Assembly (NCBI GenBank): GCA_030148915.1
Contig: JASBSN010000094.1
Location: 1-54,618, forward strand
Direction of reading: 5' to 3'
Source: Thiogranum sp.
GTDB lineage: Bacteria > Pseudomonadota > Gammaproteobacteria > DSM-19610
DNA: 54,618 nucleotides
Positions within the stretch are counted from its first letter, which is position 1. Each line of letters begins with the position of its first letter. This document shows positions 1 to 54,618 of this stretch, in pieces. The position numbers and the translations under genes were made by a program. The notes under the pieces were generated by a model. It was not told the origin of the DNA. It did no database searches and saw only the letters and a list, made by a program, of their open reading frames with translations.

Positions 1-947
1 AGATAGGCCGCTAATACGGCCAGATCTCCCTGGTAACGCAGCAGGAACGCGGTCAGCAAAAAAGCCAGCTGCGTGAGGTAAATGACGCTGACGGCTTCGT
101 AGTGGGCCAGACCCATGCCGAGCAGTCGGTGGTGCATGTGACTTCTGTCCGCGGCGAACGGGGAGCGGCCTTCGCCGATACGCTTGGTCATCACGAAAAG
201 GGTATCGACCATCGGCAATCCCACCAGAAACAGTGGCAACCAGGGATTGAGCGCCGTATTCACCTGCTGGGTCAGAATGATCGACAGCACCCCCACCGAG
301 AAACCGAGAAACTGGCTACCGGTATCTCCCATGAAAATACGGGCCGGGAAGGTGTTGTATCGCAGGAAACCGAAAATTGCGCCGGCGATCACAAAACAGG
401 TCACTATAATTTCCTGGCCATTGACTAACTTGGCCATCAGGGCGATCGCGCCGAGTGACAACAACGTCACACCGGCCGCCAGGCCATCCAGCCCGTCAGA
501 CAGGTTGACCGCGTTAGTCACACCAACCAAAAAGATAATCGTGACCGGTATCGACAGCCATCCCGCGACCGGCTCCATACCAGCGAACGGAAAAACGGCG
601 ATAACGACCTTTCCCCAGAAAACAATCAGAAAAACCGCCAGAAACTGCCCCAGGAACTTAAGGCGGTAGTCCAGATCCCTACTGTCATCCCAGGCGCCAA
701 AAACGAGCAGAATCAGCAGGGCGGCGAGAAAGGCCGTAACCGTGGAGTCGTGGGGCAACCAAAGGAAAATGGGGATGGTGGCTCCCACCACCATGGCCAT
801 GCCGCCAACGCGGGGAATGACGCCAGTATGCACCTTCCTTTCATTGGGCGTATCCAAAACGGATAAACGCTCCGCGACCCGCATGAGCGGGGGAATGAGC
901 GCCATGGTCACCACCAGTGCGACCAGAAAAGCTGAGAAGAGAAGCAT
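1..947 (-). CDS. WecA/MraY-type undecaprenyl-phosphate sugar-1-phosphate transferase (partial, C-terminus off the left edge)
   Basis: This is a polytopic membrane enzyme of the glycosyltransferase 4/MraY superfamily. It should transfer a sugar-1-phosphate, probably GlcNAc-1-P, from a UDP-sugar to undecaprenyl phosphate at the inner membrane and so start polysaccharide repeat-unit synthesis. About 315 codons read open from ATG at 947 to the edge. Visible family marks are an N-terminal helix, the segment VLDTPNERKVHTGVIPRVGG, the cytoplasmic GAWDDSRDLDYRLKFLGQ loop with the Asp pair, TNAVNLSDGLDGLAAG, IFMGDTGSQFLGF and the basic loop DRSHMHHRLL. It lies 14 bases downstream of the exosortase stop, so it is the last visible gene of the polysaccharide operon. 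No strong Shine-Dalgarno sequence was seen before the ATG. The family is clear; the exact sugar is not. Confidence 0.9.
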   Translation of the reverse strand, partial: MLLFSAFLVALVVTMALIPPLMRVAERLSVLDTPNERKVHTGVIPRVGGMAMVVGATIPIFLWLPHDSTVTAFLAALLILLVFGAWDDSRDLDYRLKFLGQFLAVFLIVFWGKVVIAVFPFAGMEPVAGWLSIPVTIIFLVGVTNAVNLSDGLDGLAAGVTLLSLGAIALMAKLVNGQEIIVTCFVIAGAIFGFLRYNTFPARIFMGDTGSQFLGFSVGVLSIILTQQVNTALNPWLPLFLVGLPMVDTLFVMTKRIGEGRSPFAADRSHMHHRLLGMGLAHYEAVSVIYLTQLAFLLTAFLLRYQGDLAVLAAY

Positions 948-961
948 ACGGCGAGGGCGGG

Positions 962-2542
962 TCAGTCAGGGACGTATTGACTTAGTGTGCCACTCACCTG
1001 CTGCGCAAAGTCACTGAGCCTGTGGTCCGCAGACTGGATATCTTCGCCAAGGGCAACCAGCGTCGTCAGCCTGACCAGCGCCCCGTCCGTTCGGTTTTTT
1101 GTGAGCGCATCCCAGAAGAGGTACCACTTGACCATGTATTCATTCGTGATGACACGGTTCCGCCCCTGAAACCAGTAGTAGACCAGCTGCGTAAACTCGC
1201 CCTTCCTGATCACTGCGCGGTTAACGGTTATGGGCGCCCCGCCACCAGTAGTGGCATTCAGCCTCTTTTGCGAGAGACTGGCTATCTCCCAGCCACCCCC
1301 CGGGAGGCAGGAGCGTGGTGAGTGTGCGGATTCTCCTTTGGTCTGGGAGCCGTAATACGCCACGTAGAAATTCACGCTCTTCCCATCCGGCCCCACATAA
1401 TCTGTCAGAATATAGTCATCCAACTTGAGTATGTCCAAGTAGATGCTTTCCAGCCGCTCAGAGCGCCCTTCCCATTTGCCGAGGTTCAGCGGAAAGCCGC
1501 TAAAGTCCTTGCGCTGCGGGATAACCTCTTCACGATCCCCTAACGACAATGCCAGTAGTGCTGCCGCGACAAGTACAAGCAGCGAGGCCACCAGTGGCGC
1601 AGACAATTTCCGCCGCCGGACTTCTGCGCCTTGCGGCGTTGGTTCCGGGAAATCAAAACTGAATACTTCCCTGAGAGAGCCTGTATTTCCGCCGATCTTG
1701 GACAGGATTGCCATTTCCACCAGCAGCACTGCGAGGCAGGTCATAAACACCGCCCAGCCTTCGAAGTCATGTAGGAACCCTTCCGCCATGGATTGACCCC
1801 AATACTCCACCATGACGCCGATCACACCGATGCGGAAGCTGTTCATTAAAACTGTAATCGGTATAGTCGACAGAAAAAGCGTAGCCCTCTTCCAAAAGGC
1901 AGCTCGGAAGATGTAGGCCATCATGAAGCCCAACGTCATCAACGGAAACAAATAGCGAAGACCGCTGCACGCTTCCACAACCTGCAGCTTATAACTCCCT
2001 AGATCAATAACATTGCCTTCGAGGTAGACCGATATCCCGAACAGTCGAATCACCCATACGCCTATCTCTGAAGAAATCAGTTGCAGCTGAGCCGACAGCC
2101 CCTGAAAGATAAAATTAGGCAGCGGAATCATGAAAACAAGAAATAGCAGGGGGATCCATATCACTCTCAGCCCCCGCCATCCGAGCCATGCCAGCATCAG
2201 GCCAAGAAGCGACACTAAAAATGAGTATTGGATTATGATGTACAGTGTACTCAACTCACCTAGAAAGAAGAAAGCTATGCCCAACGATAGGATCAACAGA
2301 CCCAACCAGGATCCGGGAAATGACAGCCTTTCCAATTCATCCTTCTTTTGCCAGATGAAGAACAGCGAAATCAGCGGGATAAGGTACCCGTAGCTATACT
2401 CCTCCTGCCTTTCCCATATCTTGACCATGTAGGCGAGACCATCGAAATAGACAAAACCCAACAGCAGCGCTGAGAGGATAAACACCAGCCAGACTGACAC
2501 GCTGTTTCGCCATACTTGTACGCAATTCATTCTGTTCTCCAA
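962..2542 (-). CDS. Exosortase fused to EpsI-type domain (XrtD/XrtA-like)
   Basis: This 526-residue protein is an integral membrane cysteine protease-like transpeptidase (EpsH/exosortase), expected to process proteins with a PEP-CTERM-type C-terminal sorting signal at the inner membrane. Residues 1 to about 290 form about eight membrane helices. The catalytic triad is visible: Cys in VVEACSGLRYLFPL, Arg in LMNSFRIG and His in EGFLHDFEGW. After residue about 320 comes a soluble periplasmic EpsI domain (GFPLNLGKWEGR, YYGSQTKGESAHSPRSCLPGGGWEI). The AC-SGLRYLFPL form and the EpsI fusion resemble, from memory, the XrtD (VPEID-CTERM) subfamily more than classic XrtA, but this assignment is an inference. 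No typical VPEID or PEP-CTERM substrate is encoded in the window. It lies between a WecG-like transferase and the WecA-like gene, as in many exosortase-associated polysaccharide loci. Confidence 0.92.
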   Translation of the reverse strand: MENRMNCVQVWRNSVSVWLVFILSALLLGFVYFDGLAYMVKIWERQEEYSYGYLIPLISLFFIWQKKDELERLSFPGSWLGLLILSLGIAFFFLGELSTLYIIIQYSFLVSLLGLMLAWLGWRGLRVIWIPLLFLVFMIPLPNFIFQGLSAQLQLISSEIGVWVIRLFGISVYLEGNVIDLGSYKLQVVEACSGLRYLFPLMTLGFMMAYIFRAAFWKRATLFLSTIPITVLMNSFRIGVIGVMVEYWGQSMAEGFLHDFEGWAVFMTCLAVLLVEMAILSKIGGNTGSLREVFSFDFPEPTPQGAEVRRRKLSAPLVASLLVLVAAALLALSLGDREEVIPQRKDFSGFPLNLGKWEGRSERLESIYLDILKLDDYILTDYVGPDGKSVNFYVAYYGSQTKGESAHSPRSCLPGGGWEIASLSQKRLNATTGGGAPITVNRAVIRKGEFTQLVYYWFQGRNRVITNEYMVKWYLFWDALTKNRTDGALVRLTTLVALGEDIQSADHRLSDFAQQVSGTLSQYVPD

Positions 2543-2568
2543 CCGTTATGCGAGTCGCTTCCTGCTAA

Positions 2569-3330
2569 TCATTCTGCTGATTTTCTGAATTTTTCCTGCA
2601 GCACCATTAACAAAAACATTGGGCTAGATATAAAATTTCTTCTGAATAATCTTCTTGGTTCCCGCACCAAGCGCGGCAACCATTCCAGACCCATCTTGCA
2701 AACCCATTGGGGCGCGCGCTTTCTTGTTCCTGCGTAAAAATCGAAAACGGCGCCAATCGCTGCCGTCAGCGGCACGTCAAGGCGACGACGATTCTTATAA
2801 ATCCATTTCTCCTGTTTGGGCGCCGTCATCCCGACCCACAGAATATCAGGCCGGGCCTGGTTAACACGTCGGACAATATCATCATCATCTTCATCGCTTA
2901 GCTCTTCCTTGAAGGGGGGTGAATACACGCCGCAAACTTCTACATGAGGGAATTCACTTCTGAGGCGCTTGACGATTCTTTCCAAGACCATATCAGAGGA
3001 GCCAACGAAGAAGTACCTCAGCCCCCCGTGCACCTCAGCCCGCCTGGATAATTCCAAGAAGAAGTCCGAGCCGGCCACGCGCTCACTCAACGCGTGCCCA
3101 AGCATCTTCGCAGCCAGGACGATTCCAATACCATCTGGCAGCAAGATGTCGGCCGCGGACAATGCCTGACTGAAAACTCCATCCCGTTTAGCCTCCACCA
3201 GCGAATGCGGGTTAGAGCACGCAACATAATGCCCGGTGGTCTTTGACTCGATGATGCTCAAGGCCTCATTGATGTCGCCATCCAGACCCGCCGCACTGGT
3301 CTGATACCCTAGTATCGTTACGGTTTTCAC
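2569..3330 (-). CDS. WecG/TagA/CpsF family glycosyltransferase (GT26)
   Basis: This is a 253-residue cytoplasmic, membrane-associated GT26 transferase, which adds a sugar (often N-acetylmannosamine or its uronic acid) to an undecaprenyl-PP-linked acceptor. Family marks are SNPHSLVEAKRDGVF, ADILLPDGIGIVLAAKMLG, ERVAGSDFFLEL, RYFFVGSS, DILWVGMTAPKQEKWIYKNR and IGAVFDFYAGTRKRAP, followed by a basic C-terminal tail (EWLPRLVREPRRLFRR) that tethers such enzymes to the membrane. The start is GTG at 3330; no strong ribosome site is visible before it. It is 26 bases upstream of the exosortase gene and transcribed with it. The sugar donor cannot be told from sequence. Confidence 0.9.
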   Translation of the reverse strand: MKTVTILGYQTSAAGLDGDINEALSIIESKTTGHYVACSNPHSLVEAKRDGVFSQALSAADILLPDGIGIVLAAKMLGHALSERVAGSDFFLELSRRAEVHGGLRYFFVGSSDMVLERIVKRLRSEFPHVEVCGVYSPPFKEELSDEDDDDIVRRVNQARPDILWVGMTAPKQEKWIYKNRRRLDVPLTAAIGAVFDFYAGTRKRAPQWVCKMGLEWLPRLVREPRRLFRRNFISSPMFLLMVLQEKFRKSAE

Positions 3331-3560
3331 GGGAATACTTTTATATCAGGAGCTTAGTTCGAATAATGGGATATTCCGGCATGAAACCGTAGCCCCAATT
3401 TATTATTGTTCTTGAGCGCATGCCGAATTCTATCAAATACTCGCCATGGGGAACATGGCGACACAAAGTCCTGGCGGCGCAGGCTTGATTACGATGGACA
3501 GGCTTCCTCTCATGCTTCCGACCATCGCTCCGCGCGTCGCCAGGTATGACACCTTAAGAT
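3331..3560. other. Intergenic stretch between GT26 and acetyltransferase genes
   Basis: These 230 bases separate two genes on the minus strand. I saw no open frame with codon character on either strand, no clear hairpin plus T-run, and no convincing promoter. A promoter for the three downstream genes (GT26, exosortase, WecA-like) could sit here, since the gap is much larger than the others in this stretch of the operon. Confidence 0.4.
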
Positions 3561-4121
3561 CTACTGGGTAAAGAGGCCGAATCTTCTGCGGCATAAGTCC
3601 GTATGTTGTCTACGCTGCGACGGATCAAAACGATCCGCTATTTTTGTGGCAGGTACTCCTGCCACAATAGCAAAAGGTGGTACATCATGTGTGACGACGC
3701 TACCGGCAGCGACAACCGATCCTTCGCCAATTCGAACACCGCTGTATACAATCGCACCAAACCCGATCCACACGTCGTCGCCTATGACAATCTGCCTATC
3801 TCCGAGAGTGATCGGGAAATCTTCGTCCCTTACTGAAATTGAACTTGCCGTCGGAGTACCGATCATCCAGGGATCATGATCATACCTGCCAATAAAGGCC
3901 ACGTTGTTTGCGATAAGAACATGATTTCCCACCTTCATATCGGCCTCGACATTGCAATAACGGCCGAAATATACGTTGTCTCCTACCACTATGGAATCCC
4001 TGGCATAAAACAAGGTGCCACGGCCAAAACTGAAATTCTTTCCAACAGACAGAAACCTGCGCCACTTCCACAGATACCATTGAGTCCTTATCCGCTTAAG
4101 CCAGCTCAGTGGACTGTTCAC
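3561..4121 (-). CDS. Hexapeptide-repeat O-acetyltransferase (LbetaH fold)
   Basis: The product is an acyltransferase of the left-handed beta-helix family (186 residues from the chosen start), likely to O-acetylate a sugar of the repeat unit in the cytoplasm. Hexapeptide repeats run through [35 protein letters not shown] and again through [50 protein letters not shown]-type sequence. The putative catalytic His is in GRYDHDPW. The open frame extends upstream to 4247, deep into the preceding GT4 gene. The GTG at 4121 is preceded by a very good Shine-Dalgarno (GGAGGA, then six bases), so I chose that start; it overlaps the end of the upstream gene by 26 bases. This indicates translational coupling. 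Confidence 0.85.
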   Translation of the reverse strand: [186 protein letters not shown]

Positions 4122-5379
4122 GTGGCTCCTCCAGCAATGCCAGAAATCTGTTCCAGATGACATGCTCTGAATATCGCTCGACAGCAATATGACGTGATCT
4201 TTCCCCCGCCCTCGGCAACTCCAGAGCCCTGTGCATATATAAGGCAAATTCCTGCGGATCTCTCCCAGCTACGATGAACCCGTTAATGCCGTTGTTGATA
4301 ATCTCCGATGCCCCACTGACCTCTGTCGACACCAACGGCTTCCCGCAAGCGATCTGTTCGACCATCGCGCAGGAAAACCCTTCGAAGGTCGACCCGACCA
4401 CACACAGATCCGCACAGTTGACGACGTCCCTAACTTGACTCGGCTGCAAGTTGCCAAGAAACCGCACGCTCTCACCCAGCCCCCTGGCTTCGGCATACCG
4501 TCTGAGAGATTCTCTTTCTTCCCCATCGCCCACCAACAACAAGGCCGCATCACGATAGCGTTCACTAAATCGACCTAGCGCATCTATAAGGAAATCGATT
4601 CCCTTGACCTTAGCGAGACGCCCGACGCAAACAAAATGCAACACATCTTCTGCTATCGCGTACTGCTTCTTAAGCTCCTCCAGATCGGCCCGTGGGGAAA
4701 ACACGTCGATATCGACCGAGGTAGTAAGTTGGGCTATCGGTTTATTGTGCAGATCTCTATGCCATGTCCTCCGGAAGCTGTCGATCTCGGCCCGGGACGC
4801 GGCGGCCAAAACGAGATCCATGTCCTGCAGGTTGTACAGGTTAATTCTGTCATAGCATCGGGCAAGCATCTTACCCAAGCCCGGCTTCCTGCCAACTAGC
4901 ACCGGATTCGCTAATCCGGGGAAATAAAATATCCTGCATGAGAAGCACTTACTCCGCGCAAGCCACCACATCACCAGATAGTTCTGAGTGATCACTGTTT
5001 TGCTTGCGTTGACCACGACCGTTTTCCACAAACGAATCAGACGAATGGCAAAGCTCAGATTCTTGACATACTTTCCATTCAGTTCATCGACAGTCATTAT
5101 CGGAAAGAACTGGCAAGTCCTGCCGAAAAGGGTTGTTTCGCACCACTTACCCACGGGATGAACTTTCTCATCGGATGTCAGGCCGACCAGGATTAGCCGG
5201 TCTCCCATGACCCTTATTGCGGACGCAACCACCGTAGCGATGCCATTGCCATACATTGGCTTCGACATATCAACGGGTTCAATGAGAGTGATAGTTTTCA
5301 TGCACCCAAAACGGCCTGTTAACCGACTATTCGTAGTCGCACTGGACACGCCATACGAGGAGGCCTCCACACCGGACAT
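4096..5379 (-). CDS. GT4 family glycosyltransferase
   Basis: This is a GT-B fold retaining glycosyltransferase of up to 427 residues, expected to add one sugar to the lipid-linked repeat unit on the cytoplasmic face. The C-terminal donor-binding half is typical: HFVCVGRLAKVKGIDFLIDALGRF, LLLVGDGEERESL, VRFLGNL, and the EX7E-type motif in VVGSTFEGFSCAMVEQIACGKPLVSTEVSGASEII. The N-terminal half carries the glycine loop in PMYGNGIATVVASAIRV. An ATG at 5301 (MKTITLIEPV) matches the usual start of this fold better than the ATG at 5379, but the latter lies only 14 bases from the upstream stop. Neither has a strong ribosome site. The neighbours are two more GT4 genes. Confidence 0.88.
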   Translation of the reverse strand: MSGVEASSYGVSSATTNSRLTGRFGCMKTITLIEPVDMSKPMYGNGIATVVASAIRVMGDRLILVGLTSDEKVHPVGKWCETTLFGRTCQFFPIMTVDELNGKYVKNLSFAIRLIRLWKTVVVNASKTVITQNYLVMWWLARSKCFSCRIFYFPGLANPVLVGRKPGLGKMLARCYDRINLYNLQDMDLVLAAASRAEIDSFRRTWHRDLHNKPIAQLTTSVDIDVFSPRADLEELKKQYAIAEDVLHFVCVGRLAKVKGIDFLIDALGRFSERYRDAALLLVGDGEERESLRRYAEARGLGESVRFLGNLQPSQVRDVVNCADLCVVGSTFEGFSCAMVEQIACGKPLVSTEVSGASEIINNGINGFIVAGRDPQEFALYMHRALELPRAGERSRHIAVERYSEHVIWNRFLALLEEPREQSTELA

Positions 5380-5393
5380 TTGACGGCGAGCAA

Positions 5394-6554
5394 TTATAGC
5401 ACCGTCGAGTCCGGGTTAATAAGGCGCCAGTCTCCGCAAAGCTCCGATTCAGTCTTGTCAACCATCAACTTCCGAGTGAATTCCTCCTGAACACGACGAC
5501 GCGCCTTTTTTCCCATTTCACGCGCTCTCCCTACCACCTCAGCGCCCACTCGCATGGCCTCAGTCAATGATCTTACGTCGCCGACTTCAACGATATAACC
5601 CGTTTCCCCGTTTTCAATGGCTTCCGCCAAGCCGCCGATAGCAGTGGCCACCACCGGCACCTCCATGGCCATCGACTCGAGCATGGCCATGGAGAACGTT
5701 TCAACAGCCGTAGAAGCAAGTACGGACAGATCTGTCGCCGCCAGCACCGGGCGGACATCGCTCACTGTTCCAAGAAAGTGCACCCTCTCCGATAGCCCCA
5801 TACTATTGACCATGTGCTCTATGTCCTTGCGGACAATGCCGTCTCCCGCCAGAATCAGATGCGCCTTTCCATCTAGTGCCGAGAACGCCTGAATCAAATG
5901 GTGATGCCCCTTCTCCCTACGAAACCCCGCAATGCAGGCAATAACTCGGGCACCATACGGGATGGACAATCTGCGCCTTAGCTCAATACCCTGCCCCTTA
6001 AAGGTCTCAGGATTGAAATAATCCGGGTCGACACCATTGTAGATCACCGCCGACTTTCCTTTGCATTCCCCGTATTTTTTCTCCCAATGCGCGGCCTGCG
6101 TCCGGCAAACGAAAATCACCCGCTCGCACGACCGCAACAAGTAGCGATACAAAAGACGGTCGAAGAGCTCCTCCCTATAGGATACGTTGACGGTGGTATG
6201 AATGGCCGCCAGCAGACGCGGCCTTGATTTTGCCAGCCGGATCGCAAGCCATCCGTAAAACAGTGCTATTTGCAAAGTACAGTGGACGACACCAATATCT
6301 TGCTGATCAATAAGACGCGCAATCCGGCGCACGACGGAAAGATCAAATCTACTGGAACGCTTGTAATGGTGGAATGCTGCACCAGATTGTCCGATACGGG
6401 CAATCTGGTCGATTTCACGGTCAAGCACGACAACGTGTTTTTCGACTCTCGCAGGATCCAGCCCGTCGACCAGTTCGATTGCCTGCGTTTCAGCGCCACC
6501 TCGCTGTAAAGACGGAATAATAAATAGTGCGATGCATCTGTGAACCGCCATCAC
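5394..6554 (-). CDS. GT4 family glycosyltransferase
   Basis: A 386-residue GT-B retaining transferase. The N-terminus has the acceptor-side glycine loop IPSLQRGGAETQAIELVDGL. The C-terminal domain reads IACIAGFRREKGHHHLIQAFSAL, HLILAGDG, RVHFLGTVSDVRPVLAATDLSVLASTAVETFSMAMLESMAMEVPVVATAIGGLAE, with the conserved Glu pair of the EX7E motif. YNGVDPDYFNPE is the usual linker to the donor domain. The gene begins at tandem ATG codons and is three bases downstream of the next GT4 gene stop, so it is tightly operonic. Donor and acceptor are unknown. Confidence 0.9.
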   Translation of the reverse strand: MMAVHRCIALFIIPSLQRGGAETQAIELVDGLDPARVEKHVVVLDREIDQIARIGQSGAAFHHYKRSSRFDLSVVRRIARLIDQQDIGVVHCTLQIALFYGWLAIRLAKSRPRLLAAIHTTVNVSYREELFDRLLYRYLLRSCERVIFVCRTQAAHWEKKYGECKGKSAVIYNGVDPDYFNPETFKGQGIELRRRLSIPYGARVIACIAGFRREKGHHHLIQAFSALDGKAHLILAGDGIVRKDIEHMVNSMGLSERVHFLGTVSDVRPVLAATDLSVLASTAVETFSMAMLESMAMEVPVVATAIGGLAEAIENGETGYIVEVGDVRSLTEAMRVGAEVVGRAREMGKKARRRVQEEFTRKLMVDKTESELCGDWRLINPDSTVL

Positions 6555-6557
6555 AAT

Positions 6558-7676
6558 CTATAGCGCCCCGAGAAGCGCCTCATACCTCATGGCTATAGAC
6601 GCGGGTGCGTAATTTTTTAGCACGAATCTTCGCGCCTTCTCGCCGACCTCCGACCTCGAGTCTTCGTTACACAGGAGTGCACGTATGGCTTCCGTCATCT
6701 CGCCAATGTTCAGCGGCACTGTTCCAAGGCCCATTCTTGTTATGAGCCCGTCCGGGTCAAAGAACGATAGTACCGGTGCACGCCTGACCCAGGCCTGAAG
6801 AAAGGAATTTGGAAAGCCCTCACAGTCGGATGTATTGACGAATAGCCGAGTCCTTGCAAAATATCCATTGACCTCGCGGTATGGCACTGGCCCAAGAAAA
6901 TCAACATTATTCAAGTTCGCCGCCTGTTGACGCACTTTCTCGTACAGATGTTCATTGCCCGGTACAGCGCCACCGATCATGACGAAACGGCACTCCGGCA
7001 GCAGCTCCGCGAGTTCGGGAACCAACTCCGGGCGCTTGAATTCCCGCAGGTTATTAACCCATAGAACATCAATATCCTTGTGAACCGCCTCGTCCCGAGA
7101 CGGCAACTCGACCACCATATTCACCGGTACACTGTCCAACTGGTAATGCTTGTGCAAAAGGGCGACCTGATTGTTCCCTTGCGCCGCTACGAGATCGGCA
7201 TGCCTGAGTCCATATTCGTATATCTTCCTGTCTCTCCAGGTAGGAATGATCTGCTGGCCCGGAATACAGTCGCTGTCATGGGCGAGTCTGAAAACGAATT
7301 GCTTTCTGGCTCTTTCACAATGCCATGCGACGAGCCCAGTGAGCATGCCCGCGCAGGACTGGTAATAAATATCTGCATTCGCGGCTTTCAACGCAGACAA
7401 CACGGATGTCATTCGTGGATAAACATACCGCAATACCGGCACCCCTTCGGATGCCTTGTACGTCTTCAGCACCCGGATGCCGTCAACCATTTCCCCCTGA
7501 GGTTGCCCGTAATCCAGGCTTATTAGTGTTACTTCATAGCCCATGTCACGAAACGCCTTGGCCAACATGGTCTGCTGCACCGACTCGCCGCCGAAATATT
7601 CGCCCCCCACGACTGGATTGAGCACCGGATAGCTGTCAAGCCCGACGAAACATATCCTTTTTCTAACCATGACCAT
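6558..7676 (-). CDS. GT4 family glycosyltransferase
   Basis: A GT-B glycosyltransferase of 372 residues from ATG at 7676 (MVMVRKRICFVGLDSYPVLNP). The frame continues upstream to 7853, but that part overlaps the O-antigen ligase gene and has no protein-like character, so I set the start 17 bases after the ligase stop. The glycine-rich acceptor loop is VVGGEYFGGESVQQTMLAKAF. The C-terminal half has DVLWVNNLREFKRPELVPELAELLP, RFVMIGGAVPG and LFVNTSDCEGFPNSFLQAWVRRAPVLSF, which contains the conserved Glu (CEGF). The second Glu of the EX7E motif appears replaced (QAWVRR), so this is a somewhat divergent member. Confidence 0.88.
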   Translation of the reverse strand: MVMVRKRICFVGLDSYPVLNPVVGGEYFGGESVQQTMLAKAFRDMGYEVTLISLDYGQPQGEMVDGIRVLKTYKASEGVPVLRYVYPRMTSVLSALKAANADIYYQSCAGMLTGLVAWHCERARKQFVFRLAHDSDCIPGQQIIPTWRDRKIYEYGLRHADLVAAQGNNQVALLHKHYQLDSVPVNMVVELPSRDEAVHKDIDVLWVNNLREFKRPELVPELAELLPECRFVMIGGAVPGNEHLYEKVRQQAANLNNVDFLGPVPYREVNGYFARTRLFVNTSDCEGFPNSFLQAWVRRAPVLSFFDPDGLITRMGLGTVPLNIGEMTEAIRALLCNEDSRSEVGEKARRFVLKNYAPASIAMRYEALLGAL

Positions 7677-7693
7677 ATTATGCTGAGCCCGAG

Positions 7694-9127
7694 TCAGTTG
7701 TCGGCTTGAATTGACTTCTGCGGAATAGCGACCTCGGTATTTCTCTTTGGAACCAGTATCCTTGGCTTTTCCATCACACCGCTCGCTTGTCTTTTGGTTT
7801 CCCGCGCCCCACCACATCCGAGACGATCCGTGAATGCCAACAATGTCCCCCATAATGCAAACAGGTAATTCTGATAATCGTTCAAGAGGAATCTTAGGAA
7901 TTCTATCCTGAACTGGCTTGCCAGGAACACCGCCACCAATACCAGGGCAAGCCTAGGCAGGCCTCTCAGTAGTGCGTCGTCTGAAGGCACACTGATCGCG
8001 GATGCCCAGCGCCTTGCGAGCGCCAGAAAAAAAACCAGATAAGCCGCCAGCCCTACGACCCCGACTGTATACAACAGGAACAGGTACAGACTATGGGGGT
8101 ATCCACCAAGCGGCCTGTATCCCGGAATCGTTCGCTCGTCCTCGTTCAACAGCTGGATTCGCGGGCCATGCCCCAAGAGAGGCTCTTCCTTTATCCGCTC
8201 CCACGTCTGCTCAAAGACCCCAACCCTCGTGTCGGGCACCACACCGTGAAATTGCGTATCTCCCAACCGCTCGAACAGGACGTTGAACTGGGTAAACTGG
8301 ATAACCGTTATGGCTACAATACCAAGCACCAACGTAGCTATCCCTGCACGCACTATGCCCATCACACCCAGCTTTTTCCGAAATAACACAGCAAACAACA
8401 TTGCCCCCCCCAACAACGCCACGAACCCTCCCCTGCTGCCGGTGGCCACTAAAAACGCTAAAGCCGCCGCCATCAATACGAAAAGAATAGCGCGCCTGGA
8501 CTTCCTCGTTTCATACAGAAAGATATAACTCAACAGCAGGATCTGGATGGCCAGGAATTCCGCATTCGTCCCCGGCGCATTAAATGGTCCGACGAGCCGT
8601 TTGAGCGACTCGATATTCTGCCCCAGACTCAATTCCTGGATTCCCAGAATTGCGAAATGGTGAAACCCTGTCAGCATGGACAGCAGAAAATACGCGTTTA
8701 CTATAGCCGCCACCCACACAAACAGCTTGATGGCATAAGTTAGATCACCCTCCTCCCTGAAATAATTGTACACAAGATAAAATACGAGAAAATCCGATCC
8801 CACGCTGACTAGGTACAACAAATGGTCAAAATAGGTCGGGCGCAATGTTTGTGATAGGGACAAGGCGTATGCGAAGCAAATAGCCAACACTGCCCCCAAT
8901 AACGGAAATAGCCGCATCTTCCCCCTTACAAATAATGCGCCTGCCGCCAGGTATATGAGCACCATATTGATGCTACCGTAGATGGACATAATGGGCTGAA
9001 AGGGAATCGTTATGACGATGAACGTGACAATGAGCCGCACAGGCGCCACATATGCAATGGCGAAAAGCACCACGCCCGAAAACAACGCGATAATTAGCTG
9101 AAGGTATTGCCCTGTCGTGAAATCCAC
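7694..9127 (-). CDS. O-antigen ligase/polymerase family membrane protein (Wzy_C)
   Basis: A 477-residue inner-membrane protein with about 10-12 predicted hydrophobic helices and one large periplasmic loop. This is the layout of WaaL/Wzy enzymes, which polymerise or ligate lipid-linked glycans in the periplasm. The typical motif region is ATGSRGGFVALLGGAMLFAVL. The later periplasmic part reads RVGVFEQTWERIKEEPLLGHGPRIQL and continues to GGYPHSLYLFLLYTVG, with the conserved Arg and His residues of the family. A soluble C-terminal tail of about 45 residues follows the last helix. It lies in the middle of the glycosyltransferase genes. In this setting a polymerase role is as likely as ligase. Confidence 0.88.
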   Translation of the reverse strand: MDFTTGQYLQLIIALFSGVVLFAIAYVAPVRLIVTFIVITIPFQPIMSIYGSINMVLIYLAAGALFVRGKMRLFPLLGAVLAICFAYALSLSQTLRPTYFDHLLYLVSVGSDFLVFYLVYNYFREEGDLTYAIKLFVWVAAIVNAYFLLSMLTGFHHFAILGIQELSLGQNIESLKRLVGPFNAPGTNAEFLAIQILLLSYIFLYETRKSRRAILFVLMAAALAFLVATGSRGGFVALLGGAMLFAVLFRKKLGVMGIVRAGIATLVLGIVAITVIQFTQFNVLFERLGDTQFHGVVPDTRVGVFEQTWERIKEEPLLGHGPRIQLLNEDERTIPGYRPLGGYPHSLYLFLLYTVGVVGLAAYLVFFLALARRWASAISVPSDDALLRGLPRLALVLVAVFLASQFRIEFLRFLLNDYQNYLFALWGTLLAFTDRLGCGGARETKRQASGVMEKPRILVPKRNTEVAIPQKSIQADN

Positions 9128-9436
9128 TTAGCGTATCTCTGTATTATCCAGCCCACTCTTCGATGAGGTCGGCAACGCTGCTGTCCAGTCCGCCCCTGGT
9201 CGACAATACCGCTGCCAGCTGGAAACTGCCCACGTTAACGGCGAACTTCCTTTCTTTCCCGACCAAATCGAGTTTCTTACACATATTCGTACACAGTTAC
9301 AAGCGCTGCCTCGAGCCCCTCTGGCTCCAATCCTTATTCGCGCAACTTATCTAGGATCCAAGTAGTAACAGCTAATTAGGTACAGCGTTGCTTTCATGGC
9401 TTCCGCGCGTAGCGTTTCACCGGACCGCTCCAGGCA
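9128..9436. other. 309-base gap in the polysaccharide operon, with one weak small open frame
   Basis: No gene of normal size fits. On the minus strand a 46-codon frame runs from ATG at 9284 to TAA at 9144, just 16 bases before the O-antigen ligase start. It begins MCKKLDLVGKERK and ends DLIEEWAG, and it lacks a good ribosome site. It may be a small protein, a remnant or chance. The rest of the gap shows no repeat or terminator I could support. Confidence 0.3.
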
Positions 9437-10648
9437 TCAATGTCGCAATATGCCCTCAATCGCCGATTGCCACCGTTGGCCGACGACTTCCCAGGTATAC
9501 TTTTCTATAATGAGGTGCCGTGCATCCTCGCCAATAGACCTGCGCCCGTCCGGGTCATCCAGATAGCGGATCACCTGTTCGGCAAATGTTTTCGGAGCAT
9601 CGGCCAGAACATAGTGTTTTCCTGGCACCGCCTCTATTGCCTCCACTCCCATGCTTGTCGATATCACGGTTCTTTTTAAAGCAAATGCTTCAAGCACTTT
9701 GTTCTTAAGGCCACTACCCATAATCATTGGATTAATCGCGATAGGGACACGCTTTACGAAGTCAAAAAGGTCGTCCACGAATCCAGTAGCTACAATATTG
9801 TCATGCTTTTCCGCAATACCTCGTATCCAATCATCCGCATCACGACCGACGATATACCAGGTGATACCTTCGGAGGCCAGGTAAGGCAAATATATACTAT
9901 TGTAAAAGTACTGGACCGCAGAATAGTTTGGCCTAAATGTCAGATTGCCCCAGAACACAACCGCATTTTCGATTTCACCGTATTGGCCGCAGTCCTCCGC
10001 CTCCAACTCCGGCGCCACTCCGTTCGGAACGACCGCAAATACATTTCTGCACGTCTTGCTCAATGCCGCAAGTCTTTTCTTGTCTGGTTCCGATATGGTG
10101 GTTACCAGATCACACCATTTTGTGAGCCCGCCTTCCTGCCCTCTGGTTCTGTGTAGTGCCACCTTGTACAGAAACTTGTGCACCATACTCCATTCATTGC
10201 CGGATACGCCATATTCTCGTTCCATGGTAAGGCTGTGACAATCGAAGTCATCCACAACCCGCTTTCGAACCGTAAGTCCCCGCAGATATTCAGCCAGGTG
10301 CAGATCCCCGGCAATAGAGATATCGATGGCATGCTGCCGTATATAGTTATTCAGCATCACTACTATATGTCGATAATAGGTCGGGTGCGAGGCCTCAATC
10401 AGATGCGCGTTGCTCAGCCTAAGATGGCGTATAACAGACGGTTTCTCCGGCGCCAATGGTAAAAGAAGAATATCCTCATATATGCCCTGTGAACTTACAG
10501 CGTCCAACTGTTCTTGGTTAATAGCAAATGCCGCCAGATAACACTTATTTGCCCCGGACAGAGCGGCGCTCAAATGATACACGCGCAGCCGACCGCCATG
10601 ATTTACGGGGAACGGCAGGGCGTCATAAAGGATTAGTACGTTTGCCAT
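9437..10648 (-). CDS. GT4-like glycosyltransferase
   Basis: A 403-residue GT-B protein from ATG at 10648 (MANVLILYDALPFPVNHGGRLRVYHLSAAL), preceded by GGAGAG; an in-frame ATG at 10669 has nothing better. The sequence resembles the sugar-transferase group with a long middle region (KRVVDDFDCHSLTMEREY). The donor half shows VPNGVAPELE, VVFWGNLTFRPNYSAVQYF, WYIVGRDADDWI and PIAINPMIMGSGLKNKVLEAFALKRTVISTSMGVEAIE, where GSGLKNKVLEA holds the conserved Lys and Glu. It is expected to act at the cytoplasmic membrane on the growing repeat unit. The sugar is unknown. Confidence 0.85.
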   Translation of the reverse strand: MANVLILYDALPFPVNHGGRLRVYHLSAALSGANKCYLAAFAINQEQLDAVSSQGIYEDILLLPLAPEKPSVIRHLRLSNAHLIEASHPTYYRHIVVMLNNYIRQHAIDISIAGDLHLAEYLRGLTVRKRVVDDFDCHSLTMEREYGVSGNEWSMVHKFLYKVALHRTRGQEGGLTKWCDLVTTISEPDKKRLAALSKTCRNVFAVVPNGVAPELEAEDCGQYGEIENAVVFWGNLTFRPNYSAVQYFYNSIYLPYLASEGITWYIVGRDADDWIRGIAEKHDNIVATGFVDDLFDFVKRVPIAINPMIMGSGLKNKVLEAFALKRTVISTSMGVEAIEAVPGKHYVLADAPKTFAEQVIRYLDDPDGRRSIGEDARHLIIEKYTWEVVGQRWQSAIEGILRH

Positions 10649-10719
10649 TACTCTCCAGCTGCGTTCCATATCGGGAATCCGTGTGATGCGGCTGTGTCAC
10701 GAGCCGAAACGCCAATTCC

Positions 10720-11619
10720 CTAGAACCCGCCCCCCAGAGTTTGGCTCAACCGGGACCACCCCCTTCGAACAATATTTTTTTTGAGGTCCGGCCGCAAATA
10801 ACTATCCCCCCGGGGCCAATCCGGCGACAGCTCGTAATCCAACTCCTCTAAAAGTGAACCTGCAATTCTGCAAAACCTGTACACCTGCTTCGGAGTCATT
10901 TCGCTTTTCCAGGGATTGGAGCGCCGAGCATCGATCTTTTTGCTCGCGCCACCCCTGTTTCGATCGTCTACCGACACCTCGTGCGCGTGCTCCACTTCAT
11001 GATGCTTCATCACCATGTCATCCCATGGCTCTCCGACAAACTCCAATATTCTGCCGATTTCTTCCTCGGGCTGAGACACGAGATTTTCGTATCTCACCTC
11101 GATGTAGCGGTGTCCGAGCGCCCTTCCCTGGCTGCGGCCCGCATACGTCCAGCGCGCCCACCTCTTCACAGCAAGATCGAAGGAACCGGGATCCGAGAGC
11201 GTGTTGCCAAACCAATGCACTTTATCCAGCGACACGACACAGTCCCTACCGTCTCGAATTACGTGTATGAAATACGCCTTCGGAAATGCACGCCCAAGAA
11301 ACTCAAAATGAAGGCAGTTTGTTGGCGTCTTCGTCGCCAAACGCTGCTTACTCTGCGTCTCCAGGTATTTTTCAAAGAATTTTGTTAACGTCTCATTTGC
11401 GTATATTCTATATATGTCTTCTTCAGTCAATCGAAAAGCATCCAGGCTCTCCCGAAACATCTTGTTACCCAGCAAGGTTTCCACGCAGGCCCTTGTCTCC
11501 GGGATCAGGTTGACAGTCTCTGGGCCACAGGCAATATTTGGATGTGCCTCCAGAATATATCGCAACAATGTCGTACCGGATCTCTGGAAGCCGCCTACGA
11601 ATATCGGCGCGTTATTCAC
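10720..11619 (-). CDS. Sulfotransferase family protein (PAPS-dependent)
   Basis: This protein (299 residues) is a P-loop-like sulfotransferase, transferring sulfate from PAPS to a hydroxyl or amine of a sugar or other acceptor. The 5-prime phosphosulfate loop is FVGGFQRSGTTLLRYIL. The 3-prime phosphate-binding stretch is YFIHVIRDGRDCVVS, and later IEVRYENLVSQPEEEIGRILEFVGEPWDD is typical of bacterial members. GTG at 11619 has GGAG eight bases upstream, so I prefer it to the GTG at 11637. It is one of three sulfotransferases in the locus, and a PAPS-forming enzyme is encoded at 21668-23431. That supports a sulfated polysaccharide product. Confidence 0.88.
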   Translation of the reverse strand: MNNAPIFVGGFQRSGTTLLRYILEAHPNIACGPETVNLIPETRACVETLLGNKMFRESLDAFRLTEEDIYRIYANETLTKFFEKYLETQSKQRLATKTPTNCLHFEFLGRAFPKAYFIHVIRDGRDCVVSLDKVHWFGNTLSDPGSFDLAVKRWARWTYAGRSQGRALGHRYIEVRYENLVSQPEEEIGRILEFVGEPWDDMVMKHHEVEHAHEVSVDDRNRGGASKKIDARRSNPWKSEMTPKQVYRFCRIAGSLLEELDYELSPDWPRGDSYLRPDLKKNIVRRGWSRLSQTLGGGF

Positions 11620-11742
11620 AAACTCATCTCCCACCACGTTGAACGTTTATATCTGGCGGCCACTATTAACCCGCAGGACTTTTTCTGCCCCCGCTACGCC
11701 AGCATTATTTGTCCGATATTCGTTTGCGGCGTCGCATGAGCG

Positions 11743-13287
11743 TTAACCGCGCAGCACTTCCAGCATATGAAGTATTACGTCACCTTTAGTCGCCGTGAGC
11801 TCAATTCGCTGCAATGGCGATACGTCCGTCCCGGACATGACGGGGATAGAGAAATGGACCTCCTTCCATCGCCCGCTGCCCGACAACCTAACAATGCGAT
11901 GCCGCCCGAATGCGGACACATCAAAATCGCCGGATCCCTTATCAAAATACACTATCCTCAGTTTGACGTTACCGCCAAGTACGCTTCGAACAAAATCCTC
12001 GCTCACCGACAACCGAATGTTATCATCTTCATTAACCATTCGAGCCCAAACGCCAAACCTCTGATCCGATGGCCCGATACTTGAGAGCGGCTTGCTCCGG
12101 TCTCCTGGAAGCCGTTCCATTAAGAACGTATAATCGCCTTTCAGGAAATCCCCTTCCCGGAAGGCAATCCAGGCGCCTGGCGAATGCGCCGGCTTGGCAT
12201 GGTACCCCGCATATCTTGCCGCAAACTCCAATGCTGTCGCAATTTCGGTGTTTTTCGCGCTCTTCAAGTCGCTATAGTAAACCCCGATGTACGATATACC
12301 CATGTTGAGGTCGCTGAGAAGCCGCCAATACAACCATTGTCGCCTACTCATATTGTCGACCGACGGGTACTTCGAATAGCGGCGATCCGCGTCTGTCCAC
12401 GACTCTGCATAGCACTCGGTTTGACCTGTTCGACAGTACTTACGGAGGCTCATGTACCGTTGCGCCCCCCACTGACTGTTGCGTGGCTGAATTTCGCTTG
12501 ATGTATGGAACAGGTATAGGCCGCCTTTTTTCAAGAGCTCTGTATAGTGTTGCTTACTCCGCTGATCACGCGAATACAGCGGACTACTTTCATCGTCAAC
12601 AAAAACCTGATCATGCGCAAAAATATCGTTGCGCACAAACACCTTCAGCTCGGGAGAAAAAAGGTCAATAAACGTACGCAATATATATTTCTTATACTCT
12701 TGACCGACATGCAAATTCCAGTTAACCCCTGACACAGTGCCCGCTGACCTAGACCAGATGCTGGCATTTCGATACATACCTCTGATATGGAACTGTTCCG
12801 TACCGATAGCGTTATAATTCAGCCTTACCCCAAGGATTAAGGCGCGATATGGCGAGTCTTTAAGATGCTGCGCATACGCCCTAAGGAGGTCGGTATATGC
12901 GTCTTTGTAGTTATTGTGCCAGTACATAAGAGTTCCTCGAGCGTCCTGCGCGCCACCTATCCGAACAGGCAGGAAAGGCACTTTGGTATACAGGTAATCG
13001 GGGTGCAAGTTACCATTTATCTGTACCGTGGCATGCAACCCCTTTTCATCTATAGCACGCAGCTGGCGATCGATTATAGAAAAGTCGTATACGCCTTCCT
13101 TCCTTTCTATATCCTTCCACTGTGCAAACACCTGCCCCCCCACAACATAGGGTAATGTCAGTATGTTGTCATGACCCTGATACCAGATCGCATAAATGCC
13201 GGCAGCGCCACTGTTCGCCAACGCGGAACCAGCTACGTACCAAAGGCCAACGACAAAGAGCCACTTCCGAAATACCGCGCATATCAT
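11743..13287 (-). CDS. Secreted glycoside-hydrolase-like protein (GH42/GH5-like TIM barrel)
   Basis: The 514-residue product carries a clear Sec signal peptide (basic FRK, hydrophobic LFVVGLWYVAGSALA). The mature part begins as a retaining-glycosidase barrel: GGQVFAQWKDIERKEGVYDFSIIDRQLRAIDEKGLHATVQINGN is the familiar first strand/helix unit of GH42/GH5-like enzymes. I could not place both catalytic Glu residues with certainty; an Asn-Ala-Ile-Gly-Thr-Glu segment at about residue 175 is a candidate. The C-terminal about 120 residues look like a beta-sandwich. In this locus it may trim or release the polysaccharide in the periplasm or outside. The exact family is uncertain. Confidence 0.65.
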   Translation of the reverse strand: MICAVFRKWLFVVGLWYVAGSALANSGAAGIYAIWYQGHDNILTLPYVVGGQVFAQWKDIERKEGVYDFSIIDRQLRAIDEKGLHATVQINGNLHPDYLYTKVPFLPVRIGGAQDARGTLMYWHNNYKDAYTDLLRAYAQHLKDSPYRALILGVRLNYNAIGTEQFHIRGMYRNASIWSRSAGTVSGVNWNLHVGQEYKKYILRTFIDLFSPELKVFVRNDIFAHDQVFVDDESSPLYSRDQRSKQHYTELLKKGGLYLFHTSSEIQPRNSQWGAQRYMSLRKYCRTGQTECYAESWTDADRRYSKYPSVDNMSRRQWLYWRLLSDLNMGISYIGVYYSDLKSAKNTEIATALEFAARYAGYHAKPAHSPGAWIAFREGDFLKGDYTFLMERLPGDRSKPLSSIGPSDQRFGVWARMVNEDDNIRLSVSEDFVRSVLGGNVKLRIVYFDKGSGDFDVSAFGRHRIVRLSGSGRWKEVHFSIPVMSGTDVSPLQRIELTATKGDVILHMLEVLRG

Positions 13288-13323
13288 AGGGCTACCTGTT
13301 TCTCAGTAAAAGGCGCATATGGT

Positions 13324-14289
13324 TTACACAGTCCCCTGTAGGAGACTTATTGGTGTTGCCTCGCGCGCCTTGTACACCGTCACACCGAATACATTCAACA
13401 CGCTTTGTATTTGGTCCAACTGCGCACTCGTAAACTGCGTCCGCCACGACTCTATACTGCTTTCGCCCCATCCTGTCCGACAGGTCTGCTGAGAGGGCCT
13501 CGCTACAGATTCAGTCAGAGGCGACTTCTCGAGGCCAAGCTGCTTCACAAGACTTGCCCACTCGGTCTGCCCGTTCACAATGAGGCGTTCGTAGAAAATT
13601 ATTGGCCACCCCTTTTTACTGAATTCCAACAACGGAATGACATTTTCTATACACCAGATTGCTGTATGCGCCTCGATAGGATTCAAGGTCTTCTCTAGAT
13701 ATGACATATAATTATACAGATATGCGTTAACCAGGGCCCGGTCTTTCATATGACCTATCAAAGGGCGGTCGTAGGCCCATCCTAACCTCAGCTTTGAAGC
13801 AACTACTGCTCCCGGGTGACGAACAACGAACGCATTTTTCGTGTTGTAGTTGTTACCCAGCCACCCCATCATGAGATTGGAACGTATAAACTTGACTATA
13901 AGTGGCCGGGCCGCATTGTTTCGATAGCGGTAGTAGTTGATGTACGCTTGCCGGTACCGATCGACAAAATGTTTCGCCCTATGAAAACTGGAGATATCCG
14001 CCCATGCCGGAACAAGCTGATCTTGTCTGATACGATACTTCGTCCACCACTTGCTACAGTTTCCTTCAAACACCCTGTCCATGAATTTCCGGAGCGCATC
14101 GTCCCTGACATCTTCGCCAATATAACGATCCGCAAAGCGCTCGGCCCCTGGAACCGCCTGCGGATGCAGAGGCTCGAATATTGTCTGCAGGCCATTTGCC
14201 TCCGCAAGCACATCCAGAACCCAGGTTGTTCCGCTACGCCCCGAACCCGCGATAACTATTGGACATTTCACAATATACTTCCCCGCCAT
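13324..14289 (-). CDS. Sulfotransferase domain protein
   Basis: A 321-residue sulfotransferase from ATG at 14289, which has AAAGG five bases upstream. A longer frame starts only at a TTG (14343). The PAPS loop is CPIVIAGSGRSGTTWVLDVLAEANG and the phosphate-binding strand is AFVVRHPGAVVASKL. The C-terminal region (IIFYERLIVNGQTEWASLVKQLGL and WRTQFTSAQLDQIQSVLNVFG) is typical. It follows the flippase gene at short distance and is presumably cotranscribed. A carbohydrate acceptor is inferred from context only. Confidence 0.85.
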   Translation of the reverse strand: MAGKYIVKCPIVIAGSGRSGTTWVLDVLAEANGLQTIFEPLHPQAVPGAERFADRYIGEDVRDDALRKFMDRVFEGNCSKWWTKYRIRQDQLVPAWADISSFHRAKHFVDRYRQAYINYYRYRNNAARPLIVKFIRSNLMMGWLGNNYNTKNAFVVRHPGAVVASKLRLGWAYDRPLIGHMKDRALVNAYLYNYMSYLEKTLNPIEAHTAIWCIENVIPLLEFSKKGWPIIFYERLIVNGQTEWASLVKQLGLEKSPLTESVARPSQQTCRTGWGESSIESWRTQFTSAQLDQIQSVLNVFGVTVYKAREATPISLLQGTV

Positions 14290-14349
14290 ACTGCCTTTGT
14301 TGAGCTCATAGGATAGGACTGGCTTACGCTCGGTAGCACACAAGCAGCG

Positions 14350-15822
14350 TCACGCCGGCTGCGTCGGCTTACCAAACATAGTGCTTATGACAAAGCCGCC
14401 ACCGATAGAGAACAACATCCCCAGATACGCAATGACAAACACCGCTCCTGATACAGCGAGCTGGAACAACAGTGGCCACGACAGGGCGAACATCTTCCAC
14501 GCAGCCAATGCAACGATGCCCGCAGTAGCGGACGCAATAAGCAACTTTGCAAGCGTCCCCCAGTCCTGCAACTCCCTTAGTGGTCTGCCTGTGCACATGG
14601 AAACGCGCCTGAAATTTAAAATATTACCGACGAACATTACGACTACGCTCGCAATGGCAACTCCATTCATACCGGCCAGTGTCGCCCCAAAATAGGTGAC
14701 TAGTGACGCGATAGCGAGCAAGATAGCACTGAGCGCGAGAACGAACTTTCCTTGTTTGAGCACCACAAGAATGCTACTCATTTCCACGGCCAGCATAAAT
14801 GTCCCGGCCATATAAATGCGCACAACTGGCACTGCCCCTAGGTAGCTGTCTGTGTACAGCGCCTCTACTACGAGCCCGGCAAACACAAAGACAAATATTG
14901 CAAAGGGAAATAGTATGGCGCTAACAGCGACATTCGCCTTGTTGTTCAGTTTGACCATCCCATCCCAATCTCCGCCACTCTCACACTGGCTCATTCTTGG
15001 AACGATCACGCTTGCCATTGTGTTTCTCAAAACATTGGCTATCATATTTATACTGATAGCAATCGAGAATATAGCAAAGCTTCCTGGCGGAAACACGGCC
15101 GCCACCACCCATTGACCGATCCTGGCCCGAAGGTTAAAGAAGACACCCGATAAACCAAACGGAACTGCGTAATTCAGCTGAGTAGACAGCATGGAGACCT
15201 TCGGAATCAACGCGCCTATACCATATCTGATCGCAACGTAGTATAGCAACACCGACATTTTCAGAAGCGCAAAAATGAGGAGTGCAGTAAAAATTACCTC
15301 CACACTGTGACTAAGTATGGCGGCCGCAATGATCGTTACGTTTCTGATCAGCGCCAAGATCAATATCGCTCGTGCCTGCCACGGTACGTCCTGGTCCGCA
15401 TTAGGTAGAAATTCTATCAGCGAAGACAACACCCAGAGAAAGATAAAACATGGTATCAATATTCCGCTTGATGAAAGACTCCTGATATTGTCTGGCAGAA
15501 AGGGATTCCATTGACTGACGGCCAGCGCGCTAAGAAACGCCATAAACGCCATCCAATATATTGTCTGACTGACTAATGCCTCTTTTTCTGATCTTGTTGA
15601 ACGCGGGATGAAATATAACAAGCTACGCGCCATCCCGAATGGAGCGATCAGCGCGACTGTTGTAGCTATCAACCAAAAAAGGACGTAATACCCGTACTCA
15701 TGTACGTCAAGCAGCCTCACTAAGATAATAGGCACTACGACACGCAGCAATGACTCGACAAGGTTTGCCCGACCTAGCAACAACGCCTGCACCCTGGTTG
15801 ATTTCACGCCGCACTCCGCCAA
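14350..15822 (-). CDS. Wzx-type polysaccharide flippase (MOP/MATE-like)
   Basis: A 490-residue membrane protein with about 12-14 helices of the multidrug/oligosaccharidyl-lipid/polysaccharide exporter superfamily. Such proteins flip undecaprenyl-PP-linked repeat units to the periplasmic side. Supporting stretches are the N-terminal helix RANLVESLLRVVVPIILVRLLDVHEYGYYVLFW, IAPFGMARSLLYFIPR, and the middle LSTQLNYAVPFGLSGVFFNLRARIGQWVVAAVF. A later one reads IANVLRNTMASVIVPRMSQCESGGDW. The frame begins with TTG at 15822, preceded by a weak GAAAGAA. It lies between two sulfotransferase genes. With the ligase/polymerase at 7694-9127 this gives a Wzx/Wzy-style pathway. Confidence 0.87.
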   Translation of the reverse strand: MAECGVKSTRVQALLLGRANLVESLLRVVVPIILVRLLDVHEYGYYVLFWLIATTVALIAPFGMARSLLYFIPRSTRSEKEALVSQTIYWMAFMAFLSALAVSQWNPFLPDNIRSLSSSGILIPCFIFLWVLSSLIEFLPNADQDVPWQARAILILALIRNVTIIAAAILSHSVEVIFTALLIFALLKMSVLLYYVAIRYGIGALIPKVSMLSTQLNYAVPFGLSGVFFNLRARIGQWVVAAVFPPGSFAIFSIAISINMIANVLRNTMASVIVPRMSQCESGGDWDGMVKLNNKANVAVSAILFPFAIFVFVFAGLVVEALYTDSYLGAVPVVRIYMAGTFMLAVEMSSILVVLKQGKFVLALSAILLAIASLVTYFGATLAGMNGVAIASVVVMFVGNILNFRRVSMCTGRPLRELQDWGTLAKLLIASATAGIVALAAWKMFALSWPLLFQLAVSGAVFVIAYLGMLFSIGGGFVISTMFGKPTQPA

Positions 15823-15987
15823 TGCATTCTTTCAGCACACCATTGCAATATAGAAAAATTACTAGCTGTGAGGGCCGATAGAAACTCGCGTGTATTCAGG
15901 CTTGAGCTGCGGACCGAAACGGATGCGGCGAACATTCACATTCCTGACAACAATAAATTACAAAGCAATATGATATAGAACATATGG

Positions 15988-16914
15988 CTAAACTTGAATC
16001 GTATCATGAATATGTTGTGACCGCTCAACGCCTGTCACCCCACTCGCCGCCTCAAGCCATGTTGTCGCGTAGCCATCGAAACGCCGGCTCAGCAGGGTTA
16101 ACTCATCCATATACTCGTTCGCAAGAATCCTGTAGATATTTTCCGGCATGGCAGATTTACCTTTGCCAATATTTACCTTTTTATGTACACCACGCAGGAC
16201 AGATGGTATATCTGTCTCGACGCCAACGAATCCCAATATGCATTTCAGCAGCGCTTCTGGTTTTGTCGCAATATCGTCATAGAAGCCAACCAGCATCTGC
16301 TCTTTCGGATAGCGTTGCTCCCAAATCTCAAGCGTTCTTGCATATTGACTCTTTCGCTTAGCCGCAGGATGACAGAGATAATCAACAAACTCGGCCTCGG
16401 TAATACTTTCCAGAGGCTTTGCCAAAAGTTCAGGCAACAACATTCGAGCGTGCGACCATGATCTGTCTATCGGGTTCCTCAGAAGAAAGATAACTTTTAG
16501 CTTTGGCAACATACGATAGATATGCTCAACGGCGTCAGCAGATAGCGCACAATAGTCCGTGGTGAACTCGCCTGAGACTCTCCCATGGGCCCGCTCAAAC
16601 AACGACATATACCACTCATCCGATAGCTGACTGCCAAAATACCGGTGAGCCCAGACAAGATCTCCTATTGCCGCACGGCTCAGGGCTCTTGCGATCACAT
16701 GCATGATTAGGCCTCTGCCGTACGACTTATAAATACCGAAGAGGCCACTCTTAGCACCCTTCTTCTTTGCCACTCGGTCGATGGGAAATTTCCTATCAAA
16801 ATAGTGCAATTCCTTAACCGGGGGCACCCACACCCCAGGGTGTAGCGCCAGTTGACGATACAGCCATGTGGTACCCGCTTTCGGTGCACCGATACAAATA
16901 AATTGGGGCGTCAT
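15988..16914 (-). CDS. Sulfotransferase family protein
   Basis: A 308-residue PAPS-dependent sulfotransferase. The N-terminus is the canonical FICIGAPKAGTTWLYRQLALHPGVWVPPVKELHYFD, followed by the phosphate-binding stretch KVIFLLRNPIDRSWSHARML and the later VGFYDDIATKPEALLKCILGFVGVE. This subtype resembles heparan-sulfate N-deacetylase/sulfotransferase-like and bacterial carbohydrate sulfotransferases. A 165-base gap without visible genes separates it from the flippase gene. Third sulfotransferase of the locus. Confidence 0.88.
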   Translation of the reverse strand: MTPQFICIGAPKAGTTWLYRQLALHPGVWVPPVKELHYFDRKFPIDRVAKKKGAKSGLFGIYKSYGRGLIMHVIARALSRAAIGDLVWAHRYFGSQLSDEWYMSLFERAHGRVSGEFTTDYCALSADAVEHIYRMLPKLKVIFLLRNPIDRSWSHARMLLPELLAKPLESITEAEFVDYLCHPAAKRKSQYARTLEIWEQRYPKEQMLVGFYDDIATKPEALLKCILGFVGVETDIPSVLRGVHKKVNIGKGKSAMPENIYRILANEYMDELTLLSRRFDGYATTWLEAASGVTGVERSQHIHDTIQV

Positions 16915-16988
16915 TTCAGGTTAACCTATACCCCGTCGACACGGATGGTACGTAGATACAGCATACCGGTGATCGCCAGTGAATATTT

Positions 16989-19900
16989 CTAGCCAAAATT
17001 GCCACCATTCCCACTAATCGTACGCTTCGGAACCAAGGGATATCGACGAAGCAGGCCGACAATTGCCAGACCAAGCAGTATAGGTAGCATGGGGTCTGCC
17101 CCTTGCGCTTGCGCAATCAAACATCCACCACCTCCTCCCTGGCCGGTAACCGGCAAGGTATTTCGATTGCCGATTGCAATGGGATCATCAATATTGCCAT
17201 TCAGGATCGCGTCCATGTCGGTCAATGGGTCACCATCGGTTACGGAAAGCTCTATTGTTGTCGCGCTCGTTTGCCGCCACATTGCTGTTGGCAATTCAAC
17301 AAGTGATCCGTTGCCATCGAGCTTGTAAACGACCAAGTTCCTTGGCAGTTCCCGCGAAAACACCATCACAATGCCGACGCTACCGCCTTTAGGTGCTGTA
17401 GCTGAATAGCTGATTGCACCGAATGAAAAATCCGTGCCCAATGGCTGCAACTCAACCGGTACAACCATGGCTCGTGACAGCGCCTCACCACCAGTGGTGG
17501 ATATCCTAACTTTGGCGCCGTTCGGAAGCGCAAGGCCATCTATAACTGTAGCATCGGCTGCGGAACCGCCTGTTTCGATAGCATCAATTACGCCGTCGTA
17601 ATCGCTATCAAGCGGATTAGCAATATCTCCCCCTACTTCTATGATATCCGGCAAACCGTCGCCATCTGTGTCACCGTCGGATACATTCGGATCGAGCCCT
17701 CGCCCTACGGCTTCGGCAAATGAAATAACATTTCCCGCACCATCCAACAGTGGATTTATGGTAATGCGCACCGTAGCGACGTTCGATACCGCCCCGCTCA
17801 CATCCTTGATAGTGTACGTGAAGCTGTCATTGGTCGAATTCAACGACGTATTGAAGTAGCTGATGGAGCCGTCGTTGTTTATACTAACCGAGCCACGTTG
17901 CGGTCCATCAACAATATCGATACCACCCATATCAAGACTGTTGTCCACGCCTTCATCATTTGCGGCGACGGGAATGTTGATGATCTCGCCTATGCGAACG
18001 AATGCATCGTCGCTCCGCGCTACAGGTGAATCATTGACGGCCTGTACTGTCAGATCAAAGGTGGTCGAGGCGGAGTCCTTACCGTCACTGACTATAACTG
18101 TTATGGCGACCGGTCCGCCGTTGCGCCCGGGGGCCGGCGTTACCAAAATCGTTCGATCGGATCCGCTGCCACCGAGCACCAAGTCGGCATCCGGCACAAG
18201 GACCTGATCGCTGCTTGTTGCCGTAACGATCAAGAACGCCGGATCTGTCTCTGAATCAGAAACATTGAATGGCAGGACCTCTGTTGCCGTATCCTCTTGA
18301 GTTACCTGACTCTGAATGCTCGAAATCGCTGGAGGTTGATTTGCAGCGATCTGGTTGGAGCCTTCTTTGACCTTTATGATTTGGTCCACCCCTATGCTGC
18401 TTAGAACCTGGCGTACACCACTGGGCCAGGATATGTCAATCGTGTCTACAACCGTGGCGCCAGCAAGCCCAAAATGGAGGCGCGTGTCGTTCTGAGAGAA
18501 ACTGTGCATGCCACCGTCCCGATCCCGAACCTGGGTGACACCTGCAGCCGTCAGCGCAACCCTCGCCCCAACAGCATCCCTATTCGAGATTACGCCCACA
18601 AGATCAATCTCAAGCCAGTGATTATTGCCGCCCAGATTCCTGAAAAGCTGCGAAGGACCGCGGTTAAATGGTGTTCCCTCGTATCCGTTGGTAACAAAAA
18701 TATCCATGTACCCATCGCGATCATAGTCCGCTGTTGCCGCGCTATCGGCGAGCCCGAGAGAACTACCGGAAGCGCCGCCAGCGCCAGGGACCAGCTGGAA
18801 TTGACCGCCCCCAAGATTCTCGTATAACAGATTCGCTGAGTTACCTGTGGGGCTACTACACACTAGGTAGAGATCCACATCCATGTCATTGTCAAAATCC
18901 GCCGCCACCGCCGACCTACAGGCAGTCGCCGAGTTCAATCCTGCGGCAACGGAATAGTCCTGGAATCCGGTCGCAGACTGTAGGAACAACTTGTCATTTG
19001 CCGCGCCGTCCGAATTTTCAAAGCCGATATTGGCGAGGCTAGATATTGCAGTATCGGCTGCAACCGCTATTCCAGCGCCTAGCCAGTCACCACTGCTCGC
19101 GGCTACCCGCCATAACCCGGCCTGAGCATCAAAACCAATGTAAATACCACTGTCTACGCCCAGTTGATGGGGCATCAACCCCGCAGTATTTACATCCAGT
19201 GATGATACTGAAAATATCTGACTTGATGGATGAACCCCGGCACTCCCAATATAGATGTCGCTGGGTGCCACCACCACGGAAGGCCCGATCTCGAACTGTA
19301 CAAGCCCATCGGCCCCGAAGGTAAAGGCCTTTTCGCTCGCATTAACAATAAGCTTCGCGGATATGTCGTTTGGCTTTGTTTGTATTACCTGCGAGCCGTT
19401 CGCAATACGAACAAGAAACACATCTGAAAGATTGTCACCATTAAAATCAGCAATGGCTGCATCTACTACCTTCCATTTATCAATGTCTGTCAGCGCAAAC
19501 AAACTAGTTTGGTCCACAAAAGGTATGGACTGCCAATTATAGACCCGATCCGGGTACGGGCTGCCCGCCAGCACGAGGAGCGGCGAGCCGCTGTAACCAA
19601 CAGTAAGCAACTGGGCAAAACTATTGCCGGTCACGGCGAGGTTGGTTTGACCAATGCTATCACTGAACCGGCCATTCATCTGACTAAACAACGCAGAGGG
19701 AGCCTGGCCGTCAACTCGAGACCAATTGGAAAGGAAGACATCCAGCTCCCCATCATTGTTCCAGTCGAACCACAGGGGCGTCCGACCGCGTCCCAGCGAA
19801 TAGCTTAAACCGAGGGCGGCGGCCTGGTCGTCAAGCACGCCGTTCATGTTGACAAATAGCTGGTTTGTGCCAACACCAAATCCCGACTGGGCACCGGCCA

Positions 19901-20261
19901 ACGTAATTAAATCCTGATCGCCATCGTTGTCGAAATCCGCCCAGGCCGCACCGTGACGGTCTGAGAAATTGTAGTTGACGCGGAAAATCTCATTGGAAAA
20001 AGTCCCATCGGTATTGTTCACGTACAAAGCCGGGGTATTGCTGTGATTACCCACCCACGCATCCGGCCAGCCGTCTCCGTTTACATCACCCCATGAAACC
20101 CCAAAGCTTTGCCCCACATAGTCAATTCCGGCCGAATCAGTAGCATTCTCGAATTGTGCGGCTTGCATGGCGAAACCCGCTGAACCCGTGGTGAGCAAAG
20201 TGACGCAACATGCGACGACGCCCATTTCAAAGAGAGAAATATGTGAATAGACATGCCGCAT
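16989..20261 (-). CDS. Large FG-GAP/ASPIC-UnbV surface protein with C-terminal sorting signal
   Basis: This is a 1090-residue secreted protein. After an N-terminal signal peptide come FG-GAP/VCBS repeats with calcium-binding DxNxDGxxD loops (WGDVNGDGWPDAWVG, FDNDGDQDL, FDWNNDGELDVFL, FDNDMDVDLYL, YDRDGYMDIFVTNG). An ASPIC/UnbV domain follows (NNHWLEIDLVG to WPSGVRQVL, about residues 550-640). Next are two Ig/cadherin-like domains, DxDGDGLPD-type repeats, a domain resembling choice-of-anchor U, and a tripartite tail at about residues 1042-1075. The tail has a Gly run followed by Cys (GGGGGCLIA), then DPMLP, a hydrophobic helix and RR. It resembles JDVT-CTERM sorting signals. An 18-residue extension past the Arg pair is unusual. 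The protein is probably surface anchored. Confidence 0.85.
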   Translation of the reverse strand: MRHVYSHISLFEMGVVACCVTLLTTGSAGFAMQAAQFENATDSAGIDYVGQSFGVSWGDVNGDGWPDAWVGNHSNTPALYVNNTDGTFSNEIFRVNYNFSDRHGAAWADFDNDGDQDLITLAGAQSGFGVGTNQLFVNMNGVLDDQAAALGLSYSLGRGRTPLWFDWNNDGELDVFLSNWSRVDGQAPSALFSQMNGRFSDSIGQTNLAVTGNSFAQLLTVGYSGSPLLVLAGSPYPDRVYNWQSIPFVDQTSLFALTDIDKWKVVDAAIADFNGDNLSDVFLVRIANGSQVIQTKPNDISAKLIVNASEKAFTFGADGLVQFEIGPSVVVAPSDIYIGSAGVHPSSQIFSVSSLDVNTAGLMPHQLGVDSGIYIGFDAQAGLWRVAASSGDWLGAGIAVAADTAISSLANIGFENSDGAANDKLFLQSATGFQDYSVAAGLNSATACRSAVAADFDNDMDVDLYLVCSSPTGNSANLLYENLGGGQFQLVPGAGGASGSSLGLADSAATADYDRDGYMDIFVTNGYEGTPFNRGPSQLFRNLGGNNHWLEIDLVGVISNRDAVGARVALTAAGVTQVRDRDGGMHSFSQNDTRLHFGLAGATVVDTIDISWPSGVRQVLSSIGVDQIIKVKEGSNQIAANQPPAISSIQSQVTQEDTATEVLPFNVSDSETDPAFLIVTATSSDQVLVPDADLVLGGSGSDRTILVTPAPGRNGGPVAITVIVSDGKDSASTTFDLTVQAVNDSPVARSDDAFVRIGEIINIPVAANDEGVDNSLDMGGIDIVDGPQRGSVSINNDGSISYFNTSLNSTNDSFTYTIKDVSGAVSNVATVRITINPLLDGAGNVISFAEAVGRGLDPNVSDGDTDGDGLPDIIEVGGDIANPLDSDYDGVIDAIETGGSAADATVIDGLALPNGAKVRISTTGGEALSRAMVVPVELQPLGTDFSFGAISYSATAPKGGSVGIVMVFSRELPRNLVVYKLDGNGSLVELPTAMWRQTSATTIELSVTDGDPLTDMDAILNGNIDDPIAIGNRNTLPVTGQGGGGGCLIAQAQGADPMLPILLGLAIVGLLRRYPLVPKRTISGNGGNFG

Positions 20262-20405
20262 TGACGAGGCACCTTATCTAATTAAAGAATCATTCAGTAT
20301 ATTTATTAGTAATTTTTTAATGGCCGCATCAACTCTAGCTAGTCACATTTTAGTGCACGGTAGTTGACTCACCAGCCCCGCGCCAATTGTATCCCACAAT
20401 ATCTG
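20262..20405. promoter_or_regulatory. AT-rich upstream region of the FG-GAP gene
   Basis: The bases just upstream of the minus-strand start at 20261 are strongly AT-rich. They include a TATACT hexamer (20296-20301, minus strand) and a TTGATG-TAATAA pair at about 18-base spacing, so a promoter here is plausible. An AAGG is found about 12 bases before the ATG. I cannot choose between the hexamers. Confidence 0.3.
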
Positions 20406-20632
20406 CTATTTCTGCTCCCAAGCGGAGGTGCCTGATGTAGTTGAAATTTCAAGAACGAATACCGCGAATTGTTGCCCCTGCCATGCGGTCTCTGAATCAC
20501 CTGGAATCTTAATGTAAAATTCAGCGGCGCGGCGCAATGCGGCAACAAAAGGGGCGGCACTCCCGGTGTCGTTCGTATAGCGCTTGTAAGCACAGAAACT
20601 GGTGCCGATCGGTCTGACAAAGGCCGAGTTGC
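20406..20632 (-). pseudogene. Possible C-terminal fragment of a lost gene
   Basis: Downstream of the methyltransferase stop, the minus strand stays open for about 75 codons ending in TAG at 20406, without any start codon of its own. The translated text looks protein-like (FVAALRRAAEFYIKIPGDSE, QQFAVFVLEISTTSGTSAWE). I do not recognise a family. A second frame in the same stretch is also open from a TTG, so chance is a real alternative. Confidence 0.22.
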
Positions 20633-21403
20633 CTAGTCGGGCTTGTTGGCAATGTAAGAAACGAAAGGACTTAGGCTTGGAATCGTTCTTATTACAAGCT
20701 GGTCAAAGTTTGTCTTGTATTTTCCTCTGTAGACAACTGTAGTAACAACGAAGCCAATATTCTCCAGAAATTCCACCACCTCTCGGGTAGTATATTCTCT
20801 GACATGACCCATGTGGCCGAGTTTTTCTAATTTTTGATATTCCGCATACATATTTCCAGAGCAGGAGTACGCTCGGTTTCTGATCAGATAATTAAGCATG
20901 CCCTTGAGAGATCTGAGGTTGGGGCTAGAGAGCATCAAGGATGCGTTTGGCCTCATAACGCGAAATACCTCGGACAAAGTAAATATTGGATTTATGCGAA
21001 GATGTTCAAAGAGCTCGTTAAAAACAACCGCGTCAAACGAATCATCTTCAAAAGGGAGCTTCTGTTTCTCAATGTCACACTTTACGACATTGATACCGAT
21101 TTTATTGATAGATGACGAATATCTCTCAGGCGCGATGTCACAGCCAGTAACGTTATAATTGCTTTTCGCCAACGCACCAGTAAGAAGCAAAGGTATCGAG
21201 CCGAATTCCAACACCGTGGCATTCGCAGCTACTTGCTCCTTTACGATATCCAAATCCAATGCAATTCTTGTTTTGTGATTCGATACGTACGAATTATGCC
21301 ATTGCGACAGTGTTGGCTCCTCTGGAGACAAATCACCTGCGCATTCCTCTACTGTCTTCAAGGATTCCGCTGACGGGACAAATGGCTCACGTTCTGACTT
21401 CAT
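20633..21403 (-). CDS. Class I SAM-dependent methyltransferase
   Basis: The 256-residue protein has a Rossmann methyltransferase core. Motif I is degenerate (ATVLEFGSIPLLLTGAL, where the usual DxGxGxG is EFGSIPL). It is followed by the acidic end of strand 2 (GCDIAPERY), VVKCDIEKQKLPFEDDSFDAVVFNELFEHL as in Methyltransf_11, and FRVMRPNASLMLSSPN. A GGAG lies five bases upstream of the ATG. It may methylate a sugar of the polysaccharide or an acceptor lipid. The substrate is inferred only from its place between the sulfation gene and the surface-protein gene. Confidence 0.82.
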   Translation of the reverse strand: MKSEREPFVPSAESLKTVEECAGDLSPEEPTLSQWHNSYVSNHKTRIALDLDIVKEQVAANATVLEFGSIPLLLTGALAKSNYNVTGCDIAPERYSSSINKIGINVVKCDIEKQKLPFEDDSFDAVVFNELFEHLRINPIFTLSEVFRVMRPNASLMLSSPNLRSLKGMLNYLIRNRAYSCSGNMYAEYQKLEKLGHMGHVREYTTREVVEFLENIGFVVTTVVYRGKYKTNFDQLVIRTIPSLSPFVSYIANKPD

Positions 21404-21667
21404 CGGGACTCCGTTTCAACCGTATTATTCTGACCAGTCATCGTAGTACGCTAACAACGTACTCCCCGACGCGCAAAATAGCCTGACGTCGCACTCAATT
21501 AACCCGCCTCCATCAGAGTCGACTCATGCAACGGAACGACACTGACCACCGATGTACTGACAGAACTCATGACGGCTGTCATTGATACTTTCGCACTCAT
21601 CACTGAAGTGGCACCGACCTTCCTTATCCAGTGGACGTTTGCTTGGACTGCGGACAGAGGCAGGCGC
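21404..21667. other. Gap between methyltransferase and sat/cysC genes
   Basis: I see no supported gene in these 264 bases. The region may carry the promoter of the methyltransferase gene, but no hexamer pair stood out. Confidence 0.35.
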
Positions 21668-23431
21668 TCAACTATCCCCAGTATTACCCTCCGTATCCAA
21701 ATATCCCTCCCGCAACAAGTAGAGGTAGATATCCTGTGCCGCCTCCATAGGAGTCAGACCCTCTGTATTCACCCGTAGCTCCGCATGCTCCGGAATCTCG
21801 TAAGGATCGCTGATCCCGGTAAATTCTGGAATCTCACCCCGCCTGGCCTTTGCGTACAGCCCTTTGCGATCACGCGCTTCGCAAGTTTCGAGGGACGTTG
21901 ACACGTGGATTTCAATAAAATCGCCGTGCGGCTCGATCATTTCCCGCACAGAGCGGCGCATCTGGGTATACGGCGCGATCGGCGCGCAAATCGCCACACC
22001 GCGGTTCTTCGTGATTTCACTGGCAACGTAACCTATCCGGTTTACGTTGATGTTACGGTGCGCTTTCGAGAAACCCAGCTCACTCGACAGGTGCTGGCGG
22101 ACAATGTCGCCGTCCAGCAGCGTCACTGGCCGCCCCCCGGCTTCCAGCAACTTGGCATAGATGATTTTCGCCAGTGTGGATTTTCCAGAACCGGAGAGCC
22201 CGGTGAAGAACAGGGTAAAGCCCTGCCGGGGCCTGGGCGGATACACCTTGCGCAACTCACGGACCACTTCTGGGAAGCTAAACCACGTCGGAATTTCCTC
22301 GCCGCGCACCAGGTCTCGCTTCAGCTGGGCATCGGTGTATTCGGCATACTCCAGCCGCTGAGATTCGATCTCGGAAATAGGCATGAACCGGTCGCGCACA
22401 GGAACGTAATGCATGGTTTCAACAGGCACAGCCTGGATTTGAAGATCGTCTTTGTACTGCGCCACCAGCTCCTGGGCAGCATACGGTGCATAGAACGTGT
22501 CTGCCTCAGCGTCACCGGCAGGCGCTCCGTTTCCGGCCGGCGGCGGATAAGCGTGCTTGGGGCCGATGATCATGTGCGAGCAACCGTAATTCTGACTGAC
22601 AATCGCATGCCAAAGCGCCTCTCGCGGCCCCGCCATGCGCATGGCCAGCGGCAGCAGGGACAGCATGGCGAGATTCTGCGGGTAATGCTGCCGGACTGCC
22701 TGATAGCAATGCACGCGCGCGTAGTACTGCAGATCACCGGGTTTGGTCACGCCGACAGTCGGGTGCAGCAGGATGTGGCCCTGGATATTCTTGGCAGCCT
22801 GCAAGGTGATATCGCGCTGCAGGCGGTGCATGGGCTTGGATGTCTGGAAGGCCACTACCCGCCGCCAACCCTTTTTCCGGAACAGGGCCCGCATTTCTTC
22901 GGGGGTGTCCCAAAAGCTTTCAAAGTCGTGGTGCACTGGCAACTGGATACCCTCGATGCTGCCGCTGACGTACACCGGGTTGACCATCTCCCGCAGGTAG
23001 CGCACGCCAGGGTGCCGATCCGAGGTCGTACCGTAAACCTTCTCCGCTTCCCGGCTCTTGTCCGGTTGCCAGATATCGCCCACGGTCAGGACGGCGGGCA
23101 TGAAGCCCTCGCCATCACGAAGAGCGATTTTCGAGCCTTTTTGGAGTTTTTCGGCAAACTTTTCTGCAATATCAAGAACTATCGGAATTGGCCACACGGT
23201 TCCGTCAGCCAGCCGCACAGTGTCAACAACAGCTTCATAATCTGCTTGGTCCATGAAGCCCGTGAGCGGCGAAAACGCACCATTCATCAAGAGTTCCAGG
23301 TCGCAGACCTGTCGCTGACTCAGGGTAAGCGACAGAAACCCCTGAGACTCCGTTTTCAGGACTTCCGCCCGCTCAGCATCCACCAGGAGGTCGACCAGCT
23401 TATTACCGTGAGGCGGCACAAAATATTCCAT
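21668..23431 (-). CDS. Bifunctional sulfate adenylyltransferase/adenylylsulfate kinase
   Basis: A 587-residue fusion of an ATP-sulfurylase (about 1-390) and an APS kinase (about 400-570), which together convert sulfate and ATP to APS and then PAPS in the cytoplasm. The kinase half looks intact: P-loop FTGLSGSGKSTLAKII, LLDGDIVRQHLSSELGFS, ITKNRGVAICAPIAPY. The sulfurylase half is recognisable (HPTVGVTKPGDLQYYARVHCYQ, LLPLAMRMAGPREALWHAIVSQNYGCSHMIIG) but its catalytic motifs differ from the norm. QTRNPxHRAH is QTSKPMHRLQ at about residue 198, and GRDHAGP is GPKHAYP at about 290. Activity of that half is therefore uncertain. PAPS from this enzyme would feed the three sulfotransferases of the locus. 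AAGAGA precedes the ATG. Confidence 0.93.
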   Translation of the reverse strand: MEYFVPPHGNKLVDLLVDAERAEVLKTESQGFLSLTLSQRQVCDLELLMNGAFSPLTGFMDQADYEAVVDTVRLADGTVWPIPIVLDIAEKFAEKLQKGSKIALRDGEGFMPAVLTVGDIWQPDKSREAEKVYGTTSDRHPGVRYLREMVNPVYVSGSIEGIQLPVHHDFESFWDTPEEMRALFRKKGWRRVVAFQTSKPMHRLQRDITLQAAKNIQGHILLHPTVGVTKPGDLQYYARVHCYQAVRQHYPQNLAMLSLLPLAMRMAGPREALWHAIVSQNYGCSHMIIGPKHAYPPPAGNGAPAGDAEADTFYAPYAAQELVAQYKDDLQIQAVPVETMHYVPVRDRFMPISEIESQRLEYAEYTDAQLKRDLVRGEEIPTWFSFPEVVRELRKVYPPRPRQGFTLFFTGLSGSGKSTLAKIIYAKLLEAGGRPVTLLDGDIVRQHLSSELGFSKAHRNINVNRIGYVASEITKNRGVAICAPIAPYTQMRRSVREMIEPHGDFIEIHVSTSLETCEARDRKGLYAKARRGEIPEFTGISDPYEIPEHAELRVNTEGLTPMEAAQDIYLYLLREGYLDTEGNTGDS

Positions 23432-23728
23432 AGCGTCTCTTACCTATTTTCCAGGGCTTAGTATCTGGGACAGAGTTGTCAGCTTGTTTGGGCGTCACGG
23501 AGTAAGCGGCGGATCGTCGGTTTTTTTTACATATTCGGCTCTGCCTGGCAGGAGTGTATGCGCTGGCCGCAACCAGGTAAAGCTCTGCCGCCTATGGTTC
23601 TTTTAAACTTGCATATGAGCGCACAGGGGGGCGCCGCTGGCTACCATACTGAGCCATCAGTAGCAGGAATAATACCGCTACAGCGCGACGCCCTGGCGCG
23701 TCTGTTACGGAACAGCGGAAACATGTCC
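23432..23728. other. 297-base gap upstream of sat/cysC
   Basis: No supported gene is present here. Because sat/cysC is read away from this gap on the minus strand, its promoter is probably here. An AT-rich patch (TTTAAAAGAACCAT on the minus strand, near 23605-23618) is the only candidate and is weak. No terminator for the upstream phosphohexomutase gene was identified. Confidence 0.3.
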
Positions 23729-25177
23729 CTAGCGCCAGCCCGCCAGCAGCGCTAGGCACTCATGATTCAGCGCCTTGGCCCTTTGGGGGTCCGCCGCTTC
23801 GTTATAGCAGCGTAGTTCAGGTGCATTACCGGATGGTCGCAGGTGAATTATTTCATTGTTTTCAAACGTTATTCTCAAGCCATCGGTGTGGTCGACCGCG
23901 TGCACCGGCCCGCACAGTGGCCCGAACATGGCCGCAAGTGCCGTCTCGGACATAGCGAGCCCGGCTATCTTCTGCCGCGAAATTTCCGTAGGGAAGTTTT
24001 TCAGCCGATCACTCGCCGTATAGCGGCGCGGAAGCGCCTCGACCAGTCCGCTCACGGGACAGCCTTGCTGCCGTGCACCGACCAGCACAGCGAGTATCGG
24101 CAATAGCGCGTCTCGTGTGGGCAACGCCGTCAGGATTCTGCCGTTCACCGAAACGTCCGATGCCAGCAGAAAACCGCCGTTGGCCTCGTACCCTGCCACG
24201 CTGCCCTGGTCCGCCGCCAGTTCCTGGTCCATCTTCTCGATCACATAGGGTGAGCCGATGCGGGTGCGGTACACCGAACTGAACCAGCCACAGGCTTCCA
24301 CCACGGTATTGCTGCTGACGGGCGTAACCACCGTATCGATGCCCAGAAAATGCGCGCACAACACCCCCACTACGTCGCCGCGCAACCAGTCACCGCGTTC
24401 ATCGGCGATCAACGGACGATCGGCGTCGCCGTCGGTCGACACGACCGTATCGAAACCCTGTTCGGCGGCCCACCGGCTACCCAGTTCAATATCCTCAGCA
24501 CGGATGGCCTCTGTATCGACGGGAATAAAGACTTCCGAGCGTGCCAGCGGGGTCACCTCTGCGCCCAAGGCCTCCAGGACCTGCACTAACAGGTCACGCG
24601 CCACACCGGAATGCTGGTAGACACCCACGCGCATGCCCTTCAAACAGCTGGATCTGAAGAAGTCGATATACCGATTCAGGTAACTCTGCGCCGCAGTTTC
24701 GTCTACCGGTGGCAGATCAGCGGTATCGATATCCGGAAAGGGTTCGGGCAACTCGACGGGTTGCCCGCGAATGAGGGCTTCGTCGGGCTTGAGGATCTCG
24801 CCGTCCGGTCGGTTGAATTTGATGCCGTTGCGGTCATCCGGTATGTGGCTGCCGGTCACCATGATGGATGCAGCGTGCTGTTGCATCGCCACATAGGCGA
24901 CCGCCGGCGTTGGCAGCCGACCCACATAGACCGGCCGGTAGCCGCTGTCGCTGACAGCCCGTGCAACCGCCGCGAGGATACGTCCGGTACTGGGGCGCAG
25001 ATCGCCCGAGAGGTAAACGGCATCTCCGGTATTGATTGCGGATTGTGCCTGCATGGCTTGCAGGAATGCCTGTGTGTAGGCATAACACACCGGGTCGGTC
25101 ATGGCCTCGACCGTGCCGCGCGCGCCACTGGTGCCAAAACCCACCCCGCTGGAGGTCATCAGCTCATCGATTTTCAT
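23729..25177 (-). CDS. Phosphomannomutase/phosphoglucomutase-type phosphohexomutase
   Basis: The enzyme interconverts hexose 6- and 1-phosphates (mannose and/or glucose) and so supplies GDP-mannose or dTDP-glucose precursors. From ATG at 25177 (MKIDELMTSSGVGFGTSGARGTVEAM) it is 482 residues; the frame extends upstream to 25270 without protein-like character. Family motifs are the N-terminal FGTSGARG, the active-site Ser loop IMVTGSHIPDDRNGIKF, the metal loop STDGDADRPLIAD, the sugar-specificity loop GYEANGGFLL and the phosphate-binding RPSGNAPELRCY. GYEANGG in place of the common GEqSGH/GEmSGH form makes substrate preference hard to call. It follows rfbB in the same direction, 144 bases downstream. 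Confidence 0.9.
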   Translation of the reverse strand: MKIDELMTSSGVGFGTSGARGTVEAMTDPVCYAYTQAFLQAMQAQSAINTGDAVYLSGDLRPSTGRILAAVARAVSDSGYRPVYVGRLPTPAVAYVAMQQHAASIMVTGSHIPDDRNGIKFNRPDGEILKPDEALIRGQPVELPEPFPDIDTADLPPVDETAAQSYLNRYIDFFRSSCLKGMRVGVYQHSGVARDLLVQVLEALGAEVTPLARSEVFIPVDTEAIRAEDIELGSRWAAEQGFDTVVSTDGDADRPLIADERGDWLRGDVVGVLCAHFLGIDTVVTPVSSNTVVEACGWFSSVYRTRIGSPYVIEKMDQELAADQGSVAGYEANGGFLLASDVSVNGRILTALPTRDALLPILAVLVGARQQGCPVSGLVEALPRRYTASDRLKNFPTEISRQKIAGLAMSETALAAMFGPLCGPVHAVDHTDGLRITFENNEIIHLRPSGNAPELRCYNEAADPQRAKALNHECLALLAGWR

Positions 25178-25321
25178 GCTTGATCGCTCAGTAATAGGGA
25201 ACGGTTTTTGTGTTGGACTAATGTGCGCAAATTTGGCTGAGGCAGGGAGCCGAACAGGGCGGACCGACAATGTTGGGCGGCGCGGCGCTCAGTCCAACCT
25301 ACGGGCCGATGAAACGGGTCG

Positions 25322-26374
25322 TCAGTTGTGGCCATATTGTTGCCGGTAATAATTTCTGTAGTCACCACTGCGCGCGTGCTCCACCCACGCCGGGTGTTCC
25401 AGGTACCATTGAACCGTTTTGACGATGCCCTGCTCGAACTGGTACAGCGGAGCCCAGTCCAGCTCGCGCATGAGTTTGCCTGCATCGATAGCATAGCGAC
25501 GATCGTGGCCCGGCCGGTCCTTGATGTAGGTAATCAGGTCTTCCTTCGGACCGCCACCCGGCCTGAGTTCGTCCAGCGTGCGGCAGATCCGCGCGACGAT
25601 ATCGATATTGGTCCACTCGTTGCAGCCGCCGATGTTATACGTCTCGCCCGCCCTGCCGCCAGCCAGTACCGCGTCGATGCCGCGGCAGTGGTCTTCGACA
25701 TACAACCAGTCTCGCACGTTCTTGCCGTCACCGTAAATCGGCAGTGGCCGGTCTTCCAGCGCGTTCATAATGACCAGCGGAATGAGTTTTTCCGGAAACT
25801 GGTAAGGCCCGTAGTTGTTGGAACAATTGGTGGTCAGTACCGGCAGTCCGTAGGTATGGAACCACGCACGCACCAAGTGATCCGACGCCGCTTTGGATGC
25901 CGAATAGGGGCTGTTGGGCGCATATGGCGTACGCTCCGTAAACGGCGGATCGTCAGGCCCCAGCGATCCGTACACTTCGTCGGTGGAGACATGCAGAAAA
26001 CGGCAGTCCGGGGCGTCACCCCGCCAGGCGTTCGCTGCGGCCTCCAATAGTGTGAATGTCCCTTCGATATTGGTGCGCACAAAGGCGCCGGGGTCGGTAA
26101 TCGAGCGGTCGACGTGGGATTCTGCGGCGAAATTGACCACGGTATCGACGACCTCCTCGTCGAACAATGTCCTGAGCAGCGACGCGTCACAAATATCGCC
26201 GCGCACGAAGCGATAATTATCGTTCGCCTCCACTCCCTTCAGGTTTTCCAGGTTGCCCGCGTAGGTCAGCGCATCCAGGTTGATCACGCGGTCGCCGGGA
26301 TATCGCTCCAGCCAGTAGCGGACAAAGTTTGCACCGATAAAACCGGCGCCGCCGGTTACCAGCAGCGTTTTCAT
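25322..26374 (-). CDS. rfbB: dTDP-glucose 4,6-dehydratase
   Basis: RfbB/RmlB converts dTDP-D-glucose to dTDP-4-keto-6-deoxyglucose, the second step of dTDP-L-rhamnose synthesis. The 350-residue protein is of standard length. It shows the NAD loop VTGGAGFIGANFVRYWL, the diagnostic NFAAESHVDRSI, the catalytic region FLHVSTDEVYGSL and YSASKAASDHLVRAW, NCSNNYGPYQFPEKLIP, and KDRPGHDRRYAID near the C-terminus. Its ATG overlaps the rfbD stop by four bases. It is the last gene of the tight A-C-D-B operon. Confidence 0.97.
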   Translation of the reverse strand: MKTLLVTGGAGFIGANFVRYWLERYPGDRVINLDALTYAGNLENLKGVEANDNYRFVRGDICDASLLRTLFDEEVVDTVVNFAAESHVDRSITDPGAFVRTNIEGTFTLLEAAANAWRGDAPDCRFLHVSTDEVYGSLGPDDPPFTERTPYAPNSPYSASKAASDHLVRAWFHTYGLPVLTTNCSNNYGPYQFPEKLIPLVIMNALEDRPLPIYGDGKNVRDWLYVEDHCRGIDAVLAGGRAGETYNIGGCNEWTNIDIVARICRTLDELRPGGGPKEDLITYIKDRPGHDRRYAIDAGKLMRELDWAPLYQFEQGIVKTVQWYLEHPAWVEHARSGDYRNYYRQQYGHN

Positions 26375-27234
26375 AAAGGCATCTCCACCAGCATGCTGCG
26401 CAGGCTGTCACACCAGTGCGGAATCTCGTCGCCGAGAACCGAGCGGATCTTTTCCTTGTTCAGCACCGAGTAGTTCGGGCGCTTGGCCGCGCTGGGATAC
26501 TCGCGGCTGGGGATCGGCAGCAAACGCCTGACCTTTCCGGGGTGCCCGAGCTGCGCTGCGATCGAAATGATCTGGTGGGCAAAATCGAACCATGAGGCGA
26601 CGCCTTCATTGGTGAAATTCCAGGTGCCGGACAGGTCTTTCTCGATCAGGGTTTGCATCGCCGTCACGATGTCCGCCGTCCAGGACGGCGTTCCGAGCTG
26701 ATCGTCGACGACGCGTATTTCTTCGCGCTCGGCCATCAGCCGCAGCAGGGTTTTCACAAAGTTGTTGCCGTGCGCACCGTAGACCCAGGCTGTCCTGACA
26801 ATCAGGGCCTCTGGCAGTGTTTCGCGAACCGCCTGCTCACCTTCCCATTTTGACTGCCCGTACACGCTGATCGGCGCGCCCGTGTCGGCTTCTCCGTAAG
26901 GCCGCGAGCGATCCCCCGCGAAAATGAAATCCGTTGACACGTGCAACAGACGGCTGTCGCTGCGTTTCGCGCCCTGCGCCACAGCGCGGGCGCCGTCGCG
27001 GTTTACGCGGAACGCCAGCTCGGCTTCCTCTTCCGCCTTATCCACCTGTGTGTAGGCTGCGCAGTTGATGACCCAGTCTGCTTTGTAGGCGGCAACGGCA
27101 TCCGCCACCGCATGAGGAACGGAAAGATCCAGCTCTGCGCGACCGGCACTTATAACCTCGTCGCCCTTCGCGGCAAACCCCAGACAAGCCTCTTTCCCGA
27201 GTTGACCGCCCGCGCCGATGATCAGTATTCTCAC
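26371..27234 (-). CDS. rfbD: dTDP-4-dehydrorhamnose reductase
   Basis: RfbD/RmlD reduces dTDP-4-keto-L-rhamnose to dTDP-L-rhamnose with NAD(P)H, the final step of the pathway. The 287-residue protein has the nucleotide loop ILIIGAGGQLGKEACLGF, the segment WVINCAAYTQVDKAEEEAELAFRVN, the Ser and YxxxK active site in LHVSTDFIFAGD and VYGQSKWEGEQAV, and RTAWVYGAHGNNFVKTLLRL. It overlaps rfbC by four bases upstream and rfbB by four bases downstream, which implies translational coupling. Confidence 0.97.
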   Translation of the reverse strand: MRILIIGAGGQLGKEACLGFAAKGDEVISAGRAELDLSVPHAVADAVAAYKADWVINCAAYTQVDKAEEEAELAFRVNRDGARAVAQGAKRSDSRLLHVSTDFIFAGDRSRPYGEADTGAPISVYGQSKWEGEQAVRETLPEALIVRTAWVYGAHGNNFVKTLLRLMAEREEIRVVDDQLGTPSWTADIVTAMQTLIEKDLSGTWNFTNEGVASWFDFAHQIISIAAQLGHPGKVRRLLPIPSREYPSAAKRPNYSVLNKEKIRSVLGDEIPHWCDSLRSMLVEMPL

Positions 27235-27791
27235 GATGAACTCGCATAGTCGGGCAGAACATCGTGCATATCGGCCAACAACCTATTGCCGGCATCCTTA
27301 TCCGATACCACGAAGTGCTCGCCGGGCCACTCTATGCCGACAGCCGGATCATCCCAGCGGATGCCGTGTTCGTCCTCGGGTGCGTAGTAGTCCGTACACT
27401 TATATAGGAAGTCAGCACTGTCGCTCAACACGCAAAAGCCGTGCGCGAATCCCGGCGGCGCATACAGCTGATGGTGATTATCCGCCGAAAGCTCTGCGCC
27501 CACCCACTGACCAAACGTGGGCGAACCCTTGCGAATATCCACAACCACATCGAAGACCGTGCCGGCCACCACCCGCACCAGCTTGCCCTGCGGCCGCTGC
27601 AGTTGATAGTGCAATCCGCGCAACACCCCTTGTGCGGAGCGCGAATGGTTATCCTGGACAAAGTCGACATCCAGTCCCTGCGCGGCGTACCTTTCGCGGT
27701 GCCATGACTCGAGAAAAAAGCCGCGGGCGTCACCGTGTACATCCGGTTCAACCAACAATACGTCCGTCAGCCGGGTAGGCGTTATTTTCAC
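27231..27791 (-). CDS. rfbC: dTDP-4-dehydrorhamnose 3,5-epimerase
   Basis: RfbC/RmlC epimerises C3 and C5 of dTDP-4-keto-6-deoxyglucose to the L-rhamno form. The 186-residue cupin has [22 protein letters not shown], the catalytic-His stretch [75 protein letters not shown] and [14 protein letters not shown]. It overlaps rfbA and rfbD by four bases each. Confidence 0.97.
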
Positions 27792-28669
27792 GACCGCAAA
27801 CCCTCCTCACGCAGCAGATCGAGCAAATATCTTCCATAGCCGCTCTTTTCCAGCGGTCGCGCCAGCTGCTCCAGTTCCTCTGGCGTGATATAACCCAGCC
27901 GGTAGGCGATCTCCTCGACACAACAGACTTTCAACCCCTGGCGCTGTTCCACCGTCTCGATGAAGTTGGCGGCCTGCAGCAGCGACTCATGCGTACCGGT
28001 ATCCAGCCAGGCTGTGCCGCGCCCGAGCGTCTCGACGTGCAACTCGCCACGCCCCAGGTAAGCGGAATTGATGTCGCTGATCTCCAACTCGCCGCGTGCC
28101 GAAGGGCGAAGCTCGGCGGCCATATCCACCACCTGCTTATCGTAAAAATAAAGGCCCGTCACGGCGTAATGTGAACGCGGCCGTTGCGGTTTTTCCTCAA
28201 TCGAAACAGCTCTGCCGCTCTTGTCGAGCTCAACCACGCCATAGCGCTCCGGGTCCCGGACCCGGTAGGCGAATATGGTCGCGCCCGCGTCACGTTTGGC
28301 CGCGCGGGCAAGGTTGGTTCCCAGTCCGTGGCCGTAAAATATGTTGTCGCCCAGCACCAGGCTGCAGTCGGATTGCCCGATAAACTCGCGACCGATGATA
28401 AAGGCCTGCGCGAGCCCTTCCGGGCGCGGCTGCACGGCGTAATGCAGCTCAATACCAAACTGAGTGCCGTCTCCCAGCAGGTGGTGAAACGCGCCGGCGT
28501 CTTCCGGCGTGGTGATAACGAGGATCTCGCGTACCCCGGCCAGCATCAACGTCGACAAGGGATAGTAAATCATCGGTTTGTCGTAGACCGGCATCAGCTG
28601 TTTGCTGACGGCACGGGTCAGGGGATACAGGCGTGTGCCGGAGCCTCCCGCAAGGATGATGCCTTTCAT
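27788..28669 (-). CDS. rfbA: Glucose-1-phosphate thymidylyltransferase
   Basis: RfbA/RmlA makes dTDP-glucose from dTTP and glucose-1-phosphate and is the feedback-controlled entry step to dTDP-rhamnose. The 293-residue protein begins with the nucleotidyltransferase signature [44 protein letters not shown], followed by [43 protein letters not shown], and [23 protein letters not shown] lies just upstream of the ATG. It is the first gene of the rfbACDB operon, and a candidate promoter lies upstream. Confidence 0.97.
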
Positions 28670-28704
28670 GCCTTAATTCTTGTGCCTGGATGATGGTGCG
28701 TCGT

Positions 28705-28735
28705 ATTGTACCTATATTGTGCTTCGCGGTGGCAA
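28705..28735 (-). promoter_or_regulatory. Candidate sigma70 promoter of rfbACDB
   Basis: On the minus strand, TTGCCA (28730-28735) and TACAAT (28705-28710) are separated by 19 bases and lie about 36 bases upstream of the rfbA ATG. The -10 fits well (5 of 6); the spacing is long. Confidence 0.35.
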
Positions 28736-28827
28736 ATACACGGTGGGCTGGACGGGCAGGCTGGCAATATGACGGCCTCGATCAGCCGTTTTGGCCGATT
28801 CACCGCAACGCCGAAGCACCGAGGGGA

Positions 28828-29193
28828 TCAGGCCGTGGTGCGGCCCTGCTCCAGCAACAGGTCGGCCATGCTCCCAGAGCGGCCCACGTAGGGCGCGATG
28901 CGGATGCGCACATTCTCGGGCGCCGTGACTTTGGCAACTTCGGCGGGAATGTCCTCCGCCACGTGCCGGCCGGCCGAGAGGAAATACGGGACCACGGTAA
29001 TATCCCGCATACCGGCGCCGATCAGCGCTTCCAAACCCGCGGGTATCGACGGTTCTGCCAGCTCAAGAAAGGCGCAACTGACCTTGTCATAAAGCCCTGT
29101 GTCGCGTGCCGCCACCGCCTCACTCAACGCCCGCACCTCGTCGTTCGAAGCCTCTCGTCGGCTGCCGTGGGCGACTACCAGTAACGCTCGCAT
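28828..29193 (-). CDS. CbiX/SirB-like sirohydrochlorin chelatase-type protein (single domain)
   Basis: A 121-residue single-domain class II chelatase fold, the length of the small CbiX proteins. The two signature His stretches are LVVAHGSRREASNDEV near the N-terminus and VVPYFLSAGRHVAEDIP at about residue 72-88, where the HV(A/T)xDIP form is typical. CbiX/SirB proteins insert Co or Fe into sirohydrochlorin for cobalamin or siroheme. The gene starts two bases after the stop of the FTR1 iron permease gene. It is therefore almost surely in the same Fur-box-controlled transcript, and an iron-handling role is plausible. The metal and substrate are not proven. Confidence 0.85.
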   Translation of the reverse strand: MRALLVVAHGSRREASNDEVRALSEAVAARDTGLYDKVSCAFLELAEPSIPAGLEALIGAGMRDITVVPYFLSAGRHVAEDIPAEVAKVTAPENVRIRIAPYVGRSGSMADLLLEQGRTTA

Positions 29194-29195
29194 AT

Positions 29196-31094
29196 TCAGG
29201 TTACCGTTTCGTGTCCTTTACGCGGCATACCATACCAGAGAAACAGCGCCAGAATCAGCAGCCCTAATTGCAGCGCCAGCCCTTGCAGATTCGGGTAAAT
29301 ACCCAGCAAGTCGATGCGCGGGATGTTCACCGGACTGATCGGGATATAGCCGGCCTCCTGCAAGGCGGCCACGCCCTTGCCGGCGAAGATCACCGCCAGC
29401 ACGAACATGAGAATACCGGTGAAACTGAAAAACTGGCGCAGCGGCAGGCGCGCGCTGTAGCGTATGATCACCCAGGCCAGCACCGCCAGCACGCCAATAC
29501 CCACACCGAAACCGCTCAATGCCATGGTCTTGCCATTGCCTTCGGTCTGCACCCACAGCGCCTGATAAAAGAGTATGGTCTCGAACACTTCGCGGTACAC
29601 GGCGATAAAGGACAACCCGGCGAGGCCCCAAAGCGTGCCGGTGCCGAGCGCACGGCGCACGTTGGTCTCGATGAAGCGCTTCCATTGCGCGGCGCTGGTT
29701 TTGTCGTGCAGCCAGAAGCCCACGTAGAACAGCACCGCGGTGGCCAGCAAGGCCGCCACGCCCTCGGTGATCTCGCGCCGGGCGCCGCTGATTTCAATCA
29801 GGTATACCGAGGCCAGCCAAGTGAGAAAACCGGCCGCCAAAGCGCCGATCCAGCCGAAATGCAGATAGCGCATGGCGTGGCGGTGCTCGGTCTTGACCAG
29901 GAACGCCGCCAGCGCCGCAACCACCAGCAGCGCTTCCAATCCTTCTCTTACCAGAATGAAAAAGGCGCTGGTAAACGCCGTGGCGCCGGACAGCCCCAGT
30001 CCGTCGAGACGCGCCGCCGCAGTGTCCAGCATGCCCTTGATCCGCACCACTTCCGCGTCCAGCTCGCCCGGTGCCACGCCCTGGCGAATCTGTGTGCGCA
30101 GCCCGGTCATGGCGCTCTCGATGGCCACGCGCAGTTCAGGATCCACCGCATTGAGCCCCTGCTCGACCAGCTCAAAACCCTCCAGATAGGCCTCGACGGC
30201 CAGCTGATAGGCGCGCTCGTGGTCGCCCTGGTGATACGCCACCAGCACATCGTCGAGACGGTGGAGCGAAAAGCGCAACGGCGAGCGCGTGTCGAACAAG
30301 GGCGCCGGATTGGCGCGCAACCAAGCCATCAGACGGGCGCCGTCGGGTCCGAACTTTTCGGCCGCCTCGGCCGGCGTCGTCACGGTGAAGGTCTGGATAT
30401 TCAGTAAGGGGTGCAGCGACAGGTCGTCGCGCAGGACATCGGCGGCGTCGCGGGAGATCTCTTCGGCGCCCAGACTGCCGGTATAAAAAGCCAGGTCCCA
30501 GCGATCGGCGGCGGGCAGTTCGTGATACGACTTCATGGCCGTGTCGGCGACACCCTGGGTAATCGTATTGTATAGCCCATAAAGGGTGCGCTGCGCGTAG
30601 CGCTGCCGGTCGCGGAAATCGACCGGCGGGGGCTGCATCCCGGCGGCCAACGGCCCGTCGCCGGCGCCACCGGCGCCATGACAGCCGGCACACTGCTCGG
30701 CGTAGAGCGCAGCGCCACGCGACAGATCCGGCAACTGCAGCGGCACCACGGTAACCTTATAAGCTTCCACGATCGCCAGGCGCATTGCCGCGGTCTGTGC
30801 GCTGATACGCGCCGCGGCGGCCCGTTCACCCACCAGTTTCGCCAATTCGCCAGCCTGGCGCTGCACCTGCGCCCGCGCGTCGTTGGCGGGCAGATCGCCT
30901 GCCTGCTGCACGATGCCGGCGCTGAAATCCCGCATTTCCGCGTACTCCCCCGGATTGACCACCTTGCCGTCGGCGACCGCCTCGGCGTAATCGACGCCGA
31001 CGTAGTCAATCAGCTGCAACAGCTGCTGAAGGTCGGCCGCACGCGCCAGGCCGGCAACCAGAAACAGGGCGAGAAAGACCGTCATACGAGACAT
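29196..31094 (-). CDS. Cytochrome c-FTR1 family iron permease fusion
   Basis: The product (632 residues) has a signal peptide, a helical periplasmic region and a cytochrome c domain with one heme site (YAEQCAGCHGAGGAGDGPLA, Met ligand candidate in DTAMKSYHE). A second helical region follows (about 220-370), then a C-terminal FTR1 permease with about seven helices. FTR1 iron-binding REXXE motifs are present twice: VREGLEALLVV and YREVFETILFY. Such fusions are thought to couple ferrous iron oxidation to uptake across the inner membrane. I chose ATG at 31094 because the frame upstream of it (to 31127) is not signal-peptide-like. A Fur box lies 35-53 bases upstream. The cbiX-like gene follows after two bases. 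Confidence 0.9.
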   Translation of the reverse strand: MSRMTVFLALFLVAGLARAADLQQLLQLIDYVGVDYAEAVADGKVVNPGEYAEMRDFSAGIVQQAGDLPANDARAQVQRQAGELAKLVGERAAAARISAQTAAMRLAIVEAYKVTVVPLQLPDLSRGAALYAEQCAGCHGAGGAGDGPLAAGMQPPPVDFRDRQRYAQRTLYGLYNTITQGVADTAMKSYHELPAADRWDLAFYTGSLGAEEISRDAADVLRDDLSLHPLLNIQTFTVTTPAEAAEKFGPDGARLMAWLRANPAPLFDTRSPLRFSLHRLDDVLVAYHQGDHERAYQLAVEAYLEGFELVEQGLNAVDPELRVAIESAMTGLRTQIRQGVAPGELDAEVVRIKGMLDTAAARLDGLGLSGATAFTSAFFILVREGLEALLVVAALAAFLVKTEHRHAMRYLHFGWIGALAAGFLTWLASVYLIEISGARREITEGVAALLATAVLFYVGFWLHDKTSAAQWKRFIETNVRRALGTGTLWGLAGLSFIAVYREVFETILFYQALWVQTEGNGKTMALSGFGVGIGVLAVLAWVIIRYSARLPLRQFFSFTGILMFVLAVIFAGKGVAALQEAGYIPISPVNIPRIDLLGIYPNLQGLALQLGLLILALFLWYGMPRKGHETVT

Positions 31095-31128
31095 AGCTGG
31101 GAACCCGACAAGGAAGACAGAAGGCAAT

Positions 31129-31147
31129 TATAATGATTCTCATTTAC
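31129..31147 (-). promoter_or_regulatory. Fur box upstream of the FTR1 permease gene
   Basis: Read on the minus strand, GTAAATGAGAATCATTATA matches the 19-base Fur consensus GATAATGATAATCATTATC at 15 positions. It lies 35 bases upstream of the permease start, where Fe-Fur would block transcription. Confidence 0.8.
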
Positions 31148-31167
31148 ATGAGCAAATTTTCCCCTCC

Positions 31168-32541
31168 CTAGGCGTCATCCACCCATACAGCGTGCACATT
31201 GACGAACTCGCGGATACCGTAAACCGACAGCTCCCGGCCATAGCCGGAGCTGCGGATACCGCCGAACGGCAGGCGCGGGTCCGATTTCGACATGCCGTTG
31301 ACAAACGCCGCCCCCGACTCGATTTCGTCGGCGGCCAGGCGCTCCCCGCGCGCCAGATCGCGTGTCCAGACCGACCCGCCCAGGCCGAATTCGGTGCCGT
31401 TGGCGACCGCCAGGGCGGCGGCTTCGTCAGCCACCCGGATCAGGGTCGCCACCGGCCCGAATAGCTCTTGCGACCAGGCCGGCATGCCTTCGCGCACGCC
31501 AGTGAGCACGCTGGGGGGATAAAAAGCCCCGGCCCCCTCGGGCAATTCACCGCCGACCAGCAACCGGGCCCCCGCGGCCACACTGTCCTGCACTTGCCGG
31601 TGCAGGCCATCGCGCAAGTCGCGGCGCGCCATCGGACCGATGTAGACCCCCTCTTCCAGCGGATCGCCCATTTTCAGCGCCTTGACGGCCTCGACGAACT
31701 TCCGCTCAAAGGCCGCGTAAACCGCGTCCACGACAATAAACCGCTTGGCGGCGATACAGCTCTGGCCGCTGTTCTGAAAGCGGCTGACAATACCCGTGGC
31801 CACCGCCTTGTCGAGATCCGCGTCCTCGAGCACGATAAAGGCGTCCGAGCCGCCCAGCTCTAGCACACACTTTTTCAGCGCCTTGCCGGCCTCGGCAGCC
31901 ACCGCGCGGCCGGCGCCGACGCTGGCGGTGATGCTCACCGCGGCCACCAGTGGGTTGTGAATCACCACCGTGGTCTGCGGGACATCGATGATCAGCGAGC
32001 GGAACAGGTGTTCGGGAAAGCCGGCCCGGCGAAAGATCTCCTCGATCAACAGCGCACAGCCGAACACATTGGGCGCGTGTTTGAGCAGCGCGCCGTTGCC
32101 CGCCATCAGCGCCGGTGCGGCAAACCGGAACACCTGCCAGAGAGGGAAATTCCACGGCATGACCGCCAGCACCACCCCGAGCGGCTTATAGGTGACGAAA
32201 CTGTGCGCGGCTTCGGTGCTTACCTCTTCCGGGGCCAGAAAACCGGCCCCGTGCTCGGCATAGTAGTCGCATGCCCAGGCGCATTTTTCCACCTCGGCCA
32301 GTCCCTGGGCGTAGATCTTGCCCATTTCGGCGCTCATCAGGCCGGCATACTCCTGCGGGTTGGCGCGCAGCACCGCGGCCGCCGCGCGCATCAGTCGCGC
32401 CCGCTCGTCGAAGCCGCTGCGCGCCCAGGCCCGTTGCGCCGCCGCGCTCTGTTCCAGAATCTCATCCACTTGCGCGGATGACATCGGCTCATAACTGTCG
32501 ATTTTCTCGTCAGTCGCCGGGTTGATACTATCGAACGCCAT
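31168..32541 (-). CDS. NAD(P)-dependent succinate-semialdehyde dehydrogenase (Sad/YneI-like)
   Basis: This aldehyde dehydrogenase has 457 residues from ATG at 32541, which follows a strong GGGGGAGG site; the frame runs upstream to 32634 but without protein character. It oxidises succinate semialdehyde or a similar aldehyde. Closely matching E. coli Sad text is seen throughout: SINPATDEKIDSYEPM, LAVMPWNFPLWQVFRFAAPALMAGNGALLKHAPNVFGCALLIE. Also present are the catalytic Glu in VLELGGSDAFIVLEDADLDKA and the catalytic Cys in FQNSGQSCIAAKRF. The NAD-loop Gly of the usual TGS is Ala here (SITASVGAG). It is divergent from the DUF4412-like gene. Confidence 0.9.
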   Translation of the reverse strand: MAFDSINPATDEKIDSYEPMSSAQVDEILEQSAAAQRAWARSGFDERARLMRAAAAVLRANPQEYAGLMSAEMGKIYAQGLAEVEKCAWACDYYAEHGAGFLAPEEVSTEAAHSFVTYKPLGVVLAVMPWNFPLWQVFRFAAPALMAGNGALLKHAPNVFGCALLIEEIFRRAGFPEHLFRSLIIDVPQTTVVIHNPLVAAVSITASVGAGRAVAAEAGKALKKCVLELGGSDAFIVLEDADLDKAVATGIVSRFQNSGQSCIAAKRFIVVDAVYAAFERKFVEAVKALKMGDPLEEGVYIGPMARRDLRDGLHRQVQDSVAAGARLLVGGELPEGAGAFYPPSVLTGVREGMPAWSQELFGPVATLIRVADEAAALAVANGTEFGLGGSVWTRDLARGERLAADEIESGAAFVNGMSKSDPRLPFGGIRSSGYGRELSVYGIREFVNVHAVWVDDA

Positions 32542-32736
32542 GGCTGCCTCCCCCGTCGGACGAATTCCGATTTTCGACTCTAGCATGTCGGCACCATGAA
32601 CAGAAAACGGCCGCCAATGGCGCCCGCCCGGCACAACAGCCGCCGTCGGCAGGGATCAGATACGCAGGCTGACAATGTCCGTTGGGGCTGCTAGGCTCCC
32701 GCCCCAGCAAGGCATGCACCGAACAGGAGTGTTCAT

Positions 32737-33450
32737 ATGTTTAAAGTTGTGTTTCTGAGCGCCCTCGCCCTGATCGCCACAAGCGGCCAGGCCGCCACCC
32801 TCATTGAAGTCAAATCGCCCGAAGGGCAGAGCCAGGTATGGCGCGACGGACCCATGTCGCGCATGGACACCGGCGACGGCTATATGGTGGTCGACAGCGT
32901 GGCGCAAACGCTGTTCATCGTCATGCCGAAAGAGCGTCGTGTCATGGACATGAGCGACCTGCTGCGCTCACCCGGTGCGTCCGGCGCCGGCCACGCCGTC
33001 AAGGTCGACTTTAAAAAACAAGGCGGCGGACCGCGTATTGCCGGCTACCCGACCACCCGCTACAGCTTCAGCGCCAACGGCACCGCTTGCGGCAATGTCG
33101 CCGCCTCGCCACAGGCCCTGAAAGACGCCGGACTGCAAGAAACACTGGAAATGATGCAGCGCATGGCCGCGCGCGCCGATGCACTGATGTCAGCGTTCAA
33201 CAACAAGGCTGACCCCTGCCAGCGCGCCGGCACACAGCTCTCGCAACACGCCGCCACCCTCGGCGTGCCGATGCGCATCACCGACGCCGGCGGCCGACTG
33301 GTGACAGAAATCGTGCGCATCGACAAAAACGCCAGCCTGCCGCCGAACGCCTTCGCCATCCCGGCCGGCTATCAGGTGGTCAACACCGGTCGCATGCTCA
33401 AGCAACTGCCCAACCTGCAGAACATGATCGAGCAGATGCAAAAGCGCTAG
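32737..33450 (+). CDS. Periplasmic DUF4412-like protein
   Basis: A 237-residue exported protein. A Sec signal peptide of about 20 residues (VVFLSALALIATSGQAA) is followed by a beta-rich domain. The pattern WRDGPMSRMDTGDGYMVVDSVAQTLFIVMPKERRVMDMSD recalls DUF4412/LolA-like fold proteins. A later stretch has two Cys residues (TACGNVA and DPCQRAG) that may pair. AGGAG lies nine bases upstream of the ATG. Function unknown. It stands alone, convergent with the hydroxylase gene. Confidence 0.75.
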   Translation: MFKVVFLSALALIATSGQAATLIEVKSPEGQSQVWRDGPMSRMDTGDGYMVVDSVAQTLFIVMPKERRVMDMSDLLRSPGASGAGHAVKVDFKKQGGGPRIAGYPTTRYSFSANGTACGNVAASPQALKDAGLQETLEMMQRMAARADALMSAFNNKADPCQRAGTQLSQHAATLGVPMRITDAGGRLVTEIVRIDKNASLPPNAFAIPAGYQVVNTGRMLKQLPNLQNMIEQMQKR

Positions 33451-33469
33451 GGATTGTGGCGCGGACGGA

Positions 33470-34267
33470 TCAAGCGGCCTTGTCGGGAGCCTTGTAATTA
33501 CGCAACTTATCTTCCCAGAACTGCAGTTTTTTCTGGGCATCCTTGACGTAGGCGCTGCGTTTTATCGCCCCGATCATCAGCCGGTTGACGAAGCGCCCAA
33601 GCGGGCGCAGAGGTCGGTCGACATCGAAAAACAACACCACACGTTGCTCGTCGGTGTCATTCCACACTTCGTGTTCGTAGTAATCGTCGAAGACGATACA
33701 CTTGCCTTCATCCCAATGCAGGATCTGGTCGTCGACGCGAATACGACATTTTTCGCGCTCGCGGGGCACTATCAGGCCGAGGTGGATGCGGATAATGCCG
33801 TTGGTCGGGCCGTGGTGCGCGGGGATGTGGTAACCCGGTGCAAGAATGGAAAACCAGGCGTTCTCTATATCCGGCAGTTGATCGAGCAGGCGCGCGGTTT
33901 CAGGACAACGCTCGCAGTTGGCGTCGACACGGATACCGAATCCGTAAAAGACAAAGGTCTTCCAGTGATCGCCGACCGAAATGCGTTTCTGGTCCGGCGA
34001 AATCTCGTGGAACGAGGGCAGCGCCTCGCGCACTTTGAGCACCTCGTCCAGTTCGGCCCGGATGGCCTCCCAGTTGGCTTCGAAATCCGCCGTCCAGGGG
34101 AACACCGACTTGTCGAATACCGGCGTGTTGGCAATCAGCGATTCACGGGCGATGAGCCGACTGACTCGGGCAATCAGAAATTTGCCGGCACGCTTGACGT
34201 GCTTGCGGCGGAAGCCGCGAAAACGGTCTATGGCAGTCACTGGAACCCCGGCTCGGATAGAAGACAC
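33470..34267 (-). CDS. Aspartyl/asparaginyl beta-hydroxylase family dioxygenase (LpxO-like)
   Basis: A 265-residue Fe(II)/2-oxoglutarate oxygenase. The core reads GYHIPAHHGPTNGIIRIHLGLIVP and continues with CRIRVDDQILHWDEGKCIVFDDYYEHEVWNDTDEQRVVLFFDV, which supplies the metal ligands (His in PAHHGP and His in YEHEVWN) and the 2-oxoglutarate Arg (RVVLFFD). In Gram-negative bacteria this family includes LpxO, which 2-hydroxylates lipid A acyl chains at the cytoplasmic membrane. Membrane helices of classic LpxO are not obvious here. The frame begins with GTG at 34267, and a GTG at 34240 is an equal alternative. It is near GT25 and LpxL-like genes, which favours a lipid A substrate. Confidence 0.85.
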   Translation of the reverse strand: MSSIRAGVPVTAIDRFRGFRRKHVKRAGKFLIARVSRLIARESLIANTPVFDKSVFPWTADFEANWEAIRAELDEVLKVREALPSFHEISPDQKRISVGDHWKTFVFYGFGIRVDANCERCPETARLLDQLPDIENAWFSILAPGYHIPAHHGPTNGIIRIHLGLIVPREREKCRIRVDDQILHWDEGKCIVFDDYYEHEVWNDTDEQRVVLFFDVDRPLRPLGRFVNRLMIGAIKRSAYVKDAQKKLQFWEDKLRNYKAPDKAA

Positions 34268-34453
34268 TGATAAGCCAATATACCATGCTGGCGTTAGGCG
34301 CAGAATTGACCTCGGTCATCTTTCCGCCCTTTTTTGTATTGTGCCAGCCGCCGGGCGGCTGTGCGTGGGTGTGTTTCCCGGGCGCTAATCATTTAGAATC
34401 CGCCCTTACGCGCGCTTCGCGCCGGCAACATTCAGTCAAGCAAGGATAATCGG

Positions 34454-35788
34454 ATGGAAGAAAACACGCTGATCCTCGGCGCCGGCATGACCGGTCTGGC
34501 GGCCGGTATCGCTTCCGGCCTGCCGGTCCTCGAGGCGACCGACAACCCGGGCGGCATCTGCCTGTCTTACCGCATGCGCCCCGGCGACGACCAGCCATTG
34601 CCCGCCGACAGCGACGAGGACGAGGCCTATCGCTTCGAAAACGGCGGCGGGCACTGGATTTTCGGCGGCGATCCGACGGTGCTGCACTTTATCCGCCGGC
34701 TGCTCCCGGTGCAGCACTACGCACGCCGCTCCTCGGTCTATTTTCCCGACAGCGGCGCCTATGTGCCCTATCCGATCCAGAACCATCTGCGCTATCTCGA
34801 CAAGCCGCTGGCGCTGCGCGCACTCGAAGAGATGGCCCGCCCGGCGCCGCCCGGCACCACCATGGCCGACTGGGTCACCGGCAATTTCGGCGACACCCTG
34901 GGAGAACTGTTTTTTGCCCCCTTCCACGAACTTTACACCGCCGGCCTGTACAACGACATTGCCGCCCAGGACAGTTACAAATCCCCCGCAGCCTTGGGGC
35001 TGGCGCTGCAGGGCGCATTCTCGGACGCGCCGGCGGTTGGCTACAACACGACTTTTATTTATCCGCAGGGCGGACTCAATGTCCTGGCGCAGCGGATGGC
35101 CGCACACTGCGACATCGAATACGGCCGGCGCATCACCGCCTTTGACGTCCAGGCGCGCCGGGTGCGTTTTGCCGACGGCGATGAACGCCCCTACCAACGG
35201 CTGCTGTCGACGCTGCCGTTGAACCAGGCGATGGACATGGCCGGCCTGAGCGTACCCGCCAGGCCCGACCCGCACACCTCCGTCCTGGTGCTCAACATCG
35301 GCGCCACGCGCGGCGACAAGTGTCCCGACGACCACTGGCTGTATGTTCCGCGTTCTGATTCGGGCTTTCATCGCGTCGGCTTTTACAGCGCCGTCGACCG
35401 CAGTTTTCTGCCGGCCTCGGCGCGCGCCTCCGGTAACCGGGTCAGCATCTACGTCGAACGCGCGTTCCCCGCCGGCAGCCAACCGGACGAGCGCGCCGTG
35501 GCGGATTACTGCGCGCAGGTTGTCAAAGAATTGCAACAGTGGGGTTTCATTGCCGAGGCCGAGGTTGTACACCCGACCTGGGTGGAAGTCGCCTACACTT
35601 GGTCGTGGCCGGGTTCGGGCTGGAAGGCGCAGGCGATCAAGGCGCTCGAAGAGGTCGGCATCTACCAGATCGGCCGTTATGGGCGCTGGATTTTCCAGGG
35701 TATCGCTGACTCCATCCGCGACGGCTTCATCGCCGGCAACGCCTTTCGTCGCTACCCCGGGATCAACGACAGCGGGGGCGAGAGATGA
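34454..35788 (+). CDS. FAD-dependent amine oxidase/protoporphyrinogen-oxidase-like protein
   Basis: A 444-residue flavoprotein with the N-terminal FAD-binding loop TLILGAGMTGLAAGIASGLPVLEATDNPGGICLSY and the C-terminal FAD closing segment YQIGRYGRWIFQGIADSIRDGFIAG. FENGGGHWIFGGDPTVL and YFPDSGAYVPYPIQNHLRYL resemble the UDP-galactopyranose mutase/protoporphyrinogen oxidase group often found in polysaccharide clusters. Its stop overlaps the GT25 start (ATGA), so the two are translated as a pair, and a role in modifying a sugar or lipid for that transferase is likely. The reaction cannot be named. Confidence 0.8.
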   Translation: MEENTLILGAGMTGLAAGIASGLPVLEATDNPGGICLSYRMRPGDDQPLPADSDEDEAYRFENGGGHWIFGGDPTVLHFIRRLLPVQHYARRSSVYFPDSGAYVPYPIQNHLRYLDKPLALRALEEMARPAPPGTTMADWVTGNFGDTLGELFFAPFHELYTAGLYNDIAAQDSYKSPAALGLALQGAFSDAPAVGYNTTFIYPQGGLNVLAQRMAAHCDIEYGRRITAFDVQARRVRFADGDERPYQRLLSTLPLNQAMDMAGLSVPARPDPHTSVLVLNIGATRGDKCPDDHWLYVPRSDSGFHRVGFYSAVDRSFLPASARASGNRVSIYVERAFPAGSQPDERAVADYCAQVVKELQQWGFIAEAEVVHPTWVEVAYTWSWPGSGWKAQAIKALEEVGIYQIGRYGRWIFQGIADSIRDGFIAGNAFRRYPGINDSGGER

Positions 35789-36654
35789 GCGGCGAGGCGG
35801 CGACAGACGCCACAGAGCAGGCGCAGTTTCATCCCTGCGCGCCGGACCCGGACTGCCCGTACTGTAACGGCAGCATCGGTGAAGATGAGGCGCTGGACTG
35901 GTCGTTTCTCGACGGCGCCTACTGCATCTCCCTGAAAAGCCGCGAAGACCGCGCGCAGAACGTCGCGCAGGAATTCCACAAAGTCGGCCTGTGCAGCAAA
36001 GTGATGTTCTACCGGCCGCTCAAACACCCGGTAAAAGGCATCATCGGCAGCTGGGAATCGCACCGCGCGGTCGGCCAGGACGCCCTGCGCCGCGGCTATC
36101 AGACTACCCTGATCATGGAAGACGACGTCTATTTCAGCGACCACCTGAAACCGCGCAAACTGCGCGCCATCGGCCGCGCCCTGAAGGGCCTGCCGCCGCA
36201 CTGGCAGATCTTTTTCCTCGGTCACTGGCCGGTGTGGGCCTACCCGGTGCGCCACAACGTGCTGCGCACCGGTTCGGCCTGTGCGCACGCCTATATCGTC
36301 AGCCCGCGCCTGCTCAGCTGGCTTGACACCCACCCGTGGGACGCGCCGGGGGTGAAAAAACTGCGCCTGGTGGGCAAGGCGCTCGACTCGGCTTACGCCG
36401 AACTGCCCGGCACCTATGCGCTGTTCCCGATGATCGCCACCCAGAGCGTCAGCCGCAGCGACAATTTCAACTTCCAGCCCAAACCCCGCGACAAGCGCAA
36501 GCTCAAACACCTGGTTACCCACTCGCGGCATCGCGAACTGCTGCTGTCGAAACTGATGCGCCCGGCGGAAATGATCGTGGTGGCCTTGTCGCCGCTGTTT
36601 TTCGTCGCCCGCATGGCGAAACGCTGGCGCAACCACGACACCGCCCACAATTAA
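35785..36654 (+). CDS. Glycosyltransferase family 25 (LOS/LPS type)
   Basis: The 289-residue protein is a GT25-like LPS glycosyltransferase. Visible marks are FLDGAYCISLKSREDRAQNVAQEFHKVGL at the start of the fold, GSWESHRAVGQDALRRGYQTTLIMEDDVYFSDHL containing the metal-binding EDD, and VLRTGSACAHAYIVSPRLLSWL. The N-terminus carries a short Cys-rich stretch (HPCAPDPDCPYCNG) that could bind metal. It overlaps the FAD protein gene by four bases. It probably adds a sugar to lipooligosaccharide at the inner membrane. Confidence 0.85.
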   Translation: MSGEAATDATEQAQFHPCAPDPDCPYCNGSIGEDEALDWSFLDGAYCISLKSREDRAQNVAQEFHKVGLCSKVMFYRPLKHPVKGIIGSWESHRAVGQDALRRGYQTTLIMEDDVYFSDHLKPRKLRAIGRALKGLPPHWQIFFLGHWPVWAYPVRHNVLRTGSACAHAYIVSPRLLSWLDTHPWDAPGVKKLRLVGKALDSAYAELPGTYALFPMIATQSVSRSDNFNFQPKPRDKRKLKHLVTHSRHRELLLSKLMRPAEMIVVALSPLFFVARMAKRWRNHDTAHN

Positions 36655-36719
36655 ACCGAATATCGCAAAGCGCGTTTCGCCCGGTACAAGGTTTTTGGTG
36701 CATGCGCCGCCCGCGGCGC

Positions 36720-37661
36720 TCAGATATCGCTGTACAGGTCCGGCTCACCCTCGGGTCGCACACGGAACAATTTCGCTGACCACATGTACTGCGCCCGGTC
36801 CAGATCGAGGATCTCCTCGATGGCCCGATTGACCCGGGTCGCGTCCTGTTGCGGATCCTTGCCCGTCAGGCCTTCCAGTGGCGCCAGAAAGCGGATTAAA
36901 AACCGCTGCCGCTCGGGGCACCAGGCGGTCATGGTGGGGATCACCGCCGCGCCGCAGGCGCGCGCCAGCCGGCCCAGGGTCGGCACACTGGCCTTGCTGA
37001 TACCATAGAAAGGCGCAAACACATTATTGTCCATGGCACGGTCGTCATCCGGCAGGTAATAGAGCCATTTCCCTGCGCGCACTTCTTTCACCAGCGCCAG
37101 CATGCTGGTGGTGTGGCTGAACACGCCGCCCTGGGCATAGCGATCGCGGAACCGCGTAACCAGCCAATCGAGAAAATCGCTTTTGTGGTGCACCCGCACG
37201 ATGGTGACCACGCGGTGATCGATGCTCAGAAACTGGCCCGCGTACTCCAGCGCCAGTGAATGCGGGGTGAGCAGGATGATGCCTTTACCGGCGGCCACCT
37301 GGCGCTCGATAATATCCATGCCTTCGACATCGAACTGCCTGTGGAGATGGCGCGGCGAACGCAGCGCCAACTGGCCATAACCGAGAAAAACCTGCGTCAG
37401 CACCCGCGCGTGCCTCCACAACAGGTCTTCTCTCTCGCGCGCGGACAGGCCGGGAAAACAAAGCGCGATATTTCTCTGCGCCAGACGCTTACGCTTTGAG
37501 CGCCCGCGCACTAACCACGCCGCCAGGACATCACCGAACTGGCCGCGGGCCCGTACCGGCAAATAAGCAACCACGGCGCTGAAAGCCAGCAGCAACCAGG
37601 CGGGCCAGTACCTGGGAAGCAGGAAACGGCGTTGAAACTCGGGGCGGTGACTGTTGTTCAT
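36720..37661 (-). CDS. LpxL/HtrB-type lipid A acyltransferase
   Basis: A 313-residue membrane-anchored acyltransferase, expected to add a secondary acyl chain to the lipid A precursor at the inner membrane. There is one N-terminal helix (YWPAWLLLAFSAVVAYLPV), the family helix RNIALCFPGLSAREREDLL, the catalytic HX4E box in ILLTPHSLALEYAG, and later GKWLYYLPDDDRAMDNNVFAPFYGISKASVPTLGRLARACGAAVIP. It is convergent with the GT25 gene, and together with the LpxO-like gene it suggests a lipid A/LOS modification group. Confidence 0.9.
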   Translation of the reverse strand: MNNSHRPEFQRRFLLPRYWPAWLLLAFSAVVAYLPVRARGQFGDVLAAWLVRGRSKRKRLAQRNIALCFPGLSAREREDLLWRHARVLTQVFLGYGQLALRSPRHLHRQFDVEGMDIIERQVAAGKGIILLTPHSLALEYAGQFLSIDHRVVTIVRVHHKSDFLDWLVTRFRDRYAQGGVFSHTTSMLALVKEVRAGKWLYYLPDDDRAMDNNVFAPFYGISKASVPTLGRLARACGAAVIPTMTAWCPERQRFLIRFLAPLEGLTGKDPQQDATRVNRAIEEILDLDRAQYMWSAKLFRVRPEGEPDLYSDI

Positions 37662-37809
37662 GGTCGCAGGGGCGCAAAAAACCCGCCTAGTCTCTCACAA
37701 GCCGTGCCGGCGGCCTACCTGCGCTCGACATTCGAGAGGCTCCACCCGCGCGGCCCCCTCAGCGCAGTGTAAACCGCGAATACGCGCGAGTTCGAGCGCC
37801 GTACCGGCC

Positions 37810-38334
37810 TCAGTCATGCACGCCCGGCTCGACGAACTCTTCCACCGCTTCGGGCGTGGCGCGCACCGAACCGCTGGACAACACCGGCGCGGCGTCAAGT
37901 TCACCGGCATCCATCAGCGAGGCAATGCGCTGCAGTGAGGCCAGCAGCATAGTCTGCTCCCAGTCATCGAGCTCCTGAAAGCGGGAGGCAAAGCGATCCT
38001 GCAGCAGCGGTGGAGAAGACGCCAGGCATTCCCGGCCGGCCGGCGCCAGTGCTACCATGACCCGGCGGCGGTCACTTTGCGAGCGCAAGCGGGTGACCAG
38101 CGCGCGCTGTTCCAGCCGACTGACGATATCGGTGACCGTGCCCTGGCTGAGGCTGACCTGTTCGGCCAAAGCGCCGGCAGATAGGCTGCCGTCACCGAGC
38201 GCCTTGAGAATCAGCGCCTGCGGGCCGGTCAGTCCGTGGCTCTGCACCAGCTGACGCGAGTGCAGGTCGACGGCACGGATCACGCGGCGCACCGCGCTGA
38301 GCACCTGTTCCACCTTGTCGTCAGCTAATGCCAT
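37810..38334 (-). CDS. MarR family transcriptional regulator
   Basis: A 174-residue winged-helix repressor: LTGPQALILKALGDGSLSAGALAEQVSLSQGTVTDIVSRLEQRALVTRLRSQSDRRRVMVALAPAGRECL is the MarR DNA-binding core, with the wing Asp-Arg-Arg-Arg. A 30-residue acidic C-terminal tail is extra. It is divergent from the ten-gene osmolyte operon, so it most likely controls that operon and itself, as the MarR-type regulators EctR and CosR do for other compatible-solute genes. A perfect inverted repeat overlapping its own TATAAT-like -10 lies 17 bases upstream of the ATG. Confidence 0.92.
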   Translation of the reverse strand: MALADDKVEQVLSAVRRVIRAVDLHSRQLVQSHGLTGPQALILKALGDGSLSAGALAEQVSLSQGTVTDIVSRLEQRALVTRLRSQSDRRRVMVALAPAGRECLASSPPLLQDRFASRFQELDDWEQTMLLASLQRIASLMDAGELDAAPVLSSGSVRATPEAVEEFVEPGVHD

Positions 38335-38350
38335 GCGCTCACCCGCGGTT

Positions 38351-38372
38351 AATAGTTTGCCTCCAAACTATT
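38351..38372. promoter_or_regulatory. Operator-like inverted repeat beside the MarR gene
   Basis: The arms AATAGTTTG and CAAACTATT are perfect 9-base complements separated by CCTC, giving a 22-base palindrome of MarR-operator size. On the minus strand it overlaps a TATAAT hexamer (38370-38375), so binding would repress marR and could control the divergent operon. Confidence 0.7.
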
Positions 38373-38393
38373 ATATAGACAGCGACCAATAAT

Positions 38394-38426
38394 TAATATT
38401 ATAATTATCAATTAATTATAATATTA
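38394..38426. repeat. Perfect 14-base AT-only inverted repeat in the divergent control region
   Basis: TAATATTATAATTA and its exact complement flank TCAAT, the whole being 33 bases and almost purely A+T in a GC-rich neighbourhood. It lies between the marR operator and the operon start. It could be a second operator, a site for a bending protein such as IHF/H-NS, or a cruciform. Confidence 0.65.
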
Positions 38427-38525
38427 TCCGCTTTTGATGTCGCAAATTTCTACTATAAATTGCTTTGGGTTAGAATGATCTACCCCTAATCAACACGACT
38501 GGGCCTGTGCCCGGGAGAGGACACT

Positions 38526-39014
38526 ATTAATCATCAGCAGACGGCCGGCGGCCTCCCCGCCCGCCGCTCACGCCTGTCGCAGCACAAGGCCGGTCGGCGC
38601 CTGCGCGTCTGTTTGGCCTCTATAGTATTGGCGCTGGTTCCTGTCGCCGCCGGCGCCGCGGTCCAGCTCAGTACCGATACGCCGGTGGCAACCGCGGGGT
38701 ATTATCAATTGCACTGGACGGCGGATAGCCCGCGGGTCACCATTGAAGTGCGCACCCCGGAGTCAGCCGCCGCCACGGTGATTTACTCGGGGCCGGACCG
38801 TGCCACGGTCGTCTCGGGTCAGACCGACGGCGTCCGCACCTATCGCGCCGGTGAAATCGGCGCCGATGGCAAAGTATCCACCTGGAGTGAACCCGTGACC
38901 GTCACCGTCGCCCACCACCCGCTGAGCCGCGCACTGGCGTTCTTTGCCATCGGCGCTGTGGTGTTTTGCGCCACCTTGCTGCTGATCGCCCAGGGCGTAA
39001 GGGGCTTGCGGTGA
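38526..39014 (+). CDS. Small envelope protein with fibronectin-like domain and C-terminal membrane helix
   Basis: I do not recognise the family. The frame reads about 162 residues from ATT at 38526, which sits five bases after a strong GGGAGAGG; no ATG or GTG is available, and TTG at 38613 is the only alternative but has no ribosome site. From the ATT the N-terminus is a basic region with several Arg followed by a signal helix (CLASIVLALVPVAAGAAV). A small beta-sandwich follows (VQLSTDTPVATAGYYQLHWTADSPRVTIEVR) and then a C-terminal membrane helix (ALAFFAIGAVVFCATLLLIA). Its stop overlaps the GTG of the M20 hydrolase gene. As first gene of the osmolyte operon it may assist the transporter or sense the envelope. 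A TATAAA-like hexamer at 38454-38459 is a possible promoter element. Confidence 0.7.
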   Translation: MNHQQTAGGLPARRSRLSQHKAGRRLRVCLASIVLALVPVAAGAAVQLSTDTPVATAGYYQLHWTADSPRVTIEVRTPESAAATVIYSGPDRATVVSGQTDGVRTYRAGEIGADGKVSTWSEPVTVTVAHHPLSRALAFFAIGAVVFCATLLLIAQGVRGLR

Positions 39015-40252
39015 GCGCCGGCGCGTTACGCATCGACGCCGAACGCCTGCGCGCGGACGTAGACCATCTGGCCAGTATCGGCCGCCGGCAGGATCAGGGC
39101 ATTTACCGGATGGCATTTTCCGATGGCGACATGGCGGCGCGCGCCTGGCTGCTGGGGCGCATCGAGGCGGCCGGCCTCGAGGTCCACCAGGACGGTGCCG
39201 CCAATATTCATGCGCGCCTGGGTTGGCGCGAAGATGTCGCCGGCGTCATGGCCGGATCCCACATCGACACCGTGCCCGGCGCCGGGCATCTCGACGGCGC
39301 CCTCGGCGTGCTCTGCGCGCTGGAAGCGCTGCGCGCCCTGAAAGACGCCGGCACCCCTTTGAAACGGCCCCTCGAGGCCACCGCCTTCAGCGACGAAGAA
39401 GGTCGTTTTGGCGGTTTATTCGGCTCGCAGGCACTGGCCGGGCAGGTCACACCGGAATACCTGCATAATGCCCGTGACCTCGACGGCGTGACGCTGGCCG
39501 AGGCGATGGCCGCGCGCGGCCTCGAGGCGCGCGCGGCGCTGCATGCCCAACGCCCGCCCGGCAGTATTCACGCCTATGTCGAACTGCACATCGAACAGGG
39601 GCCGGTACTCGACCGCCAGGGGGTGTCGGTTGGAATTGTCGATGCCATTACCGGTCTGTTCAAATGGCAGGTCACCCTGAGCGGCGCCGCCAACCACGCC
39701 GGCACCACGCCAATGGGTATGCGCGCCGACGCCTTCCAGGGGCTTACGGAGTTCGCCGGCCAGATTGACCGCGTCCTGGAAGAGCACGGCAGCCCGGCCA
39801 GTGTGGCTACCATCGGGCGTGTCGTATTGCACCCCGGCGCGGCCAACGTGGTGCCCGGCCAGGCAGTGTTCTCGCTGGATGTCCGCGATACCGACGCGCG
39901 CACGCTGGAGCGCCTGGCGGGCGCCTTTCAGCGCACGCTGGCGGCAATCGGCCGGCGTCGCGGCCTGATGTTCGAGTACGAGGTGCTCAGCGAAATCGCG
40001 CCGGTCCCCTGCGCCCATCTGGTGCGCAATGCGGTCGAACAGGCGGTCGAAGCGCTGGGTATCGAAGCCACGCACATCAACAGCGGCGCGGCCCACGATG
40101 CCCAGGTGATCGCGGCCGTCGCCCCGGCGGGGATGATCTTTGTCCCCAGCAAAGAGGGCCGCAGCCACTCGGCCGCCGAATGGACGGCCTGGAACGATAT
40201 TGAAGCGGGCGCCAACGTCCTGCTGCACACACTGCAACGACTGGCGGGTTAA
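39011..40252 (+). CDS. M20 family N-carbamoyl-L-amino-acid hydrolase-like amidohydrolase
   Basis: The 413-residue Zn-dependent enzyme belongs to the HyuC/AllC group, which removes carbamoyl groups from N-carbamoyl amino acids or allantoate. Motifs in order are AGSHIDTVPGAGHLDGALGVL (about residue 80), the metal and base Glu in FSDEEGRFGGLFGSQAL (about 126), YVELHIEQGPVLDRQGVSVGIV (about 190), GAANHAGTTPMGMRADAF (about 228), INSGAAHDAQVIA (about 356) and GRSHSAAEW near the end. GTG at 39011 overlaps the upstream stop (GTGA) and has AAGGGG. With the carbamoyltransferase in the same operon, a natural role is hydrolysis of a carbamoyl-amino acid. The substrate is inferred. Confidence 0.92.
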   Translation: MSAGALRIDAERLRADVDHLASIGRRQDQGIYRMAFSDGDMAARAWLLGRIEAAGLEVHQDGAANIHARLGWREDVAGVMAGSHIDTVPGAGHLDGALGVLCALEALRALKDAGTPLKRPLEATAFSDEEGRFGGLFGSQALAGQVTPEYLHNARDLDGVTLAEAMAARGLEARAALHAQRPPGSIHAYVELHIEQGPVLDRQGVSVGIVDAITGLFKWQVTLSGAANHAGTTPMGMRADAFQGLTEFAGQIDRVLEEHGSPASVATIGRVVLHPGAANVVPGQAVFSLDVRDTDARTLERLAGAFQRTLAAIGRRRGLMFEYEVLSEIAPVPCAHLVRNAVEQAVEALGIEATHINSGAAHDAQVIAAVAPAGMIFVPSKEGRSHSAAEWTAWNDIEAGANVLLHTLQRLAG

Positions 40253-40990
40253 ATGAAAGATCAGGAACAAAAACAGCCACCGGCGTTTACCGATGTCGAC
40301 CCCTTACGCGACACCTATCGGCGCTCGATCACCCACTTACCGGCCATCAAACGCTCGCTGGAGCACCATAATACCGCCCTGCTGTGCATCGATATGCAGT
40401 ATCTGGACGCCGCCCGCGGTCACGGGGTGTTCGCCAGCGCCGAAAGCGCCAACATGCCCCCCGAGGCGCAGGATTACTATTTCGATCGTCTGGAGCAGGC
40501 CGTGCTGCCGAATGTCGCCCGCCTGCAGGCGGCGTTTCGCGCTCGCGAGCTGGAAGTGATCCACACCCGCATTCAGTCGTTGACGCCGGACGGTCGTGAC
40601 CGGGGGCCCGGCCATAAGCGGCTGGGCCTGCACGCGCCGCCGGGCTCCAAAGACGCCGAATTTCTCGAAGTGGTGGCGCCGCTGGAAAACGAAATCGTCA
40701 TCAACAAAACCGCCAGCGGCGTGTTCAACTGCACGAATATCGAATACGTGTTGCGCAATCTGAAAATCGACGGCTTATTCGTGGTCGGGGTCTATAGCAA
40801 CGAGTGCGTCTCCACCGCCATCCGGGACGCCTGCGATCTCGGCTTCTACGTCACACTGATTGCCGACGGCTGCACCACCGTGACCCCGGAACTGCAAAAA
40901 GCCACCCTGACCACCATGAAAGACCGCTATGCGCGCGTAATGACCACCGAGGACGCTATCGCCGAACTGCACGCAGTGATCGACCCGTGA
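40253..40990 (+). CDS. Isochorismatase-fold cysteine hydrolase (amidase)
   Basis: A 245-residue protein with the cysteine hydrolase triad: Asp in ALLCIDMQYLD (about residue 46), Lys in VINKTASGVFNCTNI (about 153) and Cys in VGVYSNECVSTAIRDACDLGFYVTLIADGC (about 185). The family includes N-carbamoylsarcosine amidohydrolase, biuret and ureidoacrylate hydrolases and nicotinamidases, all acting on amide or carbamoyl groups. A 40-residue N-terminal extension precedes the fold. The ATG directly follows the M20 stop. A role as amidase on the terminal carboxamide or on a carbamoyl-sarcosine-type compound is inference from the operon. Confidence 0.88.
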   Translation: MKDQEQKQPPAFTDVDPLRDTYRRSITHLPAIKRSLEHHNTALLCIDMQYLDAARGHGVFASAESANMPPEAQDYYFDRLEQAVLPNVARLQAAFRARELEVIHTRIQSLTPDGRDRGPGHKRLGLHAPPGSKDAEFLEVVAPLENEIVINKTASGVFNCTNIEYVLRNLKIDGLFVVGVYSNECVSTAIRDACDLGFYVTLIADGCTTVTPELQKATLTTMKDRYARVMTTEDAIAELHAVIDP

Positions 40991-42438
40991 ATAGCGTCAA
41001 CAGCGCCATTCTCGACGCCTCGACCGGCTGGGCCATTCTCGCCGGTTTTTCGCTGCTGTGGGTCGCGCTCGGCTGGTACTGGGGGCGCCACGCCGGACAG
41101 CTGGACGAATATATGCTCGCCGGCAGGCGCGTCGGTCTGGCGCTAGGCACGGCCACCGCCATGGCCACCTGGGTGACCAGCAACACCACCATGGCCGCCC
41201 CGCAACTGGCCTTTCAGATCGGCATTTGGGGTATGCTCGGTTATTCCCTGGGCTCGCTCGGGCTGCTGATGTTCGCACCGCTGGCGCGCCGTATCCGCAG
41301 TCTGATGCCGAACGGTTACACCAGTGGCGATTTCGTGCGCATCCGCTACGGCAAGACCGCCTGGCGGGTGTTTCTCGCCATTTCGCTGTTCTACAGTCTC
41401 GGCTGGCTGGTCAGCATGGGCATGGCCGGCGGCATCCTCATCCACGCCCTGACCGGCATTCCCTACCATTACGGCATGACGGTGATTCTGGCAATCTGTG
41501 TCGGCTACACTCTGCTCGGCGGCTTCCGCGCCGTCATTGGCACCGACTTTATCCAGGCGTTACTGATTCTGGTCGGCCTGGTGGTGATCGCGGTCCTGGC
41601 GATCGGCAAAGTCGGCTTCGAGAGCATTCACACGGCGGTGCTCGCTGAGCGCCCGGAGCTGCTCGACCTGTTGATGCCGGCGGCCATCATGTTCTTGTTC
41701 AACAACCTGCTGTTTGGCATTGGCGAAGTGTTTCACTCCAATGTGTGGTGGAGCCGGGCGTTCTCGTTGCGCGAGGGGGTCGGCTTCAAAGCCTATACGC
41801 TGGCGGGTCTGCTGTGGGCGCCGATTCCGATTGTCGCCGGCTTTGTCGCCCTGGCGGTGCCGGCCCTGAATATCAACATACCGGCGGCCGATATGGTCGG
41901 CCCGATGGTAGCCGCCGACCTGCTCGGCGTGACCGGCGCCGTGCTGGTGCTGGTGATGGTGTTCGCGGCGCTGTCGTCCAGCCTCGACTCACTGCTGGCG
42001 GCGACCAGCATCCTGATTGTCGAGGACATCTACCGGCGTCACCTCAAACCGCAGGCGAGCGCCGAAGACATGCGCCGCGCCGCGGCGCGCGTTATCCTCG
42101 GGCTGGGCGTACTCACCTGGATTCTGTGCGCACCGCGGCTGACGACGCTGGCCGAACTGTTGTATTTCACCGGCGCTTTTGTCGCCAGCACCATCTGGCC
42201 GATTGCCGCCGGTCTGTTCTGGCAGCGCACGAATCCCACCGCCGCCGTCGCCGCCATGGTGCTCGGCAGCGGCGCCGGTCTGTACAGCTATTTCGCCATC
42301 GGTTTCTATGTCGCCGCGCTGGTCGGCGCGGCGGTCTCGATGCTCTGCGTGCTGTTGGGGACCTGGCTGGCGCCACGCGAGTTCGACTGGGCGCAGCTGC
42401 ATGAGGAACACCCGTTGCACCTGGGGGCGCGGTCATGA
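40987..42438 (+). CDS. Sodium:solute symporter family transporter
   Basis: This SSS-family carrier has 483 residues from GTG at 40987, which overlaps the upstream stop (GTGA); the longer frame from 40804 runs through the hydrolase gene and is not real. About 13 hydrophobic helices are visible. Family stretches are WYWGRHAGQLDEYMLAGRRVGLALGTATAMATWVTSNT, SLGLLMFAPLARRIRSLMPNGYTSGDFVRIRYG, TLLGGFRAVIGTDFIQALLIL and VFAALSSSLDSLLAATSILIVEDIYRR. The last contains the Ser-Ser-Ser of the Na2 site. The subtype resembles urea/amino acid-type members, but the solute is unknown. It likely imports a carbamoyl/amide solute handled by the neighbouring hydrolases. Confidence 0.9.
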   Translation: MNSVNSAILDASTGWAILAGFSLLWVALGWYWGRHAGQLDEYMLAGRRVGLALGTATAMATWVTSNTTMAAPQLAFQIGIWGMLGYSLGSLGLLMFAPLARRIRSLMPNGYTSGDFVRIRYGKTAWRVFLAISLFYSLGWLVSMGMAGGILIHALTGIPYHYGMTVILAICVGYTLLGGFRAVIGTDFIQALLILVGLVVIAVLAIGKVGFESIHTAVLAERPELLDLLMPAAIMFLFNNLLFGIGEVFHSNVWWSRAFSLREGVGFKAYTLAGLLWAPIPIVAGFVALAVPALNINIPAADMVGPMVAADLLGVTGAVLVLVMVFAALSSSLDSLLAATSILIVEDIYRRHLKPQASAEDMRRAAARVILGLGVLTWILCAPRLTTLAELLYFTGAFVASTIWPIAAGLFWQRTNPTAAVAAMVLGSGAGLYSYFAIGFYVAALVGAAVSMLCVLLGTWLAPREFDWAQLHEEHPLHLGARS

Positions 42439-42557
42439 CGATATCCGTGACTGTTTTTTCTGCGCTGGTGCTGGGCGCACTGGCAATCACCGCGGTCGCA
42501 CCGCTGTTGCTGCTCGTGCTGCTGATCCGTGACTGGAAAAGGAAGCAATTATGGTAA
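42435..42557 (+). CDS. 40-residue single-helix membrane protein (symporter accessory candidate)
   Basis: A short frame begins with ATG at 42435 inside the symporter stop (ATGA overlap) and ends with TAA at 42555-42557, seven bases into the carbamoyltransferase gene. The product is a short hydrophilic N-terminus, one long hydrophobic helix (ALVLGALAITAVAPLLLLVL) and a basic end (IRDWKRKQLW), that is, a one-pass membrane protein with its C-terminus in the cytoplasm. Small accessory proteins next to SSS symporters are known. The double overlap makes chance unlikely. Its exact role is unknown. Confidence 0.72.
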   Translation: MTISVTVFSALVLGALAITAVAPLLLLVLLIRDWKRKQLW

Positions 42558-43609
42558 ACAAGCTCGGCCGCAAACTGCTCATTCCGCTGGAGGGTCAGCC
42601 GCTCGATATTCAGGGCTTCGAGCAGCCGCGCGAACTGCTCAACCGCATTCCGGAAGACCTCACCTCGCTGCTCGATCTGGTGCAACGCCCGGTGGTCTCG
42701 GCCAGCCAGTTCAGCCGTGCGCAGTTGTTACAGCTGGCGCGCCTGGCCTCGCGCTACGAAACCCAACCACAGCACAGCGTACGGCCCCTGACCGGCAAAA
42801 TACTGGTCAGCGCCTTCTACGAGCCGAGCACCCGCACGCGGTTGTCGTTCGAAAGCGCCTGGCACCGCCTCGGCGGTGACATCATGTCGATTACCGATCC
42901 CGCCTCGACCGGCATTGCCAAAGGTGAGTCGTTATTCGACATCGGCGAGATGCTCAACCACTACAGCGACCTAGTGGTGTTGCGCGACAGCAATGAAAAC
43001 GCCGTCTACGAAATGCTCGAGTCGCTGCGCATTCCTATTGTCAACGGCGGCAACGGCACCGACGAGCACCCCACCCAGGCGATGGCCGACATCTACGCCC
43101 TGCTCAAATGGCGCCCGGCGCTGTGCGATGCGAGCATCGACAGTGGCCAGCGCATCCGCTTCGCCATTATCGGCGTGCCCGGGGTCATGCGCACGGTGCG
43201 CAGCCTGCTGATCCTGATGAGCCAGTTCGCGCCGGCGTTCGAGGAAGTGGTGATTATCACCGACGAAGCGGAACCTTTCGCCGCGGGGCAGCGCGAGGAG
43301 CTGGAGAGCGCCGGCCTGTGTTTTCGTATCAGCGATGATATGCAAAAAGAACTGCCGCAGCTCGACGTGATCTACATCAACACCATCGCCTGGCTCGGCG
43401 ACGATTACCAGGAACTCGGCAGCCGCTACGGCCTGAGCGCCGCCTCGCCGCTGAAGGCCGGCGCGGCGATTCTGCACCCGCTGGCGCGCGGCGCCGAGTT
43501 GGCGCGCGATCTCGACGGCACCGAACACAATTGGTATTTCGCCCAGGCGCGCGGCGCGGTGTTCATGCGTATGGCGCTGCTCTCGACCATTCTCAAAACC
43601 TTTGCCTGA
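42551..43609 (+). CDS. ATCase-like carbamoyltransferase with altered acceptor site
   Basis: A 352-residue member of the aspartate/ornithine carbamoyltransferase superfamily. The carbamoyl-phosphate site is intact: STRTRLSFESAWHRLGG (about residue 93), Lys in STGIAKGESLFD, Arg in VVLRDSNENAV, HPTQAMADIYAL (about 173) and Arg in VMRTVRSLL. The loop that in E. coli PyrB holds Arg229 and Gln231 for the aspartate side chain is replaced (VIYINTIAWLGD, about 273), and HPLPR is HPLAR. A different amino-group acceptor is therefore expected, and glutamine is my proposal. An N-terminal extension of about 45 residues is also present. AAGGAAG precedes the ATG. It lies 19 bases upstream of the amidotransferase gene. 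Confidence 0.9.
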   Translation: MVNKLGRKLLIPLEGQPLDIQGFEQPRELLNRIPEDLTSLLDLVQRPVVSASQFSRAQLLQLARLASRYETQPQHSVRPLTGKILVSAFYEPSTRTRLSFESAWHRLGGDIMSITDPASTGIAKGESLFDIGEMLNHYSDLVVLRDSNENAVYEMLESLRIPIVNGGNGTDEHPTQAMADIYALLKWRPALCDASIDSGQRIRFAIIGVPGVMRTVRSLLILMSQFAPAFEEVVIITDEAEPFAAGQREELESAGLCFRISDDMQKELPQLDVIYINTIAWLGDDYQELGSRYGLSAASPLKAGAAILHPLARGAELARDLDGTEHNWYFAQARGAVFMRMALLSTILKTFA

Positions 43610-43628
43610 ACCAGGAGTCAGTTAGTTT

Positions 43629-45635
43629 ATGTGTGGTATTGCCGGATTTCTGTACGCCGACCGCGAGCGACCCGTCGACCCGGAAACCCTGGTGGCGATG
43701 GCTGCCATTCAGTACCACCGTGGCCCCGACGGCTTCGGCTGGTGCAGCATGGACGGCGTCGGTTTCAGTCACGCGCGGCTGTCGATTATCGATCTGGATG
43801 AAAGCCGCGGCCGGCAGCCCTTCCAGACCACCGACGGGCGCCTGATGCTGACCAAAAACGGCGAACTGTACGACTATCAGCGCATCCGCGCCGATCTCAC
43901 GGCGCGCGGCGCGTGCTTCCAGACCAAGAGCGATTCGGAGATCGTGCTGCACCTCTACCAGCGCCACGGCCTGGAGGACACCTTGGCGCATCTGCGCGGC
44001 GAGTTCGCCTTCGCCCTGTTCGACAAGCGCGAAGACCGGCTGATGCTGGTGCGCGACCGCTTCGGCATCAAGCCGCTGTACTGGGCCGAAGTCAACGGCA
44101 TGCTGGTGTTCGGCTCGGAACTCAAGGTCCTGTTCGCTCACCCCGATGTGCCGCGCAAGTTCTCCCCCGAGGGACTGTATCACCAGCTGATGCAGACCAT
44201 GGTGCCCGGCACCACGGCCTTCGCAGGCATTCACCAGGTGCGTCCCGGCTATGTTCTCGATGTCACCCGGCGCAACGGTCGTCTGCAGATACAGGAACGC
44301 AAGTACTGGGATATGAGCTTTCCCGACGAAGCGGACTATCCCGTCAATTACTCCGAACAGGACTATATCGAAGGCGTGCGCGCGCACTTGCTCGACGCGG
44401 TGCAGCAGCGCCTGACCGCCGACGTGCCGGTGGGCAGCTATCTTTCCGGCGGGATCGATTCCTGCGCCATACTCGGCCTGGCCGCCGCGGCCAGCCAGGA
44501 ACCCATCAGGGCTTTCACCATAGGTTTCGATAACAAGGCTTATGACGAAACACCGATCGCCACGGAAATGGCCCGGGCCACCGGCGCCGAGCAGGAAATT
44601 CTGCGGCTCGACTCGGACCACCTGTATGACCACTTCGAGGAAACCCTCTGGCACACCGAGCGCACCATTTACAACACTCTCGGCGTGGCCAAATTTCTGA
44701 TGAGCCGACGGGTGCGCGACGTGAACTACAAAGTCGTGCTCACCGGCGAAGGCTCGGACGAGTTGTTCGGCGGCTACCCGGCTTTTCGCCGCGATATGTT
44801 TCTGCACGGCCTCGACCATCTGCCGGCGCAGGAGCGCGCGCAATGGGAGACCATGCTCGCGGAGAGCAACAAACTGTTTAAAGGCGCGATGCTGGCCGAA
44901 GACGCGGTGGAGAACGCGGCACTGACAGCGAAAGTGGGCTTCACCCCTTCGTGCCTGCAACCCTGGCTGGCGGCCGCCCGCCATGTACCGGCGCTGCTGA
45001 ACCAGGATCTGGCCAAAGAGTTACAGGGCTACGACCCGGGCGCGGCTATCGCCGGGCAGTTCGACGGCGACATGCTCGTCAACCGCCATCCACTGGACAA
45101 GGCCCAGTACGTCTGGATCAAGACCATGCTGGAAGGACAGATTCTCACCTGGGGCGGTGATCGCGTCGACATGGCCAATTCCTTGGAAGCGCGACCGCCG
45201 TTCCTCGATCATCACTTGGCCGCCTATGCCGCCACCGTTCCCCCGTCCATGCGCATTCACGGACGCACGGAAAAATACGTGCTGCGCGAAGCCATGCAGG
45301 GGCTGCTCCCCGAGGTATTGTACAAACGCGAAAAATTCGCCTTTATGGCGCCTCCCGCCCATACCGATCCCAAAAAATGGGCGGCCGTGCAAGACCTGGC
45401 CGCCCGCCATCTCTCCCCGTCAGCGATCGACGACGCCGGCCTGCTCGATGCAGCCGGGGTCGCAGCTTTGTTCGCGCTGCACGAGGCACCCGAAACCGGC
45501 ACCGCAACGCAGGTTCAACTGGACGCCAGCATCAATCACCTGCTCGGCGTGCAGATCCTGCACCAGCACTTTGTCGCCAACGATATCCCCCGGCAGGCGA
45601 AAGAAACCGCCAGCCGATTGGGCTGGCGGCCCTGA
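43629..45635 (+). CDS. Asparagine-synthetase-like glutamine-dependent amidotransferase
   Basis: A 668-residue two-domain AsnB-family enzyme. The N-terminal glutaminase starts with the catalytic Cys2 (MCGIAGFLYADRERPVDPETL), HRGPDGFGWCSMDGVGFSHARLSIIDL and NGELYDYQRIRADL. The synthetase half has the PP-loop VGSYLSGGIDSCAILGLAAA (about 272), VVLTGEGSDELFGGYPAF (about 373) and SLEARPPFLDHHLAAY. It activates a carboxylate with ATP and amidates it with ammonia from glutamine. It is longer than E. coli AsnB (554), as in AsnO-type enzymes that amidate non-aspartate substrates such as the osmolyte NAGGN. Between the carbamoyltransferase and betaine genes it is a good candidate to form a terminal carboxamide. 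Confidence 0.9.
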   Translation: MCGIAGFLYADRERPVDPETLVAMAAIQYHRGPDGFGWCSMDGVGFSHARLSIIDLDESRGRQPFQTTDGRLMLTKNGELYDYQRIRADLTARGACFQTKSDSEIVLHLYQRHGLEDTLAHLRGEFAFALFDKREDRLMLVRDRFGIKPLYWAEVNGMLVFGSELKVLFAHPDVPRKFSPEGLYHQLMQTMVPGTTAFAGIHQVRPGYVLDVTRRNGRLQIQERKYWDMSFPDEADYPVNYSEQDYIEGVRAHLLDAVQQRLTADVPVGSYLSGGIDSCAILGLAAAASQEPIRAFTIGFDNKAYDETPIATEMARATGAEQEILRLDSDHLYDHFEETLWHTERTIYNTLGVAKFLMSRRVRDVNYKVVLTGEGSDELFGGYPAFRRDMFLHGLDHLPAQERAQWETMLAESNKLFKGAMLAEDAVENAALTAKVGFTPSCLQPWLAAARHVPALLNQDLAKELQGYDPGAAIAGQFDGDMLVNRHPLDKAQYVWIKTMLEGQILTWGGDRVDMANSLEARPPFLDHHLAAYAATVPPSMRIHGRTEKYVLREAMQGLLPEVLYKREKFAFMAPPAHTDPKKWAAVQDLAARHLSPSAIDDAGLLDAAGVAALFALHEAPETGTATQVQLDASINHLLGVQILHQHFVANDIPRQAKETASRLGWRP

Positions 45636-45679
45636 AGCGGACCGGCTCCATGCAAGTCACGCAACAACGAGGTAATGCA

Positions 45680-46495
45680 ATGAATCACTCCACTGTCCAA
45701 CAGAACTACGGCCAGGACCCACTCAGTGTCCGCGAGACCGACAAATACAAGGAAGAGTACGTACACTCTTTTGTGGAAAAGTGGGATCAACTGATCGACT
45801 GGGACGGACGCGCCCAGGCCGAAGGCGATTTCTTCATCCGCACCCTGAAAGAGCACGGCGCCAGGAAAGTACTCGATGTTGCCACCGGCACCGGCTTTCA
45901 CTCGGTGCAACTGTTAAAAGCAGGCTTCGAGGTCACCAGCGCCGACGGCAGCCCGGAAATGCTCTCCAAGGCGTTCAATAACGCCCGCAACCGCGGCCAT
46001 ATACTGCGCACCGTGCACGCTGACTGGCGCTGGCTGAACCGCGACGTTCATGATCTGTATGATGCGGTGATCTGCCTGGGCAATTCTTTCACCCATCTGC
46101 ACGAAGAAAAAGACCGCCGCAAGGCGCTGGCCGAATACTACGCCACGCTGCGCCACGACGGCATTCTCATCCTCGACCAGCGCAATTACGACGCCATCCT
46201 CGATCAGCAGATCGAGCCGACACACAATTATTACTATTGCGGCGAAGATGTCTCCGCCTCTCCCGAGTACGTTGACGACTCGCTGGCGCGCTTCCGCTAC
46301 CGTTTCACCGACGGGTCGACCTATCATCTCAATATGTTCCCGCTGCGCAAACTCTACATGCAGCGTCTGATGCAGGAAGTCGGCTTTCAGCGGGTCACCA
46401 CCTATGGCGATTTCAAGGAGACTTATCGCGAGGGCGAGCCGGACTTTTTCATTCACGTCGCCGAGAAGCGCTACGTCCAGGAGGGCCCGCAATGA
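45680..46495 (+). CDS. Glycine/sarcosine N-methyltransferase
   Basis: The enzyme (271 residues from ATG at 45680, after GAGG) methylates glycine to sarcosine and on to dimethylglycine, the first steps of de novo glycine betaine synthesis in halophiles. Evidence is the typical N-terminal VQQNYGQDPLSVRETDKYKEEYVHSFVEKWDQLIDW, motif I VLDVATGTGFHSVQLLKAGFEVTSADGSPEML, the segment AVICLGNSFTHLHEEKDRRKALAEYYATLRHDGILILDQRNYD, and NYYYCGEDVSASPEYVDDSLARFRY. Its stop overlaps the next methyltransferase start by four bases. Confidence 0.95.
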   Translation: MNHSTVQQNYGQDPLSVRETDKYKEEYVHSFVEKWDQLIDWDGRAQAEGDFFIRTLKEHGARKVLDVATGTGFHSVQLLKAGFEVTSADGSPEMLSKAFNNARNRGHILRTVHADWRWLNRDVHDLYDAVICLGNSFTHLHEEKDRRKALAEYYATLRHDGILILDQRNYDAILDQQIEPTHNYYYCGEDVSASPEYVDDSLARFRYRFTDGSTYHLNMFPLRKLYMQRLMQEVGFQRVTTYGDFKETYREGEPDFFIHVAEKRYVQEGPQ

Positions 46496-47331
46496 GTCAG
46501 GCCTACTCCCAGGTCGTGAAGACCGCGCAGGACTATTACAACAGCGACGATGCGGATAATTTTTACTTCCATATCTGGGGCGGGCAGGACATTCACATCG
46601 GCAGCTACGAGTCCGCCGATGAGGATATCGCCATCGCCTCGGAGCGCACCGTGACCCACATGGCCGAGCAGCTGCACGGACTCAATGCCGATACCCGCGC
46701 CATCGATATCGGCGCCGGTTACGGCGGCGCCGCGCGCCGCCTGGCCGGTAGCCGCGGCTGTCATGTCAGTTGTCTGAACTTGAGCGAGGCGCAGAATGCG
46801 CGCAACCGTGCCCTCACACAGGCCGCGGGCTTGAGTGACCGACTGGAGGTGATCGACGGCAGTTTCGAGGCGATCCCCTTCCCGGCGAATCACTTCAACC
46901 TCGCCTGGTCACAGGATGCACTGCTGCATTCCGGCCAGCGCGCCCGGGTGCTGGCCGAAGTCGACCGGGTGCTGACGCCCGGCGGTGAATTCATTTTCAC
47001 CGACCCCATGCAGGCCGACAATTGCCCGGAAGGCGTGCTGCAACCGGTGTTGGAACGCATCCATCTGGAAACGCTCGGTTCGTTTGGCTTTTACCGCCAA
47101 CAGGCCGAGCGCCTGGGCTGGGAGGAGGTTCGTGTCACGGACCTCACGCCCCAGTTGCTGACTCATTACAGCCGGGTGCGTCAGGAACTGGCCAACCGCC
47201 GCGATGAGCTGCGGGATAAAGTCTCCGAAGCTTACATCGAGCGCATGATCCAGGGGCTGGGCCACTGGGTCGACGCCGCTTACAACGGCTATCTGGCCTG
47301 GGGCATACTCCACTTCCGCAAACCGCGCTAA
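46492..47331 (+). CDS. Sarcosine/dimethylglycine N-methyltransferase
   Basis: A 279-residue SAM methyltransferase that completes betaine synthesis (sarcosine to dimethylglycine to glycine betaine). VVKTAQDYYNSDDADNFYFHIWGGQDIHIGSYES is characteristic of the family. Motif I is AIDIGAGYGGAARRLAGSRGCHVSCLNLSEAQN. It is followed by DGSFEAIPFPANHFNLAWSQDALLHSGQRARVLAEVDRVLTPGGEFIFTDPMQ. It pairs with the preceding GSMT through a four-base overlap, as in Ectothiorhodospira-type betaine operons. Confidence 0.95.
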   Translation: MSQAYSQVVKTAQDYYNSDDADNFYFHIWGGQDIHIGSYESADEDIAIASERTVTHMAEQLHGLNADTRAIDIGAGYGGAARRLAGSRGCHVSCLNLSEAQNARNRALTQAAGLSDRLEVIDGSFEAIPFPANHFNLAWSQDALLHSGQRARVLAEVDRVLTPGGEFIFTDPMQADNCPEGVLQPVLERIHLETLGSFGFYRQQAERLGWEEVRVTDLTPQLLTHYSRVRQELANRRDELRDKVSEAYIERMIQGLGHWVDAAYNGYLAWGILHFRKPR

Positions 47332-47350
47332 GCCGCGCGCGGCCGAACGG

Positions 47351-48943
47351 ATGGACTCCTACAGCACCACGCGGGGCAATCGTACGCTGCGCGACCGTCA
47401 TGGACGCATTGTCCTCGATCTCAACCCGGCGGTGTTTTTCAGCGCCACGCTGTTGATTGTGCTGTTCGTCGGGCTCAGCCTCTTTTATCTGGATGATTTC
47501 GCCGCCGGCGTCGATGGCCTGCAAACCTGGATCGCCAATCAGAGCGGCTGGTTCCTGGTACTGACCGTCAACCTGGTGCTGGCATTTTTGTTCTACCTGG
47601 GGTTCGGTCCCTACGGCAACGTCCGCCTGGGCGGCGCCGATGCGAAACCCGAGTTCAGCCGCCCTGCCTGGTTTGCCATGCTGTTTTCCGCCGGTATGGG
47701 GATCGGCCTGATGTTCTACGCCGTGGCCGAACCGATGTACCACCTGGCAAAGCCGCCGCACGGCGCGGCCCCGGGCACGCTGGGCGCCTACAAGGACGCT
47801 ATCAAAACCACCTTCCTGCACTGGGGGCTGCACGCCTGGGGAGTGTACGCGCTGACCGGCCTGGCGCTCGCCTATTTCAGTTTCAACCGCAACCAGCCGT
47901 TGAGTATCCGCGCGATCTTCCAGCCACTGCTGGGTGATCGCATCCACGGATTCTGGGGGCACCTGATCGACGTGCTCGCCAGCGTTGCCACCTTGTTCGG
48001 CGTGGCGACCTCGCTGGGGCTCGGCGTGACACAGATCAACGCCGGTCTTAACCAGTTGTTCGGCCTGACTGTCAGCGGCCCGGTGCAGATCGCGCTGATC
48101 GGCGCTATCACCGCGGTCGCCACGCTGTCGGTAGTGCTGGGCCTGGACAAAGGCATCAAACGGCTGTCCATACTTAACATGACGCTGGCGGTGGCCTTGC
48201 TGCTGTACGTGTTGCTGATCGGTCCGACGCTGTTTGTGCTCAATGGATTTGTCGAAAATCTGGGGTTATACCTCAATGACTTTTTCTATCTCAGCTTCTG
48301 GAACGAAACTTATACGCAGGGGCACTGGCAAAACGGCTGGACGGTATTTTTCTGGGGCTGGTGGATCGCCTGGTCGCCGTTCGTCGGTATGTTTATCGCC
48401 CGCATTTCCCGCGGGCGCAGCATACGCGAGTTCCTGGGCTTCGTGCTGTTGGCCACCACGCTGCTGACCTTTGTCTGGTTGTCGGTGTTCGGCGATTCGG
48501 CCATGTATGTGGAGCTGGCCGGGCCGGGCGGTCTGGTCGAGGCGGTGCAACAGGATCTGGCGCGCTCGCTGTTCGCCTTCCTGGACAAACTGCCTGCCGC
48601 TGGCGGCCTGGCGGGCCTGCCCGACTGGCTGATTTCGGGCAGCGGCATCCTCGCCACGCTGGTGATTGTCAGTTTCTTCGTCACCTCCTCGGACTCCGGC
48701 TCGCTGGTGATCGACATCATCACCGCCGGGGGCCATCCCAATCCGCCCGTGGCGCAACGTATTTACTGGGCGAGCGCCGAAGGCCTGGTGGCCGCCGTGC
48801 TGCTGGTCGGCGGCGGTCTGACGGCGCTGCAGACCGCCGCCATATCCGCCGGTCTGCCCTTCGCCGTGCTGGTGCTGCTGATGATGCTCAGTCTGCAGCG
48901 GGCGCTGGCCGCCGACTACCCCTTGAGCGCGGCCTGTCGCTAG
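47351..48943 (+). CDS. BCCT family betaine/choline/carnitine transporter
   Basis: A 530-residue secondary transporter for betaine-type solutes, usually driven by Na+ or H+ and activated by hyperosmotic stress. About 12 helices are seen, with GFGPYGNVRLGGADAKPEFSRPAWFAMLFSAGMGIGLMFYAVAEPMYH (the GMGIG substrate-site stretch), LHWGLHAWGVYALTGLALAYFSFN, and the BCCT signature GWWIAWSPFVGMFIARISRGRSIREF. SSDSGSLVIDIITAGG comes later. The protein ends soon after the last helix, so it lacks the long cytoplasmic regulatory tail found in some BCCT carriers. It is the last gene of the osmolyte operon, and its end overlaps the convergent metallo-hydrolase by four bases. Confidence 0.93.
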   Translation: MDSYSTTRGNRTLRDRHGRIVLDLNPAVFFSATLLIVLFVGLSLFYLDDFAAGVDGLQTWIANQSGWFLVLTVNLVLAFLFYLGFGPYGNVRLGGADAKPEFSRPAWFAMLFSAGMGIGLMFYAVAEPMYHLAKPPHGAAPGTLGAYKDAIKTTFLHWGLHAWGVYALTGLALAYFSFNRNQPLSIRAIFQPLLGDRIHGFWGHLIDVLASVATLFGVATSLGLGVTQINAGLNQLFGLTVSGPVQIALIGAITAVATLSVVLGLDKGIKRLSILNMTLAVALLLYVLLIGPTLFVLNGFVENLGLYLNDFFYLSFWNETYTQGHWQNGWTVFFWGWWIAWSPFVGMFIARISRGRSIREFLGFVLLATTLLTFVWLSVFGDSAMYVELAGPGGLVEAVQQDLARSLFAFLDKLPAAGGLAGLPDWLISGSGILATLVIVSFFVTSSDSGSLVIDIITAGGHPNPPVAQRIYWASAEGLVAAVLLVGGGLTALQTAAISAGLPFAVLVLLMMLSLQRALAADYPLSAACR

Positions 48944-49692
48944 CCCTGGTCATGGCGGGTGCAGGGCCCGCGAAACTCCTCGGGAACATTGTCCGGACAC
49001 TGTCCGCACTGCTCATTGCCGGGCACGGCAAAATCGATTTTGCGCGGATAGGGCAAATCCATGGCCTGCATAATGGCGACGAACTCCTCCAGGCTCTTGC
49101 CCTTGCCGAGGCGCGGATTGCGCTGCTTTTCCTGGGCGATAGTGGTTATAAAGCGCTGCTCGTAATCATGGCACGGATAGACCAGGGTCTCGTCCGGCAG
49201 GCTGAAAAACTTGTCGTGAATACTGCGATAGAGCGTGGCAGCATCGCCGGACTGGAAATCGGTGCGGCCGCAGGCCTCAATCAGCAGCGCATCGCCACTG
49301 AAGAGCATATTCTGCGTGCCGTTGTCGACCCGATAGGCGTGGTGGTGACTGGTATGCCCTGGCGTAAACAATGGGTGGAGCTCAATGTGACCGACCCGAA
49401 AAGGCCGCCCTTCCTGCACGCCGATGTCGGCACACCCCAACTCGTCGATAGCCGGGTACGCGATGCGGCAACCGGTCAGCGCACGCAGGCGGTGCGCGCC
49501 GCTGAGGTGATCCGCGTGAATATGCGTATCCAGGGTATAGGTCAGTTTCAGTCCCAGCTCCTGAAGTATTTTCAGGTCGCGCTCGACGGTATCCAGCACC
49601 GGATCGATGAGCACGGTCTCTCCGGTCTCGGGGCAGTTCAGCAGGTAGGTGTAAGTACTTGAATCCGGTTCCAGCATTTGTTTAAACAGCAT
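48940..49692 (-). CDS. MBL-fold persulfide dioxygenase-like protein (ETHE1 family)
   Basis: A 250-residue metallo-beta-lactamase-fold protein from ATG at 49692, which has a perfect AGGAGG. It resembles ETHE1/persulfide dioxygenases that oxidise glutathione persulfide to sulfite. Iron ligands are in DTHIHADHLSGAHRLRALTG (HxHxDH), LFTPGHTSHHHAY and MLFSGDALLIEACGRTDFQSGDAATLYRSI; YPCHDYEQRFITTIAQEKQRNPRL is the family C-terminal core. The N-terminus FKQMLEPDSSTYTYLL is also typical. It fits an organism with active sulfur metabolism. Confidence 0.92.
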   Translation of the reverse strand: MLFKQMLEPDSSTYTYLLNCPETGETVLIDPVLDTVERDLKILQELGLKLTYTLDTHIHADHLSGAHRLRALTGCRIAYPAIDELGCADIGVQEGRPFRVGHIELHPLFTPGHTSHHHAYRVDNGTQNMLFSGDALLIEACGRTDFQSGDAATLYRSIHDKFFSLPDETLVYPCHDYEQRFITTIAQEKQRNPRLGKGKSLEEFVAIMQAMDLPYPRKIDFAVPGNEQCGQCPDNVPEEFRGPCTRHDQG

Positions 49693-49783
49693 TTTGCCTC
49701 CTGTGTTGTCACCTTCTGTACTCAGACAGGACAGCATATTAACACTGACAGTTCCGCGCTTTCGCGGCGCTTTCGACGCCCCC

Positions 49784-52700
49784 TCAGCAGGCTGCCCAGT
49801 CGCCCGGCTCGTCGAGCCAGGGGCTCACGCCTTCAACCGGCGTCGGGTGACCGATGTGGTAACCCTGCGCCAGGTCACAGTGCATATCACGCAGACTTCG
49901 CAGCGTCGCGGCGTCCTCGACCCCTTCGGCGACTACGCGCAGGTTGAGGTTGTGCGCCAGGGCGATGATCGAACGCACGATGATGGCATCCGGATCGCTC
50001 TGCAGCATGTCCCTAACAAACACACGGTCAATTTTCAACGCATCGATCGGTAAGCGGCGCAAATAGGCCAGCGAGGAATAACCGGTGCCAAAATCGTCAA
50101 TCGAGATTTTCACGCCAAGATCGGCTATCCGGCGCAACAGCTTCACCGCGCCTTCGGGGTCGAGCATCAACGCGGTTTCGGTGATTTCCAGTTCCAGCAT
50201 GTCGGCCGCCACACCGTGTTCGCGCAGCAGCTCCAGGATGACGTTGAAACAGCGATCATCGATCAGATTACGCGCCGAGAGATTCACCGCAACGCTGAAC
50301 TCACAGCCCTGGTCGCACCATAACTTCTGCTGGCGCAGCGCCATTTGCAGAACCCGTTGCGACAGCTGGTGAATCACATCGCTGACCTCGGCAACGGGCA
50401 CGAATCGATCCGGATACACCAGGCCCTGAACAGGGTGCTGCCAACGCACCAGCGCTTCAAAACCGGTTATCCGTCCGCCGGCCAAATCAACCTTGGGCTG
50501 GTAGTGCAGACACAACTGCTCCTCGCGCAGCGCCATTCCCAGCTCCGACATAATCGCCAAGCGTTGCGGCGAGTGCGGGTCCTGCTCACGGTCGTAAAAA
50601 ACACAGCCGCCACCCTTGCGTTTGGCCTCGTACATGGCGACGTCGGCCGAACGCAGCAGCGCATGGCTGTCATCGCCGTGCTCCGGACACACCGCGATGC
50701 CGATACTGGCATCCAGCTCCAGCGTCATGCCGTCGACGCGAAACGGCTCGCGCAGCGCCTCCAGTAGCTGGCGAGCGAAGCTATCCAGATCGGCGCGACC
50801 GCGCAGCTCTCCCACCAACAACGCGAATTCATCCCCACCCAGGCGGCACATCAGGTGCTCGCCAACGCGCAGCAGGGGTTCGAGCCGCGGACCGATCTCA
50901 CGCAGCAGAGCGTCGCCTACATAATGCCCGAGCGTATCGTTGACTTCCTTGAAACGATCCAGATCGAGTAGCATCAGCGCCGCGCCGCTCTCCGCCCCAC
51001 GCGCCGCGCGTGCAGCGAACTCGCTGTGCAGAATAGTGCGGTTGGGTAATCGGGTCAGCGTATCGTGGTGGGCCAGATACTCCATCTCCGCCATATGCCG
51101 GGCGTTGGCCAGCGACAGCGATACCGTTTTGCCGATAGCCTGCAGCGTCTCAATTTCGATGCCGCTGAACTCGCAGCACTCCGGATAAACCAGGTTGATA
51201 CTGCCCAGCGGCTTATCGTTGTACACCAGTGGCAAAGTGATCGCCGATCGAAACCCCTCTTTGAGCAGCGCCGCTTTGACCTCGGGAGCCACCCGCTGGT
51301 CGGCGGCCAGATCCTGGCTGACGACCGGGCACTCCTGCGCGAGCGCCAGACCGTTCAGACTCCCGGCGAGCGGCAGGAACTTTCCGACCTGCTTGGTCGC
51401 TGCGGTGAAACCCGCGCTTGCGACCAGGCGCAGCTGCTGCTGCCCGCTATCCAGCAGATAGACCGCTACGTGCGGTTTGCGGCTCATGTTGGCCAGGGCG
51501 CTCATGGTTTCATCGACGATCGAGGTGAGCTCCACACTGGCGTGCAGCCGTCTCGACAGCTCATTGACCAGATTCAGGCTCTCGTTACGATCCAGCAGCG
51601 CCTGGCGCGACTTGTCCAGCTCGAGTTCGGCCTGCTTGCGGCTGCTGATATCCCGCACCGTGGCCAACAGGTGCGGCTGGGCGTGGATTTCGATCACCTT
51701 CAGCGTGACTTCAGCGTCAAAGGGCGTGCCGTCGTGGCGCAGGTGACGCCATTCAAAAAATTGCGTCTCACCGGCAAAGGCCGCGGCTATTTTCTCCAGC
51801 GACTTGTCCCGCGAAGGAGCGCCGTCGGGTTGCAACTCGGGTGAATAGCGATACGGCGTCGCGTGGAGAATCTGCTCACGGGTACAGCGAAACATCTGCA
51901 AGCTGGCCTTGTTGCAGTCGATAAAGCTGTCGTCTTTCATCAGGAAAGTACTGTCGCCGGCGCGTTCGAACAGCGCCCGGTAGCGCGCTTCTTCTTCCAC
52001 CAGAGCACGCCTGGCGAGCTGACGCTCGGTAATATCGCGAGCAATACTCAGAAACCCACTGATCATCCCGGCCTCATCACGCAACGCGCTTAGCGATAAC
52101 AGGACGGGGAAACGACCGCCATTCTTACGCACGTAGGTCCATTCGCGCTCTTCGACCACGCCGCGCTGCGCGCAAGCGAGCAGGGTAGCGATTCCCGCGG
52201 CGACCTCACCGCCGTGTTCCGCTCGGAGCTGCGCGGCGCGGCGGCGCAGCTCCCTCGGCTCGTGGAGCAGCTCCAGGGTATGTCTGCCAATCAGCTCTTC
52301 CTGCGTATAACCGAGCATACGCGCAGCGGCCCGATTCAACGAGACGAACACACCGTCAACATCGGTGGCTATAATGCTGTAGTCGGCGCTATCGAAGACC
52401 GCCTGCTGCAGCGTACTTAGTTCGCGATAATAGCTTTCGCTGCGACGGGTATCTTCGTAGGCCAGGCGCTGCATGAGCAGATCGGCGACCGACACAAGGT
52501 AGCGTTTTTCCTCGTCGCTCCATAGCCGTGGAGCGCCAAGGTGCTCGGCGCACAGCACGCCGGCGAATTTTCCGGCCTTGCGCAGTGTGGCATCGAGCAG
52601 GGAGCCGATGTCATGGGCGAGAAGATAAGTGGTGGAAAACTCGCGCGTGCGTGGATCGTGGTGAACGTCTCGCACCGCGATCACGCGCCCGGCCCGCAGA

Positions 52701-52990
52701 GCGCGGAAATAGGCCGGGCAATCGGCACAGGCTATGCTGACACCAGTGCCGTGAGCTACCCGTCCGCGCTCATACAGATCTAACAGATCGAGCGCCGAGC
52801 CGTCGGCGCTCAGCAACCAGACGCCGGTGCGCTGCACCTGCAACGAACGCCCGACCGCCGCCGTGATACGCGCCACCGCCTGCGCTAAGGGCAATTCCCA
52901 CAGCGACCACTCCTTGGCCAACTCAAGATAAGCTCGGTTGAGTCGCGTCTCCGCCGCCGCCTCCTTGGCCTGCTCCTGCTCCGTGCTCAT
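49784..52990 (-). CDS. Multidomain GAF/PAS/GGDEF/EAL cyclic-di-GMP signalling protein
   Basis: A 1068-residue soluble sensor without membrane helices. Domain order is GAF (about 25-180), PAS (about 200-330), PAS (about 335-460), GAF (about 485-640), GGDEF (about 650-805) and EAL (about 825-1060). The diguanylate cyclase site is intact (LMCRLGGDEFALLVGEL at about 713). The phosphodiesterase site is intact in outline (ITGFEALVRWQHP at about 843, VNLSARNL, LELEITETALM, ISIDDFGTGYSSLAYLRRLPIDALKID, VVAEGVED). Either activity or a switch between them is possible. The first GAF has Cys residues (SIACADCPAYF). The target is unknown; exopolysaccharide control is a general option. Confidence 0.93.
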   Translation of the reverse strand: MSTEQEQAKEAAAETRLNRAYLELAKEWSLWELPLAQAVARITAAVGRSLQVQRTGVWLLSADGSALDLLDLYERGRVAHGTGVSIACADCPAYFRALRAGRVIAVRDVHHDPRTREFSTTYLLAHDIGSLLDATLRKAGKFAGVLCAEHLGAPRLWSDEEKRYLVSVADLLMQRLAYEDTRRSESYYRELSTLQQAVFDSADYSIIATDVDGVFVSLNRAAARMLGYTQEELIGRHTLELLHEPRELRRRAAQLRAEHGGEVAAGIATLLACAQRGVVEEREWTYVRKNGGRFPVLLSLSALRDEAGMISGFLSIARDITERQLARRALVEEEARYRALFERAGDSTFLMKDDSFIDCNKASLQMFRCTREQILHATPYRYSPELQPDGAPSRDKSLEKIAAAFAGETQFFEWRHLRHDGTPFDAEVTLKVIEIHAQPHLLATVRDISSRKQAELELDKSRQALLDRNESLNLVNELSRRLHASVELTSIVDETMSALANMSRKPHVAVYLLDSGQQQLRLVASAGFTAATKQVGKFLPLAGSLNGLALAQECPVVSQDLAADQRVAPEVKAALLKEGFRSAITLPLVYNDKPLGSINLVYPECCEFSGIEIETLQAIGKTVSLSLANARHMAEMEYLAHHDTLTRLPNRTILHSEFAARAARGAESGAALMLLDLDRFKEVNDTLGHYVGDALLREIGPRLEPLLRVGEHLMCRLGGDEFALLVGELRGRADLDSFARQLLEALREPFRVDGMTLELDASIGIAVCPEHGDDSHALLRSADVAMYEAKRKGGGCVFYDREQDPHSPQRLAIMSELGMALREEQLCLHYQPKVDLAGGRITGFEALVRWQHPVQGLVYPDRFVPVAEVSDVIHQLSQRVLQMALRQQKLWCDQGCEFSVAVNLSARNLIDDRCFNVILELLREHGVAADMLELEITETALMLDPEGAVKLLRRIADLGVKISIDDFGTGYSSLAYLRRLPIDALKIDRVFVRDMLQSDPDAIIVRSIIALAHNLNLRVVAEGVEDAATLRSLRDMHCDLAQGYHIGHPTPVEGVSPWLDEPGDWAAC

Positions 52991-53272
52991 AGTTCTTCCC
53001 TGATCCGATCCTTGCCAGTGGCCCGCGCATTATAACCTCGAATGCGCAGAGAAAAATCTGTAACGAGATTCGCAACCTGAGTGTTTGCACCCGAGGCCGC
53101 CCAGTAACAGGAATCGACCCGCACAACACATCCTTGAGTGGCCCAACCGCTTGGAAAACAGAGAGTTCTTGGCAAGTCTGGGCGCGCCTGAACTTTATTT
53201 GCGCTACGCGGCCCAACTAAAACAGGTCATGCAGCGGCGACGGCGCCGCCATAACAACGGTGAAAACGGACC
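52991..53272. other. Divergent intergenic region
   Basis: These 282 bases lie between the minus-strand GGDEF/EAL gene and the plus-strand thioredoxin-like gene and must hold both promoters. I saw no gene and no clear hexamer pair or palindrome. Confidence 0.35.
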
Positions 53273-53806
53273 ATGCTACGACTCATAACCCTGCTGACAG
53301 GCATACTGGCATTCGCGCCGGCGCCCGCCGCCGCGCGCGACGCCGAGAAATACTTTTTTCAACCAACCTTCGGCAATTTTCAGGAAGAACTCGATCTCGC
53401 CCGTAAATCCGACCGACAGGGCGTATTGCTGTTTTTCGAAATGAACAACTGTCCTTATTGCCGGCGCATGAAGACCGAAGTACTCAACCAGCCGCAAGTC
53501 CAGGATTTTTACCGCCGCCGGTTCCGCATCTTCAGTGTGAATATAGAGGGGTCTCTGCCGCTCACCGATTTTCAGGGTCGCCAGACGACCGAAAAGGCTC
53601 TCGCCTCAGATCAATATCGTGTCCGCGCCACTCCGGTGTTCGCCTTCTTTGATCTGGACGGAAAAATGATCGCCCGTTACACCGGCGCGACCAACGGCGC
53701 AGAGGAATTCCTCTGGCTGGGTGAATACGTGGCTGAGGGCAAATATCGTAGCGAAACTTTCGCTCGTTTCAAGCACACCAAGCGCCTGCAAGCCAGGGCT
53801 GAGTAA
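53273..53806 (+). CDS. Secreted thioredoxin-fold protein (SoxW-like)
   Basis: A 177-residue protein with a short signal peptide (LLTGILAFAPAPAAA) and one thioredoxin domain. The active site is FFEMNNCPYCRRMKTEVL with CPYC, and the cis-Pro loop is VRATPVFAFFDLDGKMIARYTG. It is probably a periplasmic thiol reductase or isomerase resembling SoxW/DsbD-partner proteins. Nearby sox genes are not seen, so the partner is unknown. The following gene is convergent. Confidence 0.85.
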   Translation: MLRLITLLTGILAFAPAPAAARDAEKYFFQPTFGNFQEELDLARKSDRQGVLLFFEMNNCPYCRRMKTEVLNQPQVQDFYRRRFRIFSVNIEGSLPLTDFQGRQTTEKALASDQYRVRATPVFAFFDLDGKMIARYTGATNGAEEFLWLGEYVAEGKYRSETFARFKHTKRLQARAE

Positions 53807-53853
53807 CGACACTCGCGCTGCGACTTCCGACAGTGCGTTCGTAGTCCCCCAGT

Positions 53854-54618
53854 TCAGAGGCCGCCCGCGGTGAACGTATTGCAGTCTTCGATCCGGCCGC
53901 CGTTAAAGCCCCGCTTGAACCAGCGTATCCGCTGCACCGAGGTGCCATGGGTGAAGCTGTCCGGGGCCACATCGCCGCCGGCCTGACGCTGCAGGCGGTC
54001 GTCGCCGATGGCGCCGGCGGCGCGCAGCGCTTCGTCGATATCGCCGGGTTCCAGCAACTGGCGCGAGTGATCGGCATGAAAACCCCAAACGCCGGCCAGA
54101 CAATCGGCCTGCAATTCAAGGCGCACCGACAATTGATTGCCCTCAGTCTTGCTGACTCTCTGGCGCCGGGCCTGCACATCGGCGCTGATTCCCAGCAAGC
54201 GCTGAACGTGGTGGCCAACTTCGTGGGCAATTACGTAGGCCTGGGCGAAATCCCCCGGGGCGCCGAGCTGCTGTTTAAGATCCTGGTAAAAATCCAGATC
54301 GATATAAACCTTCTGGTCGGCAGGGCAATAAAACGGCCCCATGGCCGCCTGCGCCATACCACAGGCAGATTCCACGCGCCCGCTGAACAGAACCAGAACC
54401 GGCTTTTTGTATACCAGATTACGCGCGGCGAACAGCTCCTGCCAGGTATCCTCGGTGTCAGCCAGCACCACCGAGACAAACTCCGCCAACTGCGCTTGTG
54501 CGGGCGTTTGCGCCGCGGGCGCACCGGCGGAGGGCACGCTGCCCGGCGGTGCGGAGGCTCCGCCACCGCCCAATAGCAGGCGCGGATCGACGCCAAGCAT
54601 ATACAGGCCCAGCATAAT
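53854..54618 (-). CDS. Neutral zinc metallopeptidase, YpfJ family (partial, N-terminus off the right edge)
   Basis: At least 253 residues of a YpfJ/putative neutral zinc metallopeptidase are present. The visible start follows the end of a membrane helix (MLGLYMLGVDPRLLLG), so the true N-terminus is beyond the edge. The catalytic motif is AYVIAHEVGHHVQRLLG (HExGHH), with the downstream LELQADCLAGVWGFHADHS supplying the third ligand region and DDRLQRQAGGDVAPDSFTHGTSVQRIRWFKRGF near the end. The membrane anchor places the peptidase domain at the envelope. Its physiological substrate is not known. Confidence 0.92.
   Translation of the reverse strand: MMLGLYMLGVDPRLLLGGGGASAPPGSVPSAGAPAAQTPAQAQLAEFVSVVLADTEDTWQELFAARNLVYKKPVLVLFSGRVESACGMAQAAMGPFYCPADQKVYIDLDFYQDLKQQLGAPGDFAQAYVIAHEVGHHVQRLLGISADVQARRQRVSKTEGNQLSVRLELQADCLAGVWGFHADHSRQLLEPGDIDEALRAAGAIGDDRLQRQAGGDVAPDSFTHGTSVQRIRWFKRGFNGGRIEDCNTFTAGGL

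Follow-up and report, generated by a model that had tools for sequence, protein, structure and literature searches.

A carbamoyltransferase-amidotransferase gene cassette of Thiogranum and other Gammaproteobacteria as a candidate pathway for the osmolyte N-carbamoyl-glutamine amide

The window analysed here is a stretch of 54,618 nucleotides from Thiogranum sp. (contig JASBSN010000094.1). It holds a real, uninterrupted open reading frame for a carbamoyltransferase (CTase), located between a symporter gene and an AsnB-type amidotransferase gene; a small-protein gene, two hydrolase genes and a divergent regulator gene lie upstream, and two methyltransferase genes and a transporter gene lie downstream (Table 1). 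The symporter gene has a GTG start and overlaps the amidohydrolase gene by 4 bp, and, judging by gene starts and overlaps, the region from 38.6 to 48.9 kb appears to be one operon. As the original prediction had stated, the CTase gene is not near pyr or arg genes: pyrB was found on contig C43 and argF on contig C55. Elsewhere in the window, the minus-strand stretch 962-21403 (GC about 49-55% vs 60-65%) encodes exosortase EpsH, sulfotransferases and an ASPIC/UnbV FG-GAP protein and is followed by ATP sulfurylase/APS kinase (21668-23431). Judged by its genes, this region looks like a sulfated-polysaccharide cluster.

Table 1. Genes and selected codons of the CTase locus in the window, with the basis of each assignment.
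Feature	Position	Strand	Basis or remark
MarR-family regulator, divergent	37810..38334	-	Pfam MarR/MarR_2; kept in Thiogranum, G264 and G034 loci
Small secreted/anchored protein (hydrophobic N-terminus, ectodomain, C-terminal TM)	38613..39014	+	No Pfam match
M20-family N-carbamoyl-L-amino-acid hydrolase	39011..40252	+	3n5f, 284 bits; proposed N-carbamoyl-Gln -> Gln
Isochorismatase-family amidohydrolase, Asp/Lys/Cys visible	40253..40990	+	Pfam Isochorismatase; proposed CGA amidase
SSS-family Na+/solute symporter	40987..42438	+	Pfam SSF; proposed solute uptake
Carbamoyltransferase (CTase), 352 aa	42551..43609	+	Proposed L-glutamine N-alpha-carbamoyltransferase
K124 codon (= E. coli PyrB K84, 80s loop), kept	42920..42922	+	Alignment
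R214 codon (= PyrB R167, alpha-carboxylate contact), kept	43190..43192	+	Alignment; role from PMC4581275
T278-I279-A280 codons (= PyrB R229-V230-Q231)	43382..43390	+	Alignment; beta-carboxylate anchor lost, roles from PMC4581275
A312 codon (= PyrB P268, Pro of HxLP)	43484..43486	+	HPLARG in 63/63
AsnB-type glutamine-dependent amidotransferase, 668 aa	43629..45635	+	Pfam Asn_synthase, GATase_7; invariant Cys2
Glycine/sarcosine N-methyltransferase (GSMT)	45680..46495	+	NF051855, 498 bits, over cut-off
Sarcosine/dimethylglycine N-methyltransferase (SDMT)	46492..47331	+	NF041675, 381 bits, below 550-bit cut-off
BCCT betaine/choline transporter	47351..48943	+	Pfam BCCT, 610 bits

Pfam placed the CTase in the two-domain transcarbamylase family (OTCace_N 125 bits, OTCace 40 bits), and the protein scored below all NCBIfam equivalog cut-offs. 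The solved structures nearest to it are aspartate carbamoyltransferases (ATCases). Structure prediction had been proposed as a check, and the AlphaFold2 model, a monomer of a protein whose active site is shared between subunits, has the ATCase fold, which is also the nearest by Foldseek (mean pLDDT 82, pTM 0.84; TMt about 0.83). Alignment to E. coli PyrB (sequence from the MG1655 record) demonstrated that S52-T-R-T-R, K84, R105, H134, Q137, R167-T and R296 (PyrB numbering) are kept, so that the retention of the carbamoyl-phosphate motifs and of the 80s-loop Lys claimed in the original prediction was confirmed. The predicted changes at Arg229/Gln231 and from HPLPR to HPLAR were found in the same alignment: R229 is replaced by Thr, Q231 by Ala and P268 by Ala, and three residues are deleted at the PyrB K-E-R stretch, just after T278-I279-A280. 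STRTR, HPTQ, MRT[VI]RS, Y[IM]N-x-I-[AV]-W and HPLARG are present in all 63 distinct full-length members of the CTase family, and the R105 equivalent in all aligned cassette CTases.

The family carries the signature of the carbamoyl-phosphate site (SxRT, HPxQ and the beta4 Arg). It departs from HxLP, which is common to all known transcarbamylases (PMC4581275), in that HPLA is found in 63/63, though by its fold and remaining motifs the CTase still belongs to the superfamily. The loss of this proline might lower the activity. The 240s-loop motif RxQxER, which occurs in all known ATCases (PMC4581275), is also absent; Y[IM]N-[A/S/T/K]-I-[AV]-W stands there in 63/63, together with the deletion. As the replacement is invariant throughout the 63 members, it is a fixed replacement and not decay. 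In ATCase, R167 and K84 position the alpha-carboxylate of the acceptor, and R229 and Q231 anchor the beta-carboxylate of aspartate (PMC4581275). By these aligned residues, the aspartate site of the CTase is half lost: the beta-carboxylate anchor is gone, as expected from the original claim of a lost aspartate-binding loop, but R167 and K84 remain, so that the claim was too broad. The expected acceptor would thus be an alpha-amino acid whose side chain carries no carboxylate, and it is very probable that the CTase uses something other than aspartate.

In a maximum-likelihood tree, the CTase family formed its own clade with 100/100 support, separate from the genomes' own PyrB and also from ArgF and YgeW; the branches are long, which leaves the deeper joins unsure. 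A phylogeny had been proposed alongside the original prediction, with bona fide PyrB as the group to be watched, and the CTase lies outside it. The family members scored 174-199 bits against the 236.95-bit cut-off for ATCase (TIGR00670), and a separate PyrB above this curated cut-off was present in 17/17 cassette genomes tested, where the cassette CTase fell below it. The separate clade and the missing RxQxER support the new acceptor of the original prediction, although its wording of "direct support" was too strong. Other identities were tried and rejected. PyrB itself does not fit by cut-off, motif and clade. For OTCase and PTCase, the scores were 94 bits vs 306 and 77 vs 500, and the DxxxSMG of OTCase or the PTCase loop is absent; for the knotted transcarbamylases, they were 31 bits vs 500 (YgeW) and 28 vs 288 (AOTCase). 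Ureidoglycine transcarbamylase (UGTCase) was ruled out because it has H(T/S)LP where the CTase family has HPLA (63/63).

Close relatives of the CTase were found in Thiogranum, Thiohalophilus thiocyanatoxydans and uncultured Ectothiorhodospiraceae, and further ones in a Cellvibrionaceae bacterium, Alteromonas ponticola and a Spirochaetia MAG. Of 369 gammaproteobacterial genomes drawn evenly, 25 had matches at E <= 1e-70, most of them above 360 bits; those of G181 and G290, like the second G264 copy, fall into a degenerate group. A phylum-wide draw of 398 genomes added only one more CTase genome (G539), and a search for carriage on plasmids returned ordinary PyrB-like matches only. The degenerate paralogues (L074 3857-4927, L075 2486-3688 and L076 7212-8363) fall in the same clade, lack STRTR and/or HPTQ and are not surrounded by a cassette. 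From these losses, they are apparently catalytically dead transcarbamylases.

The gene set around the CTase is fixed. The order M20 carbamoylase, isochorismatase-type hydrolase, SSS symporter, CTase and AsnB was found here and in related loci, and AsnB adjoins the CTase in all family loci reaching far enough, G428 excepted (L144 6908-7993), where the CTase stands without AsnB or hydrolases alongside. CTase and AsnB are co-inherited, their distances being correlated across 42 loci (Mantel r 0.87, 0/2000 permutations). The M20 carbamoylase and the amidase occur in nearly every cassette, and even the divergent cassette of G539 retains the symporter, the CTase, AsnB and an M20 gene. The M20 protein matched the hydantoinase/carbamoylase family model with 382 bits, over the cut-off, and its best solved relative is an N-carbamoyl-L-amino acid hydrolase (Table 1). 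The nearest solved chains to the isochorismatase-family protein are cysteine/biuret hydrolases and N-carbamoylsarcosine amidohydrolase. The symporter is missing from the Ectothiorhodospira cassettes. A homologue of the small protein was found in 28/30 cassette loci with the symporter and in 0/5 without it, and this co-occurrence indicates that the small protein is probably a dedicated subunit or partner of the symporter. The C-terminal TM of this protein type has an HHPLxRAxxFF motif; homologues are, e.g., L023 5884-6459, L025 7851-8408 and L217 10069-10785. Among the loci examined, GSMT and SDMT stand beside the cassette in Thiogranum and G264 only, with BCCT as an addition in Thiogranum. In Ectothiorhodospira, the gene directly downstream of AsnB encodes an MscS channel, and the cassette is flanked by sucrose synthase and a PfkB kinase; in T. 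sulfidiphilus, too, MscS comes after AsnB.

The cassette AsnB formed its own clade (100/100) apart from the NAGGN AsnO, the XrtA-type and the E. coli AsnB, in a tree read without row cas_L023 (a wrong ORF). Its assignment as NAGGN AsnO was rejected, since it scored 306 bits against the 570-bit cut-off of TIGR03104 and lies in a separate clade. As it groups apart from the NAGGN amidotransferase, its acceptor is not readable by homology. The genome of the window also has a NAGGN asnO (922 bits; contig C55, L219 9630-11408) close to argF, and by its gene content the organism may make NAGGN, betaine and N-carbamoyl-glutamine amide (CGA).

No other compatible solute is known to us that combines an N-carbamoyl with a C-amide group. 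CGA accumulates in E. marismortui according to PMC1224877, which cites its finding decades ago in a purple sulfur bacterium. No genes or enzymes for CGA biosynthesis were found in the open-access papers searched, and subscription papers may hold an earlier description. Among the class-wide CTase hits, G124 and G338 encode photosynthetic reaction centres, and the CTase was present in 10/10 genomes of their phototrophic genus. The HiPIP of G391 is identical in 71/71 positions to PDB 1hpi, which we take to be the HiPIP of Ectothiorhodospira vacuolata, and the phototrophic genus was thereby identified as Ectothiorhodospira. With the genus assigned by HiPIP, the cassette occurs in 10/10 genomes of the genus to which the known CGA producer belongs, and the CTase was found in 38/38 good-quality genomes of the family that contains it. 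In G392 (L141 7148-8208), the CTase is split by a frameshift, with neighbours that look intact. betA is absent from G338, G387 and G389, all three of which carry the cassette; E. mobilis and E. marismortui are also without betA (PMC7824335). For Thioalkalivibrio, the work cited in PMC3072093 (Banciu et al., 2005, co-authored by Galinski) gives glycine betaine and sucrose, and in that citation not CGA, as the solutes. At high salt, Thioalkalivibrio versutus D301 strongly raises nitrogen assimilation and glnA but not the betaine-forming genes (PMC9062515); this could be explained, among other ways, by a nitrogen-rich solute such as CGA that has gone unrecognised.

We consider it likely, judging from gene content and residues, that the cassette is a CGA osmolyte pathway in which the CTase acts on L-glutamine, and it is the best candidate so far for such a pathway. 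What follows on acceptor, product, step order, salvage and osmotic regulation is our inference. The CTase would convert carbamoyl phosphate and L-Gln into N-alpha-carbamoyl-L-Gln and Pi, and AsnB would then amidate the alpha-carboxylate of N-carbamoyl-Gln to give CGA. Carbamoylation is placed before amidation because the alpha-carboxylate residues R167 and K84 are kept. When salinity falls, the isochorismatase-type amidase and the M20 carbamoylase would return CGA to glutamine; the symporter, where present, would recover CGA from outside, with the small upstream membrane protein as its probable helper in solute uptake. L-glutamine is suggested as the acceptor by the AsnB, carbamoylase and amidase neighbours and by the taxonomic match to a CGA producer, and its preference over other neutral amino acids is proposed from chemistry and taxonomy. 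The osmolyte-related neighbours (GSMT, SDMT and BCCT, MscS, sucrose synthase and PfkB) also speak for the CGA pathway, as do the three Ectothiorhodospira genomes without betA and the parallel with the NAGGN system described below. Against it, CGA has been documented in E. marismortui only, and the cassette is much wider; the solutes cited for Thioalkalivibrio, the separate grouping of the cassette AsnB and the lost HxLP proline count on the same side.

Several other readings of the cassette have to be weighed. The same two modifications, N-carbamoylation and alpha-amidation, might be made on another alpha-amino acid (Glu, Asn, Ala or Gly) to yield an undescribed osmolyte. The residue pattern would allow it, as just the alpha-carboxylate contacts are kept and the side-chain carboxylate anchor is lost; the second-best NCBIfam model for the M20 protein is N-carbamyl-L-glutamate amidohydrolase ErtE, and many cassette carriers have no CGA record. 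We regard it as unlikely, since CGA is a known compound with both modifications whose producer genus carries the cassette, and a Glu side chain would be expected to need the anionic anchor that is gone here. Scavenging or catabolism of ureido compounds, with the CTase run backwards to form carbamoyl phosphate, would account for two hydrolases and a symporter in one operon, and catabolic transcarbamylases exist (PMC4581275). This is improbable, however: the cassette showed no carbamate kinase, AsnB spends ATP and Gln to build an amide, and Ectothiorhodospira keeps CTase, AsnB, M20 and amidase without the symporter.

The GSMT and SDMT genes directly downstream suggested sarcosine or glycine as the acceptor, that is, a metabolism of N-carbamoylsarcosine or hydantoate tied to the adjoining glycine-methylating enzymes, and the isochorismatase family does include N-carbamoylsarcosine amidohydrolase. 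This acceptor was rejected because the two methyltransferases are lineage-specific, accompanying the cassette in Thiogranum and G264 and not in the other loci examined; AsnB would also be left without a role, so that very little probability remains for this reading. We give still less to a second ATCase or a UGTCase. The nearest solved structures and models are indeed ATCases, but RxQxER is absent and a real PyrB is encoded in 17/17 genomes; the H(T/S)LP of UGTCase is replaced by HPLA in 63/63, and no purine-degradation genes were noticed around the cassette. The least probable of all is a non-catalytic or regulatory relic, for which the missing HxLP proline and the paralogues in G181, G290 and G264 without STRTR/HPTQ might be quoted; in the cassette members, unlike those degenerate paralogues, the carbamoyl-phosphate motifs tested are invariant (63/63).

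If the CGA pathway is the true reading, two genes would be enough to test and engineer it, and the few substrates known for transcarbamylases would gain one more acceptor. Many ATCase-like proteins would need renaming, and Thioalkalivibrio, Thiohalophilus, Thiogranum and others would be expected to contain an osmolyte rich in nitrogen. It would also follow that transcarbamylases can do without the Leu-Pro peptide of HxLP. On balance, it seems probable that the family is a new subfamily of glutamine transcarbamylases in which the HxLP proline is dispensable, widespread in halophilic and sulfur-oxidising Gammaproteobacteria without reported CGA.

Among known systems, ATCase (PyrB) is the nearest by both sequence and structure, and shares with the CTase the fold, the carbamoyl-phosphate site and the R167 and K84 equivalents. 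The CTase differs from it by the lack of RxQxER (R229 to A/S/T/K, Q231 to A/V), the 3-residue deletion, HPLA instead of HPLP, an N-terminal extension of about 40 aa, a different gene context and a separate clade. UGTCase likewise belongs to the ATCase branch and has an altered acceptor site, and the M20 hydrolase in the CTase context is of the allantoate/carbamoylase type. However, UGTCase has H(T/S)LP and S258/K261 (PMC4581275), whereas the CTase family has HPLA and the Y-I/M-N-x-I-A-W loop, with AsnB alongside. The NAGGN system (asnO, ngg, a peptidase and the MarR regulator PA3458) makes a glutamine-derived uncharged amide solute, as is proposed here for CGA. In that system, AsnO adds the C-terminal amide and the divergent PA3458 represses the operon (PMC8070244), and both systems would combine an AsnB-type amidotransferase, an N-capping enzyme, a hydrolase and a divergent MarR. 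By analogy, the cassette MarR may be the counterpart of PA3458. The N-cap is added by a GNAT in the NAGGN system and would be added by a carbamoyltransferase in the cassette, and the separate clade of the cassette AsnB argues for a parallel use of the NAGGN logic and not for membership in it.
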